A DNA stretch of 64,000 nt, taken from contig NZ_CP104011.1 of the NCBI RefSeq assembly GCF_025133575.1, forward strand, positions 1,240,001-1,304,000, read 5' to 3'. Origin of the DNA: Pseudomonas sp. GCEP-101. Its GTDB lineage: Bacteria; Pseudomonadota; Gammaproteobacteria; Pseudomonadales; Pseudomonadaceae. Numbering within the stretch: position 1 is the first letter of the stretch; every line of letters begins with the position of its first letter. Made by a program: the position numbers and the translations under genes. Positions 1-64,000 of the stretch are shown piece by piece. The notes under the pieces are model-generated. The model saw only the letters and a program-made list of their open reading frames with translations. It had not been told where the DNA came from and ran no database searches.

Positions 1-1
1 G

Positions 2-397
2 GTCTATGCCGTGCTGCTGTCCACCGCCATGGCCTTCCTGTGCACCTTCGCCAACTACCTGGCCCCGGCCGAAGTGTTCAACTTCCTGCTGGCCAGCTCC
101 GGCGCCATCGCCCTGCTGGTGTACCTGGTGATCGCCCTGTCGCAGCTGCGCATGCGCAAGAAGCTGCTCGCCCAGGGCCACCAGCTGAAGCTGAAGATGT
201 GGCTGTTCCCCTGGCTGACCTGGGCGGTGATCCTGTTCATCGTCGGCGCCCTGGTGATCATGCTGATCCGCCCGGACCACCGCATGGAAGTGGTCGCCAC
301 CACCCTGCTGACCGTGGTGGTCGTCTGCTCCGGCCTGCTGGTGTCGAACCGCCGCAAGGCACAGCGTGCCGCCGGCCCGGTTGCTGACGCGGCGTGA
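2..397 (+). CDS. Amino-acid permease (APC superfamily), C-terminal fragment
   Basis: This is the last ~131 residues of an integral membrane transporter whose 5' part lies before the window. The reading frame is open from base 2, so the GTG at 11 is internal. Two or three hydrophobic segments are visible (around VFNFLLASSGAIALLVYLV and WLFPWLTWAVILFIVGALV), followed by a last membrane helix and a short basic cytoplasmic tail. The sequence between helices, with LRMRKKLLAQG followed by KMWLFPWLTW, is typical of the C-terminus of GabP/AnsP/ProY-type amino-acid permeases, which import amino acids with protons. The substrate cannot be read from this fragment. A strong terminator follows within 40 bp. 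Confidence 0.8.
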   Translation, partial: VYAVLLSTAMAFLCTFANYLAPAEVFNFLLASSGAIALLVYLVIALSQLRMRKKLLAQGHQLKLKMWLFPWLTWAVILFIVGALVIMLIRPDHRMEVVATTLLTVVVVCSGLLVSNRRKAQRAAGPVADAA

Positions 398-435
398 TGC
401 GCCCTGATGGGGCATGAGGCTCCATGAGGGAACGA

Positions 436-465
436 AAAAGCCCCGCTTCCGAGCGGGGCTTTTTT
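436..465 (+). terminator. Rho-independent terminator after the permease gene
   Basis: An 11-bp stem (AAAAGCCCCGC at 436-446, GCGGGGCTTTT at 453-463) closes a six-base loop and runs into a T tract ending at 465. It lies 39 bp after the permease stop codon. Confidence 0.93.
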
Positions 466-500
466 CATTGCGGCATGTCGTAGCGCGCCGTTCAGGCCGA

Positions 501-737
501 TCGCGGACGAAGTCCGCTCCTACGCTCGGTTCCGCTTTCGCAGGAGCGAACCTTGTTCGCGAAAGCGCTCGCGGCGGAATCCGCCGTTACCGAGAAACGC
601 CGATCTGCAGCGCCCATCTGTAGGAGCGCGCCATGCGCGCGGTCGCGGGCATGGCCCGCTCCTACAGGAGAACATCTGCGCCCGGCGGTTCGCGAGCAAT
701 AACAATGGCGTCCCCCTCGCTCCTACGAAGAGCCAGC
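501..737. repeat. Cluster of REP/BIME-like palindromic repeats
   Basis: Several copies of a short Pseudomonas-type repeat whose end reads CGCTCCTAC. A direct copy lies at 501-523 and an inverted partner at about 540-563. An inverted pair has arms CTGTAGGAGCG (618-628) and CGCTCCTACAG (657-667). A degenerate copy lies at 689-727. Related units occur at 1125-1149, 26607-26665, 31173-31257, 36861-36969 and 53407-53529, all between genes. Such elements are mobilised in trans by RAYT transposases and can act as mRNA stabilisers or gyrase sites; no RAYT gene is in this window. Confidence 0.85.
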
Positions 738-821
738 CACGCCGATCCGGCTTAGGCTCTGGCTTTGACCCTGAAGACTTCCAGAGCAACGTCAGCCACT
801 CCGAATGCCCCGTTCAGGAGG

Positions 822-1021
822 CCTCGTTGAGCCGGAGTTTCAGGGGTTGAGCGACATGGATGTCGCGAGAGCGCTGTCGGGCCAGGGAGGGCCCGTCAGC
901 GCGTGCCCCTGAAACTTCGGCTCAACGAGGGAATTTTTCGCCTAAGCGAAAAACCGGATGTCCGGGGCAAGACCTTTGCCTACTTTGCGTCGTTTGGCAA
1001 AGTAGGTCGCCCGAGGGGGCG
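822..1021. repeat. Stacked hairpin element (large imperfect inverted repeat plus four hairpins)
   Basis: Two 25-nt arms (822-846 and 906-930) are complementary at 24 positions; the odd one can form a G-U pair. Between them sit two more hairpins: GCGACAT/ATGTCGC (851-866), and a 13-bp stem with one mismatch (871-883 with 890-902). Together they form a three-way junction. Four further hairpins follow without a break: TTTTTCGC/GCGAAAAA (934-953), CCGGA/TCCGG (954-965), CCTACTTTGC/GCAAAGTAGG (979-1006) and CGCCC/GGGCG (1008-1021). No protein explains it. I believe related blocks recur in Pseudomonas genomes, but that is from memory. Confidence 0.8.
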
Positions 1022-1159
1022 AAAACCAGAGTCCACCCGCACGCCGAAGCGGCGCAGAAACACCCAAGCCAACGCAGCAAACCTGCAACACCAGAGCAAA
1101 GAAAGCGCCGGCTCTGCCGGCGGATCGCGGGCATGGCCCGCTCCTACAGGGAGCCACAA

Positions 1160-1186
1160 AAAAGCCCCGCGTCTGCGGGGCTTTTT
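1160..1186 (-). terminator. Rho-independent terminator after hemE
   Basis: Stem AAAAGCCCCGC (1160-1170) with GCGGGGCTTTT (1175-1185) around the loop GTCT. On the minus strand it is followed by a run of six T, and it lies 16 bp beyond the hemE stop codon. It also has a T run on the plus strand, so it can work both ways. Confidence 0.92.
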
Positions 1187-1201
1187 GATGAAGCGTCAGG
1201 C

Positions 1202-2266
1202 TCAGTGGTACTGCGCCGACAACTCGTGCACCGCCTCGAAGAAGGCGCCGGCGTGCGCCGGGTCGACTTCCGGGGTGATGCCATGGCCAAGGTTGAACAC
1301 ATGGCCATTGCCACTGCCGAATGCAGCGAGGATGCGAGCCACTTCAGCACGGATGGCGGCCGGCTTGGCGTGGAGCACCGCCGGGTCCATGTTGCCCTGC
1401 AGGGCGACCTTGTCGCCGACGCGGGCGCGGGCGCTGCCGATGTCGCAGGTCCAGTCCAGGCCGAGGGCCTCGGCGCCGGTGTTGGCCATGGATTCCAGCC
1501 ACAGGCCGCCGCCCTTGGTGAAGAGAATCACCGGCACGCGACGCCCGTCGTGCTCACGGATCAGGCCGTCGACGATCTTCTGCATGTAGGCCAGGGAGAA
1601 CTCCTGGTACGCCGCCGCCGACAGGCTGCCGCCCCACGAATCGAAAATCTGCACCGCCTGCGCGCCTGCCAGGATCTGCCCGTTCAGGTAGCTGGTGACC
1701 GACTGCGCCAGCTTGTCCAGCAGCGCGTGCATGGCCTGCGGGTTGTCGTAGAGCATCGCCTTGGACTTGCGGAAGTCACGGCTGGAGCCACCCTCCACCA
1801 TGTAGGTGGCCAGGGTCCAGGGGCTGCCGGAGAAGCCGATCAGCGGCACGCGGCCGTTCAGCTCGCGGCGGATGGTGCGCACGGCGTCCATCACGTAGCC
1901 CAGGTCCTTCTCCGGATCGGGGACCGGCAGCGCGTCGATGTCCGCCTGGGTACTGACGACCTTTTTGAAACGCGGACCTTCGCCGGTTTCGAAGTACAGG
2001 CCCTGCCCCATGGCATCGGGGATGGTGAGGATGTCGGAGAAGAGGATCGCCGCGTCCAGCTGCGGGTAGCGGTCCAGCGGCTGCAGGGTCACTTCGCAGG
2101 CCATCTGCGGGTTCATGCACAGGCTCATGAAGTCACCGGCCTTGGCGCGGGTGGCGCGGTATTCCGGCAGGTAGCGGCCGGCCTGGCGCATCATCCAGAC
2201 GGGGGTGACATCGACGGGCTGCTTGAGCAGGGCGCGGAGGAAGCGATCGTTCTTCAGGGCAGTCAT
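1202..2266 (-). CDS. hemE: Uroporphyrinogen decarboxylase
   Basis: Cytosolic enzyme of heme synthesis. It removes the four acetate carboxyls of uroporphyrinogen III to give coproporphyrinogen III, without a cofactor. At 354 residues it has the normal family length. Both family signatures are present: [15 protein letters not shown] near residue 22 and [16 protein letters not shown] near residue 135. The conserved catalytic-aspartate region [14 protein letters not shown] is at about residue 75. The ATG start gives [19 protein letters not shown], as in other pseudomonads. It is read alone: a terminator-like hairpin separates it from gltD upstream and another terminator follows it. The gltB-gltD-hemE order is usual in Pseudomonas. 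Confidence 0.98.
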
Positions 2267-2313
2267 AACGGCATCCGGAAAAAAAGTGCGGGCATTTTCG
2301 CAAAGCCCAAACG

Positions 2314-2341
2314 AAAAGGCACGGCGGGTGCCGTGCCTTTT
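2314..2341 (-). terminator. Bidirectional terminator-like hairpin between gltD and hemE
   Basis: Perfect 12-bp stem AAAAGGCACGGC (2314-2325) with GCCGTGCCTTTT (2330-2341) and a GGGT loop. It lies about 220 bp after gltD and 48 bp before the hemE start. It probably ends gltBD transcription, so the hemE promoter would have to lie very close to the hemE start or overlap the hairpin. Confidence 0.75.
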
Positions 2342-2419
2342 GTCTTAAGCGGCATTCTGCCGCACTGGTAGGTGCAACTCATCTCGTGGAAATCCGTGCC
2401 ACTGAATTCCCTCTCCCCG

Positions 2420-2548
2420 CCCTCTCCCTGAAGGGAGAGGGTTAGGGAGAGGGAGCTTTCCGTGCCGGCTGATGCTGAGGTTTCATCCTGCACCCTACTG
2501 TCCCCTCTCCCTTCGGAGCGGGGCGCGCAGCCAGGGTTAAGGAGAGGG
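2420..2548. repeat. Paired CCCTCTCCC intergenic repeats
   Basis: Two related palindromic blocks. Copy one has arms CCCTCTCCCT (2420-2429) and AGGGAGAGGG (2432-2441), then GTTAGGGAGAGGG to 2453. Copy two starts CCCTCTCCCTT at 2503 and ends GGGTTAAGGAGAGGG at 2548. They share the form CCCTCTCCC, spacer, GGGTTA, GGAGAGGG. No T tract follows, so they do not look like plain terminators. Confidence 0.7.
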
Positions 2549-2562
2549 CCCGACAGGCCGGC

Positions 2563-4005
<1,443 letters not shown>

Positions 4006-4025
4006 TCATCAACAACTTCAGGCGC

Positions 4026-7000
4026 TTATTGCGGGTTGGCACGGGTGCTGGACAGCAGCGAACCCAGGCTGGCGGCCTTGGGTTTCACCAGCCAGAACCG
4101 ACGCAGGTAGTCGTCCAGGTTTTCCAGGACGTTCGCGCCCCACTCGCTCGCCGTTTCTTCTACGTATTCGACCAGGACCTTGCGCAGGTGGCTGCGATAG
4201 GCCTCCATCGCTTCGCCACTGATGCGCTGGATTTCCACCAGCTCGTGGTTCACGCGGTCGACGAAGGTGTTGTCCATGTCCAGGACATAGGCGAAGCCGC
4301 CGGTCATGCCGGAGCCGAAGTTGTAGCCGGTCTTGCCCAGTACGCAGATGAAGCCGCCGGTCATGTATTCGCAGCAGTGGTCACCGGTGCCTTCCACCAC
4401 GGCATGGGCGCCGGAGTTGCGCACGCCGAAACGCTCGCCCGCGGTGCCGGCGGCGAACAGCTTGCCGCCGGTGGCGCCGTACAGGCAGGTGTTGCCGACG
4501 ATGGCCGACTCCTGCGACTTGAACGGGCTGCCCTTGGGCGGGGTGACGACCAGCTTGCCGCCGGTCATGCCCTTGCCGACGTAGTCGTTGGCGTCGCCTT
4601 CCAGGTACAGGTGCAGGCCGCCGGCGTTCCACACGCCGAAGCTCTGGCCCGCGGTGCCCTTGAAGCGGAAGGTGATCGGCGCCTTGGCCATGCCCTGGTT
4701 GCCGTGGACCTTGGCGATCTCGCCGGAAATCCGCGCGCCGATGGAGCGGTCGCAGTTGCAGATGTCCAGTTCGTACTCGCCGCCCTTGGCGCCTTCGATG
4801 GCGGAACGGGCCAGCTCGACCATCTTCTCGGCCAGCAGGCCCTGGTCGAACGGCGGGTTTTTCTCGACTTCGCAGAACTGCGGCTTCTCGGCCGGGATCA
4901 GGTCGCTGCCCAGCAGCGGGGTGAGGTCGAGGTTGCCCTGCTTGGGCGTCTCGCCCGGGAGGATCTCCAGCAGATCGGTGCGGCCGATCAGTTCTTCCAG
5001 GCTGCGCACGCCGAGCTTGGCGAGCCACTCACGGGTTTCGCTGGCGATGAAGGTGAAGAAGTTCACCACCATGTCCACGGTGCCGATGAAATGGTCCTTG
5101 CGCAGCTTGTCGTTCTGGGTGGCGACGCCGGTGGCGCAGTTGTTCAGGTGGCAGATGCGCAGGTATTTGCAGCCCAGGGCGATCATCGGCGCGGTGCCGA
5201 AGCCGAAGCTCTCGGCGCCGAGGATGGCGGCCTTGATGACGTCCAGGCCGGTCTTCAGGCCGCCGTCGGTCTGCACCCGCACCTTGCCGCGCAGGTCGTT
5301 GCCGCGCAGGGTCTGGTGCGCCTCGGCGAGGCCCAGCTCCCACGGGGAGCCGGCGTACTTGATGGAGGTGATCGGCGATGCGCCGGTACCGCCGTCGTAG
5401 CCGGAGATGGTGATCAGGTCGGCGTAGGCCTTGGCCACGCCGGCGGCGATGGTGCCCACGCCCGGCTCGGACACCAGCTTCACCGAGACCAGCGCCTGCG
5501 GGTTGACCTGCTTGAGGTCGAAGATCAGCTGGGCGAGGTCTTCGATGGAGTAGATGTCGTGGTGCGGCGGCGGCGAGATCAGGGTCACGCCGGGCACGGC
5601 ATAGCGCAGGCGGGCGATCAGGCCGTTGACCTTGCCGCCGGGCAGCTGGCCGCCCTCGCCGGGCTTGGCGCCCTGGGCCACCTTGATCTGCAGGACTTCG
5701 GCGTTGACCAGGTATTCCGGGGTCACACCGAAGCGGCCGGTGGCCACCTGCTTGATCTTCGAGCTTTTCAGCGTGCCGTAGCGCGCCGGGTCTTCACCGC
5801 CCTCGCCGGAGTTGGAGCGGCCGCCCAGGCGGTTCATGGCCTCAGCCAGGGCTTCGTGGGCCTCCGGCGACAGCGCGCCCAGGGAAATGCCGGCGGCGTC
5901 GAAGCGCTTGAAGATGGACTCCAGCGGCTCGATCTCGTCCAGGCTCAGCGGTTGCTCGCTGGTTTTCACCTTGAGCAGGTCACGCAGCATGGACACCGGG
6001 CGCTGGTCGACCAGCGCGGTGTATTCCTTGAACTTGGCGTAGTCGCCCTGCTGCACGGCGGCCTGCAGGGTGTTCACCACGTCCGGGTTGTAGGCGTGGT
6101 ACTCGCCGCCGTAGACGAACTTCAGCAGACCGCCCTGCTGGATCGCCTTGCGGCTGTTCCAGGCTTCGTTGGCCAGCAGCTTCTGCTCGTTCTCGATGTC
6201 GAGGAAACGCGCGCCCTGGATGCGGCTCGGGGTGCCCGGGAAGCACAGGCCGGTGACCTCGTCGGACAGGCCGATGGCTTCGAACAGCTGGGCGCCACGG
6301 TAGGAGGCGATGGTGGAGATGCCCATCTTCGAGAGGATCTTCAGCATCCCCTTGGAGATGCCCTTGCGGTAGTACTTGAAGACCTCGTAGAGGTCGCCCA
6401 GCACTTCGCCGGTGCGGATCAGGTCGGCCAGCACCTCGTAGGCGAGGTACGGGTAGACCGCGGACGCACCGAAGCCCACCAGCACTGCGAAATGATGCGG
6501 GTCGCGGGCGGTGGCGGTTTCCACCAGGATGTTGGAGTCGCAGCGCAGGCCGGTCTGCACCAGGCGGTGGTGCACCGCGCCGACGGCCAGGGCCGCGTGC
6601 ACCGGCAGCTTGCCGGGGGCGATGTTGCGGTCGGAGAGCACCAGCAGCACCTTGCCGGCGCGCACGGCTTCCTCAGCTTGGTCGGCTATGTTGCGCACGG
6701 CCGCTTCGAGGCCCACGGCCTCGTCGTAGTTCAGGTCGATGTGGTGCAGGTCGAAGCCCGGACGATCCAGGTTCATCAGGGTCCGCCACTTCGCCGGGGA
6801 GATCACCGGGGTGGTCAGGATGGCCTGGTTGGCGTGGTGCGGGGACTCTTCGAAGATGTTCTGCTCGATGCCCAGACAGGTTTCCAGGGACATCACAATC
6901 GCTTCGCGCAGCGGGTCGATTGGCGGGTTGGTCACCTGCGCGAAGACCTGGCGGAAGTAGTCGTACGGCGAGCGGATGCGCTTGGACAGCACCGCCATCG

Positions 7001-8471
7001 GGGTGTCGTCGCCCATCGAGCCGACTGCTTCCTGGCCCTGCTCGGCGAGCGGGCGCAGCACCTGGTCACGCTCCTCGAAGGTGACCTGGAACATCTTCAT
7101 GTACTGCTTGAGCTGGTCGCCGTCGTAGCTGGCCACGCCCTGGTCATCGTCCAGGGTCGCCTGGATGCGCAGCGCGCTCTGGCGCAGCCACTGCTTGTAC
7201 GGGTGGCGCGACTTGAGGCGGTTGTCGATGTCCTCGGTCTGCAGCAGCTGGCCGGTCTCGGTGTCCACCGCGAGGATCTGGCCCGGGCCGACGCGGCCCT
7301 TGGCGATGACGTCCTCGGGCTTGTAGTCCCACACGCCGATTTCCGAGGCGAGGGTGATGTAACCGTTCTTGGTGGTGACCCAGCGCGAGGGGCGCAGGCC
7401 GTTGCGGTCGAGCAGGCAGACGGCGTAGCGGCCGTCGGTCAGCACGACGCCGGCGGGGCCGTCCCACGGCTCCATGTGCAGCGAGTTGAATTCGTAGAAC
7501 GCACGCAGGTCGGCGTCCATGGTCTCGACGTTCTGCCAGGCCGGCGGAATGATCATGCGCAGGCCGCGGAACATGTCCATGCCGCCGGTGACCATCAGCT
7601 CGAGCATGTTGTCCATGCTGGAGGAGTCCGAACCGACGCGGTTGACCAGCGGGCCGAGCTCGTCCAGGTCGGGCATCCACTCGTTGGCGAACTTGGCGCG
7701 ACGGGCCTGGGCCCAGTTGCGGTTGCCGGTGATGGTGTTGATCTCGCCGTTGTGCGCCAGCAGGCGGAACGGCTGGGCCAGCGGCCATTTCGGCAGGGTG
7801 TTGGTCGAGAAGCGCTGGTGGAAGACGCAGATGGCGGTCTTCAGGCGCTCGTCGGAGAGGTCCGGATAGAAGGCGGCGAGGTCCGCCGGCATCATCAGGC
7901 CCTTATAGATGACGGTCTTGTGCGAGAAGCTGCAGACGTAGTGATCGGCGTCCTCGGCGTTGGCCACGGAGGAGCGGCGACGGGAGCTGAACAGCTTGAC
8001 CGCGAATTCCTGGTCGGAGAGGCCTTCACCGCCAATGAACACCTGCTCGATCTGCGGCAGGCGCTCCAGCGCCAGGCGACCCAGGACGCTGGTGTCGATC
8101 GGCACCTTGCGCCAGCCGACCAGTTTCAGGCCGGCGCGCTCGATCTCGCGGTTCATGTTCGCGCGAGCGGCCTCGGCTTTCACCGGGTCCTGGTTGAAGA
8201 AGACCATGCCCACGGCGTATTGGGCGGGCAGCTCGACGCCAAAGGATTCCTGGGCCACGGCGCGCAGGAACTGGTCGGGCTTCTGGATCAGCAGCCCACA
8301 GCCGTCCCCGGTTTTCCCGTCCGCGTTGATCCCACCTCGGTGGGTCATGCAGGTCAGTGCTTCGATGGCGGTTTGCAGAAGTTCGTGGCTTGCCTCGCCC
8401 GTCATGTGGGCGATCAGACCGAATCCGCAGTTATCCTTGAACGTCTCAGGATGGTACAGACCTGCTTTCAT
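4026..8471 (-). CDS. gltB: Glutamate synthase (NADPH) large subunit
   Basis: Alpha subunit of GOGAT. It hydrolyses glutamine, channels the ammonia and reductively aminates 2-oxoglutarate to give glutamate. It has 1481 residues, as expected. Residue 15 is the cysteine of NCGFG, which becomes the N-terminal nucleophile of the class II glutamine amidotransferase after loss of a 14-residue leader. The amidotransferase domain spans about 1-430 and the FMN synthase domain about 790-1180. The 3Fe-4S ligands in [12 protein letters not shown] lie near residues 1100-1112. The C-terminal GXGXG beta-helix domain starts near 1230 (for example [21 protein letters not shown]). SD-like GGTGAGAG precedes the ATG. 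A long leader with a large inverted repeat lies upstream. Confidence 0.98.
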
Positions 8472-8506
8472 AGGGAACTCTCACCGGCAAAACTTTTATA
8501 AATTCC

Positions 8507-8709
8507 AGGGTCTGCTGACGTTTCGCCATCGCCCTGTTTCGCCGTGCCGGCTCGTTTCCCGCGCACCGCAAAGGCTCGGGCCGCTTCTATCGAGCAGCGC
8601 CGTGGTAGCCCCTGGTTCACCTGGAATGACCGCTCCGCGCGTGGTGCCACGTCTTACCCAACGTGACGGCGGTTCCGGTCCTGGCCATGACGAAACGTCA
8701 GCAGACCCT
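8507..8709. repeat. Long-range inverted repeat in the gltB leader
   Basis: A 19-nt arm, AGGGTCTGCTGACGTTTCG (8507-8525), is perfectly repeated in inverse at 8691-8709. Pairing continues inward for eight more positions with two mismatches (8526-8533 with 8683-8690). The arms enclose about 150 nt. This could be a cruciform, a long stem in the gltB leader RNA, or a small non-autonomous element with terminal inverted repeats. I see no target-site duplication and no transposase. Confidence 0.8.
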
Positions 8710-8771
8710 CTTCAAGCACTTCGCCTGTCTACTCGCTCAAGCGGCAAGTTTCCGATAGGCAAAGGGAGGTC

Positions 8772-8777
8772 ATTGTA
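8772..8777 (-). promoter_or_regulatory. Candidate -10 box for gltBD
   Basis: The minus strand reads TACAAT here, one base from the consensus TATAAT. No good -35 hexamer stands 16-18 bp upstream, so an activator may be needed. It is about 300 bp before gltB. Confidence 0.35.
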
Positions 8778-8873
8778 CACATGGGGAAAGCGACGTCACT
8801 GTTTTTTTTGACGCACTGCTGACACCCGATGTCGCATTTTTATAAGAATGCAGCAAAAGACACAAGCCAATAA

Positions 8874-8907
8874 AAAAGCCGAGCCCAGGCGATGGGGCTC
8901 GGCTTTT
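8874..8907 (-). terminator. Terminator after the AAA+/SPOR gene
   Basis: Stem AAAAGCCGAGCCC (8874-8886) with GGGCTCGGCTTTT (8895-8907), 13 bp and perfect, with a T run on the minus strand. It lies 25 bp after the stop codon of the DamX-like gene and ends the pil-aro cluster. Confidence 0.92.
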
Positions 8908-8931
8908 ACAGCATTGCGACGGTGCGACCTT

Positions 8932-10632
8932 TCAGCGCGCCCCGGCGATGTCCTGCTGGATGCTGGAGAAGGGTCGCGCCCAGGGCTTGGACGCCTGGAC
9001 CTTCGCCGGCAGCTTCTTGATGGCCGCCTGAGCGGAGGCGCGGTCGGCGAAGCTGCCATAGGTCACGACGTAGAAGGGCTTGCCCTGCAGGTTCTTGCGG
9101 AAGTAACGGTACTCACCGCCGCCCTGCTGGCTGACGAAGGCCTTGGCGCTGGCTTCCGAGCTGGTCCCGAGCAACTGCACGGCATAGCGCGAACCCGCCT
9201 GGGACTGGTACCAGCTGCTACCGCCGGCACCACCGGCGGCGGCTGCGGCCGGCTTGCTGGCGGCGCTCGCCGGCTTGGCGCTGGCCACGGTGGTCGCAGG
9301 CTTGGTCGCAGCAACCGGCTTGGCGGCCTGGACGGGCTTGGCCGGCGCGGTGGCGGCGGGCTTGACCGGTTCAGGACGCGGCGTGGGCACCGGGGTCGGA
9401 GCCGGGGCGGGCTGAATGGCCGCCTGCTGCTGAACGGGAGCCGGCGGCACCGGGTTCAGCGGTTTCGGACCGTTGTTGGCCAACGGGGTAACCGGCGGTG
9501 CGCTGGTGGTCACGGTCGGCGGGATGGCCGCGGAGGGCATCGCGCCGTCGTCGGCATCGTCCTGGCCGCCGGCCTGGGCCATGGGCTCGCGGATCACCGG
9601 CTGGCTCTCGCCCACCAGCGGCAACGGCAGCGGTTGGTTGGAGCCGGCGAATTCCACCGAAGGGCCGCTGCCCTGGGCGTCCGGCTGCGGCTGCGCACTC
9701 GGCTGCGGCGCGGCGCCGCCCAGCGGCAGCTGGGAGGACGTCTGCGCGGCGGTGTTGCTCGCCGTGTCCGGCTTGCTGGTCTTGCCCTGCATGAACCAGG
9801 CGGCGATGACGCCGATGGCGACCACGCCGAGGATCGCCAGGTGCTTCTTCGGCAGCTTGAAGCCGGCACCGGCGGCTTTGCGCTCGCCGCCGCGGTCGGC
9901 CAGCATCGCTTCGATCATCGCGTCGCGGGCGGTCTGGTTGATCGCGCCCGGCCAGCCGCCGGACTGTTCATGTATGTCGCTCAGCAGGTCGGCGGAGATC
10001 AGCTCGATGCCCTGCCCCGCGCCCTCCAGGCGCTGAGCCAGGTACTCGCGGGTTTCTTCCTCGCTGTAGGGCTGCAGCTCGATGGCGTGGAATCGCTCCT
10101 CGCCTTCGGAGAGCGCTTCCAGGCGCGACAGCAGCTCCGGCTCCCCGAACAGGAAGACGTGCAGGCGCGCTTCGGAGTTGCCGGCAGCCAGCAGCAGGAG
10201 GACTTCCAGCGCGTCGTCACGCAGCTGCTCGGCGTCATCCACCAGCAGGTACACGTCCTGGCCGGTGATCGCCAGTTGGGCGACCTTGGCGAGAATCGCC
10301 TCGATGCTGGTCTGGGTGATGCCCAGGCCTTGTGCCAGTTGACGCAGCAGGGTGGCTTCGTCGGTCACCGAGCGACCGGAAATCACCACGCTGGAGACGG
10401 CGTCCTTGTTGGTGCTGGCCACCAGGGCCTGGCGCAGCAGCGTCTTGCCGCTGCCCAGCGGGCCGGTGACGGCCAGCAGCAGGTGGCTGTAGCGCGCCAG
10501 GTGGTGCAGTTGGCCCAGCACGGGCTTGCGCTGCGCCGGGAAGAACTTGAAGCCCGGAACCCGCGGTGCGAACGGATCGTGGCTGAACTGGTAGTGGGCC
10601 AGGAAGGCCTCATCGGCATGCAAGCTGGACAT
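8932..10632 (-). CDS. AAA+ ATPase with SPOR domain (DamX-like)
   Basis: A membrane-anchored protein of 566 residues with three parts. Residues ~1-270 form an ExeA/GspA-like AAA+ ATPase with Walker A GPLGSGKT near 57-64 and Walker B VYLLVDDAEQL. A single membrane helix (HLAILGVVAIGVIAAWFM) is near 275. A long Pro/Ala-rich linker leads to a C-terminal SPOR domain (YAVQLLGTSSEASAK, then PFYVVTYGSFADRASAQAA). SPOR domains bind denuded septal peptidoglycan, so a role in division or cell-wall work is likely. It follows aroB by 6 bp with an SD (GGAG/AGGT) overlapping the aroB end, the place damX holds after aroKB in enterobacteria. E. coli DamX lacks a full ATPase. Confidence 0.88.
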   Translation of the reverse strand: MSSLHADEAFLAHYQFSHDPFAPRVPGFKFFPAQRKPVLGQLHHLARYSHLLLAVTGPLGSGKTLLRQALVASTNKDAVSSVVISGRSVTDEATLLRQLAQGLGITQTSIEAILAKVAQLAITGQDVYLLVDDAEQLRDDALEVLLLLAAGNSEARLHVFLFGEPELLSRLEALSEGEERFHAIELQPYSEEETREYLAQRLEGAGQGIELISADLLSDIHEQSGGWPGAINQTARDAMIEAMLADRGGERKAAGAGFKLPKKHLAILGVVAIGVIAAWFMQGKTSKPDTASNTAAQTSSQLPLGGAAPQPSAQPQPDAQGSGPSVEFAGSNQPLPLPLVGESQPVIREPMAQAGGQDDADDGAMPSAAIPPTVTTSAPPVTPLANNGPKPLNPVPPAPVQQQAAIQPAPAPTPVPTPRPEPVKPAATAPAKPVQAAKPVAATKPATTVASAKPASAASKPAAAAAGGAGGSSWYQSQAGSRYAVQLLGTSSEASAKAFVSQQGGGEYRYFRKNLQGKPFYVVTYGSFADRASAQAAIKKLPAKVQASKPWARPFSSIQQDIAGAR

Positions 10633-10638
10633 GGGACC

Positions 10639-11745
10639 TCAGTGTTCTCCTGCCTGACCGACCAGTGCCTGGTAGTCAGCGCGCAGTGTTTCTTCCAGAA
10701 TCTCACGGGGGAATTCGGCGGTCACGACCGCGCCCCCCAGCCCTTGGAGCAGTACCAGACGCAAACGGCCATCGAGCACTTTCTTGTCGACGGCCATGTG
10801 CTCGAGAAAATGCTCGGCGTTCATTTCCTGCGGCGGGACCACCGGCAGTTTCGCCGCGGCAAGCAGGCGAATGCCACGGTCGAGTTCGGCCTTTGTCAGC
10901 CATCCCAGCCGATGCGACATCTCCAGCGCCATCACGGTTCCCGCACCCACGGCTTCGCCGTGCAGCCAGACGCCATAACCCATGTGGGTTTCGATGGCGT
11001 GGCCGAAGGTGTGACCCAGGTTGAGGGTGGCGCGCACGCCGGTTTCCTTCTCGTCGGCGCCGACCACACGGGCCTTGGCCGCGCAGGAGCGCTCGATGGC
11101 TTCGGTCAGCGCGGTTGGCTCCAGCGCCAGCAGGTCGCCCATGCGCGCTTCCAGCCAGGCGAGGAACGGCTCGTCGCAGATGAAGCCGTACTTGATCACT
11201 TCCGCCAGGCCCGCGGACAGCTCGCGGGGCGGCAGGGTCTTGAGGGTCGCGGTGTCGATCACCACGGCCTGGGGCTGGTAGAAGGCCCCGACCATGTTCT
11301 TGCCCAGCGGGTGGTTGATGCCGGTCTTGCCGCCGACCGAGGAGTCCACCTGGGACAACAGGGTGGTCGGCACCTGGATGAAGTCGACGCCGCGCTGGTA
11401 GCAGGCGGCGGCAAACCCGGTCATGTCGCCGATGACGCCGCCGCCCAGCGCGATGAGGGTGGTCTTGCGGTCATGGCGCGCGGTCAGCAGCCCATCGAAG
11501 ATCAGCTGCAGGGTTTCCCACTGCTTGTAGGCCTCGCCGTCGGGCAGCACGACCGTGGTGACCTGATAGCCGGCCAGGGTCTTCTGCAGTCGATCCAAAT
11601 ACAGCGGCGCGATGGTTTCGTTGGTGACGATGGCTACCTGGCGGCCGCGGATGTGCGGCTCGAAGTAGCGCGGATCATCCAGCAGCCCCTCTCCGATGTA
11701 GATCGGGTAGCTGCGATCGGCCAGATCGACATTGAGTGTGCGCAT
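10639..11745 (-). CDS. aroB: 3-dehydroquinate synthase
   Basis: Second step of the shikimate pathway: converts DAHP to 3-dehydroquinate with NAD+ and a divalent metal. From the ATG at 11745 ([18 protein letters not shown]) it has 368 residues, the normal length. An upstream in-frame extension to 11814 overlaps the end of aroK and lacks family sequence, so I reject it. NAD-binding [13 protein letters not shown] is near residue 105. The conserved K and metal-binding region [11 protein letters not shown] is near 142, and the metal ligands lie in [12 protein letters not shown] near 260. It lies 49 bp after aroK and 6 bp before the DamX-like gene, in one operon. Confidence 0.97.
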
Positions 11746-11794
11746 GAAACCCCCGGGCAAGAAAGGGGATAGGATACCGCAGATTGCAACGCCG

Positions 11795-12313
11795 TTAATG
11801 GCGCTCCAGCTCACGTAGACGTTCGATGATCTCCAGGACGACGAGACGCGGTGGCCGCTCGTCGGTCTCGATGATCACATCGGCGATTTCGCGATAGAGC
11901 GGATCACGCAGTTGCATGAGGTCACGCAGGATCTGCTCCGGATTGGGCTTCTGCAGCAACGGACGATTCTTGTCGCGCGCGGTGCGGGAAATCTGCTGCT
12001 CGACCGAGGCATGCAGGTAGATCACCTTGCCGCCGGATTTGAGGATCAGGCGATTGGCCTCGCGCATCACTGCGCCGCCACCGGTGGCAATGACCATGCC
12101 CCCTTCATCGCACAACTCGGCCAGCATCGACTGCTCACGCTCACGGAAGCCAGCCTCGCCCTCGACATCGAATATCCAGGGGATGTTGGCTCCGCAGCGC
12201 TGCTCGATTTCTTTATCCGAATCCTTGAAGACGAGGTGAAGCTCTTTGGCGAGAAGACGCCCGATGGTGCTTTTACCAGCACCCATCGGGCCTACCAGAA
12301 TCAAATTGGACAC
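11795..12313 (-). CDS. aroK: Shikimate kinase I
   Basis: Phosphorylates shikimate with ATP to shikimate 3-phosphate. It has a P-loop near the start ([11 protein letters not shown]), the DSD motif (FKDSDKEIE) binding magnesium and shikimate, [11 protein letters not shown] for the shikimate site and the lid arginine region RPLL. I place the start at the GTG at 12313, giving 172 residues as in other pseudomonads. A TTG at 12325 would overlap the pilQ stop codon by 4 bp and add four residues; there is no ATG. Either way translation is probably coupled to pilQ. The pilQ-aroK-aroB order is conserved in Pseudomonas. Confidence 0.95.
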
Positions 12314-12321
12314 GACATTGA

Positions 12322-14445
12322 TCAACGGCCGATGGCAATGGCCTGATTATTCATGATCCGCGGGGTAAGGAAAACCAGCAGCTCGTTCTTGCTGTCGGTC
12401 ACGTAGTCGTTCTTGAACAGGCGGCCGATCATCGGCACGTCGCCCAGGAACGGCACCTTCGCCGTCGATTTGGTCTGGGTGTTGGAGAACACGCCACCGA
12501 TCACGATGGTTTCGCCATCGTTGACCAGCACCTTCGCGTTCACCTCGTTCTTCTTGATCGGCGGTACGCCGTTCAGGGCGTTGGCGTAGTCCGGCTCGTC
12601 CTTGTTGACCTTCACTTCCATGATGATGCGGTTGTCCGGCGTGATCTGCGGGGTCACTTCCAGGGACAGCGCCGCTTCCTTGAAGGACACCGAGGTCGCA
12701 CCGCTGGAGCTGGCTTCCTGGTACGGAATCTCCGAGCCCTTGAGGATCTTCGCGGTTTCCTTGTCGGAGGTGACGACCTTCGGCTGGGAAACCACTTCAC
12801 CGTTACCGGTCTTCTCCATGGCATTGAGCTGCAGGTCCAGGATGGTGTTGCTGGTGGTGAAGCCGATGCTGATGCCCGAGGTCGGCGTGGTGTTCGACGC
12901 GCCGAGGTCGACGAAGGTATTGCCCGTGCTGTTGGTGCCGCCGGACACATCGAAGTTGCCGTGACCGGACAGCGAACCGCTCCAGTTCACGCCCAGCTCC
13001 TTGGTGTAGTCGACGTTGGCTTCGACGATGCGCGCCTCGATCATCACCTGGCGCACCGGGATGTCCAGCTGGGCGACGATGCGGCGCAGCTCGTCCAGGC
13101 GATCCTGGGTCTGGTAGGCGATGATGCTGTTGGTGCGATCGTCCACGGTGATCGAACCGCGGTTGTCGCCCTGGGCTGCCGCAGCAACGCCGGGCGCGCC
13201 ACCACCGGTGCCGGTGACGGAGCTGAACAGCTTGGCGATGTCCGCCGCCTTGGCGTAGTTCACCTGGATCAGTTCACGGCGCAGGGGCGCCAGTTCGGAA
13301 ATCTGCTTCTGCGCTTCCAGCTCCTGGCGTTCGCGGGCGGCGATCTCGTCAGCCGGCGCGACCAGCAGGACGTTGCCGACCTTGCGCTTGTCCAGGCCCT
13401 TGGTCTTGAGCACCAGATCCAGCGCCTGGTCCCACGGCACGTTCTGCAGGCGCAGAGTGATGTTGCCCTGCACGGTGTCCGAGGCGACGAGGTTCAGGTC
13501 GGTGAAGTCGGCGATCAGCTGCAGAACCGAACGCACGTCGATGTCCTGGAAGTTCAGGGACAGTTTTTCGCCGGTATAGGCGAAGCTGTCCTTCTTGCGC
13601 TTCTCGGCATCGTCCTGGGTCAGCGGCTTGATGCTGACGGTCATGCGATTGTCGGTCTGATAGACGAGGTAGTCGTACAGGCCGGTCGGCTCGATGGTGA
13701 TGCTGGCCTTGTCGCCAACGGCGGAGGCGTTGACCAGTTGCACCGGGGTCGCGAAGTCCTTCACGTCCAGGCGCACGCGCAGGTTGTCCGGCAGCTGGGT
13801 GCGCGGGAAGTCCAGGCGGATCTTGCCGCCCTGCTCCTGGATGTCGGGACTGACGGTCGGATCGGACAGGTCGATGACGACGTTGCCTTCACCCTGCTCG
13901 CCACGCTGGAAATCGATATTGCGGATCGCCTTGCCGGCCGGGATATACGGCTTGGGCTGCGCCGGCTTGGCCGCCGGAGCCGGAGACGGCGCCGCGGAAG
14001 CGTAGGAGGCCGCTGGCGCGCCGCCGGCGCCGACCACGACGTACAGGTTGGAACCCTCGGCACGGGTGGTGTACGGCACCAGCGTCGCCAGGTTGACGAT
14101 GAGGCGGGTACGGTCCTTCGCCTCGACCACGGTCAGGCTGCGGGCGTTGCCCACCCCCAGTTCGCGGTTCTTGCTGCCCAGCTTGTTCTGCACACCCGGC
14201 AGGTCCAGCGCAATGCGCGCGGGCTGCTCGATGGTGTAGCCACGTGGCGCCGCCACTGGCTCATCGAAGCCGAGCTTGAGTTCCACGCGGTCGCCCGGCA
14301 GGGCCGCCACGTCGACGCTCTGCAGGTTTGCAGCCAGCAGGGTCGGTGCGAATACGGCCGCGAGCACGGAAATGCCCAGGCGGGAAAGCGTTTTATTCAT
14401 CGTCTGAATCCGTCGTGCAGACTGCTGTTTGTTATCCATGTTCAT
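12322..14445 (-). CDS. pilQ: Type IV pilus secretin
   Basis: Forms the outer-membrane ring through which type IV pili pass; also needed for twitching and DNA uptake. Up to 707 residues. Order: signal peptide ([20 protein letters not shown]), two AMIN domains that bind peptidoglycan (about 40-290), an STN-type domain ([18 protein letters not shown] near 305), an N1 domain, and the secretin core ending [13 protein letters not shown]. The ATG at 14445 has an AAGG SD and lies 8 bp after pilP. The ATG at 14400 (MNKTLSRLG, 692 residues) matches the known P. aeruginosa start better and gives a normal signal peptide, so it may be the true one. Last gene of pilMNOPQ. Confidence 0.96.
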
Positions 14446-14453
14446 CCCCGCCC

Positions 14454-14978
14454 TTAGGAGCGTTCCTTGAGAGTCAGGCTGCGCGGACGCTCCAGCCAGC
14501 CACCCTCACCATCAGGAACGATTTCAATCACGTCGATCTTGGCTTCGCTGATCGCAACGATCTTGCCGTCGTTGCGACCGAGGTAATCCCCCACTCGCAC
14601 CCGGTGCACCCCTCCTGCACCTTTCACGAGAGCGAATACCTGACTGTCCTTGGCCAGGGTGCCGACCATTTCGAAGGTTTCGATGTTGAAGCCTTCGAGG
14701 AACTGCTTGACCCGCGTTTCATCGGGCTTGATGACCTTGTTGCCCTTCTGCTTGACCGCCAGGTCGATCTTCACCGGCGGCTGGAACGGGCTGCGCAGGG
14801 ACGCTGCACTGTAGGTGAAGGCCTCGTACGCCTGGAACTTGGGCAACGGCTCGATGGTGCCCTTCGGCCGGGCCCGTACCTCGTCCATGTAGGCCTGCAG
14901 ATCGGCGAAGTCGCTTCCCGAGCCGCAACCATTGAGCGTCAGGAGCAGGAAACTGCAAACGATCAGGCGCCCCCTCAT
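14454..14978 (-). CDS. pilP: Type IV pilus assembly lipoprotein
   Basis: Inner-membrane lipoprotein of 174 residues that links the PilN/PilO pair to the secretin PilQ. The lipobox LNGC is at residues 15-18. An extended, flexible region of about 60 residues, which in the family contacts PilNO, follows. A C-terminal beta-sandwich (FEMVGTLAKDSQVFALVKGAGGVHRVRVGDYLG) binds PilQ. It overlaps pilO by 4 bp (ATGA) and precedes pilQ by 8 bp. Confidence 0.96.
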   Translation of the reverse strand: MRGRLIVCSFLLLTLNGCGSGSDFADLQAYMDEVRARPKGTIEPLPKFQAYEAFTYSAASLRSPFQPPVKIDLAVKQKGNKVIKPDETRVKQFLEGFNIETFEMVGTLAKDSQVFALVKGAGGVHRVRVGDYLGRNDGKIVAISEAKIDVIEIVPDGEGGWLERPRSLTLKERS

Positions 14979-15637
14979 TTTTTCGCTCCTGTCTTCGCAG
15001 CAGCCGCCGGGGCAGTAGCCTTCACGCCCTTGTCGTTGTACCGGTAGGTTTTCGCCAGGATGCTCATGCGCAGCTTGGACGTGCTGTCCGAGCTGGCCGG
15101 CTTGATGTCGAAATCATGCAGCGTGACGATCCGCGGCAGGCTGGATACGCCACTGACGAAGGTCGCCAGGTCGTGATAACCACCCACCACGCTGATCTGG
15201 ATCGGCAGCTCGATATAGAACTGCTGCGCCACTTCCGGCAGCAGCTTGATCTCTTCGAACTCCAGGCCACTGCCCAGGCCGGTGCGGGTAATGTCCTCCA
15301 GCAGGCCAGGCACTTCGGTGTCGCTGGGCAGCTGACGCAACAGGGCGCCGAAGGACTCTTCCATCTCCTTCATCTGCACCTTGTAGGCCTCCAGGTTCGC
15401 CGCCTGGAAGGCCTTGGACGAGAACTGCTGCTTGAGGGTCTGCTCTTCCTCGCGATTGCGGTCGAGCTGGTCCTGCAGATCCTTCAGGTGGAAGTTGTAG
15501 CCCAGCGCCAGCACCACGGCCATCAGCAGAATGCAGGCGATGACCTTGACCGCCGCCGGCCAGGAACCGAGGTTATTCAGGTCAAGATCGTTGATGTCGA
15601 TCTTGCGCAAGCTCTCCAGAGAACTGGCCAGACTCAT
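14975..15637 (-). CDS. pilO: Type IV pilus alignment-complex protein
   Basis: Bitopic inner-membrane protein of 220 residues, a partner of PilN in the alignment subcomplex. It has a short cytoplasmic N-terminus and one membrane helix near residues 29-48 (AAVKVIACILLMAVVLALGY). A periplasmic coiled coil (LKDLQDQLDRNREEEQTLKQ) follows, then a ferredoxin-like core (FYIELPIQISVVGGYHDLATF). The C-terminal Ala/Lys-rich tail (TAPAAAAKTGAKK) makes it slightly longer than the P. aeruginosa protein. It overlaps both pilP and pilN by 4 bp, indicating translational coupling. Confidence 0.95.
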   Translation of the reverse strand: MSLASSLESLRKIDINDLDLNNLGSWPAAVKVIACILLMAVVLALGYNFHLKDLQDQLDRNREEEQTLKQQFSSKAFQAANLEAYKVQMKEMEESFGALLRQLPSDTEVPGLLEDITRTGLGSGLEFEEIKLLPEVAQQFYIELPIQISVVGGYHDLATFVSGVSSLPRIVTLHDFDIKPASSDSTSKLRMSILAKTYRYNDKGVKATAPAAAAKTGAKK

Positions 15638-16223
15638 TTCTTGGCTCCTTGCGCGGTACTCTTCTTGTCCTGCTCATCGCCAGGCTGGGTCTGCTGCACG
15701 GTCAACTGGAAGACGTTGGCCTGGTCCAGAGCGCCCTGGGTGACCGCTTTCACCTCGGTCAGGTTCGGAGAGGTCAGCCACTCCGAGGCATCCAGGTTGC
15801 GCATGAGATTGGAGACGCGGTTGTTGGATTCAGCCGCTCCAGCAATCGCGATGGACTTGCCGGACATCTTCAGCTCAGTGAAGAACACGCCATCGGGCAG
15901 GGTGCGCACCAGTTGGTCGAACACCCGGCCGATGATCGGACGGTTACCCTGCAGGTCCTGAATGATCTTCATCCGTTCCAGCAACTGCTGGCGGCGCGTC
16001 TTCAGCTCGCTGATTTCCTTGATGCGCGCATCCAGCACGGCGATTTCCTTGCGCAGGAAGTCGTTGCGCGCGCCCTGGTTCTCGATGGCCGAGTTGAAAT
16101 ACTGGTCGCCGAGGAACACCACTGCCCCCGACGCGACCAGCACCGCCCCGAGAATCACCAGGAAGCGCTGCTTGCGCTCCTCGCGCAGCTGCTCCCGCCA
16201 CGGCAATAGGTTGATGCGTGCCA

Positions 16224-16224
<1 letters not shown>
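15634..16224 (-). CDS. pilN: Type IV pilus alignment-complex protein
   Basis: Bitopic inner-membrane protein of 196 residues. Its N-terminal peptide MARINLLPWREQ is the classic PilN motif that inserts into a groove of PilM. One membrane helix lies near residues 22-42 (RFLVILGAVLVASGAVVFLGD), followed by a coiled coil and a small periplasmic domain. The end (DEQDKKSTAQGAKK) is low-complexity. It overlaps pilM by 1 bp and pilO by 4 bp. Confidence 0.95.
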
Positions 16225-17315
<1,091 letters not shown>

Positions 17316-17340
17316 TTACGGACGATTTATGTTTTTCCAC

Positions 17341-17369
17341 ATTAGATACCAGACTTGACACCTGCGCAA
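17341..17369 (-). promoter_or_regulatory. Candidate sigma-70 promoter for pilMNOPQ
   Basis: On the minus strand, TTGCGC (17364-17369), a 17-bp spacer and TCTAAT (17341-17346) form a plausible promoter. The transcript would start about 45 nt before pilM. Found by eye only. Confidence 0.45.
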
Positions 17370-17394
17370 ATGGCTCGCCAGCAAAAAAACTGCT

Positions 17395-17400
17395 TATAAT
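17395..17400 (+). promoter_or_regulatory. Candidate -10 box for the PBP1A gene
   Basis: A perfect TATAAT about 75 bp before the PBP1A start. The sequence 17 bp upstream (GGCTCG) is a poor -35. The TTGACA at 17355-17360 is 34 bp away and cannot pair with it as a normal promoter. Confidence 0.4.
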
Positions 17401-17474
17401 GTGATCAGCTTTTCTCTTTTTACCGCGCCATCCGCTTAACTCTTTCTTTTCTCTGGAAATCCAAGACCTTCCCG

Positions 17475-19904
17475 ATGCGCCTGCTGAAGTTTCTGTGGTG
17501 GACCTGTGTCACCATTATTTGTGGAGTGCTGCTCAGTTTCAGCGGCGCCTATCTGTACCTCAGCCCGAACCTCCCGTCCGTGGAGGCCTTGCGCAACGTG
17601 CGCTTGCAGATGCCGCTGCGCGTGTACAGTGCTGATAACAAATTGATAGCAGAGTTTGGCGAGATGCGCCGAACGCCGATTCGATTTGCTGAAATCCCCC
17701 CGGATTTCACCCACGCACTGTTATCGGCTGAAGATGACAATTTCGCCAACCATTATGGCGTGGACGTCAAAAGCCTGATGCGTGCTGCCGCGCAATTATT
17801 GAAGACCGGCCACATCCAGACCGGCGGCAGTACCATCACCATGCAGGTGGCGAAGAACTACTTCCTCACCAACGAACGCAGTTTCTCCCGCAAGATCAAC
17901 GAGATATTGCTCGCCCTGCAGATCGAGCGCTCGCTCACCAAGGACGAGATCCTCGAGCTCTACGTCAACAAGATCTACCTGGGCAACCGCGCCTACGGCG
18001 TCGAAGCCGCCGCCCAGGTGTATTACGGCAAGTCCATCAAGGACCTGAGCCTGGCGCAGATGGCGATGATCGCCGGTCTGCCCAAGGCGCCGTCGCGCTA
18101 CAACCCGCTGGCCAACGCCGCGCGCAGCCTGGAGCGTCGCAACTGGATCCTCGAGCGCATGCTCAAGCTGGGCTTCATCGACCAGGCGCGCTACCAGGCC
18201 GCCATCCAGGAGCCGGTGGGCGCCTCGTACCATGTACAGACGCCGGAGCTGGCCGCCCCCTACATCGCCGAGATGGCCCGCGCCGAACTGGTCGGCCGCT
18301 TCGGTGGCGATGCCTATACCGAGGGCTATCGCGTCTACACCACCGTGCGCAGTGACCTGCAGGAGGACGCCAACACCGCCCTGCGCGAAGGCCTGCAGGA
18401 CTACGACCAGCGCCATGGCTACCGCGGGCCGGAAACCCGCCTGCCGGGCAAGACCCGTGACGCCTGGCGCCAGGCGATTGCCGAGCAGCGCCCGCTGGGC
18501 GGCCTGGAGCCGGCCATCGTCACCCAGGTCGAGAAGAGCGGCGCCATGGTCATGACCCGCGACGGCAAGGAAGAAGCCCTGAGCTGGGACGGCATGAAAT
18601 GGGCCCGCCCGTACCTGAGCAACAACAGCATGGGCCGCATGCCCAGCCAGCCCAGCGACGTGGTGCAGGCCGGTGACGTGATCCGCGTGCAACGCAAGAG
18701 CGATGGCTCGCTGCGCCTGACCCAGGTGCCGGCCGCGCAGAGCGCGCTGGTGTCCCTGCATCCGCAGGACGGCGCGATCATGGCGCTGGTCGGCGGCTTC
18801 TCCTTCGAGCAGAGCAACTACAACCGCGCCACCCAGGCCCGTCGCCAGCCCGGTTCCAGCTTCAAGCCGTTCATCTACAGCTGCGCGCTGGACAACGGCT
18901 TCACCGCCGCCTCGCTGATCAACGACGCCCCGGTGGTGTTCTACGACGAGTACCTGGACAAGGTCTGGCGGCCGAAGAACGACACCAACACCTTCCTCGG
19001 CCCGATCCCCATGCGCGAGGCGCTGTACAAGTCGCGCAACATGGTGTCGATCCGCATCCTCCAGGCACTGGGCGTCAATCGCGCACGGGACTGCATCAGC
19101 AAGTTCGGCCTGAACAAGGACGACCTGCCGCCGAACCTGTCCATGGCCCTGGGCACCGCGACCCTGACGCCGATGGAAATCGCCGGCGCGTGGACCGTCT
19201 TCGCCAACGGCGGCTTCAAGGTCTCCCCCTACATCGTCCAGCGCATCGAAAGCCGCGACGGGCAACTGCTGTACCAGGCCAACCCGCCCAGCATTCCCCA
19301 CGACGAGGAACAGGTGCCGGCGCAACCGGAAGCAGCCAGCACCGACGCCTTCGGCAATGACGACCCGACCCAGGCCAAGACTACCGTCGAGCCGGCCGCC
19401 GCCGAGCGCGTCATCGACGCCCGCACCGCCTACATCATGACCAGCATGCTGCAGGACGTGATCAAGCGCGGCACCGGCCGCCGGGCCCTGGCGCTCAAGC
19501 GTGATGACCTGGCGGGCAAGACTGGCACCACCAACGAGTCCAAGGACGCGTGGTTCTCCGGCTACAACGCCGACTACATGACCACCGTCTGGGTCGGTTT
19601 CGACCAGCCGGAAAGCCTCGGTCGCGCGGAATACGGCGGCAACGTCGCCCTGCCGATCTGGATGCGCTACATGGGCGCGGCGCTCAAGGACAAGCCGTCG
19701 CACCTGCTGCCCGAGCCGCCCGGCCTGATCAGCCTGCGCATCGACCCGGTGACCGGTCGCGCGGCAGGCCCCGGCACGCCGGGCGCGTACTTCGAACTGT
19801 TCAAGAAGGAGGACACGCCTCCAACGATGAGCGAGCTGCCTCGCGGCAGCGCTCCGGGCGGCGGCATGCCGGCGGACGAAGAAGCGCCCATCGACCTGTT
19901 CTGA
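17475..19904 (+). CDS. ponA: Penicillin-binding protein 1A (bifunctional peptidoglycan synthase)
   Basis: Class A PBP (also called mrcA) of 809 residues that polymerises lipid II and cross-links the strands. It has a short cytoplasmic N-terminus and one membrane helix near residues 9-29. The GT51 transglycosylase domain has its catalytic glutamate at E86 (AEDDNF) and GGSTITMQ near 117. An OB-like domain sits near 320-420. The transpeptidase has nucleophile S461 in SSFK, SRN near 525 and K682 in KTGT. The ATG is preceded by a weak SD. Gene order (divergent from pilM) is as in P. aeruginosa. A terminator-like hairpin follows. Confidence 0.98.
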   Translation: MRLLKFLWWTCVTIICGVLLSFSGAYLYLSPNLPSVEALRNVRLQMPLRVYSADNKLIAEFGEMRRTPIRFAEIPPDFTHALLSAEDDNFANHYGVDVKSLMRAAAQLLKTGHIQTGGSTITMQVAKNYFLTNERSFSRKINEILLALQIERSLTKDEILELYVNKIYLGNRAYGVEAAAQVYYGKSIKDLSLAQMAMIAGLPKAPSRYNPLANAARSLERRNWILERMLKLGFIDQARYQAAIQEPVGASYHVQTPELAAPYIAEMARAELVGRFGGDAYTEGYRVYTTVRSDLQEDANTALREGLQDYDQRHGYRGPETRLPGKTRDAWRQAIAEQRPLGGLEPAIVTQVEKSGAMVMTRDGKEEALSWDGMKWARPYLSNNSMGRMPSQPSDVVQAGDVIRVQRKSDGSLRLTQVPAAQSALVSLHPQDGAIMALVGGFSFEQSNYNRATQARRQPGSSFKPFIYSCALDNGFTAASLINDAPVVFYDEYLDKVWRPKNDTNTFLGPIPMREALYKSRNMVSIRILQALGVNRARDCISKFGLNKDDLPPNLSMALGTATLTPMEIAGAWTVFANGGFKVSPYIVQRIESRDGQLLYQANPPSIPHDEEQVPAQPEAASTDAFGNDDPTQAKTTVEPAAAERVIDARTAYIMTSMLQDVIKRGTGRRALALKRDDLAGKTGTTNESKDAWFSGYNADYMTTVWVGFDQPESLGRAEYGGNVALPIWMRYMGAALKDKPSHLLPEPPGLISLRIDPVTGRAAGPGTPGAYFELFKKEDTPPTMSELPRGSAPGGGMPADEEAPIDLF

Positions 19905-19907
19905 CAC

Positions 19908-19933
19908 GAAGGCCCCTCTGTGCAGGGGCCTTC
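19908..19933 (+). terminator. Terminator-like hairpin after ponA
   Basis: Perfect 10-bp stem GAAGGCCCCT/AGGGGCCTTC with a six-base loop, 4 bp after the stop codon. The T tract after it is poor (TCATTTT). Confidence 0.75.
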
Positions 19934-20080
19934 TCATTTTCGGGAAGCGCTTCCGACAAAGTCATGGCGTTTCGCTAACGCATTGATTACTCTGGCGTTT
20001 GCGGCGGTGAACAACCCCAGGCGGCTGACCCCATCCGGTACGTCAGGGGCTTCCCGCGGCAACTTCGTCAGGAGGTCTGG

Positions 20081-20548
20081 ATGCCCCGCTCCCTGCCAGG
20101 CTGGCTGTTCTGCCTGATCGCCCTGCTGCTGGGCGCGCCTTTGCTGCGCCTGCTCGCGCAACCCCGCCCGCTCGAACCTGCCCCTGATCTCGTCTACCTC
20201 GACCAGTTGTTCGCGGTGCTGATTGCCAGCGCCGGCCTGAGCGGACTGCTGATCGCCTTCCTGCTGCGCCTGGCCGGCCGAACGCTGGTTGCGCTGATCC
20301 TGCTGGTGCCGGCCATTGGCCTGTGCGCCTGGCACCTCACCCATACCCACCTCGGCCCGGTGTCGCCCACGGTTGAGCAATACCAGCTGCTGTTGGCTGG
20401 TTTGGCGGTGTATGCGCTGCTGCTGGTGGGTATCAACTGGCTGAACCGGGGCGCGCACGGGCCGCGTCGGGCGCTGCGCTACCTGGGCTTCGCCCTGTTG
20501 CTGCCGTGGTGTGTCGGGCTGTTCTACCTGGGGCGGCTCTACTACTGA
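20081..20548 (+). CDS. Small four-helix membrane protein, function unknown
   Basis: A 155-residue protein with about four membrane helices: WLFCLIALLLGAPLLRLL, FAVLIASAGLSGLLIAFLL, LVALILLVPAIGLCAWHL and LLLAGLAVYALLLVGI, plus a hydrophobic end (LLLPWCVGLFYLG). There is no motif I recognise. A strong SD (AGGAGG) lies 5 bp before the ATG, so it is surely translated. Its last 7 bp overlap the 3' end of the convergent metalloprotease gene. Confidence 0.75.
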   Translation: MPRSLPGWLFCLIALLLGAPLLRLLAQPRPLEPAPDLVYLDQLFAVLIASAGLSGLLIAFLLRLAGRTLVALILLVPAIGLCAWHLTHTHLGPVSPTVEQYQLLLAGLAVYALLLVGINWLNRGAHGPRRALRYLGFALLLPWCVGLFYLGRLYY

Positions 20549-21036
20549 GCCAGGTCACGCCAGGTCAGGTAGACACGCAGGTCGAACTCCAACTGGTGAT
20601 AGCCGGGCAGCATGTGCTCGCAGAGCTGGTAGAACGCCTTGCTGTGATCGCGCTCCTTCAGGTGCGCCAGCTCATGCACGACGATCATCTGCAGGAACTC
20701 CGGGGCGGCGTCCTTGAACAGTGAGGCAACGCGGATTTCCTTCTTCGCCTTGAGCTTGCCGCCCTGCACGCGGGATATCGCGGTGTTCAGGCCCAACGCG
20801 CGCTGCACCACATCCAGCTTGTTGTCGTAGAGCACCTTGTCCACCGCCGGGGCGGTGCGCATGTATTGCTGCTTGAGGTCCATGGCATAGCCGTACAGCG
20901 CCTTGTCGCTCTGCACGTCGTGGCGACCGGGGTAGCGGCGCTCCAGGTAGTCGCCGAGGCGGTCCTGCTCGATGAGCTGGCGCACCTGGTCCTGGAGCTG
21001 TGGCGGATAGGCCTGGAGATAGCGAAGCGGCTGCAT
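20542..21036 (-). CDS. YgjP-like zinc metallopeptidase (DUF45/WLM family)
   Basis: Cytosolic protein of 164 residues, without signal peptide or membrane helix. The zinc site is HELAH near residue 121 (VVHELAHLKERDHSKAF), with the third histidine ten or so residues on and the family motif FYQLCEHMLPGY after it. Proteins of this kind (M48-related) are predicted peptidases of unknown substrate; E. coli YgjP is the best-known relative. It is shorter than YgjP and has an unusual N-terminal half without family motifs. The GGKLKAKKEIRVASLF stretch precedes the zinc site. Confidence 0.8.
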   Translation of the reverse strand: MQPLRYLQAYPPQLQDQVRQLIEQDRLGDYLERRYPGRHDVQSDKALYGYAMDLKQQYMRTAPAVDKVLYDNKLDVVQRALGLNTAISRVQGGKLKAKKEIRVASLFKDAAPEFLQMIVVHELAHLKERDHSKAFYQLCEHMLPGYHQLEFDLRVYLTWRDLAQ

Positions 21037-21085
21037 GGGAAACGACTGGCGGTCAGAACAGCCGCCAGTCTAGCGCATTTCCCAC

Positions 21086-21856
21086 TCAGGCCCGCGCGCG
21101 GGTGCTATAGGCCTCGGTGCGATAGGGGAAGGCAATTTCGCTGCGCCCCTTCAGCGCCGGGTGCGTAGCGATCAGTTCGTGCAGTTGCTCGGCGACCCGC
21201 TGCTTCTGCTCGTCGGGCAGCGCGGCGATGAAGCTCACCGACAGAGTCCGCGCGACGATGACCTGCTCCGGCGGGCCGACATGCTGGTAGCTGAACTCGC
21301 GCAGGCGCAGATCCTCGAAGCGCGATCCGGCAAAGGCCCGGCGCCATTGCCCGGTGTGGAAACGCGGCGTGCTGCCTTCGTAGCGCTCGAGGATGCGCGT
21401 GACCTGGGCGACCCAATCGACGCGCTCGTCGCGCACGTTCCAGACCAGCCCCAGGTGGCCACCCGGACGCAGCACGCGATGGATTTCCGCCAGGGCGCGC
21501 TCGTCGGCGAACCAGTGGAAGGCCTGGGCGCAGGTCAGCGCATCGACGCTCTCCGCCGCCAGCGGCATCGCCTGGGCCGTGCCGTTGAGTACCTTCACGG
21601 CGGGCAGCGACGCACTGAGCTGCTCGCGCATCGCCGCCACCGGCTCGATCGCGGTGACCTGCGCGCCGCTGCGCAATAACAGCGAAGTGAACTTGCCGGT
21701 CCCGGCACCGAGGTCGACCACCTCCTTGCCGGCCCCGATGTCCAACGCCTCGCCCAGCCAGCCCAGCAACTCCTCGGGGTAGTCCGGGCGACCGTGGGCA
21801 TAGGCCTTTGCCTCGCGGGTGAAACCTTCCTGCGCACTGCCATGTACATCCGTCAT
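21086..21856 (-). CDS. Class I SAM-dependent methyltransferase
   Basis: Soluble 256-residue methyltransferase with a Rossmann fold. Motif I VVDLGAGTGKFTSLLLRSGA is near residue 45, the acidic end of strand 2 follows (VTAIEP), and motif post-II is ALTCAQAFHWFADERALAEIHRVLRPGGHLGLVWN. The closest family is the Methyltransf_11 group (yeast trans-aconitate methyltransferase-like). The substrate is unknown. It stands alone between the metalloprotease and lipoprotein genes, with about 35-50 bp on each side. Confidence 0.85.
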   Translation of the reverse strand: MTDVHGSAQEGFTREAKAYAHGRPDYPEELLGWLGEALDIGAGKEVVDLGAGTGKFTSLLLRSGAQVTAIEPVAAMREQLSASLPAVKVLNGTAQAMPLAAESVDALTCAQAFHWFADERALAEIHRVLRPGGHLGLVWNVRDERVDWVAQVTRILERYEGSTPRFHTGQWRRAFAGSRFEDLRLREFSYQHVGPPEQVIVARTLSVSFIAALPDEQKQRVAEQLHELIATHPALKGRSEIAFPYRTEAYSTRARA

Positions 21857-21891
21857 CGTGCCTCCAGAGCCTGCCCGGCGAGCACCAGCGC

Positions 21892-22317
21892 TCAGCGGAA
21901 TCGGCAGGCCTTGCCGTCCAGGTAACTACGGTAGCAGTTGAGCAGTCGCGCTTCCTTGATGCGGCAGCGCTTCTGCCGGCAGACGCTGGAAAACTCGAAG
22001 CGTCCACCCTCCGGGTCGGCCAACTGGATGCGGATCGCCGGCCAGCCGTTCTTCGGCGCTTTCGCCGGCGTACTGAGCACGCGATTCTCGTTCTCCACCA
22101 GGGCCGCGCCGGCTTCCGCGTAGTCGAAGACGAACAACAAGGTGCGCGAGGTCTTCAGCGTGCACTCCTGGTGAGTAAGGCAGTTCTGCGCGTCCACCGG
22201 CAGGTCCACCGGCAGGTCCACCGGCGGCCTGGGCGGCGGGGTCGCCGGCGCCGTCGGGCGCAGCGAACAGCCGGCGAGCAGGACCAGTAGCAGCAGGGAA
22301 AACCAGGCACGCAACAT
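21892..22317 (-). CDS. Lipoprotein of unknown function with PVDL repeats
   Basis: 141 residues with a clear lipoprotein signal (LLLLVLLAGC, Cys at about 16). After a proline-rich stretch comes a short repeat PVDLPVDLPVDA, encoded by a 12-bp unit present three times (22192-22227). The rest is a small domain with six cysteines (QNCLTHQEC near 45, SVCRQKRC near 115, then LLNCYRSYLDGKAC at the end), probably disulfide-linked in the periplasm. I do not recognise the family. Confidence 0.75.
   Translation of the reverse strand: MLRAWFSLLLLVLLAGCSLRPTAPATPPPRPPVDLPVDLPVDAQNCLTHQECTLKTSRTLLFVFDYAEAGAALVENENRVLSTPAKAPKNGWPAIRIQLADPEGGRFEFSSVCRQKRCRIKEARLLNCYRSYLDGKACRFR
22192..22227. repeat. Three 12-bp direct repeats inside the lipoprotein gene
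   Basis: GTCCACCGGCAG, GTCCACCGGCAG and GTCCACCGGCGG in tandem. The unit is four codons long, so changes in copy number keep the reading frame and change only the linker length. Confidence 0.9.
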
Positions 22318-22342
22318 CGGGACTTCCTTCTGGCGGATACGA

Positions 22343-22367
22343 AAGAGCCCCGCAGGGCGGGGCTCTT
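22343..22367 (-). terminator. Terminator after fba
   Basis: Perfect 11-bp stem AAGAGCCCCGC/GCGGGGCTCTT with a three-base loop, 37 bp after the fba stop codon on the minus strand, followed by a short T run. Confidence 0.85.
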
Positions 22368-22403
22368 CAGCTCTCTAGAAACAGAGCAGCAGCGGGAGCG
22401 GGA

Positions 22404-23468
22404 TCAGTTGACCTTCGCTTCCAGCTCGCCCTTGGCGTAACGCTGGAACATGCCTTCCAGGGAGATCGGCTTGATCTTCGAGGCGTGGCCGGCGGTGCCG
22501 AAGGCTTCGTAGCGGGCGATGCAGACATCGCGCATGGCTTCGACGGTCTTGGCGAAGTATTTGCGCGGGTCGAACTCGCTGGGGTTCTTCGCCAGGAAGC
22601 GACGGATGGCACCGGTGGAGGCCAGGCGCAGGTCGGTATCGATGTTGACCTTGCGCACGCCGTACTTGATGCCTTCGACGATTTCCTCGACCGGCACGCC
22701 GTAGGTTTCCGGGATTTCGCCGCCGAACTCGTTGATGATCGCCAGCCAGTCCTGCGGGACGGAGGAGGAACCGTGCATCACCAGGTGGGTACCCGGAATG
22801 CGCGCGTGGATCGCCTTGATGCGGTCGATGGCGAGGATGTCGCCGGTCGGCGGCTTGGTGAACTTGTAGGCGCCGTGGCTGGTGCCGATGGCAATGGCCA
22901 GGGCGTCGACCTGGGTCTTCTTCACGAAGTCAGCGGCTTCTTCCGGGTCGGTCAGCAGCTGGCTGTGGTCCAGCACGCCTTCGGCGCCCACGCCGTCTTC
23001 CTCGCCGGCCATGCCGGTTTCCAGGGAGCCCAGGCAGCCCAGCTCACCTTCCACCGACACGCCACAGGCGTGGGCGAAGGCAACGGTCTGCTGGGTGACG
23101 CGGACGTTGTATTCGTAGTCGGCCGGGGTCTTGCCGTCTTCCTTCAGCGAGCCGTCCATCATGACCGAGGAGAAGCCCAGCTGGATGGAGCGCTGGCAGA
23201 CGTCAGGGCTGGTGCCGTGGTCCTGGTGCATGCACACCGGGATATGCGGGAATTCTTCGATGGCGGCGAGGATCAGGTGGCGCAGGAAGGGCGCACCGGC
23301 GTATTTGCGGGCGCCGGCGGATGCCTGGACGATCACCGGGGAATCGGTCTTGTCGGCCGCTTCCATGATGGCGCGCATCTGCTCGAGGTTGTTGACGTTG
23401 AAAGCCGGAACGCCGTAGCCGAACTCGGCGGCGTGGTCCAGCATTTGGCGCATGCTGATGAGTGCCAT
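22404..23468 (-). CDS. fba: Fructose-bisphosphate aldolase, class II
   Basis: Zinc aldolase that splits or forms fructose 1,6-bisphosphate. Pseudomonas uses it mostly for gluconeogenesis and the pentose cycle. From the ATG at 23468 ([19 protein letters not shown]) it has 354 residues, the usual length; an upstream ATG at 23498 adds ten unrelated residues. Zinc and substrate sites are recognisable in CMHQDHGTS near residue 83 and in the GTSHGAYKF and HGSSSVP stretches. The end [35 protein letters not shown] is family-like. Last gene of the tktA-epd-pgk-fba cluster. Confidence 0.97.
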
Positions 23469-23586
23469 GGTCTCGCTTCTCCCAGAAGGCGGGCTCATTC
23501 ACATGAACCCGTAAAGATAGGTGTGCAAGCCTGCCGCAGGGGCAGGCGGTGTTCAAGTAGTCCAGCACACGCCGGACAATCGGCGC

Positions 23587-23922
23587 TCAGCGCGCCTTGC
23601 AACCACGGCCGATCAGGTCGTTGCTCTCGACCCAGTAGACCACGCCCTGGTCGCCTTTGATGCTCAAGCCGATCAGCCCGTCGCTATAGAAAGCGCCGGA
23701 GCCGCCGGGTTCCTCTTCCAGATGATGCACTACGTCATCGTCCCCCAGTTGCAGGTCGACCACCGACCTGCTGGGGTCCACGTAATGCCAGCGCACCTCG
23801 GCCCCGCTGTCGCAGACCCAATGGTTCCAGCCGGTGCCCGTGCCGGCCTTGCCGCCGGACGAATGGCTGGAACAGCCGGCCAGCAGCGCAAGGGCCAGCA
23901 CCGGGACGAAATAACGCAGCAT
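23587..23922 (-). CDS. MliC-like lipoprotein (C-type lysozyme inhibitor family)
   Basis: 111 residues from the ATG at 23922 (MLRYFVPVLALALLAGC), with the lipobox LAGC. The mature part resembles the MliC/PliC fold: an N-terminal WVCDSGAEVRWHYV strand, GSGAFYSDGLIGLSIKGDQGVVYW (family pattern S-G-A-x-Y ... KG) and a C-terminal cysteine (GRGCKAR) that would pair with the first. MliC proteins block host C-type lysozyme in the envelope. The usual tryptophan before KG is replaced by isoleucine, so inhibition is not certain. A longer frame starts at 23964, but the signal peptide argues for 23922. Confidence 0.72.
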   Translation of the reverse strand: MLRYFVPVLALALLAGCSSHSSGGKAGTGTGWNHWVCDSGAEVRWHYVDPSRSVVDLQLGDDDVVHHLEEEPGGSGAFYSDGLIGLSIKGDQGVVYWVESNDLIGRGCKAR

Positions 23923-24063
23923 CGGGCGATTCTCCTTCGGGCGGACGTGCCGCCGGATATCCAATGCGCCAGATTGCCCGTCCCGCCGCAGGAACGCCAG
24001 TGCCGCCCGCGCGTGAGCGCGGGCGGCACCGTCAGATCGTGAACCCGACCGCCGGGCGCTGCC

Positions 24064-24258
24064 TCAGGGGCAGTTCACCGGCTTCTGGCCAGGGGTCGGA
24101 TCGCCGCTGCTCTGGCTTTCCACCCGTTCGCGGTTCTGGTCCGAGGGCACCATGACCGCGGGCGGGCTCATCACTTCACAGGTACTGGGGGCTGCGCCGC
24201 CTCCGGCGCACCCCACCAGCACCAGGCATAACGACAGCACGGGGGTGACAGCTCGCAT
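24064..24258 (-). CDS. Small lipoprotein, function unknown
   Basis: 64 residues from the ATG at 24258, which follows the SD AAGGAG by 7 bp; an ATG six codons earlier has no SD. The signal peptide ends in the lipobox LVGC (VLSLCLVLVGCAGG). The mature part is only about 46 residues and rich in Pro, Ser and charged residues, with two cysteines (STCEVMSPP, PVNC) that could form a disulfide. It lies between pgk and the MliC-like gene in the same direction. Confidence 0.7.
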   Translation of the reverse strand: MRAVTPVLSLCLVLVGCAGGGAAPSTCEVMSPPAVMVPSDQNRERVESQSSGDPTPGQKPVNCP

Positions 24259-24346
24259 GACCGTTCTCCTTGGCATCCGTACAAGGCTTGTGACCCGGGG
24301 ATGCCGCAGAGGTTTGCTTTACTGTCGCCCGGCGGCGCCCGGAGCG

Positions 24347-25510
24347 TCAGGCTTTGGCGCGCTGCTCCAGCACTTCGACGGCCGGCAGGACCTTGCCCTC
24401 GACGAACTCGAGAAAGGCGCCACCGCCGGTGGAAATGTAGGAAATCTGCTCGCCGATGCCGTACTTGTCGATGGCCGCCAGGGTGTCGCCGCCACCGGCG
24501 ATGCTGAACGCGGAGCCTTCGGCAATCGCCTTGGCCAGGGTCTTGGTGCCCTCGCCGAACTGGTCGAATTCGAACACGCCCACCGGGCCGTTCCACAGAA
24601 TGGTCTTGGAGGTCTTCAGCAGCTCGGCGAACTGGGCGGCGGTCTTCGGGCCGATGTCCAGGATCATGTCGTCGTCGGCCACGTCGGCGATGTCCTTGAC
24701 GGTGGCGACGGCGCTCTCGGCGAACTCCTTGGCGACCACGACATCCACCGGCAGCGGTACGCTGACCTTGGCGGCAATGGCCTTGGCGGTGTCGACCAGG
24801 TCGGCCTCGTACAGCGACTTGCCGACCTTGTGGCCAGCCGCGGCGAGGAAGGTGTTGGCGATGCCGCCGCCGACGATCAGTTGGTCGCAGATCTGCGCCA
24901 GGCTGTTGAGTACGTCGAGCTTGGTCGACACCTTGGAGCCGGCGACGATGGCCGCCATCGGGCGGGCCGGGTTGCCCAGGGCCTTGCCCAGGGCTTCCAG
25001 CTCGGCGGCCAGCAGCGGGCCGGCCGCGGCGACCTTGGCGAACTTGGCCACGCCGTGGGTCGAGCCCTCGGCGCGGTGGGCGGTGCCGAAGGCGTCCATG
25101 ACGAACACGTCGCACAGGGCGGCGTATTGCTGGGCCAGTTCGTCGGCGTTCTTCTTCTCGCCCTTGTTGAAGCGCACGTTCTCGAACAGCACGACTTCAC
25201 CCGGCTTCACCTCGACGCCGCCCAGGTAGTCCTTGACCAGCGGCACGGCGCGACCCAGGGCCTTGGCCAGGTAGTCGGCGACCGGCTGCAGGCTGTTCTC
25301 CTCGGAGAATTCGCCTTCGGTCGGGCGGCCCAGGTGCGAGCAGACCATCACCGCCGCGCCCTTCTCCAGGGCCAGCTTGATGGTCGGCAGCGAGGCCAGG
25401 ATACGCGCGTCGCTCTTGACCACACCGTCCTTCACCGGAACGTTGAGGTCTTCGCGGATCAGTACGCGCTTACCTTGGAGGTCGAGGTCGGTCATCTTCA
25501 ACACGGTCAT
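24347..25510 (-). CDS. pgk: Phosphoglycerate kinase
   Basis: Interconverts 1,3-bisphosphoglycerate + ADP and 3-phosphoglycerate + ATP. From the ATG at 25510 ([25 protein letters not shown]) it has 387 residues, the normal Pseudomonas size; the upstream ATG at 25561 reaches into the epd stop region and is not used. Family signature [11 protein letters not shown] is at the N-terminus and substrate residues are in CSHLGRP near 60. The hinge and nucleotide site include [10 protein letters not shown] and the C-terminal [13 protein letters not shown]. It follows epd by 28 bp. Confidence 0.98.
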
Positions 25511-25538
25511 GACAGTCAGTCCTGTAGGGGCTGTTTGA

Positions 25539-26585
25539 TTAACGTTCGGTAGCGGCGACACGCAGGAAATGCCCTGCAGTGTCGAGCATGCGGTTGGCGA
25601 ACCCCCACTCGTTGTCGAACCAGGCCAGCACGTTCACCAGCCGGGGGCCGGAAACGCGGGTCTGGCTGCCATCGACGATGGCCGAGTGCGGGTCATGGTT
25701 GAAATCGCAGCTGGCGTGGGGCAGCTCGGTGTACGCCAGCAGGCCTTTCAACGGACCGTCGGTGGCGGCCTGGCGCAGCACGCGGTTGATCTCGTCGGCC
25801 GACGTATCGCGGGAGACCTGCAGCGTGATGTCCAGGGCCGAGACGTTCACCGTCGGCACCCGAATGGCTTTGGCCTGGATTCGCCCGGCGAGTTCCGGCA
25901 ACAGGCGTTCGATGCCGCGCGCCAGCCCCGTGGACACCGGGATCACCGACTGGAAGGCCGAGCGCGTGCGGCGCAGGTCTTCGTGGTGGTAGGCGTCGAT
26001 CACCGGCTGGTCGTTCATCGCCGAGTGGATGGTGGTGATCGAGACGTACTCGATGCCCACGGCCTCGTTCAGCAGCTTGAGCAGCGGCACGCTGCAGTTG
26101 GTGGTGCAGGAGGCGTTGGACACCAGCGTCTCGGAGCCGGATAGGCCCTGCTGGTTGATGCCGAAAACCACGGTGGCGTCGATGTCCGCCTCGCTGGCCA
26201 TCGGTTGGGAGAACAGCACCCGTGGCGCACCGGCGCCAAGGAAGCGCTCGCCGTCGGCACGGGTGTGGTAGACGCCGGAGCATTCGAGCACCAGGTCGAT
26301 GTCCAGGGCGCGCCAGTCGATGGCCTCGGGTTCGGCTTCGCGGAACACCTTCACGCAGTCGCTGCCGACATGCAGGCAGCCATCGGCCACGCTCACCTCG
26401 CCGGGGAAGCGGCCGTGGGTGGAGTCGAAGCGGGTCAGGTATTCCAGGCTGGCCAGGTCCGCCAGGTCGTTCAACGCGACGATGGCGAACTCGGCCTTGG
26501 CGCCGCGCTCGTGCAGGGCACGGAACACGCAGCGACCGATGCGGCCATAGCCATTGAGGGCAACTCGGTAAGGGCGCTTGGACAT
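25539..26585 (-). CDS. epd: D-erythrose-4-phosphate dehydrogenase
   Basis: NAD-dependent oxidation of erythrose 4-phosphate to 4-phosphoerythronate, the first step of the pyridoxal phosphate branch. It belongs to the GAPDH family: [14 protein letters not shown] at residue 11 for NAD, catalytic C160 in SNASCTTNC, and the following histidine region [19 protein letters not shown]. Length 348. The replacement of the usual Gly-Thr signature around the substrate site by [11 protein letters not shown], and its place between tktA and pgk, favour Epd over GapA. Overlapping function with GAPDH cannot be excluded. Confidence 0.93.
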
Positions 26586-26606
26586 TGTTATCCCTTGGTG
26601 ATCGTC

Positions 26607-26665
26607 GCAGGAGCGGGCTTGCCCGTGAATCGAGCGAAGCGGTTCGCGAGCAAGCTCGCTCCTGC
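26607..26665. repeat. REP/BIME-like inverted repeat between tktA and epd
   Basis: Ends GCAGGAGCG (26607-26615) and CGCTCCTGC (26657-26665), each with an internal palindrome (GGGCTTGCCC, CGAGCAAGCTCG). It fills most of the 90 bp between the two genes and could stabilise the tktA message or weaken read-through. Confidence 0.85.
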
Positions 26666-26675
26666 AAGAGCCGGA

Positions 26676-28673
26676 TCAGGCGTCGAGCAGCTCGGCAGCG
26701 ACTTCCAGCACGTTCTCGACGGTGAAGCCGAAGTGCTCGAACAGCGCCGGGGCCGGGGCCGACTCACCGAAGGTGGTCATGCCGATCACGCGGCCTTCCA
26801 GGCCCACGTACTTGTACCAGTAGTCGGCGTGGGCGGCTTCGATGGCGATGCGCGCACCCACCTGGACCGGCAGAACGGCCTGCTTGTAGCCGGCGTCCTG
26901 CTGGTCGAAGACGCTGGTGGACGGCATGGACACCACGCGCACCTTGCGGCCTTCGGCGCTGAGCTTGTCGAACGCCTGCACCGCCAGGCCGACTTCGGAG
27001 CCGGTGGCGATCAGGATCAGTTCCGGCTCGCCGTCGCAGTCCTTGAGTACGTAGGCGCCACGGGCCACGTCGGCCAGCTGAGCGGCGTCGCGCGGCTGGT
27101 GCGGCAGGTTCTGGCGGCTGAAGATCAGCGCGGACGGGCCGTCGGCACGCTCGATGGCGTATTTCCAGGCCACCGCGGACTCCACGGCATCGGCCGGGCG
27201 CCAGGTGTCCAGGTTCGGGGTCAGGCGCAGGCTGGCCAGTTGCTCGATCGGCTGGTGGGTCGGGCCGTCTTCGCCCAGGCCGATGGAGTCATGGGTGAAC
27301 ACGTAGAGCACGCGCTGCTTCATCAGGGCGGACATGCGCACCGCATTGCGGGCGTATTCCATGAAGATCAGGAAGGTCGCGCCATAGGGGATGAAGCCGC
27401 CATGCAGGGCCACGCCGTTCATGATGGCGCTCATGCCGAACTCGCGAACGCCGTAGAACACGTAGTTGCCATTGGCATCGTCCGCACTCACGCCCTTGCA
27501 GCCTTTCCACAGGGTCAGGTTGGAACCGGCGAGGTCGGCGGAGCCGCCGAGGAACTCCGGCAGCAGCGGGCCGAAGGCGTTCAGCGCGTTCTGGCTGGCC
27601 TTGCGGCTGGCGATGGTTTCGCCCTTGACGGCGACGTCGGCGACGTAAGCCGCGGCCTTCTCGGCGAAGTCGGCCGGCAGCTCACCGGCAACGCGGCGCT
27701 GGAACTCGGCGGCCAGTTCCGGGTGCGCGGCCTGGTAGGCGGCGAAGCGCTTGTTCCACTCGGCCTCGGCGGTGGCGCCAGTGTCCTTGGCGCTCCACTC
27801 GGCGTAGATGTCCGCCGGGATCTCGAACGGCGCGTGGTTCCAGCCCAGCGCGGCGCGGGTGGCGGCCACTTCGTCGACGCCCAGGGCGGCGCCGTGGCTT
27901 TCTTCCTTGCCCTGCTTGTTGGGCGAGCCGAAGCCGATGATGGTCTTGCAGCAGATCAGGGTCGGCGCGTCGCTCTTGCGGGCGGTCTCGATGGCGGTCT
28001 TGATCTCGTCGGCATCATGCCCGTCGACGTTGCGGATCACCTGCCAGCCGTAGGCCTCGAAGCGCTTGGGGGTGTCGTCGGTGAACCAGCCGTGGACTTC
28101 GCCGTCGATGGAGATGCCGTTGTCGTCGTAGAAGGCGATCAGCTTGTTCAGGCGCAGGGTGCCGGCCAGCGAGGCGACTTCATGGGAGATGCCCTCCATC
28201 ATGCAGCCGTCGCCCAGGAAGGCGTAGGTGTAGTGATCGACGATGCGGTGGCCGTCGCGGTTGAACTGCGCGGCCAGCACCTTCTCGGCCAGCGCCATGC
28301 CCACGGCGTTGGCGATGCCCTGGCCCAGCGGGCCGGTGGTGGTCTCAACGCCGGCGGTGTAGCCGTACTCCGGGTGGCCCGGGGTGCGCGAGTGCATCTG
28401 GCGGAAATTCTTCAGGTCATCGACGGTGACGTCGTAGCCGGTGAGGTGCAGCAGCGAATAGATCAGCATCGAGCCGTGGCCGTTGGACAGCACGAAGCGG
28501 TCGCGGTCGGCCCATTGCGGGTTGCTCGGGTTGTGCTTGAGGTAATCGCGCCAGAGCACTTCGGCGATATCCGCCATGCCCATGGGGGCGCCAGGATGGC
28601 CGCTGTTGGCTTTCTGCACGGCATCCATGCTCAGTGCGCGGATGGCGTTGGCTCGCTCACGACGGCTGGGCAT
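26676..28673 (-). CDS. tktA: Transketolase
   Basis: Thiamine-diphosphate enzyme of the pentose phosphate pathway; moves two-carbon units between sugar phosphates. From the ATG at 28673 ([19 protein letters not shown]) it has 665 residues, the usual length. An in-frame extension to 28811 lacks family sequence. Cofactor site [18 protein letters not shown] is near residue 155. The Pyr domain has [19 protein letters not shown] near 410, and the substrate region near 355-365 includes [12 protein letters not shown]. It heads the minus-strand cluster and diverges from the ArsR-type regulator gene. Confidence 0.98.
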
Positions 28674-28836
28674 CGCTGAATCTCCTGCGGGGGCTGCTTC
28701 GAAAGATCGAAGGGAATGAAAAAAGGCCGGTATTTTCGCCCAGCCGGGCCCTGCGGGGCAATGACAGATCGGCAGATGCCTGATGCAAGGCACGCTCCTG
28801 CGCCGCCCCACTGGTCAAAAACCACTCATCCGCCAA

Positions 28837-28854
28837 TATCAAAACTTTTTGATA
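28837..28854. promoter_or_regulatory. 18-bp palindrome, candidate operator of the ArsR-type regulator
   Basis: TATCAAAACTTTTTGATA: two perfect 8-bp arms around CT. It ends 6 bp before the -35 box of the regulator-metK promoter and lies in the divergent region shared with tktA. Its size and symmetry fit a winged-helix dimer such as the ArsR-type protein encoded next to it. Confidence 0.6.
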
Positions 28855-28860
28855 CAGCTA

Positions 28861-28889
28861 TTGCCCGCCCCGGAACCCGCGACTAGACT
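28861..28889 (+). promoter_or_regulatory. Candidate promoter of the regulator-metK unit
   Basis: TTGCCC (28861-28866), a 17-bp spacer and TAGACT (28884-28889). The start site would be at about 28896, only 2-4 bases before the ATG at 28899, so the message would be essentially leaderless. No SD is visible before the ATG, which agrees. Confidence 0.5.
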
Positions 28890-28898
28890 GCGCCACCT

Positions 28899-29900
28899 AT
28901 GAGTCTGCGCCTGCCCGAAATCCGCCACGACGATTGCGACCAGCTGGCTGCCCTGTGCAAGGCCGGCGGCGATCCGCTGCGGCTGAACGTGCTGCGGGTA
29001 CTGGCCAACGATTCGTTCGGCGTGCTGGAACTGGCGCATATTTTCGGCGTGCGCCAGTCGGGCATGAGCCACCACTTGAAGGTGCTGGCCCAGGCCGGTC
29101 TGGTAGCCACCCGCCGCGAAGGCAACGCGATCTTCTATCGCCGCGCCCTGCCGCAGGCCGAGAGCCTGGGCGGCACGCTGCACGGCGCACTGCTCGAGGA
29201 AGTCGACGAACTGGCCCTGGCCGATGACGTCAGCGCCCGCATCGATGGCGTGCACGCCCAGCGTGCGGCCGTCAGCCGCGACTTCTTCGCCCGCAGCGCG
29301 GAGAAATTCCAGGCGACCCAGGACCTGATCGCAGGACTGCCGCAATACCGCGAAAGCGTGCTGGCGCTGCTCGATGCACTGAGCTTCGCCCCCGGCGCCA
29401 CGGCGCTGGAAGTCGGCCCCGGCGACGGTGGATTCCTCCCGGAGCTGGCCCGGCGTTTCGATCAGGTCACCGCGCTGGACAACAGCGAGACCATGCTCGA
29501 AATGGCGCGGCAACGCTGCGCCAGTGAAGGTTTGAACAACGTCCGGCTGCGGCTGGCCGACGCCCTGCGGGATGTCGACGACGCGGCGGATTGCGTGGTG
29601 CTGAACATGGTCCTGCACCACTTCGCCGCACCGGCCGAGGCCGTGAAGCAGCTGGCGCACCTGGTGAAACCCGGTGGCAGCCTGCTGGTGACCGAACTCT
29701 GCAGCCACGACCAGAGCTGGGCCCGCGAGGCCTGCGGGGATCTGTGGCTTGGGTTCGAACAGGAAGACCTGGCCCATTGGGCCGACGCCGCCGGGCTCGC
29801 GTCCGGCGAAAGTGTGTACATCGGTTTACGTAATGGCTTTCAGATCCAGGTACGGCACTTCGCCAAGCCGGATTCGCGAAGCGTCCTCACCCACCGGTAA
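28899..29900 (+). CDS. ArsR-type regulator fused to a SAM-dependent methyltransferase
   Basis: 333 residues. An N-terminal winged helix of the ArsR type covers residues ~20-85 (LRLNVLRVLANDSFGVLELA, then recognition helix VRQSGMSHHLKVLAQAGLV and wing REGNAIFYR). No cysteine metal site of the classic ArsR kind is present. The C-terminal half is a class I methyltransferase with motif I EVGPGDGG at 171-178, followed by VTALDNSETMLEMARQR and VVLNMVLHHFAAPAEAVKQLAHLVKPGG. It lies 18 bp before metK and is probably co-transcribed. A likely reading is a sensor of SAM or SAH that controls the methyl cycle, as known for ArsR-family SahR; the fused domain could be sensor or enzyme. Confidence 0.88.
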   Translation: MSLRLPEIRHDDCDQLAALCKAGGDPLRLNVLRVLANDSFGVLELAHIFGVRQSGMSHHLKVLAQAGLVATRREGNAIFYRRALPQAESLGGTLHGALLEEVDELALADDVSARIDGVHAQRAAVSRDFFARSAEKFQATQDLIAGLPQYRESVLALLDALSFAPGATALEVGPGDGGFLPELARRFDQVTALDNSETMLEMARQRCASEGLNNVRLRLADALRDVDDAADCVVLNMVLHHFAAPAEAVKQLAHLVKPGGSLLVTELCSHDQSWAREACGDLWLGFEQEDLAHWADAAGLASGESVYIGLRNGFQIQVRHFAKPDSRSVLTHR

Positions 29901-29918
29901 TTGAATAGGAACCGTTAG

Positions 29919-31109
29919 ATGAGCGAATACTCTGTTTTCACCTCCGAATCCGTCTCCGAAGGCCATCCGGACAAGATCGCGGACCAGATTTCCGATGCGG
30001 TGCTCGACGCCATCATCGCCAAGGACAAATACGCCCGCGTGGCCTGCGAGACCCTGGTGAAGACCGGTGTCGCGATCATCGCTGGTGAAGTCACCACCTC
30101 CGCCTGGGTCGACCTGGAAGAGCTGGTGCGCAAGGTCATCATCGACATCGGCTACAACAGCTCCGACGTCGGCTTCGACGGCGCCACCTGCGGCGTGCTG
30201 AACATCATCGGCAAGCAGTCGGTGGACATCAACCAGGGCGTCGACCGCGCCAAGCCGGAAGACCAGGGCGCCGGCGACCAGGGCCTGATGTTCGGCTACG
30301 CCAGCAACGAAACCGACGTGCTGATGCCGGCGCCGATCTGCTTCTCCCACCGCCTGGTGGAGCGCCAGGCCGAAGCGCGCAAATCCGGCCTGCTGCCGTG
30401 GCTGCGCCCGGACGCCAAGTCCCAGGTCACCTGCCGCTACGAAAACGGCAAGGTGGTCGGCATCGACGCCATCGTCCTGTCGACCCAGCACAACCCGGAA
30501 GTCAGCTACAAGGACCTGCGCGAAGGCGTGATGGAGCTGATCATCAAGCAGGTGCTGCCGGCCGAACTGCTGCACAAGGACACCCAGTTCCACATCAACC
30601 CGACCGGTAACTTCGTGATCGGCGGCCCGGTGGGCGACTGCGGTCTGACCGGCCGCAAGATCATCGTCGACTCCTACGGCGGCATGGCCCGCCACGGCGG
30701 CGGCGCGTTCTCCGGCAAGGACCCGTCCAAGGTCGACCGTTCCGCCGCCTACGCCGGCCGCTACGTGGCCAAGAACATCGTCGCTGCCGGCCTGGCCGAG
30801 CGTTGCGAGATCCAGGTGTCCTACGCCATCGGCGTGGCCCAGCCGACCTCCATCTCGATCAACACCTTCGGCACCGGCAAGATCGGCGACGACAAGATCG
30901 TCCAGCTGGTCCGCGAGCACTTCGACCTGCGCCCGTACGCGATCACCAAGATGCTCGACCTGCTGCACCCGATGTACCAGCCGACCGCGGCCTACGGCCA
31001 CTTCGGTCGCAACCCGTTCGAAATGACCTACGACGGCGACACCTTCACCGCCTTCACCTGGGAGCGCACCGACAAGGCTGCCGCCCTGCGTGACGCCGCC
31101 GGCCTGTAA
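29919..31109 (+). CDS. metK: S-adenosylmethionine synthetase
   Basis: Makes SAM from methionine and ATP. At 396 residues it is of normal length. The start [23 protein letters not shown] carries the conserved HPDK methionine/ATP motif. [12 protein letters not shown] is near residue 118 and the P-loop-like [19 protein letters not shown] near 263. An SD-like AGGA lies 9 bp upstream of the ATG. It follows the ArsR-methyltransferase gene closely and ends in a strong terminator. Confidence 0.98.
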
Positions 31110-31122
31110 GACCGCCAGCGAG

Positions 31123-31150
31123 AAAAAGCCCCGCCTCGGCGGGGCTTTTT
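31123..31150 (+). terminator. Terminator after metK
   Basis: 13-bp perfect stem AAAAAGCCCCGCC/GGCGGGGCTTTTT with a TC loop, 13 bp after the stop codon, ending in a T run. Confidence 0.95.
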
Positions 31151-31172
31151 CGTTTCGGCTGCCAACGCATGC

Positions 31173-31257
31173 GTAGGAGCGAGGGGGACGCCGAGCTCTT
31201 GCCCGCGAACAGCCCGGGCGACGGCATTGGGCGGTTCGCGAGCAAGCTCGCTCCTAC
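31173..31257. repeat. REP/BIME-like inverted repeat between metK and ligB
   Basis: Outer arms GTAGGAGCGAG (31173-31183) and CTCGCTCCTAC (31247-31257), same family as the other repeats. The inner part is imperfect. Confidence 0.85.
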
Positions 31258-31333
31258 AATCACCGGCGTCCGACACCACACAACGAAGCCTCCTTCCTGT
31301 CCCTCGGCATCGACCTCCGTGCCGCACTTCTAG

Positions 31334-33034
<1,701 letters not shown>

Positions 33035-33039
33035 GCGCC

Positions 33040-34344
33040 TCAGCGCATCTGGAAGGCTTCCTGGTGGAAGCGCCCGCTCGGCATGCCCTGGCGGCGCAGG
33101 TCACGGCGCAGCAGCTCGGCCAGCGCCTGCGGGCCACAGAACCAGACACTCGGCCAACGCCCCTGCCCACCGGGCTGCAACCCCAGGTCGGCGGCCTGCA
33201 GGTAGCCTTCGCTCTCGCTGTAATGAACGCGCAGATCGATGCGCGGCAGGTCAGTACACAGCTCGCGCAGGCGACCGGCGTAGATGGCGTCGGACGGGGA
33301 GCGCACGCAGTACAGCAGCGTGACTTCCGGGCAGTCCTGGGGCCGCCCCTGCAGTGACTCCAGCCAGGCCAGGAACGGCGTGATGCCGATGCCGCCGGCG
33401 ATCCACACCTGGCGCTCGCCCTTGTCGCGGCGGAAGTCGAAGCGGCCGTACGGCCCTTCCACCTTCACCGGATCACCGACCTTCAGGCTGTCCTGCAGGC
33501 GTTGGGTGTAGTCCCCCAGCGCCTTGATGCTGAAGCGCACCTCGCCGTTGCCCTGGTCGCCACTGGAGATGGTGAAGGGATGCTGGCCCTCCAGGCGATT
33601 GCAGGTGAGGAAGGCGAACTGTCCGGCGCGGTGCTGCCAGCGGCCCTGGAGTTTGCAGGTGACTTCCAGCATGCGCTCGCCGGGGCGCTCGACCGCCACC
33701 ACGATACCTTCATGGGTGCGCCGGCGGCCGATCTGCCCGGTCAACGACCAGAGCGCGCACAGGCTGCCCACCAGCGCACAGAAGGCGACCAGCCAGCCGA
33801 TGGGCTGCGTCCAGTAGCCTGCCGGCGCCAGCACCACGGCGTGGAAGGCGAGCACCAGATAGACCACAGCGAGGGTTTTGTGAACGTAGCGCCACAGGTG
33901 GTACGGGAAACGCTGCCAGAGGGTAATGACCAGCATCGCCCCCAGCAACCAGGCCGACCACTCGCCCAGTTCCTTGGCCGAGCCACGGAATACGTCGAGG
34001 AATGTCTCCACCCGCGGCCCCTTGACGGGTCTGCCGATGAATCTGGCGAGCAGCGGCCCGCCCAATTCCAGCAGGTAGTGCAGCAGCCCCAGCACGATGG
34101 CCAGGATGCCGGCCCACTTGTGCGCGCGGTACATGCGATCGAGGCCGTCGAGGGGCTTTTCCAGCCACACCGGGCGCACCGCCAGCAGCATGATCAGCGA
34201 CATCAGCGCAAAGGACGCAACGCCGGTGAAGAGAATGGCCTGCTTGCGCACGACCCAGATGTCCAGCGCGGCCGGTGGGTCGATCCACAGGGCCAGGCCA
34301 AAGCTGGCGGCCATGGCCAACAATACGATCCAGATGATTTTCAT
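33040..34344 (-). CDS. Ferric-reductase-like flavocytochrome
   Basis: Membrane oxidoreductase of 434 residues from the ATG at 34344, preceded by GGGAGGA. An earlier ATG (34368) has no SD. Six or so N-terminal membrane helices form a ferric-reductase-type heme domain, with paired histidines in YRAHKWAGILAIVLGLLHYLL and RYVHKTLAVVYLVLAFHAVVL. The C-terminal half is a ferredoxin-NADP reductase module. It has the FAD motif HPFTISSG near residue 260, PYGRFDF, the NADPH motif WIAGGIGITPFLAWL near 320 and the end YCVRS...WFCGP. It likely moves electrons from NAD(P)H across the membrane; the acceptor is unknown. Confidence 0.85.
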   Translation of the reverse strand: MKIIWIVLLAMAASFGLALWIDPPAALDIWVVRKQAILFTGVASFALMSLIMLLAVRPVWLEKPLDGLDRMYRAHKWAGILAIVLGLLHYLLELGGPLLARFIGRPVKGPRVETFLDVFRGSAKELGEWSAWLLGAMLVITLWQRFPYHLWRYVHKTLAVVYLVLAFHAVVLAPAGYWTQPIGWLVAFCALVGSLCALWSLTGQIGRRRTHEGIVVAVERPGERMLEVTCKLQGRWQHRAGQFAFLTCNRLEGQHPFTISSGDQGNGEVRFSIKALGDYTQRLQDSLKVGDPVKVEGPYGRFDFRRDKGERQVWIAGGIGITPFLAWLESLQGRPQDCPEVTLLYCVRSPSDAIYAGRLRELCTDLPRIDLRVHYSESEGYLQAADLGLQPGGQGRWPSVWFCGPQALAELLRRDLRRQGMPSGRFHQEAFQMR

Positions 34345-34515
34345 GAGTCCTCCCAAGGGCGCCAACACGGCGGCCCAGGTGGAAGCTGGCGGGTTCTTCT
34401 GAATTATCCCTTAATTTAGAAGGGTCTTTAGACGCAGAGCCGCGATGCCATGACTCATGTCAACGGCCGCGTCCTTCGCTATGCTCGGCACATTCCTAGA
34501 TACCAGTTGTTTGCC

Positions 34516-35262
34516 ATGCGTCTGCGAGTCCTGTCCGATCTTCACCACGAACATTTCCCCAATGGCCACCGCGTGCTTCCTACTGCCGAAGCGGACGTCG
34601 TGGTACTGGCGGGAGACATCCATGAGCACCTGCAGGGGCTGCACTGGGCGCGTGAGGAATTCCCCGACAGTGAAATCATCTACGTCGCCGGCAACCATGA
34701 GTTCTATCACTCCGACCTGCCCGAACTGGTCCAGGCCATGCGCAACCTGGCCCGGGCGCTGAACATCCACTTCCTCGAACAGGATGCGGTGGTCGTGGGG
34801 GGCGTTCGCTTCCTCGGCGCGACGTTATGGACGGATTTCCAGCTCTACGGCGACCGCGCATCAGCGCTCGCCTACGAGCAGGCAGACCTGCTGATGCCGG
34901 AATTCAGCTCGGTGGATTACTTCGGCCAACCCTTCACGCCGGCCAAGAGCCGTGAACTGTGCCATGCCAGCTGCGAATGGCTGGCAGCCGAACTGGCCCA
35001 ACCCTTCGCCGGCCCCACGGTGGTGGTGACCCACCACGCGCCCAGCCCCCGCTCGATTCCCGCGGATTACGTCGGCGACGCCCTGTCGCCCGCCTTCGCG
35101 TCGAACCTCGACGACCTGGCTGAACGCTGCGACCTGTGGATCCACGGACATGTGCACACGTGCCTCGACTACCGCATCGGCGCCGCACGCATCGTCGCCA
35201 ACCCCGGGGGCTATCCCGGCGAGGACAACGGCTTCGACCCTTGCCGGGTCATCGATCTCTAG
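34516..35262 (+). CDS. Calcineurin-like metallophosphoesterase
   Basis: Cytosolic protein of 248 residues with the full metal-site set: D8 and H10 (LSDLHHEHF), D34 (LAGDIHE), N60-H61 (AGNHEF), a histidine in VVTHHAPSP near 174, and HGHVH near 214. The start MRLRVLSDLHHE is the family start. A longer frame from 34450 adds 22 unrelated residues, and neither start has a clear SD. The substrate is unknown. Its TAG stop shares the bases CTAG with the stop of the convergent esterase gene. Confidence 0.85.
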   Translation: MRLRVLSDLHHEHFPNGHRVLPTAEADVVVLAGDIHEHLQGLHWAREEFPDSEIIYVAGNHEFYHSDLPELVQAMRNLARALNIHFLEQDAVVVGGVRFLGATLWTDFQLYGDRASALAYEQADLLMPEFSSVDYFGQPFTPAKSRELCHASCEWLAAELAQPFAGPTVVVTHHAPSPRSIPADYVGDALSPAFASNLDDLAERCDLWIHGHVHTCLDYRIGAARIVANPGGYPGEDNGFDPCRVIDL

Positions 35263-36272
35263 CGTGCCAGCTCACCGGACGATGGTGGGTTATGCGTCAG
35301 TTCGTTCGGCGACAGCTCACTGAAGAAACGCCAGATTTCCGCGGGCCCATCCAGCTCCGGGTCGACCCGCCCCAGCAGCCGCGGCGGCCGGTACAGCGGC
35401 TGCGGCAGCAGATGCCCGCCCCCGAACACCGTTACCAGCTCCACTGGCGGCCGGCCCTCGGCAGTCCAGCGCTGCCGCTGCGTCCACACCGGGCCGGGCT
35501 GGGTCAGCTTGTCCACCTGCGGCTCGCCGCCCTGGCCATTGCGCCGAGCCAGGGCGAGGGCGGATTCCTCGGCCGCCAGGACATTGCCGCGATCCCCCAG
35601 GCCGAACAGGGTGACCCGGCCGCCGGCGTAAGGATTGATCGGGTCGCGGGTGCCGTTCATCAACAGCGCGGCCATGGGGCGGTCGGCAGGAAGGCAGGCG
35701 TCGTTGTCGGCGGCGGGCAGGTTGGCAGCCACCGCGGCAATGCCATTGACCTTGTCCGGCGCTTCGGCGGCCAGGCGCAGGGCCATCTGCCCGCCATTGG
35801 AGTAGCCCGTGGCGAAGACCCGCGCAGGGTCGACGCCGCGCTCGCGCTGCAGGCGTTCGATCATCTGCGAGAGGAAGCCGACGTCGTCGATGTTCAGCCG
35901 CCGTGCGCTGTAGGCGGCCACCCGCCGGCAATCGTTCCAGTGTCCCTCGAAACCATCGGGGTACAGCACCAGGAACCCGTCGCGGTCGGCCAGGGCATCG
36001 AATCGGTAGCCGCTGTCGCGGCGCATGCGCTCGCCGTTGCTCTGCGAACTGTGCAGGACCACCAGCAGCGCCGGATGCTCGGCCAGTTTCCGCGGCACGT
36101 AGAGCACATAGCTGCGTCGCCGCTCGCCCTGGCGCACCGAGGCATCCTCGCTGCTGCCGCTCAGTTGAGGCCGCTGCGTCAACTCACCGGGCACGTACCA
36201 CCAGGCGCCCGCCATCAGCGCCAGCACCAACAGCGCGATGAGTGTCTGCACGATCCGCATCGTCAGCCGCAT
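35259..36272 (-). CDS. PHB-depolymerase-like alpha/beta-hydrolase (LpqC family)
   Basis: 337 residues from the ATG at 36272, which has SD AAGGAG 8 bp upstream. An N-terminal hydrophobic segment (IVQTLIALLVLALMAGAWWY) acts as signal anchor, so the enzyme is periplasmic or membrane-bound. The hydrolase domain has the oxyanion stretch ALLVVLHSSQSNGERM, the FLVLYPDGFEGHWNDCR motif typical of this family, nucleophile S158 in GYSNGGQ, and late Asp/His candidates (NGTRDPINPY, FGGGHLLPQP). Relatives cleave polyhydroxybutyrate or feruloyl esters; the true substrate is not shown. Confidence 0.85.
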   Translation of the reverse strand: MRLTMRIVQTLIALLVLALMAGAWWYVPGELTQRPQLSGSSEDASVRQGERRRSYVLYVPRKLAEHPALLVVLHSSQSNGERMRRDSGYRFDALADRDGFLVLYPDGFEGHWNDCRRVAAYSARRLNIDDVGFLSQMIERLQRERGVDPARVFATGYSNGGQMALRLAAEAPDKVNGIAAVAANLPAADNDACLPADRPMAALLMNGTRDPINPYAGGRVTLFGLGDRGNVLAAEESALALARRNGQGGEPQVDKLTQPGPVWTQRQRWTAEGRPPVELVTVFGGGHLLPQPLYRPPRLLGRVDPELDGPAEIWRFFSELSPNELTHNPPSSGELAR

Positions 36273-36421
36273 ACCGCCACTCCTTGCCCGCCCGGCGGGC
36301 CTTGCGAGTCCGGCCTGATCCCGAGGCATTTGTCCCAGGGCAGCCTCTGCCTTGCCCTTCCATGGCACACTCTAGCCGCTGACTCCAACGTCATAGTGTT
36401 TGGTAACCAAGGATTCTGAAA

Positions 36422-36820
36422 ATGTTCCGAAGCTCTGCCCTGATGGCCGCCGTTCTCGCCCTCGGCTGCGCAAGCCCATTGCTCGCCGCCGAGGCCGCCA
36501 AGCCACCGCTGACCGGCTGCGCCGCCAAGCGTGCGGCGCTCGAAACCCAGCTGGAGCACGCCAAGGCCCAGGGCAACGGCAACCGCGTCGCCGGGCTGCA
36601 GACCGCACTGGAAAAGGTGAAGACCTATTGCACCGACGCCGGTCTGGCGCAGGAACGCAAGCAGAACGTGCTGGATGCCGAGAAGGAAGTCGCCCAGCGC
36701 GAGCAGGACCTGCGCAAGGCGATGAACAAGGGCGACGCCGCGAAGATCGAGAAGCGCAAGGACAAGCTGGCCGAGGCCCGCGCCGAGCTGGAGCAGGCCA
36801 AGCGCGATCTAGAGGAGTAA
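36422..36820 (+). CDS. DUF1090 family periplasmic protein
   Basis: 132 residues with a cleavable signal peptide (LMAAVLALGCASPLLAAEA). The mature protein is charged and helical: two cysteines (TGCAAKRAAL, KTYCTDAGLAQERK) in the typical DUF1090 (E. coli YqjC-like) arrangement, then a coiled coil from about residue 75 to the end (LDAEKEVAQREQDLRKAM, IEKRKDKLAEARAELEQ). Function is unknown in the family. The ATG stands 2 bp after a TGA of no visible gene; no strong SD is seen. Confidence 0.85.
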   Translation: MFRSSALMAAVLALGCASPLLAAEAAKPPLTGCAAKRAALETQLEHAKAQGNGNRVAGLQTALEKVKTYCTDAGLAQERKQNVLDAEKEVAQREQDLRKAMNKGDAAKIEKRKDKLAEARAELEQAKRDLEE

Positions 36821-36860
36821 GGCCGCGCCCGGGAGCCGCCTCTGAGGGGCCGCGCTGTCT

Positions 36861-36969
36861 GTAGGAGCGAGCTTGCTCGCGAAGCGCGTCGCGGCGCACC
36901 TCTACAGGACAGCACAGGCCGCCAGCGCGCTTAATCCGGCGGCCTGATCGCGAGCAAGCTCGCTTCTAC
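36861..36969. repeat. REP/BIME-like inverted repeat
   Basis: 22-nt arms (36861-36882 and 36948-36969) starting GTAGGAGCGAGC and matching at 21 positions, with an inner hairpin GGCCGCC/GGCGGCC (36917-36923, 36938-36944). It lies between two convergent genes. Confidence 0.9.
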
Positions 36970-36997
36970 GAAAAGCAGCGGCGCAGAAGGTCTGGCG

Positions 36998-37465
36998 TCA
37001 GAGCGCGCGGAATTTCTTGTGGCACGCTTCGCAGGCGTCTTCCACCGCGGCGAAGTCCTTGCGCACGCCCTCGGGCGTCGGCGTGGCGTTGCGGGTGTTC
37101 TCGCCCAGCGCGCGGACGGCCTGTTCGAAGGTCTTGGCATCGGCCTGGAACTCCAGCTGGCGTTGCCAGATTTCCGCCTTGGCGCGGGTGTCGTCGCTTT
37201 CCACCTGCTCGGCCGGCGGCTGGGTGCTGGGGAAGTACTGCCAGGGCTTGTCGGCCAGCTCACCGAGCTTGCTGGAGCCGGCGCGGAACTTCTCCCCATC
37301 GAAGGGGATACGGCCACGCAGCATGCCGCCCATGTCCTCGCTGGTCTTGAGCATCTCCTTGAACACCGCCTGGCGCTTGTACTCCGGCGAGTTGGGGTCC
37401 TGGCGATGGCAGCCGGCGAGCGCCGTGCCGGCAAGCAGCAGAACGAGCAGGGTCTTCAACTTCAT
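36998..37465 (-). CDS. Cytochrome c' family lipoprotein
   Basis: 155 residues from the ATG at 37465. The signal peptide ends in a lipobox (LAGTALAGC, Cys ~18), so it is lipid-anchored in the envelope. The rest is a four-helix bundle of the cytochrome c' type with the single heme site CEACH six residues from the C-terminus (DACEACHKKFRAL). The early motif KRQAVFKEMLKTSEDMGGMLRG is also family-like. Cytochromes c' bind NO or CO and protect from nitrosative stress or carry electrons; a lipid anchor is uncommon. No redox partner gene is adjacent. Confidence 0.85.
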   Translation of the reverse strand: MKLKTLLVLLLAGTALAGCHRQDPNSPEYKRQAVFKEMLKTSEDMGGMLRGRIPFDGEKFRAGSSKLGELADKPWQYFPSTQPPAEQVESDDTRAKAEIWQRQLEFQADAKTFEQAVRALGENTRNATPTPEGVRKDFAAVEDACEACHKKFRAL

Positions 37466-37611
37466 AGGGAAACTCATGTAGGACAGGCGGACACGGAAGC
37501 GCCGGATTATCCGCCCCGATTTCCGAATGTTCCAGATCACCCTCCAGAAGCTGCGGCTATCCGCCGCAGCCGCGCACGTTTCGTTCAGCCGGCGTTCAGG
37601 CCCGTATACCG

Positions 37612-37998
37612 TCAGGCCGACACCACGAAGATCGCGATGATCAGGCCCATGCCGAGGAACCAGACCAGCGAGCGCAGCAGCGCCAGGTCGGCGATGTAGA
37701 AGATCAGGTAGAGCAGGCGGCTGGTGACCCAGGCGATCGCCAGGCGGTCGATGGTGGCGGGTTCGGCGTTGTTGACCACGTAGGCGATGATTACCGCGGC
37801 AGCGAAGGCTGGCGTCACCTCGAAGCTATTCATCTGGAAGGCATTGGCGCGCTTGCGGTAGCCCTCCAGGGTGGCGAGGAAGGTGCGCGGGTCATGGTTC
37901 TGCCGCGGGCCGAAGCCGCCGCCGGTGAACTTGGCGATGCTGGTGCCCACGTAGGGCAGGAAGATCGCGATCAGGACGCACCAGAAGGCAATGGGCAT
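37612..37998 (-). CDS. MAPEG family membrane protein
   Basis: 128 residues, four membrane helices. The loop after helix 1 contains the MAPEG-like stretch NHDPRTFLATLEGYRKRANAFQMNSFE, with the conserved R-A-x-x-A-x-x-N-x-x-E core, and later helices include AWVTSRLLYLIFYIADLALLRS. Bacterial members resemble glutathione-using membrane enzymes, but activity is rarely known. It lies alone between the cytochrome c' and EamA genes, in the same direction as both. Confidence 0.85.
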   Translation of the reverse strand: MPIAFWCVLIAIFLPYVGTSIAKFTGGGFGPRQNHDPRTFLATLEGYRKRANAFQMNSFEVTPAFAAAVIIAYVVNNAEPATIDRLAIAWVTSRLLYLIFYIADLALLRSLVWFLGMGLIIAIFVVSA

Positions 37999-38098
37999 GG
38001 CGATACTCTCGTCGAGGGGAAAGCGCGCAGCTTAGGCCATTGATGCAGGCTGGGTCCTTGACCGGCCTGGCACCCCGGCACGTAGCGCGGGCCAATTC

Positions 38099-38929
38099 TC
38101 AGAGCTTCATCACCAGCATGCCCGCCAGCACCAGGCTGCACGCCGCCAGGCGCGGCAGGCCGAACGGCTCCTTGAGGAAGCGCATGCCCAGCAGCACCAC
38201 CAGCAGCACGCTGGTCTCGCGCAGGGCGGCGGCCTCGGCGATGGAACCCAGCTGCATGGCCCAGAGCACCAACCCATAGCTGAGCAGCACGCAGAAGCCC
38301 ACGCTCAGGCCGAGCTTCCAGTCGTTGATCCAGAACTTGGCAAAGGCCCGGGTGCGCCCCACCAGGGCGACCAGCGGGAACGGCAGGCCGGACAGCAGCG
38401 ACAGCCAGACCAGGTAGTCCACTGGCCGAGGCCAGAGCTTCAGCGCGTTGCCGTCGGTCCAGGTGTAGCTGCCGATGCACAGGCCCATCAGCAGCACGGT
38501 GGGATAGGCGATCCACGGCAGCGTCGAGCCGCCGCCCCCCTTGAGCAGGAACAGCATGCCGAGGGGGATCAGCAGGATGCCGAGGATCTGCTTGTCGCTG
38601 AGGTGCTCGCCGCCGAAGGTCAGGGTCAGCGCCAGCACCACCAGCGGCGACAGCCCGCGCATCAGCGGGTAGACCAACCCCAGGTCGCCGACCTTGTACG
38701 CCTGGATCAGCAGCACCCGGTAGACCAGTTGCAGGGCGACGGCGGTCAGCAGCCAGGGCCAGACCGCGGCCGGCGGCAGCTCGATCCACGGCAGCAGGAG
38801 CAGCGCGGCGGCCAGGCCGACCACGTCCATGCAGGCCACCACCAGCAGGCGGTCGTTGCTGAACTTGACGAGGGTGTTCCAGGTGGCGTGCAGCAGGGCG
38901 GCGAGCAGCACCAAGGTGGTGGCGAGCAC
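38099..38929 (-). CDS. EamA/DMT family transporter
   Basis: 276-residue membrane protein with about ten helices arranged as two EamA repeats (residues ~1-130 and ~145-276). The start is a GTG at 38929 with AGGAG 9 bp upstream. The motif ALLHATWNTLVKFSNDR in helix 1 and the repeat-2 end RETSVLLVVLLGMRFLKEPFG are typical of drug/metabolite exporters. The substrate is unknown. Confidence 0.85.
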   Translation of the reverse strand: MLATTLVLLAALLHATWNTLVKFSNDRLLVVACMDVVGLAAALLLLPWIELPPAAVWPWLLTAVALQLVYRVLLIQAYKVGDLGLVYPLMRGLSPLVVLALTLTFGGEHLSDKQILGILLIPLGMLFLLKGGGGSTLPWIAYPTVLLMGLCIGSYTWTDGNALKLWPRPVDYLVWLSLLSGLPFPLVALVGRTRAFAKFWINDWKLGLSVGFCVLLSYGLVLWAMQLGSIAEAAALRETSVLLVVLLGMRFLKEPFGLPRLAACSLVLAGMLVMKL

Positions 38930-39075
38930 GAAGACGAACTCCTGGTATAGACCAGACTGATTCTACCCCGAGCCACCCTGTCGCCGGCAAGCACGGGGTA
39001 TTTCGGACATTTCCATCTGACTCCTCAGCGGTAACTGGCCTAGACTGGGCATTTTCGCCAGCACGAGCACCTGCC

Positions 39076-39690
39076 ATGCCCCGCTTGATCAAGTTCCTCA
39101 CCGGTTACATCCTCGTCACCCTGCTCTCCGGCTGCGGCTACAACGCCATGCAGGCCGGCGACGAGCAGGTGAAGGCCGCCTGGTCGGAAGTCCTCAACCA
39201 GTACCAGCGCCGCGCGGACCTGATTCCCAACCTGGTGGGTGCCGTGAAGGGCTACGCCGCCCATGAGGCCAGCGTCCTGACCCAGGTGACCGAGGCGCGC
39301 GCCAAGGTCGGCAGCACCACGATCAATGCCGACCAACTGGACGACCCGGAAGCGGTCAAGCGCTTCCAGCAGGCCCAGGGCCAGCTCAGTTCGGCGCTGT
39401 CGCGCCTGATGGTGGTGTCGGAGAACTACCCGCAACTCAAGGCCGACGCGCTGTTCCAGAACCTGCAGACCCAGCTTGAAGGCACCGAGAACCGCATCAC
39501 CGTTGCCCGTGGCCGCTACGTGAAGGCCGTGCAGGAATACAACGTGATGATTCGCCAGTTCCCGCAGGTGATCACCGCGAAGATCTTCGGCTACAAGCCC
39601 AAGGCCAACTTCAGCGTGGAAAACGAAGCGGCCATCTCCACCGCGCCGAAGGTGGACTTCGGCAACCCGCCGGCGCAACCCGCGCAATGA
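39076..39690 (+). CDS. LemA family protein
   Basis: 204 residues. The N-terminal hydrophobic segment contains a possible lipobox (LLSGCGYN, Cys ~19), so it may be lipid-anchored. The family core is clear: VKAAWSEVLNQYQRRADLIPNLVGAVKGYAAHE, then LSRLMVVSENYPQLKADALFQNLQTQLEGTENRI and RGRYVKAVQEYNVMIRQFP. LemA proteins are helical envelope proteins often paired with TPM-domain or M48 protease genes; here the TPM gene overlaps it by 4 bp. Confidence 0.92.
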   Translation: MPRLIKFLTGYILVTLLSGCGYNAMQAGDEQVKAAWSEVLNQYQRRADLIPNLVGAVKGYAAHEASVLTQVTEARAKVGSTTINADQLDDPEAVKRFQQAQGQLSSALSRLMVVSENYPQLKADALFQNLQTQLEGTENRITVARGRYVKAVQEYNVMIRQFPQVITAKIFGYKPKANFSVENEAAISTAPKVDFGNPPAQPAQ

Positions 39691-40676
39691 CCTTGCCGCG
39701 CTGGCTGCTGGCCGCCCTGCTGCTGTGCTGGGCGGCCTTGCTGCAGGCGGCGCCGGTCGCGGTTCCGCCGCTCAGCGCCCGCGTCACCGACCTGACCCAG
39801 ACCCTCGACGCCGCCCAGCGCGCGCAGCTGGAAAACCAGCTCGCCGCCCTCGAACAGCGCAAGGGCGCGCAACTGGCCGTGCTGCTGGTTCCCACCACCG
39901 GCGAGGACAGCATCGAGGCCTACGCGCTGCGCGCCTTCGAGCAGTGGAAGCTGGGCCGCAAGGGCGTGGATGATGGCGTGCTGCTGGTGGTCGCCAAGAA
40001 CGACCGCACGCTGCGCATCGAGGTCGGCTACGGCCTGGAAGGCACCATCACCGACGTGCAGGCCGGGCAGATCATCCGTGAACAGATCGTCCCGCACTTC
40101 AAGAGCGGCGACTTCGCCGGCGGCATCCAGGCCGGCGTGGACAGCCTGATCGCGCTGATCGAACCGCCCGCCGTAGCGCCCGCCCCGGACAGTGCCGACG
40201 ACGAGCTTCCACGGACCGGCCCGAGCGAGCATTACAGCGACGCCTATTCCAACCACAACGCCAGCGCCGCCGCGGACATCCCGCCGGCGCGCCTGCTCGG
40301 CCTGCTCGCCCTGCTGGTGGGGGTGCCCCTGCTGTGCCTGCTGTTCCCGGTGCAGTGGCTGCGCCAGCGCAGCATGGGCCGCTACCTGCTGTGCAGTGCA
40401 CTGGTCGGCAGCGCGGCCTCGGCCGTGCTGCTGTTCAGCGAAGCCAATCCGGCCGCCTTGCAGCAGCAGATGATCGGTTCCTTCTCGATCCCGCTGGTGC
40501 TGTACATCTTCTTCCTGCCACCGATGTGGCTGACCTCGGGCGTGCTGCAGCTGCTGTGGATGATCCTCAGCTCGATCGGCCGAGGCGGCCGGGGTGGCGG
40601 CGGTGGAGGCGGTGGCGGAGGCTTCCGGGGCGGCGGCGGCTCCAGCGGCGGTGGCGGTGCCTCCGGCCGCTGGTAA
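39687..40676 (+). CDS. TPM-domain membrane protein (YgcG family)
   Basis: 329 residues. A signal peptide or first helix (LLAALLLCWAALLQAAPVA) leads into a TPM_phosphatase domain from about 25 to 150 (VTDLTQTLDAAQRAQLENQLAALEQRKGAQLAVLLV, DDGVLLVVAKNDRTLRIEVGYGLEG). Three or more membrane helices lie between about 195 and 295. The last ~30 residues are almost only Gly, Ser, Arg and Ala (GGGGGGGGGFRGGGGSSGGG), a usual end for this family. It overlaps lemA by ATGA, so the two are made together. It ends 6 bp from the convergent ABC gene. Confidence 0.9.
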   Translation: MTLPRWLLAALLLCWAALLQAAPVAVPPLSARVTDLTQTLDAAQRAQLENQLAALEQRKGAQLAVLLVPTTGEDSIEAYALRAFEQWKLGRKGVDDGVLLVVAKNDRTLRIEVGYGLEGTITDVQAGQIIREQIVPHFKSGDFAGGIQAGVDSLIALIEPPAVAPAPDSADDELPRTGPSEHYSDAYSNHNASAAADIPPARLLGLLALLVGVPLLCLLFPVQWLRQRSMGRYLLCSALVGSAASAVLLFSEANPAALQQQMIGSFSIPLVLYIFFLPPMWLTSGVLQLLWMILSSIGRGGRGGGGGGGGGGFRGGGGSSGGGGASGRW

Positions 40677-40682
40677 CCTGCC

Positions 40683-41459
40683 CTACAGGGCGGAAACGCC
40701 CTGTTCTTCCTCGCGGATCGAACGCAGCACCTGGCGCTGCAGGTCGATGAACTCGGCGCTGGCGGCCATGTCCTCGTGGCGCGGGCGACCGAGCTTCACG
40801 TCGAAGGTGGTCTTGATCCGCCCCGGCCCCAGGCCCATCACCACGATGCGGTCGGACAGGTACACCGCCTCTTCCACGTCGTGGGTGACGAACATCACCG
40901 TCAGCCGGTGGGTTTCCCAGATGCGCGTGAGCAACTCCTGCATCTGGTGGCGGGTCATGGCATCCAGCGCGCCGAAGGGCTCGTCCATCAGCAGGATCTT
41001 TGGCCGGTAGGACAGCGCACGGGCAATCGCCACGCGCTGCTTCATGCCGCCGGACAGCTCGTTCGGATAGGCCTCGGCGAACTTCGTCAGCTTCACCAGG
41101 GCCAGGTGCTCGTCGGCGATCTCGCGGCACTGCGCGCGGGGCAGGCCGGCCGCCTTGAGGGCGAACTCGACGTTCTGCCGCGCGGTGAGCCAGGGCAGCA
41201 GGGTGTAGGACTGGAACACCACGCCACGGTCCAGCCCAGGCCCATTGATGGGCACGCCATCCACCTTCACGCTGCCGCTGTCGAATTCCTCGAGGCCCGC
41301 GGCGATGGACAGCAGCGTGCTCTTGCCGCAGCCCGAAGTGCCGACGATGGAGACGAACTCGTTGTCCGCCAGGGTCAGGTCGATATGGCGCAGGACCTCG
41401 CGGCGCGCCTTGCCAACCGTGAAGCTCTTGTTCAGGCCGGAGATTTCCAGGGTCGCCAT
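40683..41459 (-). CDS. NitT/TauT-type ABC transporter ATPase
   Basis: 258-residue ATP-binding subunit of an importer. Walker A GTSGCGKST is at about 41-49, the signature LSGGMKQR near 138, Walker B ILLMDEPFGALD near 158 and the switch histidine in MFVTHDVEEA. The sequence is closest to the SsuB/TauB/NrtD group that serves sulfonates, taurine, nitrate or related small compounds. It shares one base with the permease gene; last gene of its operon. Confidence 0.93.
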   Translation of the reverse strand: MATLEISGLNKSFTVGKARREVLRHIDLTLADNEFVSIVGTSGCGKSTLLSIAAGLEEFDSGSVKVDGVPINGPGLDRGVVFQSYTLLPWLTARQNVEFALKAAGLPRAQCREIADEHLALVKLTKFAEAYPNELSGGMKQRVAIARALSYRPKILLMDEPFGALDAMTRHQMQELLTRIWETHRLTVMFVTHDVEEAVYLSDRIVVMGLGPGRIKTTFDVKLGRPRHEDMAASAEFIDLQRQVLRSIREEEQGVSAL

Positions 41460-42265
41460 TAGTTGCGCCTCCGGTTGTAGCGGAACAGGACCTTCTCGCC
41501 GGCGCGCATGGCCTGGTCGGTGACCAGCCCGAGGAAGCCCAGCAGGAGGATGTAGCCGATGATGGTGTCGGTCTGGAAGAAGCGCTGGGACACCGTGATG
41601 CGGTAGCCCAGGCCGGAGGTGGCGGCCACCAGTTCGGCCAGCACCAGCCAGGTCCAGGCCCAGCCGAGGCTGATCCGCAGGGCATCCCAGATGCCCGGCA
41701 ACGCGCTGGGCAGGACGATCTTCAGGAGGATGCGGCGATCCGGCATGCCCAGGGTGCGGCCGAGGCCGACGAAGTCCGCCGGCACGCGCTTGATGGCATC
41801 CATCACCATCAGCACCTGCTGGAAAAAGGTGCCGATCCAGATGATGAGGAATTTCTGGAAGTCACTGGTACCGGCCCAGAGGATGGTCAGCGGGACGAAG
41901 GCGACCACCGGCATGTAGCGCACGAAGTCCACCAGCGGTTCGCTGGCGGCCTTCCAGAAGCCATAGCAGCCGGCGAACACGCCGATCACGATGGACATCG
42001 CCGAGGACACCACGAAGGCCACGGCAATGCGGTACACGCTGACCTTCAGGTCCGCCCACAGGGTGCCGTCGGCGGCCAGCTTGAGCATGCGCGCCCAGAC
42101 GTCGCCGGGCGCCGGCAGGAAGATCTTCGGCACCGCGCCGCTGGCGCCAGCCAGCCACCAGAGCAGCGCCAGCAGGACGAACACGGCGCCGCCGATGAGC
42201 AGGAAATGACGCTGTGCGATCGGCTTGCCAATCGTGAACAGCGGGTGGGATTTACGGGCTTTCAT
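41459..42265 (-). CDS. NitT/TauT-type ABC transporter permease
   Basis: 268 residues with about six membrane helices. The first is near 20-40 (HFLLIGGAVFVLLALLWWLAG), followed by the group-typical KIFLPAPGDVWARMLKL. The EAA loop that docks to the ATPase is VGLGRTLGMPDRRILLKIVLP near 165-190. It follows the binding-protein gene after a 66-bp gap that holds a strong hairpin. Confidence 0.92.
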   Translation of the reverse strand: MKARKSHPLFTIGKPIAQRHFLLIGGAVFVLLALLWWLAGASGAVPKIFLPAPGDVWARMLKLAADGTLWADLKVSVYRIAVAFVVSSAMSIVIGVFAGCYGFWKAASEPLVDFVRYMPVVAFVPLTILWAGTSDFQKFLIIWIGTFFQQVLMVMDAIKRVPADFVGLGRTLGMPDRRILLKIVLPSALPGIWDALRISLGWAWTWLVLAELVAATSGLGYRITVSQRFFQTDTIIGYILLLGFLGLVTDQAMRAGEKVLFRYNRRRN

Positions 42266-42289
42266 GTGCGGCTCGTCGAACGGAGAAAA

Positions 42290-42316
42290 CGCGCGCCGGC
42301 TCGGAGCTGGCGCGCG
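42290..42316 (-). other. Intra-operon hairpin between binding-protein and permease genes
   Basis: Stem CGCGCGCC (42290-42297) with GGCGCGCG (42309-42316), extended inside by GCT/AGC around a three-base loop, with one mismatched pair in between. It has no T tract. Such hairpins after binding-protein genes protect the upstream mRNA and lower downstream expression. Confidence 0.75.
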
Positions 42317-42331
42317 GAGTGCTTCAGAGGA

Positions 42332-43339
42332 TCAGAGCGCCTCGACGAAACGCGCGTCGATGGCCTGTGCCGGAGTGACCGGCTGCTGCAGGATGCCGGC
42401 TTCGCTGGCGGCCTTCTGGATGTGCTCGAAGGAGCCTTTCTGGAAGGCGCCCTTCAGCTCGGCCTGGTTCTCCTTCACCGAGTAGAAGTGCACGCCGTCA
42501 AAGGCGCTGGTCAGCTCGGCCTCGTCGGCGCCCACGCCCTTGGCGATGGCGGCGCGGCCTTCGGCCTTCTGCTCGTTGAAGTGTTTCAGGCCGGCTTCCC
42601 AGCTCTTGATCAGCGCCAGCACCTGGCCGGGACGCTCCTTCAAGACTTCGTCGCGGACCACGAACACGTCGCTGATGATGCCCGGGTCATCCGAGCCCTT
42701 GTACAGCAGGTTGACCTTGGGGTTCTGCTGCTTGGCGGCGGACAGGTACGGCTCGTAGGTCACGGCGGCGGGCACTTGCCCTGCGATCAGCGCGCTGCCG
42801 GCGTTGGCGGCGGGCATCGGCACCGGCTGCACGTCGGCGAGGGTCAGGCCGGCCTTGCGCAGGGCGCTGTGCAGGAGGATGTCGCTGGTGGTGCCTTCCT
42901 CGTAGGCGACCTGCTTGCCCTTGAGATCGGTCAGGGTCTTGATCGACGGATCGACGATCAGCGCGTCGGCGCTGGTGCTCTGGTCCAGCAGCAGGACGAT
43001 CTTCACCGGCAGGCCGGCGGCGACCATGGCCATGGCGGTGTGGGTGGCGAGGTTGCCGCCGTCGATCTGGCCACTGGCCAGGGCGGCGTTCATGTCCTTG
43101 TCTTCGGTGAAGTTGACCAGTTCGACCTGCTCCAGGCCGTTGGCCTTGAAGGCGCCGGCCTGTTCGGCGACGTACCACTGGCCATAGCCCAGCCAGGGCT
43201 GCATGCCCATCTTGAAGGTGCCGGCTTCGGGCTTGGTGTCGGCCTTGATCGCGGCGGCGTGCGCGGCGCCGGCCAGCAGCAGGCTGGCGCAGGTGGCCAC
43301 GGCCAGTTGGCGCAGTGCGGAGGCGAAGGTGGTGTGCAT
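42332..43339 (-). CDS. NitT/TauT-type substrate-binding protein
   Basis: 335 residues from the ATG at 43339 (MHTTFASALRQLAVATC), with a signal peptide cut after AGAAHA; an ATG 11 codons earlier lacks a signal. The mature part is a two-lobe binding protein of the SsuA/TauA kind: KMGMQPWLGYGQWYVAEQAG at the front, VNFTEDKDMNAALASGQIDGG, VIVDPSIKTLTDLKGKQVAYEEGTTSD-like segment and AAVTYEPYLS. The gene is first in the operon. Ligand unknown: taurine, sulfonate, nitrate, and pyrimidine-type ligands are all possible. Confidence 0.9.
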   Translation of the reverse strand: MHTTFASALRQLAVATCASLLLAGAAHAAAIKADTKPEAGTFKMGMQPWLGYGQWYVAEQAGAFKANGLEQVELVNFTEDKDMNAALASGQIDGGNLATHTAMAMVAAGLPVKIVLLLDQSTSADALIVDPSIKTLTDLKGKQVAYEEGTTSDILLHSALRKAGLTLADVQPVPMPAANAGSALIAGQVPAAVTYEPYLSAAKQQNPKVNLLYKGSDDPGIISDVFVVRDEVLKERPGQVLALIKSWEAGLKHFNEQKAEGRAAIAKGVGADEAELTSAFDGVHFYSVKENQAELKGAFQKGSFEHIQKAASEAGILQQPVTPAQAIDARFVEAL

Positions 43340-43532
43340 GGTCTCTCCCCGGTCGTTGTTGTGCAGACACATTCTAGGAAACGAGTGCTGCTGGAGCGGC
43401 GGGGAGCTCGCGTCGGCCCATGCCCGCCGTGGGCGGGCAAAGGCTCACATTCAATCGACGCAAATGCAAAGGTTTTCGCCGCGGTTCGGCTTGGCTCCGG
43501 GCACGCTGGCAATCACCGGTGGGCGTCAGCCA

Positions 43533-43940
43533 TCACGGCTGGGGAATGGCGTCGTCCTTGAACTGGTCCTTGATGTAGAGGATCTCGGTGCGGCCGTGGG
43601 GCGCCGGCTGGCCGTCCGGGCCGATGTTGACGAAGACCATCTTGTCGACCGTGAGGATGCTCTTGCGGGTGATCTTGTTGCGCACTTCGCAGGTCAGGGT
43701 GATCGAGGTGCGGCCGAACTCGGTGGCGGTGATGCCCAGCTCGATGATGTCGCCCTGGCGCGCGGAGCTGACGAAGTTGATCTCGGAAATGAACTTGGTG
43801 ACCACGCGCTGGTTGCCCAGCTGGACGATGGCGTAGATCGCCGCTTCTTCGTCGATCCATTTCAGAAGGCTGCCGCCGAACAGGGTGCCGTTCGGGTTGA
43901 GGTCTTCAGGCTTGACCCATTTGCGGGTATGGAAATTCAT
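43533..43940 (-). CDS. Hotdog-fold acyl-CoA thioesterase (YciA-like)
   Basis: 135 residues from the ATG at 43940, with SD AAGGAG 6 bp upstream. The core motif NPNGTLFGGSLLKWIDEEAAI carries the catalytic asparagine/aspartate region of the YciA/BACH hotdog family. VVTKFISEINFVSSARQGDIIELG and ITLTCEVRNKITRKSI follow. Such enzymes hydrolyse short- to long-chain acyl-CoAs. It lies near the glutarate genes but is read as its own unit. Confidence 0.9.
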   Translation of the reverse strand: MNFHTRKWVKPEDLNPNGTLFGGSLLKWIDEEAAIYAIVQLGNQRVVTKFISEINFVSSARQGDIIELGITATEFGRTSITLTCEVRNKITRKSILTVDKMVFVNIGPDGQPAPHGRTEILYIKDQFKDDAIPQP

Positions 43941-44090
43941 GGAAGCTCCTTCTTGGGAGGGGTGCGCCTCGTGAGCGCGATGACGGGGAAAGCCCCGCCG
44001 GCTATGCAAGTCTGGCCCTGGTTGGCGACCGGCAGCTTGCCGTAGCTCAGTGCCTGTTCCAACGCAGTCATGCCGGCGCGCTGCCGATGT

Positions 44091-44999
44091 TCAGCCGAGG
44101 CCGGCTTCGGCGCGGTAACGCGCCGCCTCGTCGACCAGCCAGTCGCGGAACGCGCCCAGGGCGGCCGACTCCACCTTGCGTTCGGGAATCATCAGGTAAT
44201 AGGCATTTTCGCTCAAATAGGCATGTTGCATCGGCACGATCAGCCGGCCATCGGCCAGTTCCTGCTGGATCAGCATCGGCGGAATCAGCGCCACGCCCAT
44301 GCCGTGCATGGCCGCCTGGGCAAGCATGGAGAACAGCTCGTAGCGGGTGCCGCTCATGTCGTGGGCCACGCTCATGCCCAGCGAGCCGAACCACTGGCGC
44401 CAGGCGTAGGGCCGGGTGGTCTGCTGCATCAGCGGCAGTTCGGCGATCTGCGCCGCGGACAGTTCCCTGCGCCCGCCCAGCAGCTCCGGGCTGCACACCG
44501 GCACCGGGTTCTCGTGCATGAGGAAGTTGGCCACCGTACCGGACCACACCCCGTCGCCGAAATACAGCGCGGCATCGAACTCGGTGTCGGCGAAGAGGAA
44601 GGGCCGGGTGCGGTTGGTCAGGTTGACCGTGACTTCCGGGTGCAGGCGTTTGAAGTCCTTGAGCCGGGGCAGCAGCCACTGGGTGGCGAAGGTCGGCACC
44701 ACCGCCAGCTCCAGCGTACCGCCACCCTGCTGGCCCATCACCGCCAGGGTGTCGCGCTCCACGGCGTCCAGGCGCTGGGCGACGCGGCGGCTGTAGTTGA
44801 GCCCCGCCTCGGTCAGTTTCACCCCGCGTCGCGAGCGACGAAACAGCTCGACGCCAAGGAACTCCTCCAGCGTGGCGATCTGCCGGCAGATGGCGCTCTG
44901 GGTCAGCGACAGCTCATCGGCGGCCTTGGTGAAGCTCTCGTGGCGGGCGGCGGATTCGAAGGCTACCAGCGCCGCGGTGGTCGGTATCTTGCGTCGCAT
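44091..44999 (-). CDS. gcdR: LysR-type regulator of glutarate catabolism
   Basis: 302 residues from the ATG at 44999 (MRRKIPTTAALVAFESAARH). An N-terminal winged HTH is at about 5-65 (FTKAADELSLTQSAICRQIATLEEFLGVELFRRSRRGVKL region) and a LysR effector domain from about 90. It resembles the GcvA subgroup. It is transcribed away from gcdH across 223 bp, the same arrangement in which GcdR of P. putida activates gcdHG in response to glutarate. The symbol rests on this context. A possible operator pair TAGTC/GACTA lies at 45127-45159. Confidence 0.85.
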   Translation of the reverse strand: MRRKIPTTAALVAFESAARHESFTKAADELSLTQSAICRQIATLEEFLGVELFRRSRRGVKLTEAGLNYSRRVAQRLDAVERDTLAVMGQQGGGTLELAVVPTFATQWLLPRLKDFKRLHPEVTVNLTNRTRPFLFADTEFDAALYFGDGVWSGTVANFLMHENPVPVCSPELLGGRRELSAAQIAELPLMQQTTRPYAWRQWFGSLGMSVAHDMSGTRYELFSMLAQAAMHGMGVALIPPMLIQQELADGRLIVPMQHAYLSENAYYLMIPERKVESAALGAFRDWLVDEAARYRAEAGLG

Positions 45000-45126
45000 C
45001 GAATGCCTCTTCGGAATATCGTGATGCACCGGAGTCGCCAAGAACGCCTTGATTAAAGGCTTACTGGCGCTCACAGCGGAAATCAGGCAATTACGGAGTG
45101 AGAAAATAGCACAACAGCGTGCGAAT

Positions 45127-45159
45127 TAGTCGGTTGCCCGGCTTCCCGACGGCTGACTA
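45127..45159. promoter_or_regulatory. Possible GcdR operator / gcdH promoter area
   Basis: Inverted pair TAGTC (45127-45131) and GACTA (45155-45159) in the gcdR-gcdH divergent region. TTGCCC and TAGGAT with an 18-bp spacer overlap it and could be the gcdH promoter. Short arms; found by eye. Confidence 0.3.
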
Positions 45160-45222
45160 GGATGGCCCACACCTGGCCCGCCTAGACTTGTCGGGTCCTT
45201 ACATTGTCTGTTCGAGGTTTCC

Positions 45223-46404
45223 ATGGCCGCCAAAGCAAGCTTCAACTGGGAAGATCCGCTGCTGCTGGATCAGCAACTCACCGAAGAAGAGCGCATGGTG
45301 CGCGACAGCGCCCACCAGTTCGCCCAGGACAAGCTGGCCCCGCGCGTGCTGGAAGCCTTCCGCCACGAGCAGACCGACCCTGCGATCTTCCGCGAGATGG
45401 GCGAAACCGGCCTGCTCGGCGCGACCATTCCCGAACAGTACGGCGGCAGCGGCCTGAACTACGTGTGCTACGGCCTGATTGCCCGTGAAGTCGAGCGCAT
45501 CGACTCCGGCTACCGCTCGATGATGAGCGTGCAGTCCTCCCTGGTGATGGTGCCGATCAACGAATTCGGCAACGAAGCCACCAAGCAGAAATACCTGCCG
45601 AAACTGGCCAGCGGCGAATACATCGGCTGCTTCGGCCTGACCGAGCCGGACCACGGCTCCGACCCGGGCTCGATGATCACCCGCGCGAAGAAAGTCGACG
45701 GCGGCTACCGCCTGACCGGCGCCAAGATGTGGATCACCAACAGCCCGATCGCCGACGTCTTCGTGGTCTGGGCCAAGGATGACGAAGGCCAGATCCGTGG
45801 CTTCGTCCTGGAGAAAGGCTGGGAAGGCCTGTCCGCCCCGGCGATCCACGGCAAGGTCGGCCTGCGCGCCTCGATCACCGGCGAGATCGTGATGAACAAC
45901 GTGTTCGTCCCCGAAGAGAACGCCTTCCCCGACGTGCGCGGCCTGCGCGGCCCGTTCACCTGCCTGAACTCCGCCCGCTACGGCATCTCCTGGGGTGCCC
46001 TGGGCGCCGCCGAAGCCTGCTGGCACACCGCCCGCCAGTACACCCTGGACCGCAAGCAGTTCGGCCGCCCGCTGGCCGCCAACCAGCTGATCCAGAAGAA
46101 GCTGGCCGACATGCAGACCGAGATCACCCTCGCCCTGCAGGGCTGCCTGCGCCTGGGCCGGATGAAGGACGAAGGCACCGCCGCGGTGGAAATCACCTCG
46201 ATCATGAAGCGCAACAGCTGCGGCAAGGCCCTGGACATCGCCCGCATGGCCCGCGACATGCTCGGCGGCAACGGCATCTCCGACGAGTTCGGCGTGGCCC
46301 GTCACCTGGTCAACCTGGAAGTGGTGAACACCTATGAAGGTACCCACGACGTCCACGCGCTGATCCTCGGCCGCGCCCAGACCGGCATCCAGGCGTTCTT
46401 CTAA
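45223..46404 (+). CDS. gcdH: Glutaryl-CoA dehydrogenase
   Basis: FAD enzyme of the acyl-CoA dehydrogenase family; oxidises and decarboxylates glutaryl-CoA to crotonyl-CoA in lysine and glutarate breakdown. 393 residues, normal length. The FAD/substrate stretch is [17 protein letters not shown] near 140, with [16 protein letters not shown] following. The catalytic base region [20 protein letters not shown] is at the C-terminus. Arg and Ser residues typical of glutaryl-CoA binding lie in [13 protein letters not shown] near 95. First gene of gcdHG, divergent from gcdR. Confidence 0.96.
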
Positions 46405-46411
46405 GCGCCCC

Positions 46412-46446
46412 GCGCCGGCCGGCTTCCTCGGGAGCCGGGCCGGCGC
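46412..46446 (+). other. Strong hairpin between gcdH and gcdG
   Basis: GCGCCGGCCGGCT (46412-46424) pairs with AGCCGGGCCGGCGC (46433-46446) with one bulged G: 13 bp, eight-base loop, no T tract. It lies 7 bp after the gcdH stop and may stabilise the gcdH message or set the gcdH:gcdG ratio. Confidence 0.75.
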
Positions 46447-46538
46447 CCGTTCTACCTCTCGCCCGAGAGGCCCCGGGGAGGACCGTGGCGTCCCCGCACT
46501 GCGCCCTCCCCGCCCCTATTCCCGTTGCAGGTGATTCC

Positions 46539-47762
46539 ATGTCCGGCGCCCTTTCGCACATCCGTGTCCTCGACCTCTCCCGCGTTCTCGCCGGCCCCTG
46601 GGCCGGGCAGATCCTTGCCGACCTCGGTGCGGAAGTGATCAAGATCGAGCGTCCCGGCAGCGGCGACGACACCCGCGCCTGGGGCCCGCCGTTCCTCAAG
46701 GACGCCGAAGGCCGCGACACCAGCGAAGCGGCGTATTACCTGTCGGCGAACCGCAACAAGAAATCCCTAACCATCGACTTCACCCAGCCCGAAGGCCAGC
46801 ACCTGGTGCGCGAACTCGCCGCCCAGTCCGACATCGTGCTGGAGAACTTCAAGGTCGGCGGGCTCAAGGCCTATGGCCTGGACTACGAGTCGCTCAAGGC
46901 GCTCAACCCGAAGCTGATCTACTGCTCGATCACCGGCTTCGGCCAGTTCGGCCCCTACGCCAAGCGCGCCGGCTACGACTTCATGATCCAGGGCCTGGGC
47001 GGCCTGATGAGCCTGACCGGCCGCTCCGACGCCGAGGAAGGTGCCGGCCCGGTGAAGGTCGGCGTGGCGCTGACCGACATCCTCACCGGCCTGTACTCGT
47101 CCACCGCGATCCTCGCCGCCCTCGCCCACCGCGACGTCAGCGGCATCGGCCAGCACATCGACATGGCGCTGCTGGACGTGCAGGTCGCCTGCCTGGCCAA
47201 CCAGACCCTGAACTACCTGACCACCGGCAAGCCCCCGCGCCGCCTGGGTAACGCGCACCCGAACATCGTGCCGTACCAGGACTTCCCCACCGCCGATGGC
47301 GACTTCATCCTCACCGTCGGCAACGACGGCCAGTTCCGCAAGTTCGCCGAGGTGGCGGGCCACCCGGAATGGGCCACCGACGAGCGCTTCGCCACCAACC
47401 AGGCGCGAGTGGCGCACCGCGAGGTGCTGATCCCGCTGATCCGCCAGGCCACCGTGATGCGCACCACCGCCGAGTGGATCGCCGTGCTCGAACAGGCCAG
47501 CGTGCCGTGCGGGCCGATCAACGACCTGGCGCAGGTATTCGCCGACCCGCAGGTGATAGCCCGCGGCCTGCGCGTGGACCTGCCGCACCCGCTGGCCGGC
47601 AGCGTGCCGCAGGTCGCCAGCCCGATCCGCCTGTCCGAGACCCCGGTGCAATACCGCAACGCACCGCCAACGCTCGGCCAGCACACCCACGAGATCCTCG
47701 AAGGCGTGCTCGGCCTGGACGAGGCGGCGATCGGCAAGCTGCGCGAGAGCGGCGTGATCTGA
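46539..47762 (+). CDS. gcdG: Glutarate CoA-transferase (CaiB/BaiF, family III)
   Basis: Activates glutarate to glutaryl-CoA, probably with succinyl-CoA as donor. 407 residues from the ATG at 46539, with AGGTGA upstream; the in-frame ATG at 46485 adds 18 non-family residues. Family III features: SHIRVLDLSRVLAGPWAGQILADLGAEVIKIE at the N-terminus and the catalytic aspartate in QHIDMALLDVQVACLANQ near 210. A glycine-rich part near 150-160 (GQFGPYAKRAGYDFMIQGLGG) is also present. The symbol rests on its place after gcdH and next to gcdR. Confidence 0.9.
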   Translation: MSGALSHIRVLDLSRVLAGPWAGQILADLGAEVIKIERPGSGDDTRAWGPPFLKDAEGRDTSEAAYYLSANRNKKSLTIDFTQPEGQHLVRELAAQSDIVLENFKVGGLKAYGLDYESLKALNPKLIYCSITGFGQFGPYAKRAGYDFMIQGLGGLMSLTGRSDAEEGAGPVKVGVALTDILTGLYSSTAILAALAHRDVSGIGQHIDMALLDVQVACLANQTLNYLTTGKPPRRLGNAHPNIVPYQDFPTADGDFILTVGNDGQFRKFAEVAGHPEWATDERFATNQARVAHREVLIPLIRQATVMRTTAEWIAVLEQASVPCGPINDLAQVFADPQVIARGLRVDLPHPLAGSVPQVASPIRLSETPVQYRNAPPTLGQHTHEILEGVLGLDEAAIGKLRESGVI

Positions 47763-47787
47763 CTTTCCCGCTCCACGGCAACACTCC

Positions 47788-47880
47788 CGTAGGGCGAATA
47801 ACGCCACAGGTGTTATCCGCCGCCCGTCGACTCCGAAGCCCGGAACGGCGGATGACGCGTGCCGCTTCATGCTCCCTACG
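47788..47880. repeat. GTAGGGCGAATAAC-type intergenic repeat
   Basis: Outer arms CGTAGGG (47788-47794) and CCCTACG (47874-47880). Inside, GGCGAATAAC (47793-47802) and GTTATCCGCC (47812-47821) pair at nine of ten positions, and GGCGGATGACGCG follows. This is a different family from the CGCTCCTAC repeats. Confidence 0.7.
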
Positions 47881-47890
47881 ACCGATATTC

Positions 47891-47967
47891 GGCGCCCGCC
47901 CGTGCGGGCGCCCAACGATCCCCGCACGACGCCCGCGCCAGGGTTTTCACGGCCCCTGGCGCGGGCG
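47891..47967. other. Two GC-rich hairpins upstream of the ahcY promoter
   Basis: Hairpin A: GGCGCCCGC/GCGGGCGCC (47891-47899, 47904-47912), 9 bp perfect. Hairpin B: CGCCCGCGCCAGGG with CCCTGGCGCGGGCG (47930-47943, 47954-47967), 14 bp perfect, loop TTTTCACGGC. Neither has a T tract after it; B may end or slow gcdHG transcription. Confidence 0.8.
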
Positions 47968-48015
47968 CGACGGGGAGCCTGGGCGCGACCGATTGCGCGA
48001 ACGCGACCAAAAGCC

Positions 48016-48044
48016 TTTGGCTTGTCCGGCGCCATGGCTATAAT
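48016..48044 (+). promoter_or_regulatory. Sigma-70 promoter of the ahcY unit
   Basis: Perfect TATAAT at 48039-48044 with TTTGGC (48016-48021) 17 bp upstream. The predicted start near 48051 places the whole SAH riboswitch in the leader. Confidence 0.65.
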
Positions 48045-48060
48045 CCGCAGGCTTCACTAA

Positions 48061-49635
<1,575 letters not shown>

Positions 49636-49642
49636 TGCGCCG

Positions 49643-49673
49643 GAGGGCAGACGAGCAATCGTCTGCCCTCTTT
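49643..49673 (+). terminator. Terminator-like hairpin after ahcY
   Basis: Perfect 12-bp stem GAGGGCAGACGA/TCGTCTGCCCTC with a GCAA loop and only TTT after it, 7 bp past the stop codon. The next gene starts 20 bp further, so it may act as a partial attenuator inside the operon. Confidence 0.7.
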
Positions 49674-49693
49674 GCCATCTGGAACACGAGCGC

Positions 49694-50224
49694 ATGAACC
49701 TGCAGGACAGCTACAACCAGGCCTGGCTCTTCGCCGCCGGCGCTCACGCCGGGCAGACGCTGACCGCCTCGACGCTGCCCTATGCCGTGCACCTGGCGAT
49801 GGTCGCCAACGAAGTCATGGCGGCCGACCGCGAAGCGCCTGTCGAGCGCCTGGCGGAGACCGTCCAGATCGCCCTGCTGCACGACGTGCTCGAAGACACC
49901 GCGGTGCCCTTCGAGGAACTGCAGACGCGTTTCGGCGAGTTCGTCGCCGATGGCGCCCGGCACCTGAGCAAGGTGCTGAATGGCCAGAAGCTGCCGTTGG
50001 ACACCTACCTCCAAAGGCTGGCGACCGGCGCGCCGCAGTATGCGATCGTCAAGCTGTGCGACCGGATCACCAACCTGCAGCCGCCACCCTCGACCTGGGC
50101 GCGGAGCAAGATCGCCGACTACCACGTGGAGTCGCAGCGCATTCTGGATGCCCTCGGCCATGTCCACGGGCCCAGCGCCGAGCGACTGCGTGCGAAGATA
50201 GACAACTACCGCCGTTACTTCTGA
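49694..50224 (+). CDS. Small HD-domain hydrolase resembling (p)ppGpp hydrolases
   Basis: 176 residues, soluble. It has the metal-site pattern of RelA/SpoT-type alarmone hydrolases: HAGQ near 18, PYAVHLAMVA with H33, the HD pair H63-D64 in LLHDVLEDT, and D123 in KLCDRITNLQ. FGEFVADGARHLSKVL matches the FGxxVAxxVxxL stretch of SpoT and MESH1. No synthetase, TGS or ACT domain is present, so it would be a stand-alone small alarmone hydrolase or a related nucleotide phosphohydrolase. It lies between ahcY and metF, reads the same way, and may share the riboswitch-controlled transcript. The same place is held by a gene in P. aeruginosa (from memory). Confidence 0.82.
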   Translation: MNLQDSYNQAWLFAAGAHAGQTLTASTLPYAVHLAMVANEVMAADREAPVERLAETVQIALLHDVLEDTAVPFEELQTRFGEFVADGARHLSKVLNGQKLPLDTYLQRLATGAPQYAIVKLCDRITNLQPPPSTWARSKIADYHVESQRILDALGHVHGPSAERLRAKIDNYRRYF

Positions 50225-50278
50225 AGTCGACGGCACATGCCGGCAGCCACGCCATGACGGGGCGCCGAAGGAACGACC

Positions 50279-51127
50279 ATGAGTCAGAAAGAACGCCGTT
50301 TCAGCTTCGAGTTCTTCCCCGCCAAGACCGAAGCCGGCCATGAAAAACTGCTGGCCACCGCGCGCCAGCTGGCCGCGAAAAAACCCGACTTCTTCTCCTG
50401 CACCTACGGTGCCGGTGGCTCCACCCGCGACCGCACCCTGACCACCGTGCTGCAACTGGACGGCGAAGTGCAGGTGCCGACCGCGCCGCACCTGTCCTGT
50501 GTCGGCGACACCAAGGGCGAACTGCGCGCGCTGCTGGCCCACTACAAGGACGCCGGCATTCGTCGTATCGTCGCCCTGCGCGGCGACCTGCCCTCGGGCA
50601 TGGGCATGGCCAGCGGCGAGCTGCGCTACGCCAACGAACTGGTGGAATTCATCCGCGCCGAAACCGGCGACCACTTCCACATCGAAGTTGCCGCCTATCC
50701 GGAAGTTCACCCGCAGGCACGCAATTTCGAGGATGATCTGGCGAATTTCGTGCGCAAGGTCAAAGCCGGCGCCGACTCCGCCATCACACAATACTTCTTC
50801 AACGCCGACAGCTACTTCCATTTTGTCGAGCGAGCGGAGAAACTCGGTGTCAGCATTCCGGTCGTACCGGGTATCATGCCGATCACCAACTACACCAAAC
50901 TGGCCCGCTTCTCCGACGCCTGTGGCGCGGAAATCCCCCGTTGGATTCGCAAGCAGCTGGAAGCCTACGGCGACGACATCGCCAGCATCCAGGCCTTTGG
51001 TGAGCAGGTCATCACCGACATGTGCGAACGTCTCCTCGAAGGCGGCGCACCCGGTCTGCATTTCTACACCCTGAACCAGGCTGAACCCAGCCTGGCGCTC
51101 TGGAACAACCTCAAGCTCCCCCGCTGA
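50279..51127 (+). CDS. metF: 5,10-methylenetetrahydrofolate reductase
   Basis: FAD enzyme that reduces methylene-THF to methyl-THF, the methyl donor for methionine synthesis from homocysteine. 282 residues, a little short of the 290-296 common in the family but complete. RFSFEFFPAKTEAG at the start holds the catalytic glutamate. YGAGGSTRDRT, APHLSCVG, ALRGDLP, YPEVHPQA and ITQYFFNADSYFHF are the usual motifs. It follows the HD gene by 54 bp; ahcY, HD gene and metF form one methyl-cycle unit. Confidence 0.97.
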   Translation: MSQKERRFSFEFFPAKTEAGHEKLLATARQLAAKKPDFFSCTYGAGGSTRDRTLTTVLQLDGEVQVPTAPHLSCVGDTKGELRALLAHYKDAGIRRIVALRGDLPSGMGMASGELRYANELVEFIRAETGDHFHIEVAAYPEVHPQARNFEDDLANFVRKVKAGADSAITQYFFNADSYFHFVERAEKLGVSIPVVPGIMPITNYTKLARFSDACGAEIPRWIRKQLEAYGDDIASIQAFGEQVITDMCERLLEGGAPGLHFYTLNQAEPSLALWNNLKLPR

Positions 51128-51281
51128 GGATCATTGCTCCGGGCTTACCGTCCGCGATCCCGGCCAGCGCAACGCCGGCGCATCGTGGACGGAGTGCTTC
51201 CAGCCAGCGGCTGAGCGCTCGCCCCGAGCTTGAAATCACGCGCCCTCGAGCCGGCAGGTCGCCGGCCTACAGGAACCCCGC

Positions 51282-53315
51282 ATGTCCTTTTCTTCCCTCG
51301 GTCTCTCCGAGGCCCTGGCTGGCGCCGTTGAAGCCGCCGGCTACGCGCGCCCCACTCCCGTTCAGGAACGCGCCATCCCCGCCGTACTGCAAGGCCGCGA
51401 CCTCATGGTTGCCGCCCAGACCGGCACCGGCAAGACCGGCGGCTTCGCCCTCCCGGTGCTCGAACGCCTGTTCCCCGAAGGCCACCCGGACCGCGAACAC
51501 CGCCACGGCCCGCGCCAGGCCCGCGTCCTGGTCCTGACGCCGACCCGCGAGCTGGCTGCCCAGGTGCACGACAGCTTCAAGGTCTACGCCCGCGACCTGC
51601 CCCTGAAAAGCGCCTGCATCTTCGGCGGCGTCGGCATGAATCCGCAGGTCCAGGCCGTCTCCAAGGGCGTCGACGTACTCGTCGCCTGCCCCGGTCGCCT
51701 GCTCGACCTGGTCGGCCAGGGCAGCATCGATCTGTCCCACGTGGAAATCCTCGTCCTCGACGAAGCCGACCGCATGCTCGACATGGGCTTCATCCACGAC
51801 GTGAAGAAGGTCCTCGCCAAGCTGCCGCCCAAGCGTCAGAACCTGCTGTTCTCGGCGACCTTCTCCAAGGACATCGTCGACCTCGCCAACAAGCTCCTGC
51901 ACAACCCGGAGCGCATCGAGGTCACCCCGCCGAACACCACCGTCGAGCGCATCGAGCAACGCGTGTTCCGCATCCCTGCCGTGCAGAAGCGCGCCCTGCT
52001 GGCTCACCTGGTGACCATGGGCGCCTGGGAGCAGGTGCTGGTGTTCACCCGCACCAAGCACGGCGCCAACCGCCTCGCCGAATACCTGACCAAGCACGGC
52101 CTGCCGGCCGCCGCGATCCACGGCAACAAGAGCCAGAACGCGCGCACCAAGGCCCTGGCCGACTTCAAGGCCAACGACGTCCGCATCCTGGTCGCCACCG
52201 ACATCGCCGCCCGCGGCCTGGACATCGACCAGTTGCCCCATGTGGTGAACTACGAGCTGCCCAACGTCGAGGAAGACTACGTCCACCGTATCGGCCGTAC
52301 CGGCCGCGCCGGCCGTACCGGTGAAGCCATCTCGCTGGTGGCGCCGGACGAGGACAAGCTGCTCAAGGCCATCGAGCGCCTGACCAAGCAGCGCATCCCC
52401 GATGGCGACATGCAAGGCTTCGACCCCGATGCGGTGCTGCCGGAAGTCCAGCAGCCCGAGCCGAAGGAAGCCCCCCAGCGCCAGCCGCGCAAGGACAAGG
52501 CCAAGCGCGGCGAGCGCAAGGACCGCAACAAGGACAAGCCGCAGCAGGCCCAGGCCGAAGCGCAGCAGCACCCTGCCGCTTCCGACGCCGCCGAAGGCAC
52601 CGAGGGCGACAAGCCCGCCGGCAAGCGCCGCCGTCGTGGCGGTCGCGGCAAGAAGAAAGGCGACGGCCAGGGCGGTGATGCCCAGCCCAACTCCAACGCC
52701 AATGCCCAACCGCGTCAGCCCCGTGAGCCGCGCCAGCCCCGTCAGGAGCAACAGGCCAAGCCGGCCCGCGCGCCGAAAGTCGATGGCAACCGCGACCCGG
52801 AAGAATTCCTCGACGACGATTTCGACAACTTCGGCAACCGCGCCGACTACGTCAGCCCCTTCCCGGACAAGGACCAGCAACGCGGCCAGCGCCGCCGTGG
52901 CGGTCAGGGTCAAGGCCAGAGTCAGGGCCAGGGCCAGCAGCGTCCCCGCGGCCAGGGCGGCCAGGGCGGTGGCCAGGGCAGCGGTCAAGGCCGTGGCCAG
53001 GGTCAAGGCCAAGGTCAGGGCAAGGCCGCACGCAAGCCTAACGGCACCGGTCGCAGCCAGGGCCAGGGCGGCAACGGCCAGGGCAAGCCCGGTCAGCGCA
53101 AGCGTGGCGGCAAGGCCCCGGCCTCGCGCATGAATGACGCTCCGCTGCGCGAGCCGAGCGAGTACGGCGCCGCCAAGCCGACCCGCCAGCCGGTGGTGAT
53201 CAACAAGCGCGACCTGGTCCGCTCCGACCGCTTCCCCACGCCGGAGCAGTTGGAAGAGCTGGAACCGCGCCGCAAGACCGAGCGTCCCGCGCTGCTGACC
53301 CGCAACCGCGACTGA
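51282..53315 (+). CDS. rhlE: DEAD-box RNA helicase, RhlE type
   Basis: 677 residues. The helicase core (residues ~1-375) has the Q motif ([13 protein letters not shown]), motif [12 protein letters not shown] near 43, PTRELA, DEAD (VLDEADRM near 163), SAT (FSATF) and motif [16 protein letters not shown]. From ~385 to ~610 the tail is basic, then Gly/Gln/Arg-rich low complexity (many GQGQ and GQGG repeats), ending with an ordered segment [23 protein letters not shown]. Such tails bind RNA and can drive condensate formation. Its place after metF is that of the P. aeruginosa RhlE2 gene (from memory), which links it to RNase E and RNA decay. Confidence 0.93.
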
Positions 53316-53324
53316 TGCTGCAGA

Positions 53325-53354
53325 AGAAACCGCCCTCCGGGGCGGTTTCTTTTT
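53325..53354 (+). terminator. Terminator after rhlE
   Basis: Perfect 11-bp stem AGAAACCGCCC/GGGCGGTTTCT with loop TCCG and a run of T, 9 bp after the stop codon. Confidence 0.95.
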
Positions 53355-53406
53355 GCGCGCGATTCCGGCAATGCCCAATCCTGCAAGAGCGCCCCATGGG
53401 CGCTAA

Positions 53407-53529
53407 TCGCGGGCATGGCCCGCTCCTACAGTCACCGGCCGGCTCCGGCGTGCCCCCTGTGTGTAGGAGCGGACTCCGTCCGCGATCAGTTCCGCGCGAG
53501 GGATCATCGCGGACGAAGTCCGCTCCTAC
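53407..53529. repeat. REP/BIME-like repeats between rhlE and the ABC operon
   Basis: A single unit (53407-53431, TCGCGGGCATGGCC core) followed by an inverted pair with 24-nt arms (53463-53486 and 53506-53529) matching at 23 positions. Confidence 0.9.
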
Positions 53530-53560
53530 GAGAGCCAATCCAGCCCCGCCGATCAGGCAC

Positions 53561-53587
53561 AAAAAAGCCGCCCGAAGGCGGCTCTTT
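53561..53587 (-). terminator. Terminator after the amino-acid ABC operon
   Basis: Stem GCCGCC/GGCGGC (53567-53572, 53577-53582) with a stable TTCG loop on the minus strand and six T after it. It lies 17 bp beyond the ATPase stop codon. Confidence 0.9.
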
Positions 53588-53603
53588 CAGCGTGGCACAC
53601 GCC

Positions 53604-54338
53604 TCACAGCACCTGCCGTAGGAAGGCCTGCGCACGCGCGTCCTTGGGCTGGGCGAAGAATGCCGCCGGGGCGGCGTCTTCCAGCAGCTTGCCATGATCG
53701 AAGAACAGCACACGGTCCGCCACTTCACGGGCGAAGCCCATCTCGTGGGTCACGCAGACCATGGTCATGCCTTCCAGCGCCAGGGTCTTCATCACGTCCA
53801 GCACCTCGCCGACCATCTCCGGGTCAAGCGCTGAGGTGGGTTCGTCGAACAGCATCACCTTCGGGTCCATGCACAGCGCACGGGCAATCGCCACACGCTG
53901 CTGCTGCCCGCCGGAGAGACGCGACGGGTATTCGTTGGCCTTCTGGCCGATACCGACCTTCTCCAGCAGCGCACGGGCCTTGGCTTCTCGCTCGGCCTTG
54001 CCGCGCTTGCGCACGACCTTCTGCGCCAGGCACAGGTTCTCCAGCACCGTCATGTGCGGGAACAGGTTGAAATGCTGGAACACCATGCCGACTTCGCGGC
54101 GGTAGGCGTTGATGTCGGTCTTCGGGTTGGCGAGGTCGACGCCGTCGATGCTCACCGAGCCGGAGTCGAACTCCTCCAGCCCGTTGAGGCAGCGCAGGAA
54201 GGTGGACTTGCCCGAGCCGGACGGCCCGATCACCACCACCACTTCGCCCTTGGCCACGCCGGTGGTGACGTCATCCACCGCGCGCACGACGTGCCCGCGG
54301 GTGTCGAAGACCTTGGTCAGGTTACGCACTTCAATCAC
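53604..54338 (-). CDS. Polar amino-acid ABC transporter ATPase (GlnQ-like)
   Basis: 244 residues. Walker [10 protein letters not shown] is near 38, the signature LSGGQQQR near 135, Walker [14 protein letters not shown] near 155 and switch histidine [11 protein letters not shown]. The sequence belongs to the GlnQ/HisP/ArtP group that energises amino-acid import. It overlaps the permease gene by 8 bp. The binding protein, permease and ATPase order, followed upstream by opgGH, is also found in P. aeruginosa (from memory). Confidence 0.95.
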
Positions 54339-55293
54339 TTTGGCCGAGCCTCCGCTCCAGGCGCCCCGCCAGATGCGACAGCGGCAGGTTGATCACGAGG
54401 TAGAGCGCGGCGACGCAGAACCAGATCTCGAAGGTGGAGAACGAGGTGGTGATCGCTTCGCGGCCACTCTTGGTCAGTTCGGTAATGGCGATCACCGAGA
54501 CCAGGGACGTATCCTTGACCAGGCTGATGAACTGCCCGGCCAGCGGCGGCAGCACGCGCTTGAATGCCTGCGGGAGGATCACGTGGCGCATCGACTGTGC
54601 GGCGTTCAGGCCCAGGGAGCGCGCGGCTTCGTCCTGGCCACGGGCGATGGACTGCACGCCGGCGCGGACGATCTCGGCCACGTAGGCGCCGGTGAACAGC
54701 GCCAGCGCCGCCACCCCGGCGAATTCGCGGGAGAGGTTCAGCACGGTGCCGATGAAGAAGTAGAAGATGAAGATCTGCACCAGCAGCGGCGTGCCGCGCA
54801 CCAGTTCGACGTAGAGGGTCGACAGGTCGTGCAGGGTCGGGTTCTTCGACAGTCGGCAGAGACCGGTGAACAGGCCGATGACCAGGCCCAGCGCGCCGGA
54901 AACGAAGGAGATCCACAGCGTGGTCCACAGGCCCCAGGCCAGCGGGCCGGCGGCCCAATGGCGGGTCGAGCCGACCACATCGCCCTCGGCGACGTCATCG
55001 TTCTCGGAGAACTGCAGGCTGTCGGCGGCCACGGTTAGCACCTGCTGCTTGCCGTCTTCCTCCACCAGCGTGACGCGGGCGTTGCCGCCCTGCTCCTCGA
55101 TCTTCTCCACCCGCGAAATGCCTTCCGCGCGCTGCGGCTCTTCAGCCTGGTAGGCGAAGTACTGCGGGACGCGGTTCCAGCGCCACTCGTAGGAAATCAG
55201 CGATGTGGAGTACCAGAGGGCCAGACCGATCAGCAGGAGGATCAGTCCGGTCAGCCCGTGCCAGGGCCAGGTTGCGCGTTTCGTTCTAGCCAC
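54331..55293 (-). CDS. Polar amino-acid ABC transporter permease with periplasmic insert
   Basis: 320 residues, about 90 more than a usual HisM/GlnP permease. Helix 1 ([20 protein letters not shown]) is followed by a soluble stretch of about 75 residues ([18 protein letters not shown] to VVGSTRH), probably periplasmic. The standard permease core starts near 115 ([21 protein letters not shown]), with the docking loop [26 protein letters not shown] near 225. The insert is also present in some other GlnP-like proteins and may contact the binding protein. Confidence 0.92.
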
Positions 55294-55316
55294 GAATCTC
55301 TACCGTGAAAATGCGA

Positions 55317-55341
55317 ACGCGCAGGCTCGGGGCCTGCGCGT
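55317..55341 (-). other. Intra-operon hairpin after the binding-protein gene
   Basis: Perfect 10-bp stem ACGCGCAGGC/GCCTGCGCGT with a five-base loop, no T tract, 26 bp after the binding-protein stop codon and before the permease gene. It likely protects the binding-protein mRNA. Confidence 0.8.
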
Positions 55342-55366
55342 CGGGTCGACCTGCGTCAGACGTGGA

Positions 55367-56164
55367 TTATTCCATGTCCTTGAGCCAGTCGGTGTTCTTG
55401 AACCACTTGTCGTGCAGACGATCGTAGGTGCCGTCCTCACGGATCTGCTTGAGGAAGTTGTTGATGAAGTTGATCGAGTCGTAGTCGCCCTTCTTCAGGC
55501 CGAAGGCCAGCGGCTCGTAGGTGAACGGCTGGTCCAGATGCACCAGCTTGCCGGCGCCGAACTTGCTCACGCCGACGACGTTGTAGGGCGAGTCGTAGAT
55601 GAAGGCATCGGCCTTGCCGTTGACCACGTCCATGACCGCTTCGGGCTCGTTGTCGAAGCCGTGGTACTGGGCCTTGGAGAGCTGCTTCTTGGCGACGAAT
55701 TCGCCGGTGGTGCCGATCTTCGAGGTGATGCGGTACTTCGCGTCGTTCAGGTCCTTGTAGGACTTGATCTCGCCTTGCAGCTCCTTGCGGATCAGCAGGG
55801 TCTGGCCGACCACGATGAAGGGATCGCTGAAGTTGACGCGCAGGTTGCGCTCCTGGGTCAGGGTCATGCCCGAGCCGATCATGTCGAACTTGTCGGTGAG
55901 CAGGGCCGGGATGATGCCGTCATAGGCGGTGGAAACCAGCTCCAGCTTGACGTTCATCGACTTGGCCATGGCCTTGAGCAGGTCCACTTCGAAGCCGACG
56001 ATCTGGCCGCGCTTGTTGGTCATCTCGAACGGCATGTAGGTCGGGTCCATGCCCACGCGCAGGGTGCCGCGCTTGGCCGCTTCATCGATGGCGCCGGCCT
56101 GAGCCGCGCTCACGCTGACCAGGGCGCAGACGCCAATCACCAGCGATGCCAGGTACTTTTTCAT
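55367..56164 (-). CDS. Polar amino-acid ABC transporter binding protein
   Basis: 265 residues from the ATG at 56164 (MKKYLASLVIGVCALVSVSAAQA), with GGAG 7 bp upstream and a clear signal peptide. It is a family 3 solute-binding protein: GTLRVGMDPTYMPFEMTNKRGQIVGFEVDLLKAMAKSM, the ligand segment DKFDMIGSGMTLTQERNLRVNFSDP and VMDVVNGKADAFIYDSPYN. The ligand-binding arginine in TQERNLRVNFS suggests an alpha-amino acid, most like GlnH. First gene of the operon. Confidence 0.92.
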   Translation of the reverse strand: MKKYLASLVIGVCALVSVSAAQAGAIDEAAKRGTLRVGMDPTYMPFEMTNKRGQIVGFEVDLLKAMAKSMNVKLELVSTAYDGIIPALLTDKFDMIGSGMTLTQERNLRVNFSDPFIVVGQTLLIRKELQGEIKSYKDLNDAKYRITSKIGTTGEFVAKKQLSKAQYHGFDNEPEAVMDVVNGKADAFIYDSPYNVVGVSKFGAGKLVHLDQPFTYEPLAFGLKKGDYDSINFINNFLKQIREDGTYDRLHDKWFKNTDWLKDME

Positions 56165-56388
56165 CCCCATACTCCCAAGCAAGTGAAAGAACGTATTGTT
56201 TTGTCCAGCGATCGAACCGGGCGCGGCAAGGGCCTGCCGAGCGCGCAAAGGGAGCGAAGCGTACCCGATGCGGCGGATATCTCAATCTTTTCTGGATAGC
56301 TGGCGCAGGGTACCAGCAGCGGAGCGAGGGGAAAACAGGCTAAACCGCCGCGCCGCCCCCACCCGCGCAGGATGGGGGCGGCGGGCGA

Positions 56389-58962
56389 TCAGGATTGCGC
56401 GGCGGGCAGGGCCATGGCGCCCTGGTCCGCGACCGGCGCCAGGGGCACGGCGGGCGCGTGGGCGTCCGTCTTCAGCGAATGGCGCCACGGGCCGATCCAC
56501 TGCTCCTTGTCGCCCTGCCAGAGCGCCAGGTGCAGGCGCGACAGCGCCACCGGGTCGCTCAGCAGCGCCAGGCGGCGGTTGCCGTCGAGCTGCTCGGGAC
56601 CGGCCTCCAGGGCCTTCTCGACCAGCGCGGCGCGGGTCGCCTCGATGGCAGCGGAGTGGCCATGACGGGCGGTGCCCATGGCGCAGGCCAGGGCGTTCAG
56701 CACCGGGTCCACGGCGGAACGGACGAAGCCGTCCTTCAGGGCCTGCCAGCGGTTCTGGTAGGTGTATTCGTCGGTGGCACGCAGCTCGCGCGGGGTGTCG
56801 TATTCCTCGGGAATGAGGAACAGCTTCTCGTCACGCGAGGCCAGGCCCAGCTTGACCCGGCTGCTGATCACCGACACCGGGATGGACAGCATCAGCGCGC
56901 CGACGATGGGCGACAGCCACCACAGGAAGCGCGGGTTCAGCCACGCCACCAGCAGCGCCCAGCACAGGCCCAGCAGGGTCTGCAGGCCATGGCGACGGAT
57001 CGCCTCGCTCCACGGGGTGTCGTCGTCATCGCGTTGCGGCGACTTCCACTGGGCTTCCCAGCCGAGGAACGCGGCCAGCACGAAGCGGGTGTGGAAGAGC
57101 ATGCGCACCGGCGCCAGCAGCACGGAGAAGAACATCTCCAGGAGCATGCTCAGGGTCACCTTGATCACACCGCCATAGGCCTTGGCGCCCTTGGCCCAGA
57201 TCAGCATGACGCTGAGCAGCTTGGGCAGGAACAGCAGGGTCAGGGTGGTGGAGAACAGCGCGATGGCCTTTTCCGGGTGCCACTGCGGCCAGATCGGGAA
57301 CAGCTGGCGCGGCTCCAGGAAGTACTGCGGCTCCATCAGCTGGTGCACCGCCAGCAGCGCGGTGGACAGCACCAGGAAGAAGAACCACAGCGGCGCCGAC
57401 AGGTAGGACATCACGCCGGTGAGGAACACCGCGCGGTGCACCGGGTGCATGCCCTTGACCAGGAACAGGCGGAAGTTCATCAGGTTGCCGTGGCACCAGC
57501 GGCGGTCGCGCTTGAGCTCGTCCAGCAGGTTGGGCGGCAATTCCTCGTAGCTGCCTTCCAGGTCGTAGGCGATCCACACGCCCCAGCCGGCACGGCGCAT
57601 CAGCGCGGCTTCGACGAAGTCGTGGGAGAGGATCGCACCGGCGAAGGAGCCCTTGCCCGGCAGCGGCGCCAGGGCGCAGTGCTCGATGAAGGGTTTTACC
57701 CGGATGATCGCGTTGTGGCCCCAGTAGTGGGATTCGCCCAGTTGCCAGAAGTGCAGGCCGGCGGTGAACAGCGGGCCGTACACGCGGGTGGCGAACTGCT
57801 GCATGCGCGCGTAGAGGGTGTCCATGCCCGACGCCTTCGGGGCGGTCTGGATGATGCCGGCCTCGGGGTTGGCCTCCATCAGGCGCACCAGCTTGGTCAG
57901 GCAGTCGCCGCTCATGACGCTGTCGGCGTCCATGACGACCATGTACTTGTACTGGCCGCCCCAGCGACGGCAGAAGTCGTCGATGTTGCCGCTCTTGCGC
58001 TTCACCCGGCGCCGGCGGCGGCGGTAGAAGATGCGACCGAAGCCCAGGGCTTCCTTGCACAGCTCGATCCAGGCCTTTTCTTCGGCCATGGCGATGTCGG
58101 GCTGGTTGGTGTCGCTGAGCACGAAGAAGTCGAAGCGATCCAGCTCGCCGCTGGCCGCCACGGACTCGTAGGTCGCCCGCAGGCCGGCGAAGACGCGCGG
58201 GACGTCCTCGTTGCAGATCGGCATGACGATGGCGGTGCGCGCATCGGCGGCAATCGGCTCGCTGCCCGCGCTGCTGCCGGAGATGCGGTAGCGGTCGCGG
58301 CCGGTGAGCAGCTCCCAGAAGCCCATCAGGGCCGTCCAGAAGCCGGCCGACACCCAGCAGAAGAGGATGGCGAAGAGCGCCAGCACGCCGAACTGGATGA
58401 CGTAGGGCAGCACCTGTTCCAGGGTCTGCAGGAAGGTCTGGCGGTTGATCTCTTCGAGATCGACGAAGGCCCAGCCCTGGTAGGGCAGGATGCCTTTCAT
58501 GTAGTAGGTGGCGACGCTGGTCTGGCCCAGCATGAGCAGGACCAGGATGAACCGGCGCAGCGAGCCGACCCGCTGCCAGCGCGCCTTGGGCAGGTCACGG
58601 ACCGGCTTGGACGGGTTGCTGCGGCCGGTCAGGCGGCGCCAGCCGCGCATGAGCGGGTTGGTGCGCCAGGGTTCGGGGATCACCTTGGTGCGCTGGATCG
58701 GCGGCGCGGCCTTGAGGTAGGTGCGGCCATTGTCGTCCATGCCCAGCATCTGGGCGTCGTCCAGGTCCTGGCCGTAGCCATGGCGCAGGCGCGCGCCGAC
58801 CGAAGCCAGCGCCGCGTCCTCACCCTGAACATCGCCAGCGAGCCGCTCGTGCAGCTCGCTGAAGGAACCGGCCTGGGCCAGCGCCTCACGCTCCTGCGCC
58901 GAAAGCGGCAGGTGCGCGAGGTAGTCGGCCACCGGCGCGGTGGTAGCGGAAGAGTTATTCAT
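56389..58962 (-). CDS. opgH: Osmoregulated periplasmic glucan glucosyltransferase
   Basis: Inner-membrane glycosyltransferase (mdoH) of 857 residues that builds the beta-glucan backbone from UDP-glucose and passes it to the periplasm. Two membrane helices lie at about 137-155 and 188-212. A family 2 catalytic domain follows, with [11 protein letters not shown] at 243, DADS at 345-348 and the RRW acceptor motif near 490 ([10 protein letters not shown]). More membrane helices run from about 510. The first 100 residues form a cytosolic region that in E. coli also senses UDP-glucose for cell size control. It overlaps opgG by 8 bp. Confidence 0.97.
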
Positions 58963-60523
58963 CGGCAGGCAGCTGGTAGCTCCAGGTTTCGGAAATGGTC
59001 TGGCCGCCGTTCACCAGGGCAGCGCGCATTTCCGTCGGCTTCTTCGGATCCTTGACCTTGATCCGCAGCGTCAGGCGCCATCCCTGGGTCACTGCGTTGT
59101 AGCGCAGGCTGTTTTCCTTCACCTCGGCGTTGTCGTCGGTGCTCACCTGGGTGCTCACCGGCGCATCGCCAGCCAGGGCCTTGAGCGTCGGGCCGACGAA
59201 ATCGACGACCAGGGCCACGCTGCCATCGGGCTGGCGGATCAGGTTCTTCTGCTTCACGTCACCGACCGAGCGCAGGGTCTGCATGACCCAGGCGTTCTTC
59301 GGATCGTGCAGGGCCTGCTCGTCCTTGGTCCAGCGCATGCGGTAGGCGAAGTCCAGCGGCTCGCCGGCTTCCGGACGCTTCTCGGGGTTCCAGAAGGCCA
59401 CGATGTTGTCGTTGGTCTCGTCCGGCGTCGGGATCTCCACCAGCTCGATGGTGCCCTTGCCCCAGTCGCCCTGCGGCTCGACCCAGGCGGACGGACGCAG
59501 GTCGTAGCGATCGTCCAGGTCTTCGTAGCGGGAGAACTCGCGGCCGCGCTGCAGCAGACCGAAACCTTTCGGGTTCTCGACGCTGTAGGCGCTGACGGAC
59601 AGGTGTTTGGGGTTGTTCAGCGGGCGCCAGATCCACTCGTCGTTGCCAGCATGGATCTGCAGGCCGGTGGAGTCATGCAGTTCCGGACGGAAGTTGTGCT
59701 CCGCGGAGGGCTGGTTGGAGCCGAACAGGAACATGCTGGTCAAAGGCGCCAGGCCCAGCTTGCTCACCTTGTCGCGCAGGAACACGCGGGCCTTCACGTC
59801 GACCACGGTGTCGTTGCCCGGACGGATGGTGAAGCGGTACGCGCCGGTCGCACGGGGCGAATCCAGCAGCGCGAAGATCACCAGGTGCTTATCCTTGGGC
59901 TTGGGCTTCTCGATCCAGAACTCGCGGAAGCGCGGGAATTCCTCACCCGAGGGCAGCGCGGTATCCAGCGCCAGGCCACGGGCGGAGAGGCCCCACCACT
60001 GGTCCTTGCCGATGATGCGGAAGTAGCTCGCGCCCAGGAAGGTAGCGATTTCGTCCTGCTTGTCGGGGGAGTTGATCGGGTACAGCAGGCGGAAGCCGGC
60101 ATAGCCCAGATCCTTGGTGGCATTGGCGTCGAACTTCAGCGAACCGAAGTCGAAACGAGAGGGATCGTACTTGATCTCCTTGACGTCGGTCGCCGTCACC
60201 TCGTTGATCTTCACCGGGGTATCGAAGTGCATGCCCTGGTGATAGAAGCTGATCTTGAAGGGGGTCTTGTCGCCGGCCCAGTAAGCCTTCTCGTTACGGA
60301 AGCGGATCTGCTGGTAATCCGCGAACTTCATTTCGCTGAATTCCGATGGCAGGTTGCTCGTCGGTGCGCTGTACTTCTCTGCAGCCAGCGACTTGGCCTT
60401 TTCGCCAACGTCGTCGAGATCGAAGGCCCAGGCGTGGGTAGCGCTCAACGCCAACAGGGCGGAGCCGACCAGTCCGCGAAGGATGTGGCGCGAAAGCGGT
60501 TGTTGAACGGAACGGAAAATCAC
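58955..60523 (-). CDS. opgG: Periplasmic glucan biosynthesis protein
   Basis: 522 residues (mdoG). The signal peptide ([20 protein letters not shown]) is followed by the beta-sandwich glucan-modifying domain: [21 protein letters not shown] near 65, [18 protein letters not shown] near 95, and conserved FRLLYPIN and GASYFR. It works with OpgH to branch or release periplasmic glucans, which matter for envelope stability and virulence. It is the first gene of opgGH. Confidence 0.97.
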
Positions 60524-60723
60524 GAGTCCCCCTCGTCCGTGAACACAAAACGATTAAAGCCAGCAAAGGCGATGCCAATCTGCTGGCGATTGAATTCCGA
60601 CCCCAGTGAGCCTGAATGATTCCCCGCTTTTTTACACGGGTACTTCGGGCTCCCGGAGACGCATTGTTCTAAGTACATAGCCCTAACCATCATCCCACGG
60701 CGATATGACAAGCTGCCGCGCGT

Positions 60724-61161
60724 TCAAGCCTCCAGTAGAAAGGTCACCGGGCCGTCATTGACCAGGTGGACCTGCATGTTGGCGCCAAAACGGCCGGTGG
60801 CGACCAGCGGATGACGCTCCCGCGCCTGCTCCACGAGTAGATCGAACAACGCGGCGCCCTTTTCAGGTGGCGCCGCGCTGGAAAAGCTTGGACGCAGCCC
60901 CTTTCGGGTATCCGCGGCCAGGGTGAACTGCGAGACCAGCAGCAGGCCGCCGCCGACATCGCTCAATGAAAGGTTCATTTTACCTTCATCGTCGCCAAAC
61001 ACTCGATAGTTAAGCAGCTTGTGCAACAAACGGTTCACGCAGGCCTCGTCATCCTGGGGTTCGACGCCCACGAGAACCAGCAAACCGTGGTCGATGGCAC
61101 CGACGATTTCGCCCTCGACCTCGACGCGGGCGCCGCGCACCCGCTGGATCAGCCCCTTCAT
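60724..61161 (-). CDS. dtd: D-aminoacyl-tRNA deacylase
   Basis: Frees tRNA from D-amino acids and from mischarged glycine. 145 residues, the family length. Signature motifs are both intact: [17 protein letters not shown] near 78 (family SQxTL) and [10 protein letters not shown] near 135 (family NxGPxT). The N-terminus [18 protein letters not shown] is normal. It overlaps the pip gene by 4 bp. Confidence 0.97.
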
Positions 61162-62129
61162 TCAGCCTCCGGCGGCAGGTTCAGCAGGCGCCGGCCGATC
61201 TCGTTGGTGGCCCGCACCAGCGCATCGGTGATGCCCGGCTCGCCCGCCACGTGGCCGGCGTCGCGGACGATCTGCAGCTCGCTGTTGGGCCAGGCCTTGT
61301 GCAGCGCCCAGGCGTTGTCCAGCGGACAGACCACATCGTAGCGGCCATGCACGATCACCCCCGGCAAGTGGGCGATCTTGTGCATGTCGCGCAGCAGCTG
61401 GTCCGGTTCGAGGAAGCCGTTGTTGACGAAGTAGTGGTTCTCGATGCGCGCGATCGACAGCGAACGGTGCGGGTCGGCGAAGCGCTCCACTACCGCCGGG
61501 TTCGGCCGCAGCGTGGCAGTGCGGCCTTCCCAGGTGGACCAGGCGCGCGCGGCGTGCATCTGGGCGATCTGGTCAGGGCCGGTCAGGCGGCGGTGGAAGG
61601 CGTGCAGCAGGTCATCGTGTTCATCGGCAGGGATCGGCGCCAGGTAGTCCTCCCAGTAATCGGGGAACAGGCGGCTCGCGCCTTCCTGGTAGAACCAGCG
61701 GATTTCCTGCGGGCGGCAGAGGAAGATGCCGCGCACGATCAGCGCCAGCACGCGCTCGGGGTGGGTCTGGGCGTAGGCCAGCGACAGCGTCGAGCCCCAG
61801 GAGCCGCCGAACAGCACCCACTTGTCGATGCCCAGGTGCTCGCGGATGCGCTCGATATCCTGCACCAGGTGCCAGGTGGTGTTGTTCTCCAGGCTGGCGT
61901 AGGGCGTGGAGCGGCCGCAGCCGCGCTGGTCGAAGGTGACGATGCGGTAGATGTTCGGATCGAAGAAGCGCCGCGACATGGCATCGCAACCGGAACCCGG
62001 GCCGCCATGGATGAACAGAACCGGCAATCCGTCGGGCGTACCGCTCTCGTCTATATAGAGAACGTGCGGCTCCTCGACGGCCAGTTCATGGCGGGCGTAA
62101 GGCTTGATTTCCGGATACAAAGTTTGCAT
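61158..62129 (-). CDS. pip: Proline iminopeptidase
   Basis: Cytosolic S33 peptidase that removes N-terminal proline. 323 residues from the ATG at 62129 ([19 protein letters not shown]), with AGGAG 7 bp upstream; the earlier ATG at 62177 adds 16 residues without SD. Oxyanion motif [10 protein letters not shown] is near 36, and [10 protein letters not shown] near 64. The nucleophile elbow GGSWGSTLS is near 108, and the late aspartate and histidine are in [10 protein letters not shown] and [10 protein letters not shown]. It precedes dtd, with which it is translationally coupled. Confidence 0.96.
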
Positions 62130-62308
62130 GGCTCGCTCCTGGATCAGTGCGTACGGTCGCTCCGGACCAGTAACCATCCTAGGGCCTGTCGCTCATTGAA
62201 GAGAACGGCGCGTTGCCGCGGCGCAACTTCCATCGACAGTCTTCGGCCCCCACGGTGTCGGGCATGATACTCGGGCCAGCGGAAAACCCATAAGGGAGTT
62301 AGTGAGCC

Positions 62309-62737
62309 ATGCCACGGAAGTTGTTTCTTTCTCTACTGCTCGCGCTGTTCGCCCTCGCCGGTTGCGGCCGGGAAGACCCGCGGGCGCAGCTGGATGCGGC
62401 GGTCAAGCAGTTGCAGGACAACCTCGAGGCCAAGAATAGCGGGGCGGTGATCAATCAGCTCGCCGGCGACTTCCGCGCCAACGGCGAGTTCGACCGCGAC
62501 TGGGCGCGGCGCACCATGGCGCTGCTGTTCCTGCGCCACCAGCAGGTCAAGGTGATCCTGCTGCGCAGCACCAGCCAGCTCGATCCGACCTACCCCAATC
62601 GCGGCCATACCGACGCGCAGGTGGCCCTCACCGGCGCCGAGAACCTGATTCCCGACAGCGCCGGGCATTATTCGGTGAAGCTGGAATGGTGGCGCGACGG
62701 CGCCCAATGGAAACTGGCGAGGCTGGACTGGCAATGA
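62309..62737 (+). CDS. Small lipoprotein, function unknown
   Basis: 142 residues with lipobox (LLLALFALAGC, Cys ~19) and SD AAGGGAG 12 bp before the ATG. The mature part has a helical region (QLDAAVKQLQDNLEAK) and then a small mixed domain ending in YSVKLEWWRDGAQWKLARLDWQ, which resembles the nuclear transport factor 2-like fold of many periplasmic proteins. It overlaps the Nudix gene by ATGA, so the two are co-translated. Confidence 0.8.
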   Translation: MPRKLFLSLLLALFALAGCGREDPRAQLDAAVKQLQDNLEAKNSGAVINQLAGDFRANGEFDRDWARRTMALLFLRHQQVKVILLRSTSQLDPTYPNRGHTDAQVALTGAENLIPDSAGHYSVKLEWWRDGAQWKLARLDWQ

Positions 62738-63210
62738 CGTCTCCCCTGCAACACCGTATCCGCGCCGCCGGCCTGCTGGTGCGCCGCGACGAGATCCTGC
62801 TGGTGCGCCATGAGGTGGGCGGCGACGTGTACTGGATTCCGCCGGGCGGCGGCTTCGAATCGGACAAGGACCAATCGACCCGCGACACCGTGCGCCGCGA
62901 ATGCCGCGAGGAAACCGGGCTGACGGTGGACGTCGGCCCGCTGGTGTACGTGCGCGAGTTCGCCGAGCCGCTGGCCGGGCGCTTTCACATGGAGCTGTTC
63001 TACCGCGTGGACGCCTGGGACGGCCGCGTCAGCCTGGACAACCTGCGCGGCCTGGGCGGCGACGAGTTCGACATCCGCGAGGTCGCCTGGGTCCCGCGCC
63101 AGGAACTGCCGCGCCTGCCCTCCTACTACCCCGCCGAATTGCTCGACGATGTGTGGGAGCGCCTGGCCGAGGCACAGCCGCTGATCCGCCACCTCGGCCT
63201 GCAGCGCTAG
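62734..63210 (+). CDS. Nudix hydrolase
   Basis: 158 residues from the ATG at 62734, which overlaps the lipoprotein stop; an earlier ATG at 62686 lies within that gene. The Nudix box covers about 38-63: GGGFESDKDQSTRDTVRREC then REETGL. The catalytic E56, E59 and E60 are kept, but the first conserved glutamate of the consensus is Q47 and spacing to the glycine is one longer. Nudix enzymes cut nucleoside diphosphates linked to other groups; the substrate cannot be read. Confidence 0.88.
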   Translation: MTSPLQHRIRAAGLLVRRDEILLVRHEVGGDVYWIPPGGGFESDKDQSTRDTVRRECREETGLTVDVGPLVYVREFAEPLAGRFHMELFYRVDAWDGRVSLDNLRGLGGDEFDIREVAWVPRQELPRLPSYYPAELLDDVWERLAEAQPLIRHLGLQR

Positions 63211-63215
63211 CGGCG

Positions 63216-64000
63216 TTACTGCACCGGTTCGCTGGTGGGCTTGGCGATGATCGCCTGCAGCTCGGCGGTCATGGGGAATTCCAGGTTGAGGTTCTTCGGC
63301 GGGATCGGCTGCTCGAACCAGCGTTGGTAGATGCCCTTGATCTCGCCAGACGAATAGAGGTCGGCCAGGGTCTGGTTGACCAGGGCGAGGAACTGCGGAT
63401 CGTCCTTGCGCACCATGCAGGCGTAGATTTCCCGCGACTGCGGCTCGCCCACCACTACCCAGTGGTGCGGGTCGCGGGCCTTGGCCTTCTCGCCGTAGAG
63501 CAGTGCGTCGTCCATGTAGAAGGCCACGGCGCGGCCGGACTGCAGCATGAGGAAGGCCTCGCCATGGTCCTTGGCGCTGACCACGTTCATGCCCAGCTTG
63601 TGCTCGGCGTTGTAGGCCTTGAGGTAGCGCTCGTTGGTGGTGCCGGCGGTGGTCACCACGTTCTTGCCCTTGAGGTCGTCGAAGCCCTGGATGCCGCTGT
63701 CCTTGGCGGTCAGCAGCTGGCCCTTCACGTAGATGAAGCCGTAGGAGAAGGCGACCTGCTTCAGGCGCTCGGCGGTGACGCCGGTGGAGCCGCACTCCAG
63801 GTCGACCGTGCCGTTCTGCACCAGCGGGATGCGGGTCTGCGAGGTCACCAGGTTGTACTTCACCGCCAGGTCCGGCTTGCCGAGCCGCTGGCGGATGCGC
63901 TCGACCACCTTGCCGGCCAGCTCCACCGAGTAGCCCATGGGTTGGCCGCTGTTGTCGCCCAGATAGGAAAACGGCACCGAGGCGTCGCGATAACCCAGGG
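63216..64000 (-). CDS. Amino-acid ABC transporter binding protein (GltI-like), C-terminal part
   Basis: The last ~260 residues of a family 3 solute-binding protein; the 5' end lies beyond the window, and the frame stays open to base 64000 (ending LGYRDASVPFSYLGDN upstream of the GTG at 63977). Typical segments: YSVELAGKVVERIRQRLGK, LVQNGTVDLECGSTGVTAERLKQVAFS, GKNVVTTAGTTNERYL and LQSGRAVAFYMDDALLYGEKAK. The ECGSTGVT ligand stretch is that of glutamate/aspartate-type proteins. It faces the Nudix gene with a 5-bp gap. Confidence 0.9.
   Translation of the reverse strand, partial: LGYRDASVPFSYLGDNSGQPMGYSVELAGKVVERIRQRLGKPDLAVKYNLVTSQTRIPLVQNGTVDLECGSTGVTAERLKQVAFSYGFIYVKGQLLTAKDSGIQGFDDLKGKNVVTTAGTTNERYLKAYNAEHKLGMNVVSAKDHGEAFLMLQSGRAVAFYMDDALLYGEKAKARDPHHWVVVGEPQSREIYACMVRKDDPQFLALVNQTLADLYSSGEIKGIYQRWFEQPIPPKNLNLEFPMTAELQAIIAKPTSEPVQ

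Follow-up and report, generated by a model that had tools for sequence, protein, structure and literature searches.

What does the regulator gene that immediately precedes metK in Pseudomonas sp. GCEP-101 respond to, which promoter does it govern, and which of its neighbours belong to the circuit? The window, meaning the whole stretch of DNA that was analysed, comprises 64,000 nucleotides (contig NZ_CP104011.1, positions 1,240,001 to 1,304,000) and carries the following features at this locus:

28899..29900, + strand: sahR, 333 aa; ArsR winged helix at about residues 11-82, helices at 92-145, class I methyltransferase fold at 147-322
29919..31109, + strand: metK, S-adenosylmethionine synthetase (TIGR01034, 603.8 bits), same operon as sahR
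28836..28855, no strand: predicted SahR operator, conserved 20-bp unit ATATCAAAACTTTTTGATAC, fitting ATC-N10-GAT, with 8-bp arms at 28837-28844 and 28847-28854
28861..28889, + strand: predicted sahR-metK promoter, TTGCCC at 28861-28866, 17-bp spacer, TAGACT at 28884-28889; start site inferred

NCBIfam and Pfam both place an N-terminal ArsR-type helix-turn-helix (Pfam residues 24-71) and a C-terminal class I SAM-methyltransferase domain (Methyltransf_11/23/25, about 153-296) in the sahR product, and in its AlphaFold model (mean pLDDT 89.9) a winged helix is followed by connecting helices and then by a methyltransferase fold. The joining of an ArsR-type DNA-binding domain to a SAM-binding methyltransferase fold, noticed earlier from the sequence, was thereby confirmed. 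As whole-chain Foldseek matches (O-methyltransferases and similar) showed an rmsd of 16-20 over the whole chain, domain-level matches alone were used; at this level, the methyltransferase domain of the model matched SAH- or SAM-bound methyltransferases with a Z of about 22 and an rmsd of 2.4-2.6. A sequence search for a solved structure of an ArsR-methyltransferase fusion found none. The motif I glycines G173, G175 and G177 and the acidic residue D194 are invariant across 39 homologues, and from general knowledge of the class I methyltransferase fold we take them to be the residues holding SAM or SAH.

Fusion of an ArsR helix-turn-helix to a methyltransferase-type domain is a trait of SahR, and the SahR of Desulfovibrio is reportedly an SAH-responsive repressor, as described by Novichkov et al. 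in 2014. Leyn et al. 2014 present SahR as an ArsR-family SAH-responsive regulator found in 8 of the 8 Pseudomonadaceae that they examined; its core targets are sahR, ahcY, metH, metF and metK, and its 20-bp palindromic motif, ATC-10 nt-GAT, is common to SamR (PMC4239095). In P. aeruginosa, PA0547/PA14_07110 was named sahR and called a SahR orthologue, and the sahR mutant is sensitive to hypochlorous acid (PMC7950407). For the rhizobial Ensifer aridi, sahR expression was found to be highest in the sahR deletion, supporting autorepression, and the same paper cites Novichkov et al. 2014 for a Desulfovibrio SahR whose binding to its operators depends on the SAH level (PMC8877191). The 20-bp palindrome upstream of sahR agrees with the published SahR motif. 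The open reading frame at 28899-29900 is SahR, a previously described regulator, and the observation is real, already known and ordinary. Its product shares 98% identity with a homologue from a P. nitroreducens strain, and a contig search with the protein gave Pseudomonas, and neither Desulfovibrio nor P. aeruginosa, among the matches listed. In a maximum-likelihood tree that does not contain the Desulfovibrio protein, the proteins encoded next to the palindrome group in a single clade (100/100), separate from the class-level homologues that are linked to metH or metF. The latter make up a clade of their own with 27-35% identity to the sahR product and, judged by gene context, look like SamR; the class-level homologues of this kind (L108-L115) carry no such palindrome.

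The core of the 20-bp unit (28837-28854) reads TATCAAAA-CT-TTTTGATA. Both 8-bp arms are perfect and the central CT is not palindromic, so the description as an 18-bp perfect palindrome was slightly overstated. Bare 8-2-8 inverted repeats occur five times in the window, which makes the palindrome no rarity as a plain repeat; its weight comes from its conservation. It was found in all 80 named loci, which had been retrieved via the protein and not via the palindrome, its edge lying 42-43 bp before the sahR ATG, and likewise in 30 of the 30 first family loci. It also precedes sahR at eight loci from other families of the order, in relatives of 38-55% identity. Five of these eight were retrieved by the palindrome itself, and for them the informative point is that the best palindrome of the genome fell before sahR; the other three (L198, L202, L204) were retrieved via metK. 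Near metK no palindrome was found in four genomes without an adjacent sahR (G002, G029, G093, G095), and in G002 and G029 the sahR protein has no match anywhere in the genome (E 1e-40).

Next to the palindrome, TTG-N17-TAGACT follows downstream in 80/80 loci, which bears out its placement directly before the promoter. A sigma-70 consensus scan did not detect this promoter, whereas the conservation footprint did. The distance from TAGACT to the sahR ATG is 8-9 nt at all 80 loci (28884-28901 in the window), and none of them shows a Shine-Dalgarno-like sequence within the last 20 nt before the ATG. The 5' end of the sahR mRNA therefore probably lies no more than a few bases from the ATG, i.e. the mRNA is probably leaderless; a literature search for sahR transcription start-site data found nothing. 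Relative to the inferred start, the palindrome is centred at about -50, upstream of the -35 element, a position that would fit an activator role as well. The 18-bp spacing between sahR and metK, given correctly in the earlier note, has counterparts of 9-19 bp in 80/80 named loci, and this operon gap together with the conserved promoter places both genes under the operator, as far as the sequence tells.

The search of the genome and of methionine-gene promoters that had been suggested yielded no second good site. In the 6.23-Mb genome the palindrome is the sole match with fewer than two mismatches, and the window holds no further match with up to three mismatches (0 expected). A position-weight scan, which covered the window including ahcY and metF as well as the metH locus, returned the sahR site alone for the window, and by motif scan metH, ahcY and metF of this genome have no operator. 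The whole genome was covered by pattern scans, in which the number of matches to 18-mers and 20-mers with up to three mismatches was close to that for the reversed control. A different SAH sensor is predicted about 19 kb away in the window, so that protein and RNA sensors lie on the same stretch:

48091..48202, + strand: SAH riboswitch (Rfam RF01057, 62.6 bits), just before ahcY

Behind it come, one after the other on the + strand (48091-51127), ahcY (start at about 48226), an HD-domain-like open reading frame (49694-50224, labelled by eye) and metF (50279-51127). Rfam further annotates asponA, an anti-ponA RNA (17449-17744, - strand, 257 bits), and a TwoAYGGAY RNA motif (815-937, + strand, 54.8 bits) in the window. 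As to relatives, in genome G101 of the same order the palindrome recurs almost unchanged, as ATATCGAAATATTTTGATAT (L042, 1501-1520), before an apparent MetE-like methionine synthase gene, and several Pseudomonas have kept a weaker palindrome of the CAATCAAACCAAATTGATAT type between cheB-like and sensor-kinase-like genes (L206-L212, about 1950-2050). We rejected the latter as an operator, as it is a weak match in six relatives, is degraded here and has no methionine gene adjacent, and likewise a match between enoyl-reductase-like and cytochrome-oxidase-like genes, seen in two relatives and again with no methionine gene adjacent (gene names by eye in both cases).

The explanation that we favour, with a probability of roughly 0.9, is that this gene is the sahR of Pseudomonas near P. 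nitroreducens, whose operator-bound dimer represses sahR-metK and is released by SAH. Starting from the domains and fold, the operon and the conservation of operator and promoter, all observed in the sequence, two SahR subunits would sit on the 20-bp palindrome, next to the -35 element on its upstream side, and so repress the sahR-metK promoter; repression and autoregulation are carried over from papers on relatives, and the dimeric binding is our inference. SAH, a ligand taken from the same literature, would on build-up fill the pocket for SAM or SAH in the C-terminal methyltransferase fold. SAH-bound SahR would then leave the DNA and sahR-metK would be expressed, which presupposes a coupling of pocket to DNA and the same behaviour of exactly this protein as of its relatives. 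The position of the operator upstream of -35 and the missing sites at the core targets ahcY and metH speak against this reading. The earlier note had proposed a direct SAM/SAH feedback loop. The core of this idea holds: metK is most likely under the control of a fusion of DNA-binding and SAM/SAH-binding domains that has an operator of its own. Feedback by SAM as the end product is not supported, the studied homologue sensing SAH. Because this published ligand is a by-product, the loop would be one of induction by a by-product and not of SAM end-product feedback.

The same regulator could nevertheless have SAM, the product of MetK, as its true ligand, in which case metK would be repressed by its end product in the classical way, a mode of control proposed for the relative SamR. 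That the sole good operator governs sahR-metK and that ahcY is no target here would suit this alternative, and Leyn et al. 2014 argue that SamR senses SAM precisely because its regulon contains metK but none of the other SAM-cycle genes (PMC4239095). The same authors, however, assign the Pseudomonadaceae to SahR and not to SamR (PMC4239095), the palindrome is of the SahR type and the protein of the window falls outside the SamR-like clade, so that we regard SAM as an unlikely ligand.

The palindrome had further been described as shared with a divergent neighbour:

26676..28673, - strand: tktA, transketolase; predicted bystander

By position this is correct, and the divergent arrangement recurs at 69/80 loci as well as in some of the order's other families, as would be expected if the palindrome were a shared operator that also controlled tktA and formed a link between the pentose phosphate pathway and SAM metabolism. 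The palindrome, however, follows sahR: it is kept at the same place in the 11/80 loci without divergent tktA, so control of tktA is not supported. While the ATG-to-ATG spacing of tktA and sahR ranges from 189 to 354 bp, that of palindrome and sahR is fixed, and the sequence between palindrome and tktA has diverged where palindrome and TTG-N17-TAGACT are kept in 80/80. Moreover, a separate conserved block belonging to tktA lies upstream of that gene near 28730-28769, at a distance of some 75 bp to the palindrome. A joint operator appears improbable on these grounds, and tktA is most likely a neighbour outside the circuit, which corrects the earlier idea. Regulation via methyl transfer by an active C-terminal methyltransferase, also raised before, is highly improbable, as the described mechanism of the SahR family needs ligand binding only and no substrate is known, even though the SAM-binding residues are intact and the modelled fold is that of active enzymes.

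Returning to SahR as an SAH-released repressor, we tentatively suggest, at somewhat less than even odds, that the Pseudomonas regulator has shrunk to a self-contained, leaderless sahR-metK switch with a single operator, the SAH riboswitch having taken over ahcY-metF. If true, a single metabolite would be sensed in two ways, through a protein where SAM is made and through an RNA where SAH is recycled. In the table of Leyn et al. 2014, the eight Pseudomonadaceae carry SahR in eight cases and the SAH riboswitch in seven (PMC4239095); as these species are counted as SahR carriers all the same, operators at ahcY, metH and metF are not strictly defining for SahR. Independent footprinting confirms the published regulon in a species group in which the protein, as far as we found, had not previously been tested. 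The findings point to a neat division of one cycle between two unlike SAH sensors, and to no new kind of system.

Compared with known systems, the regulator stands closest to the published SahR (Desulfovibrio; Leyn 2014; PA0547), likewise an ArsR-family SAM-cycle regulator with a 20-bp ATC-N10-GAT palindrome and sahR and metK as targets, and differs from it in the one good operator found in this genome, with ahcY-metF under the SAH riboswitch and metH without a site. SamR of Xanthomonadales (Leyn 2014) is a distant SahR homologue that also controls methionine/SAM genes including metK, but has about 30% identity, linkage to metH and a 24-bp motif. The SAH riboswitch RF01057 senses SAH of the SAM cycle within the same window, but is an RNA, belongs to a separate operon and does not control metK. 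MetJ of E. coli resembles SahR in that a ligand from the SAM pathway governs the genes of methionine/SAM synthesis, yet it is an unrelated repressor with SAM as its ligand and MET boxes as its sites.
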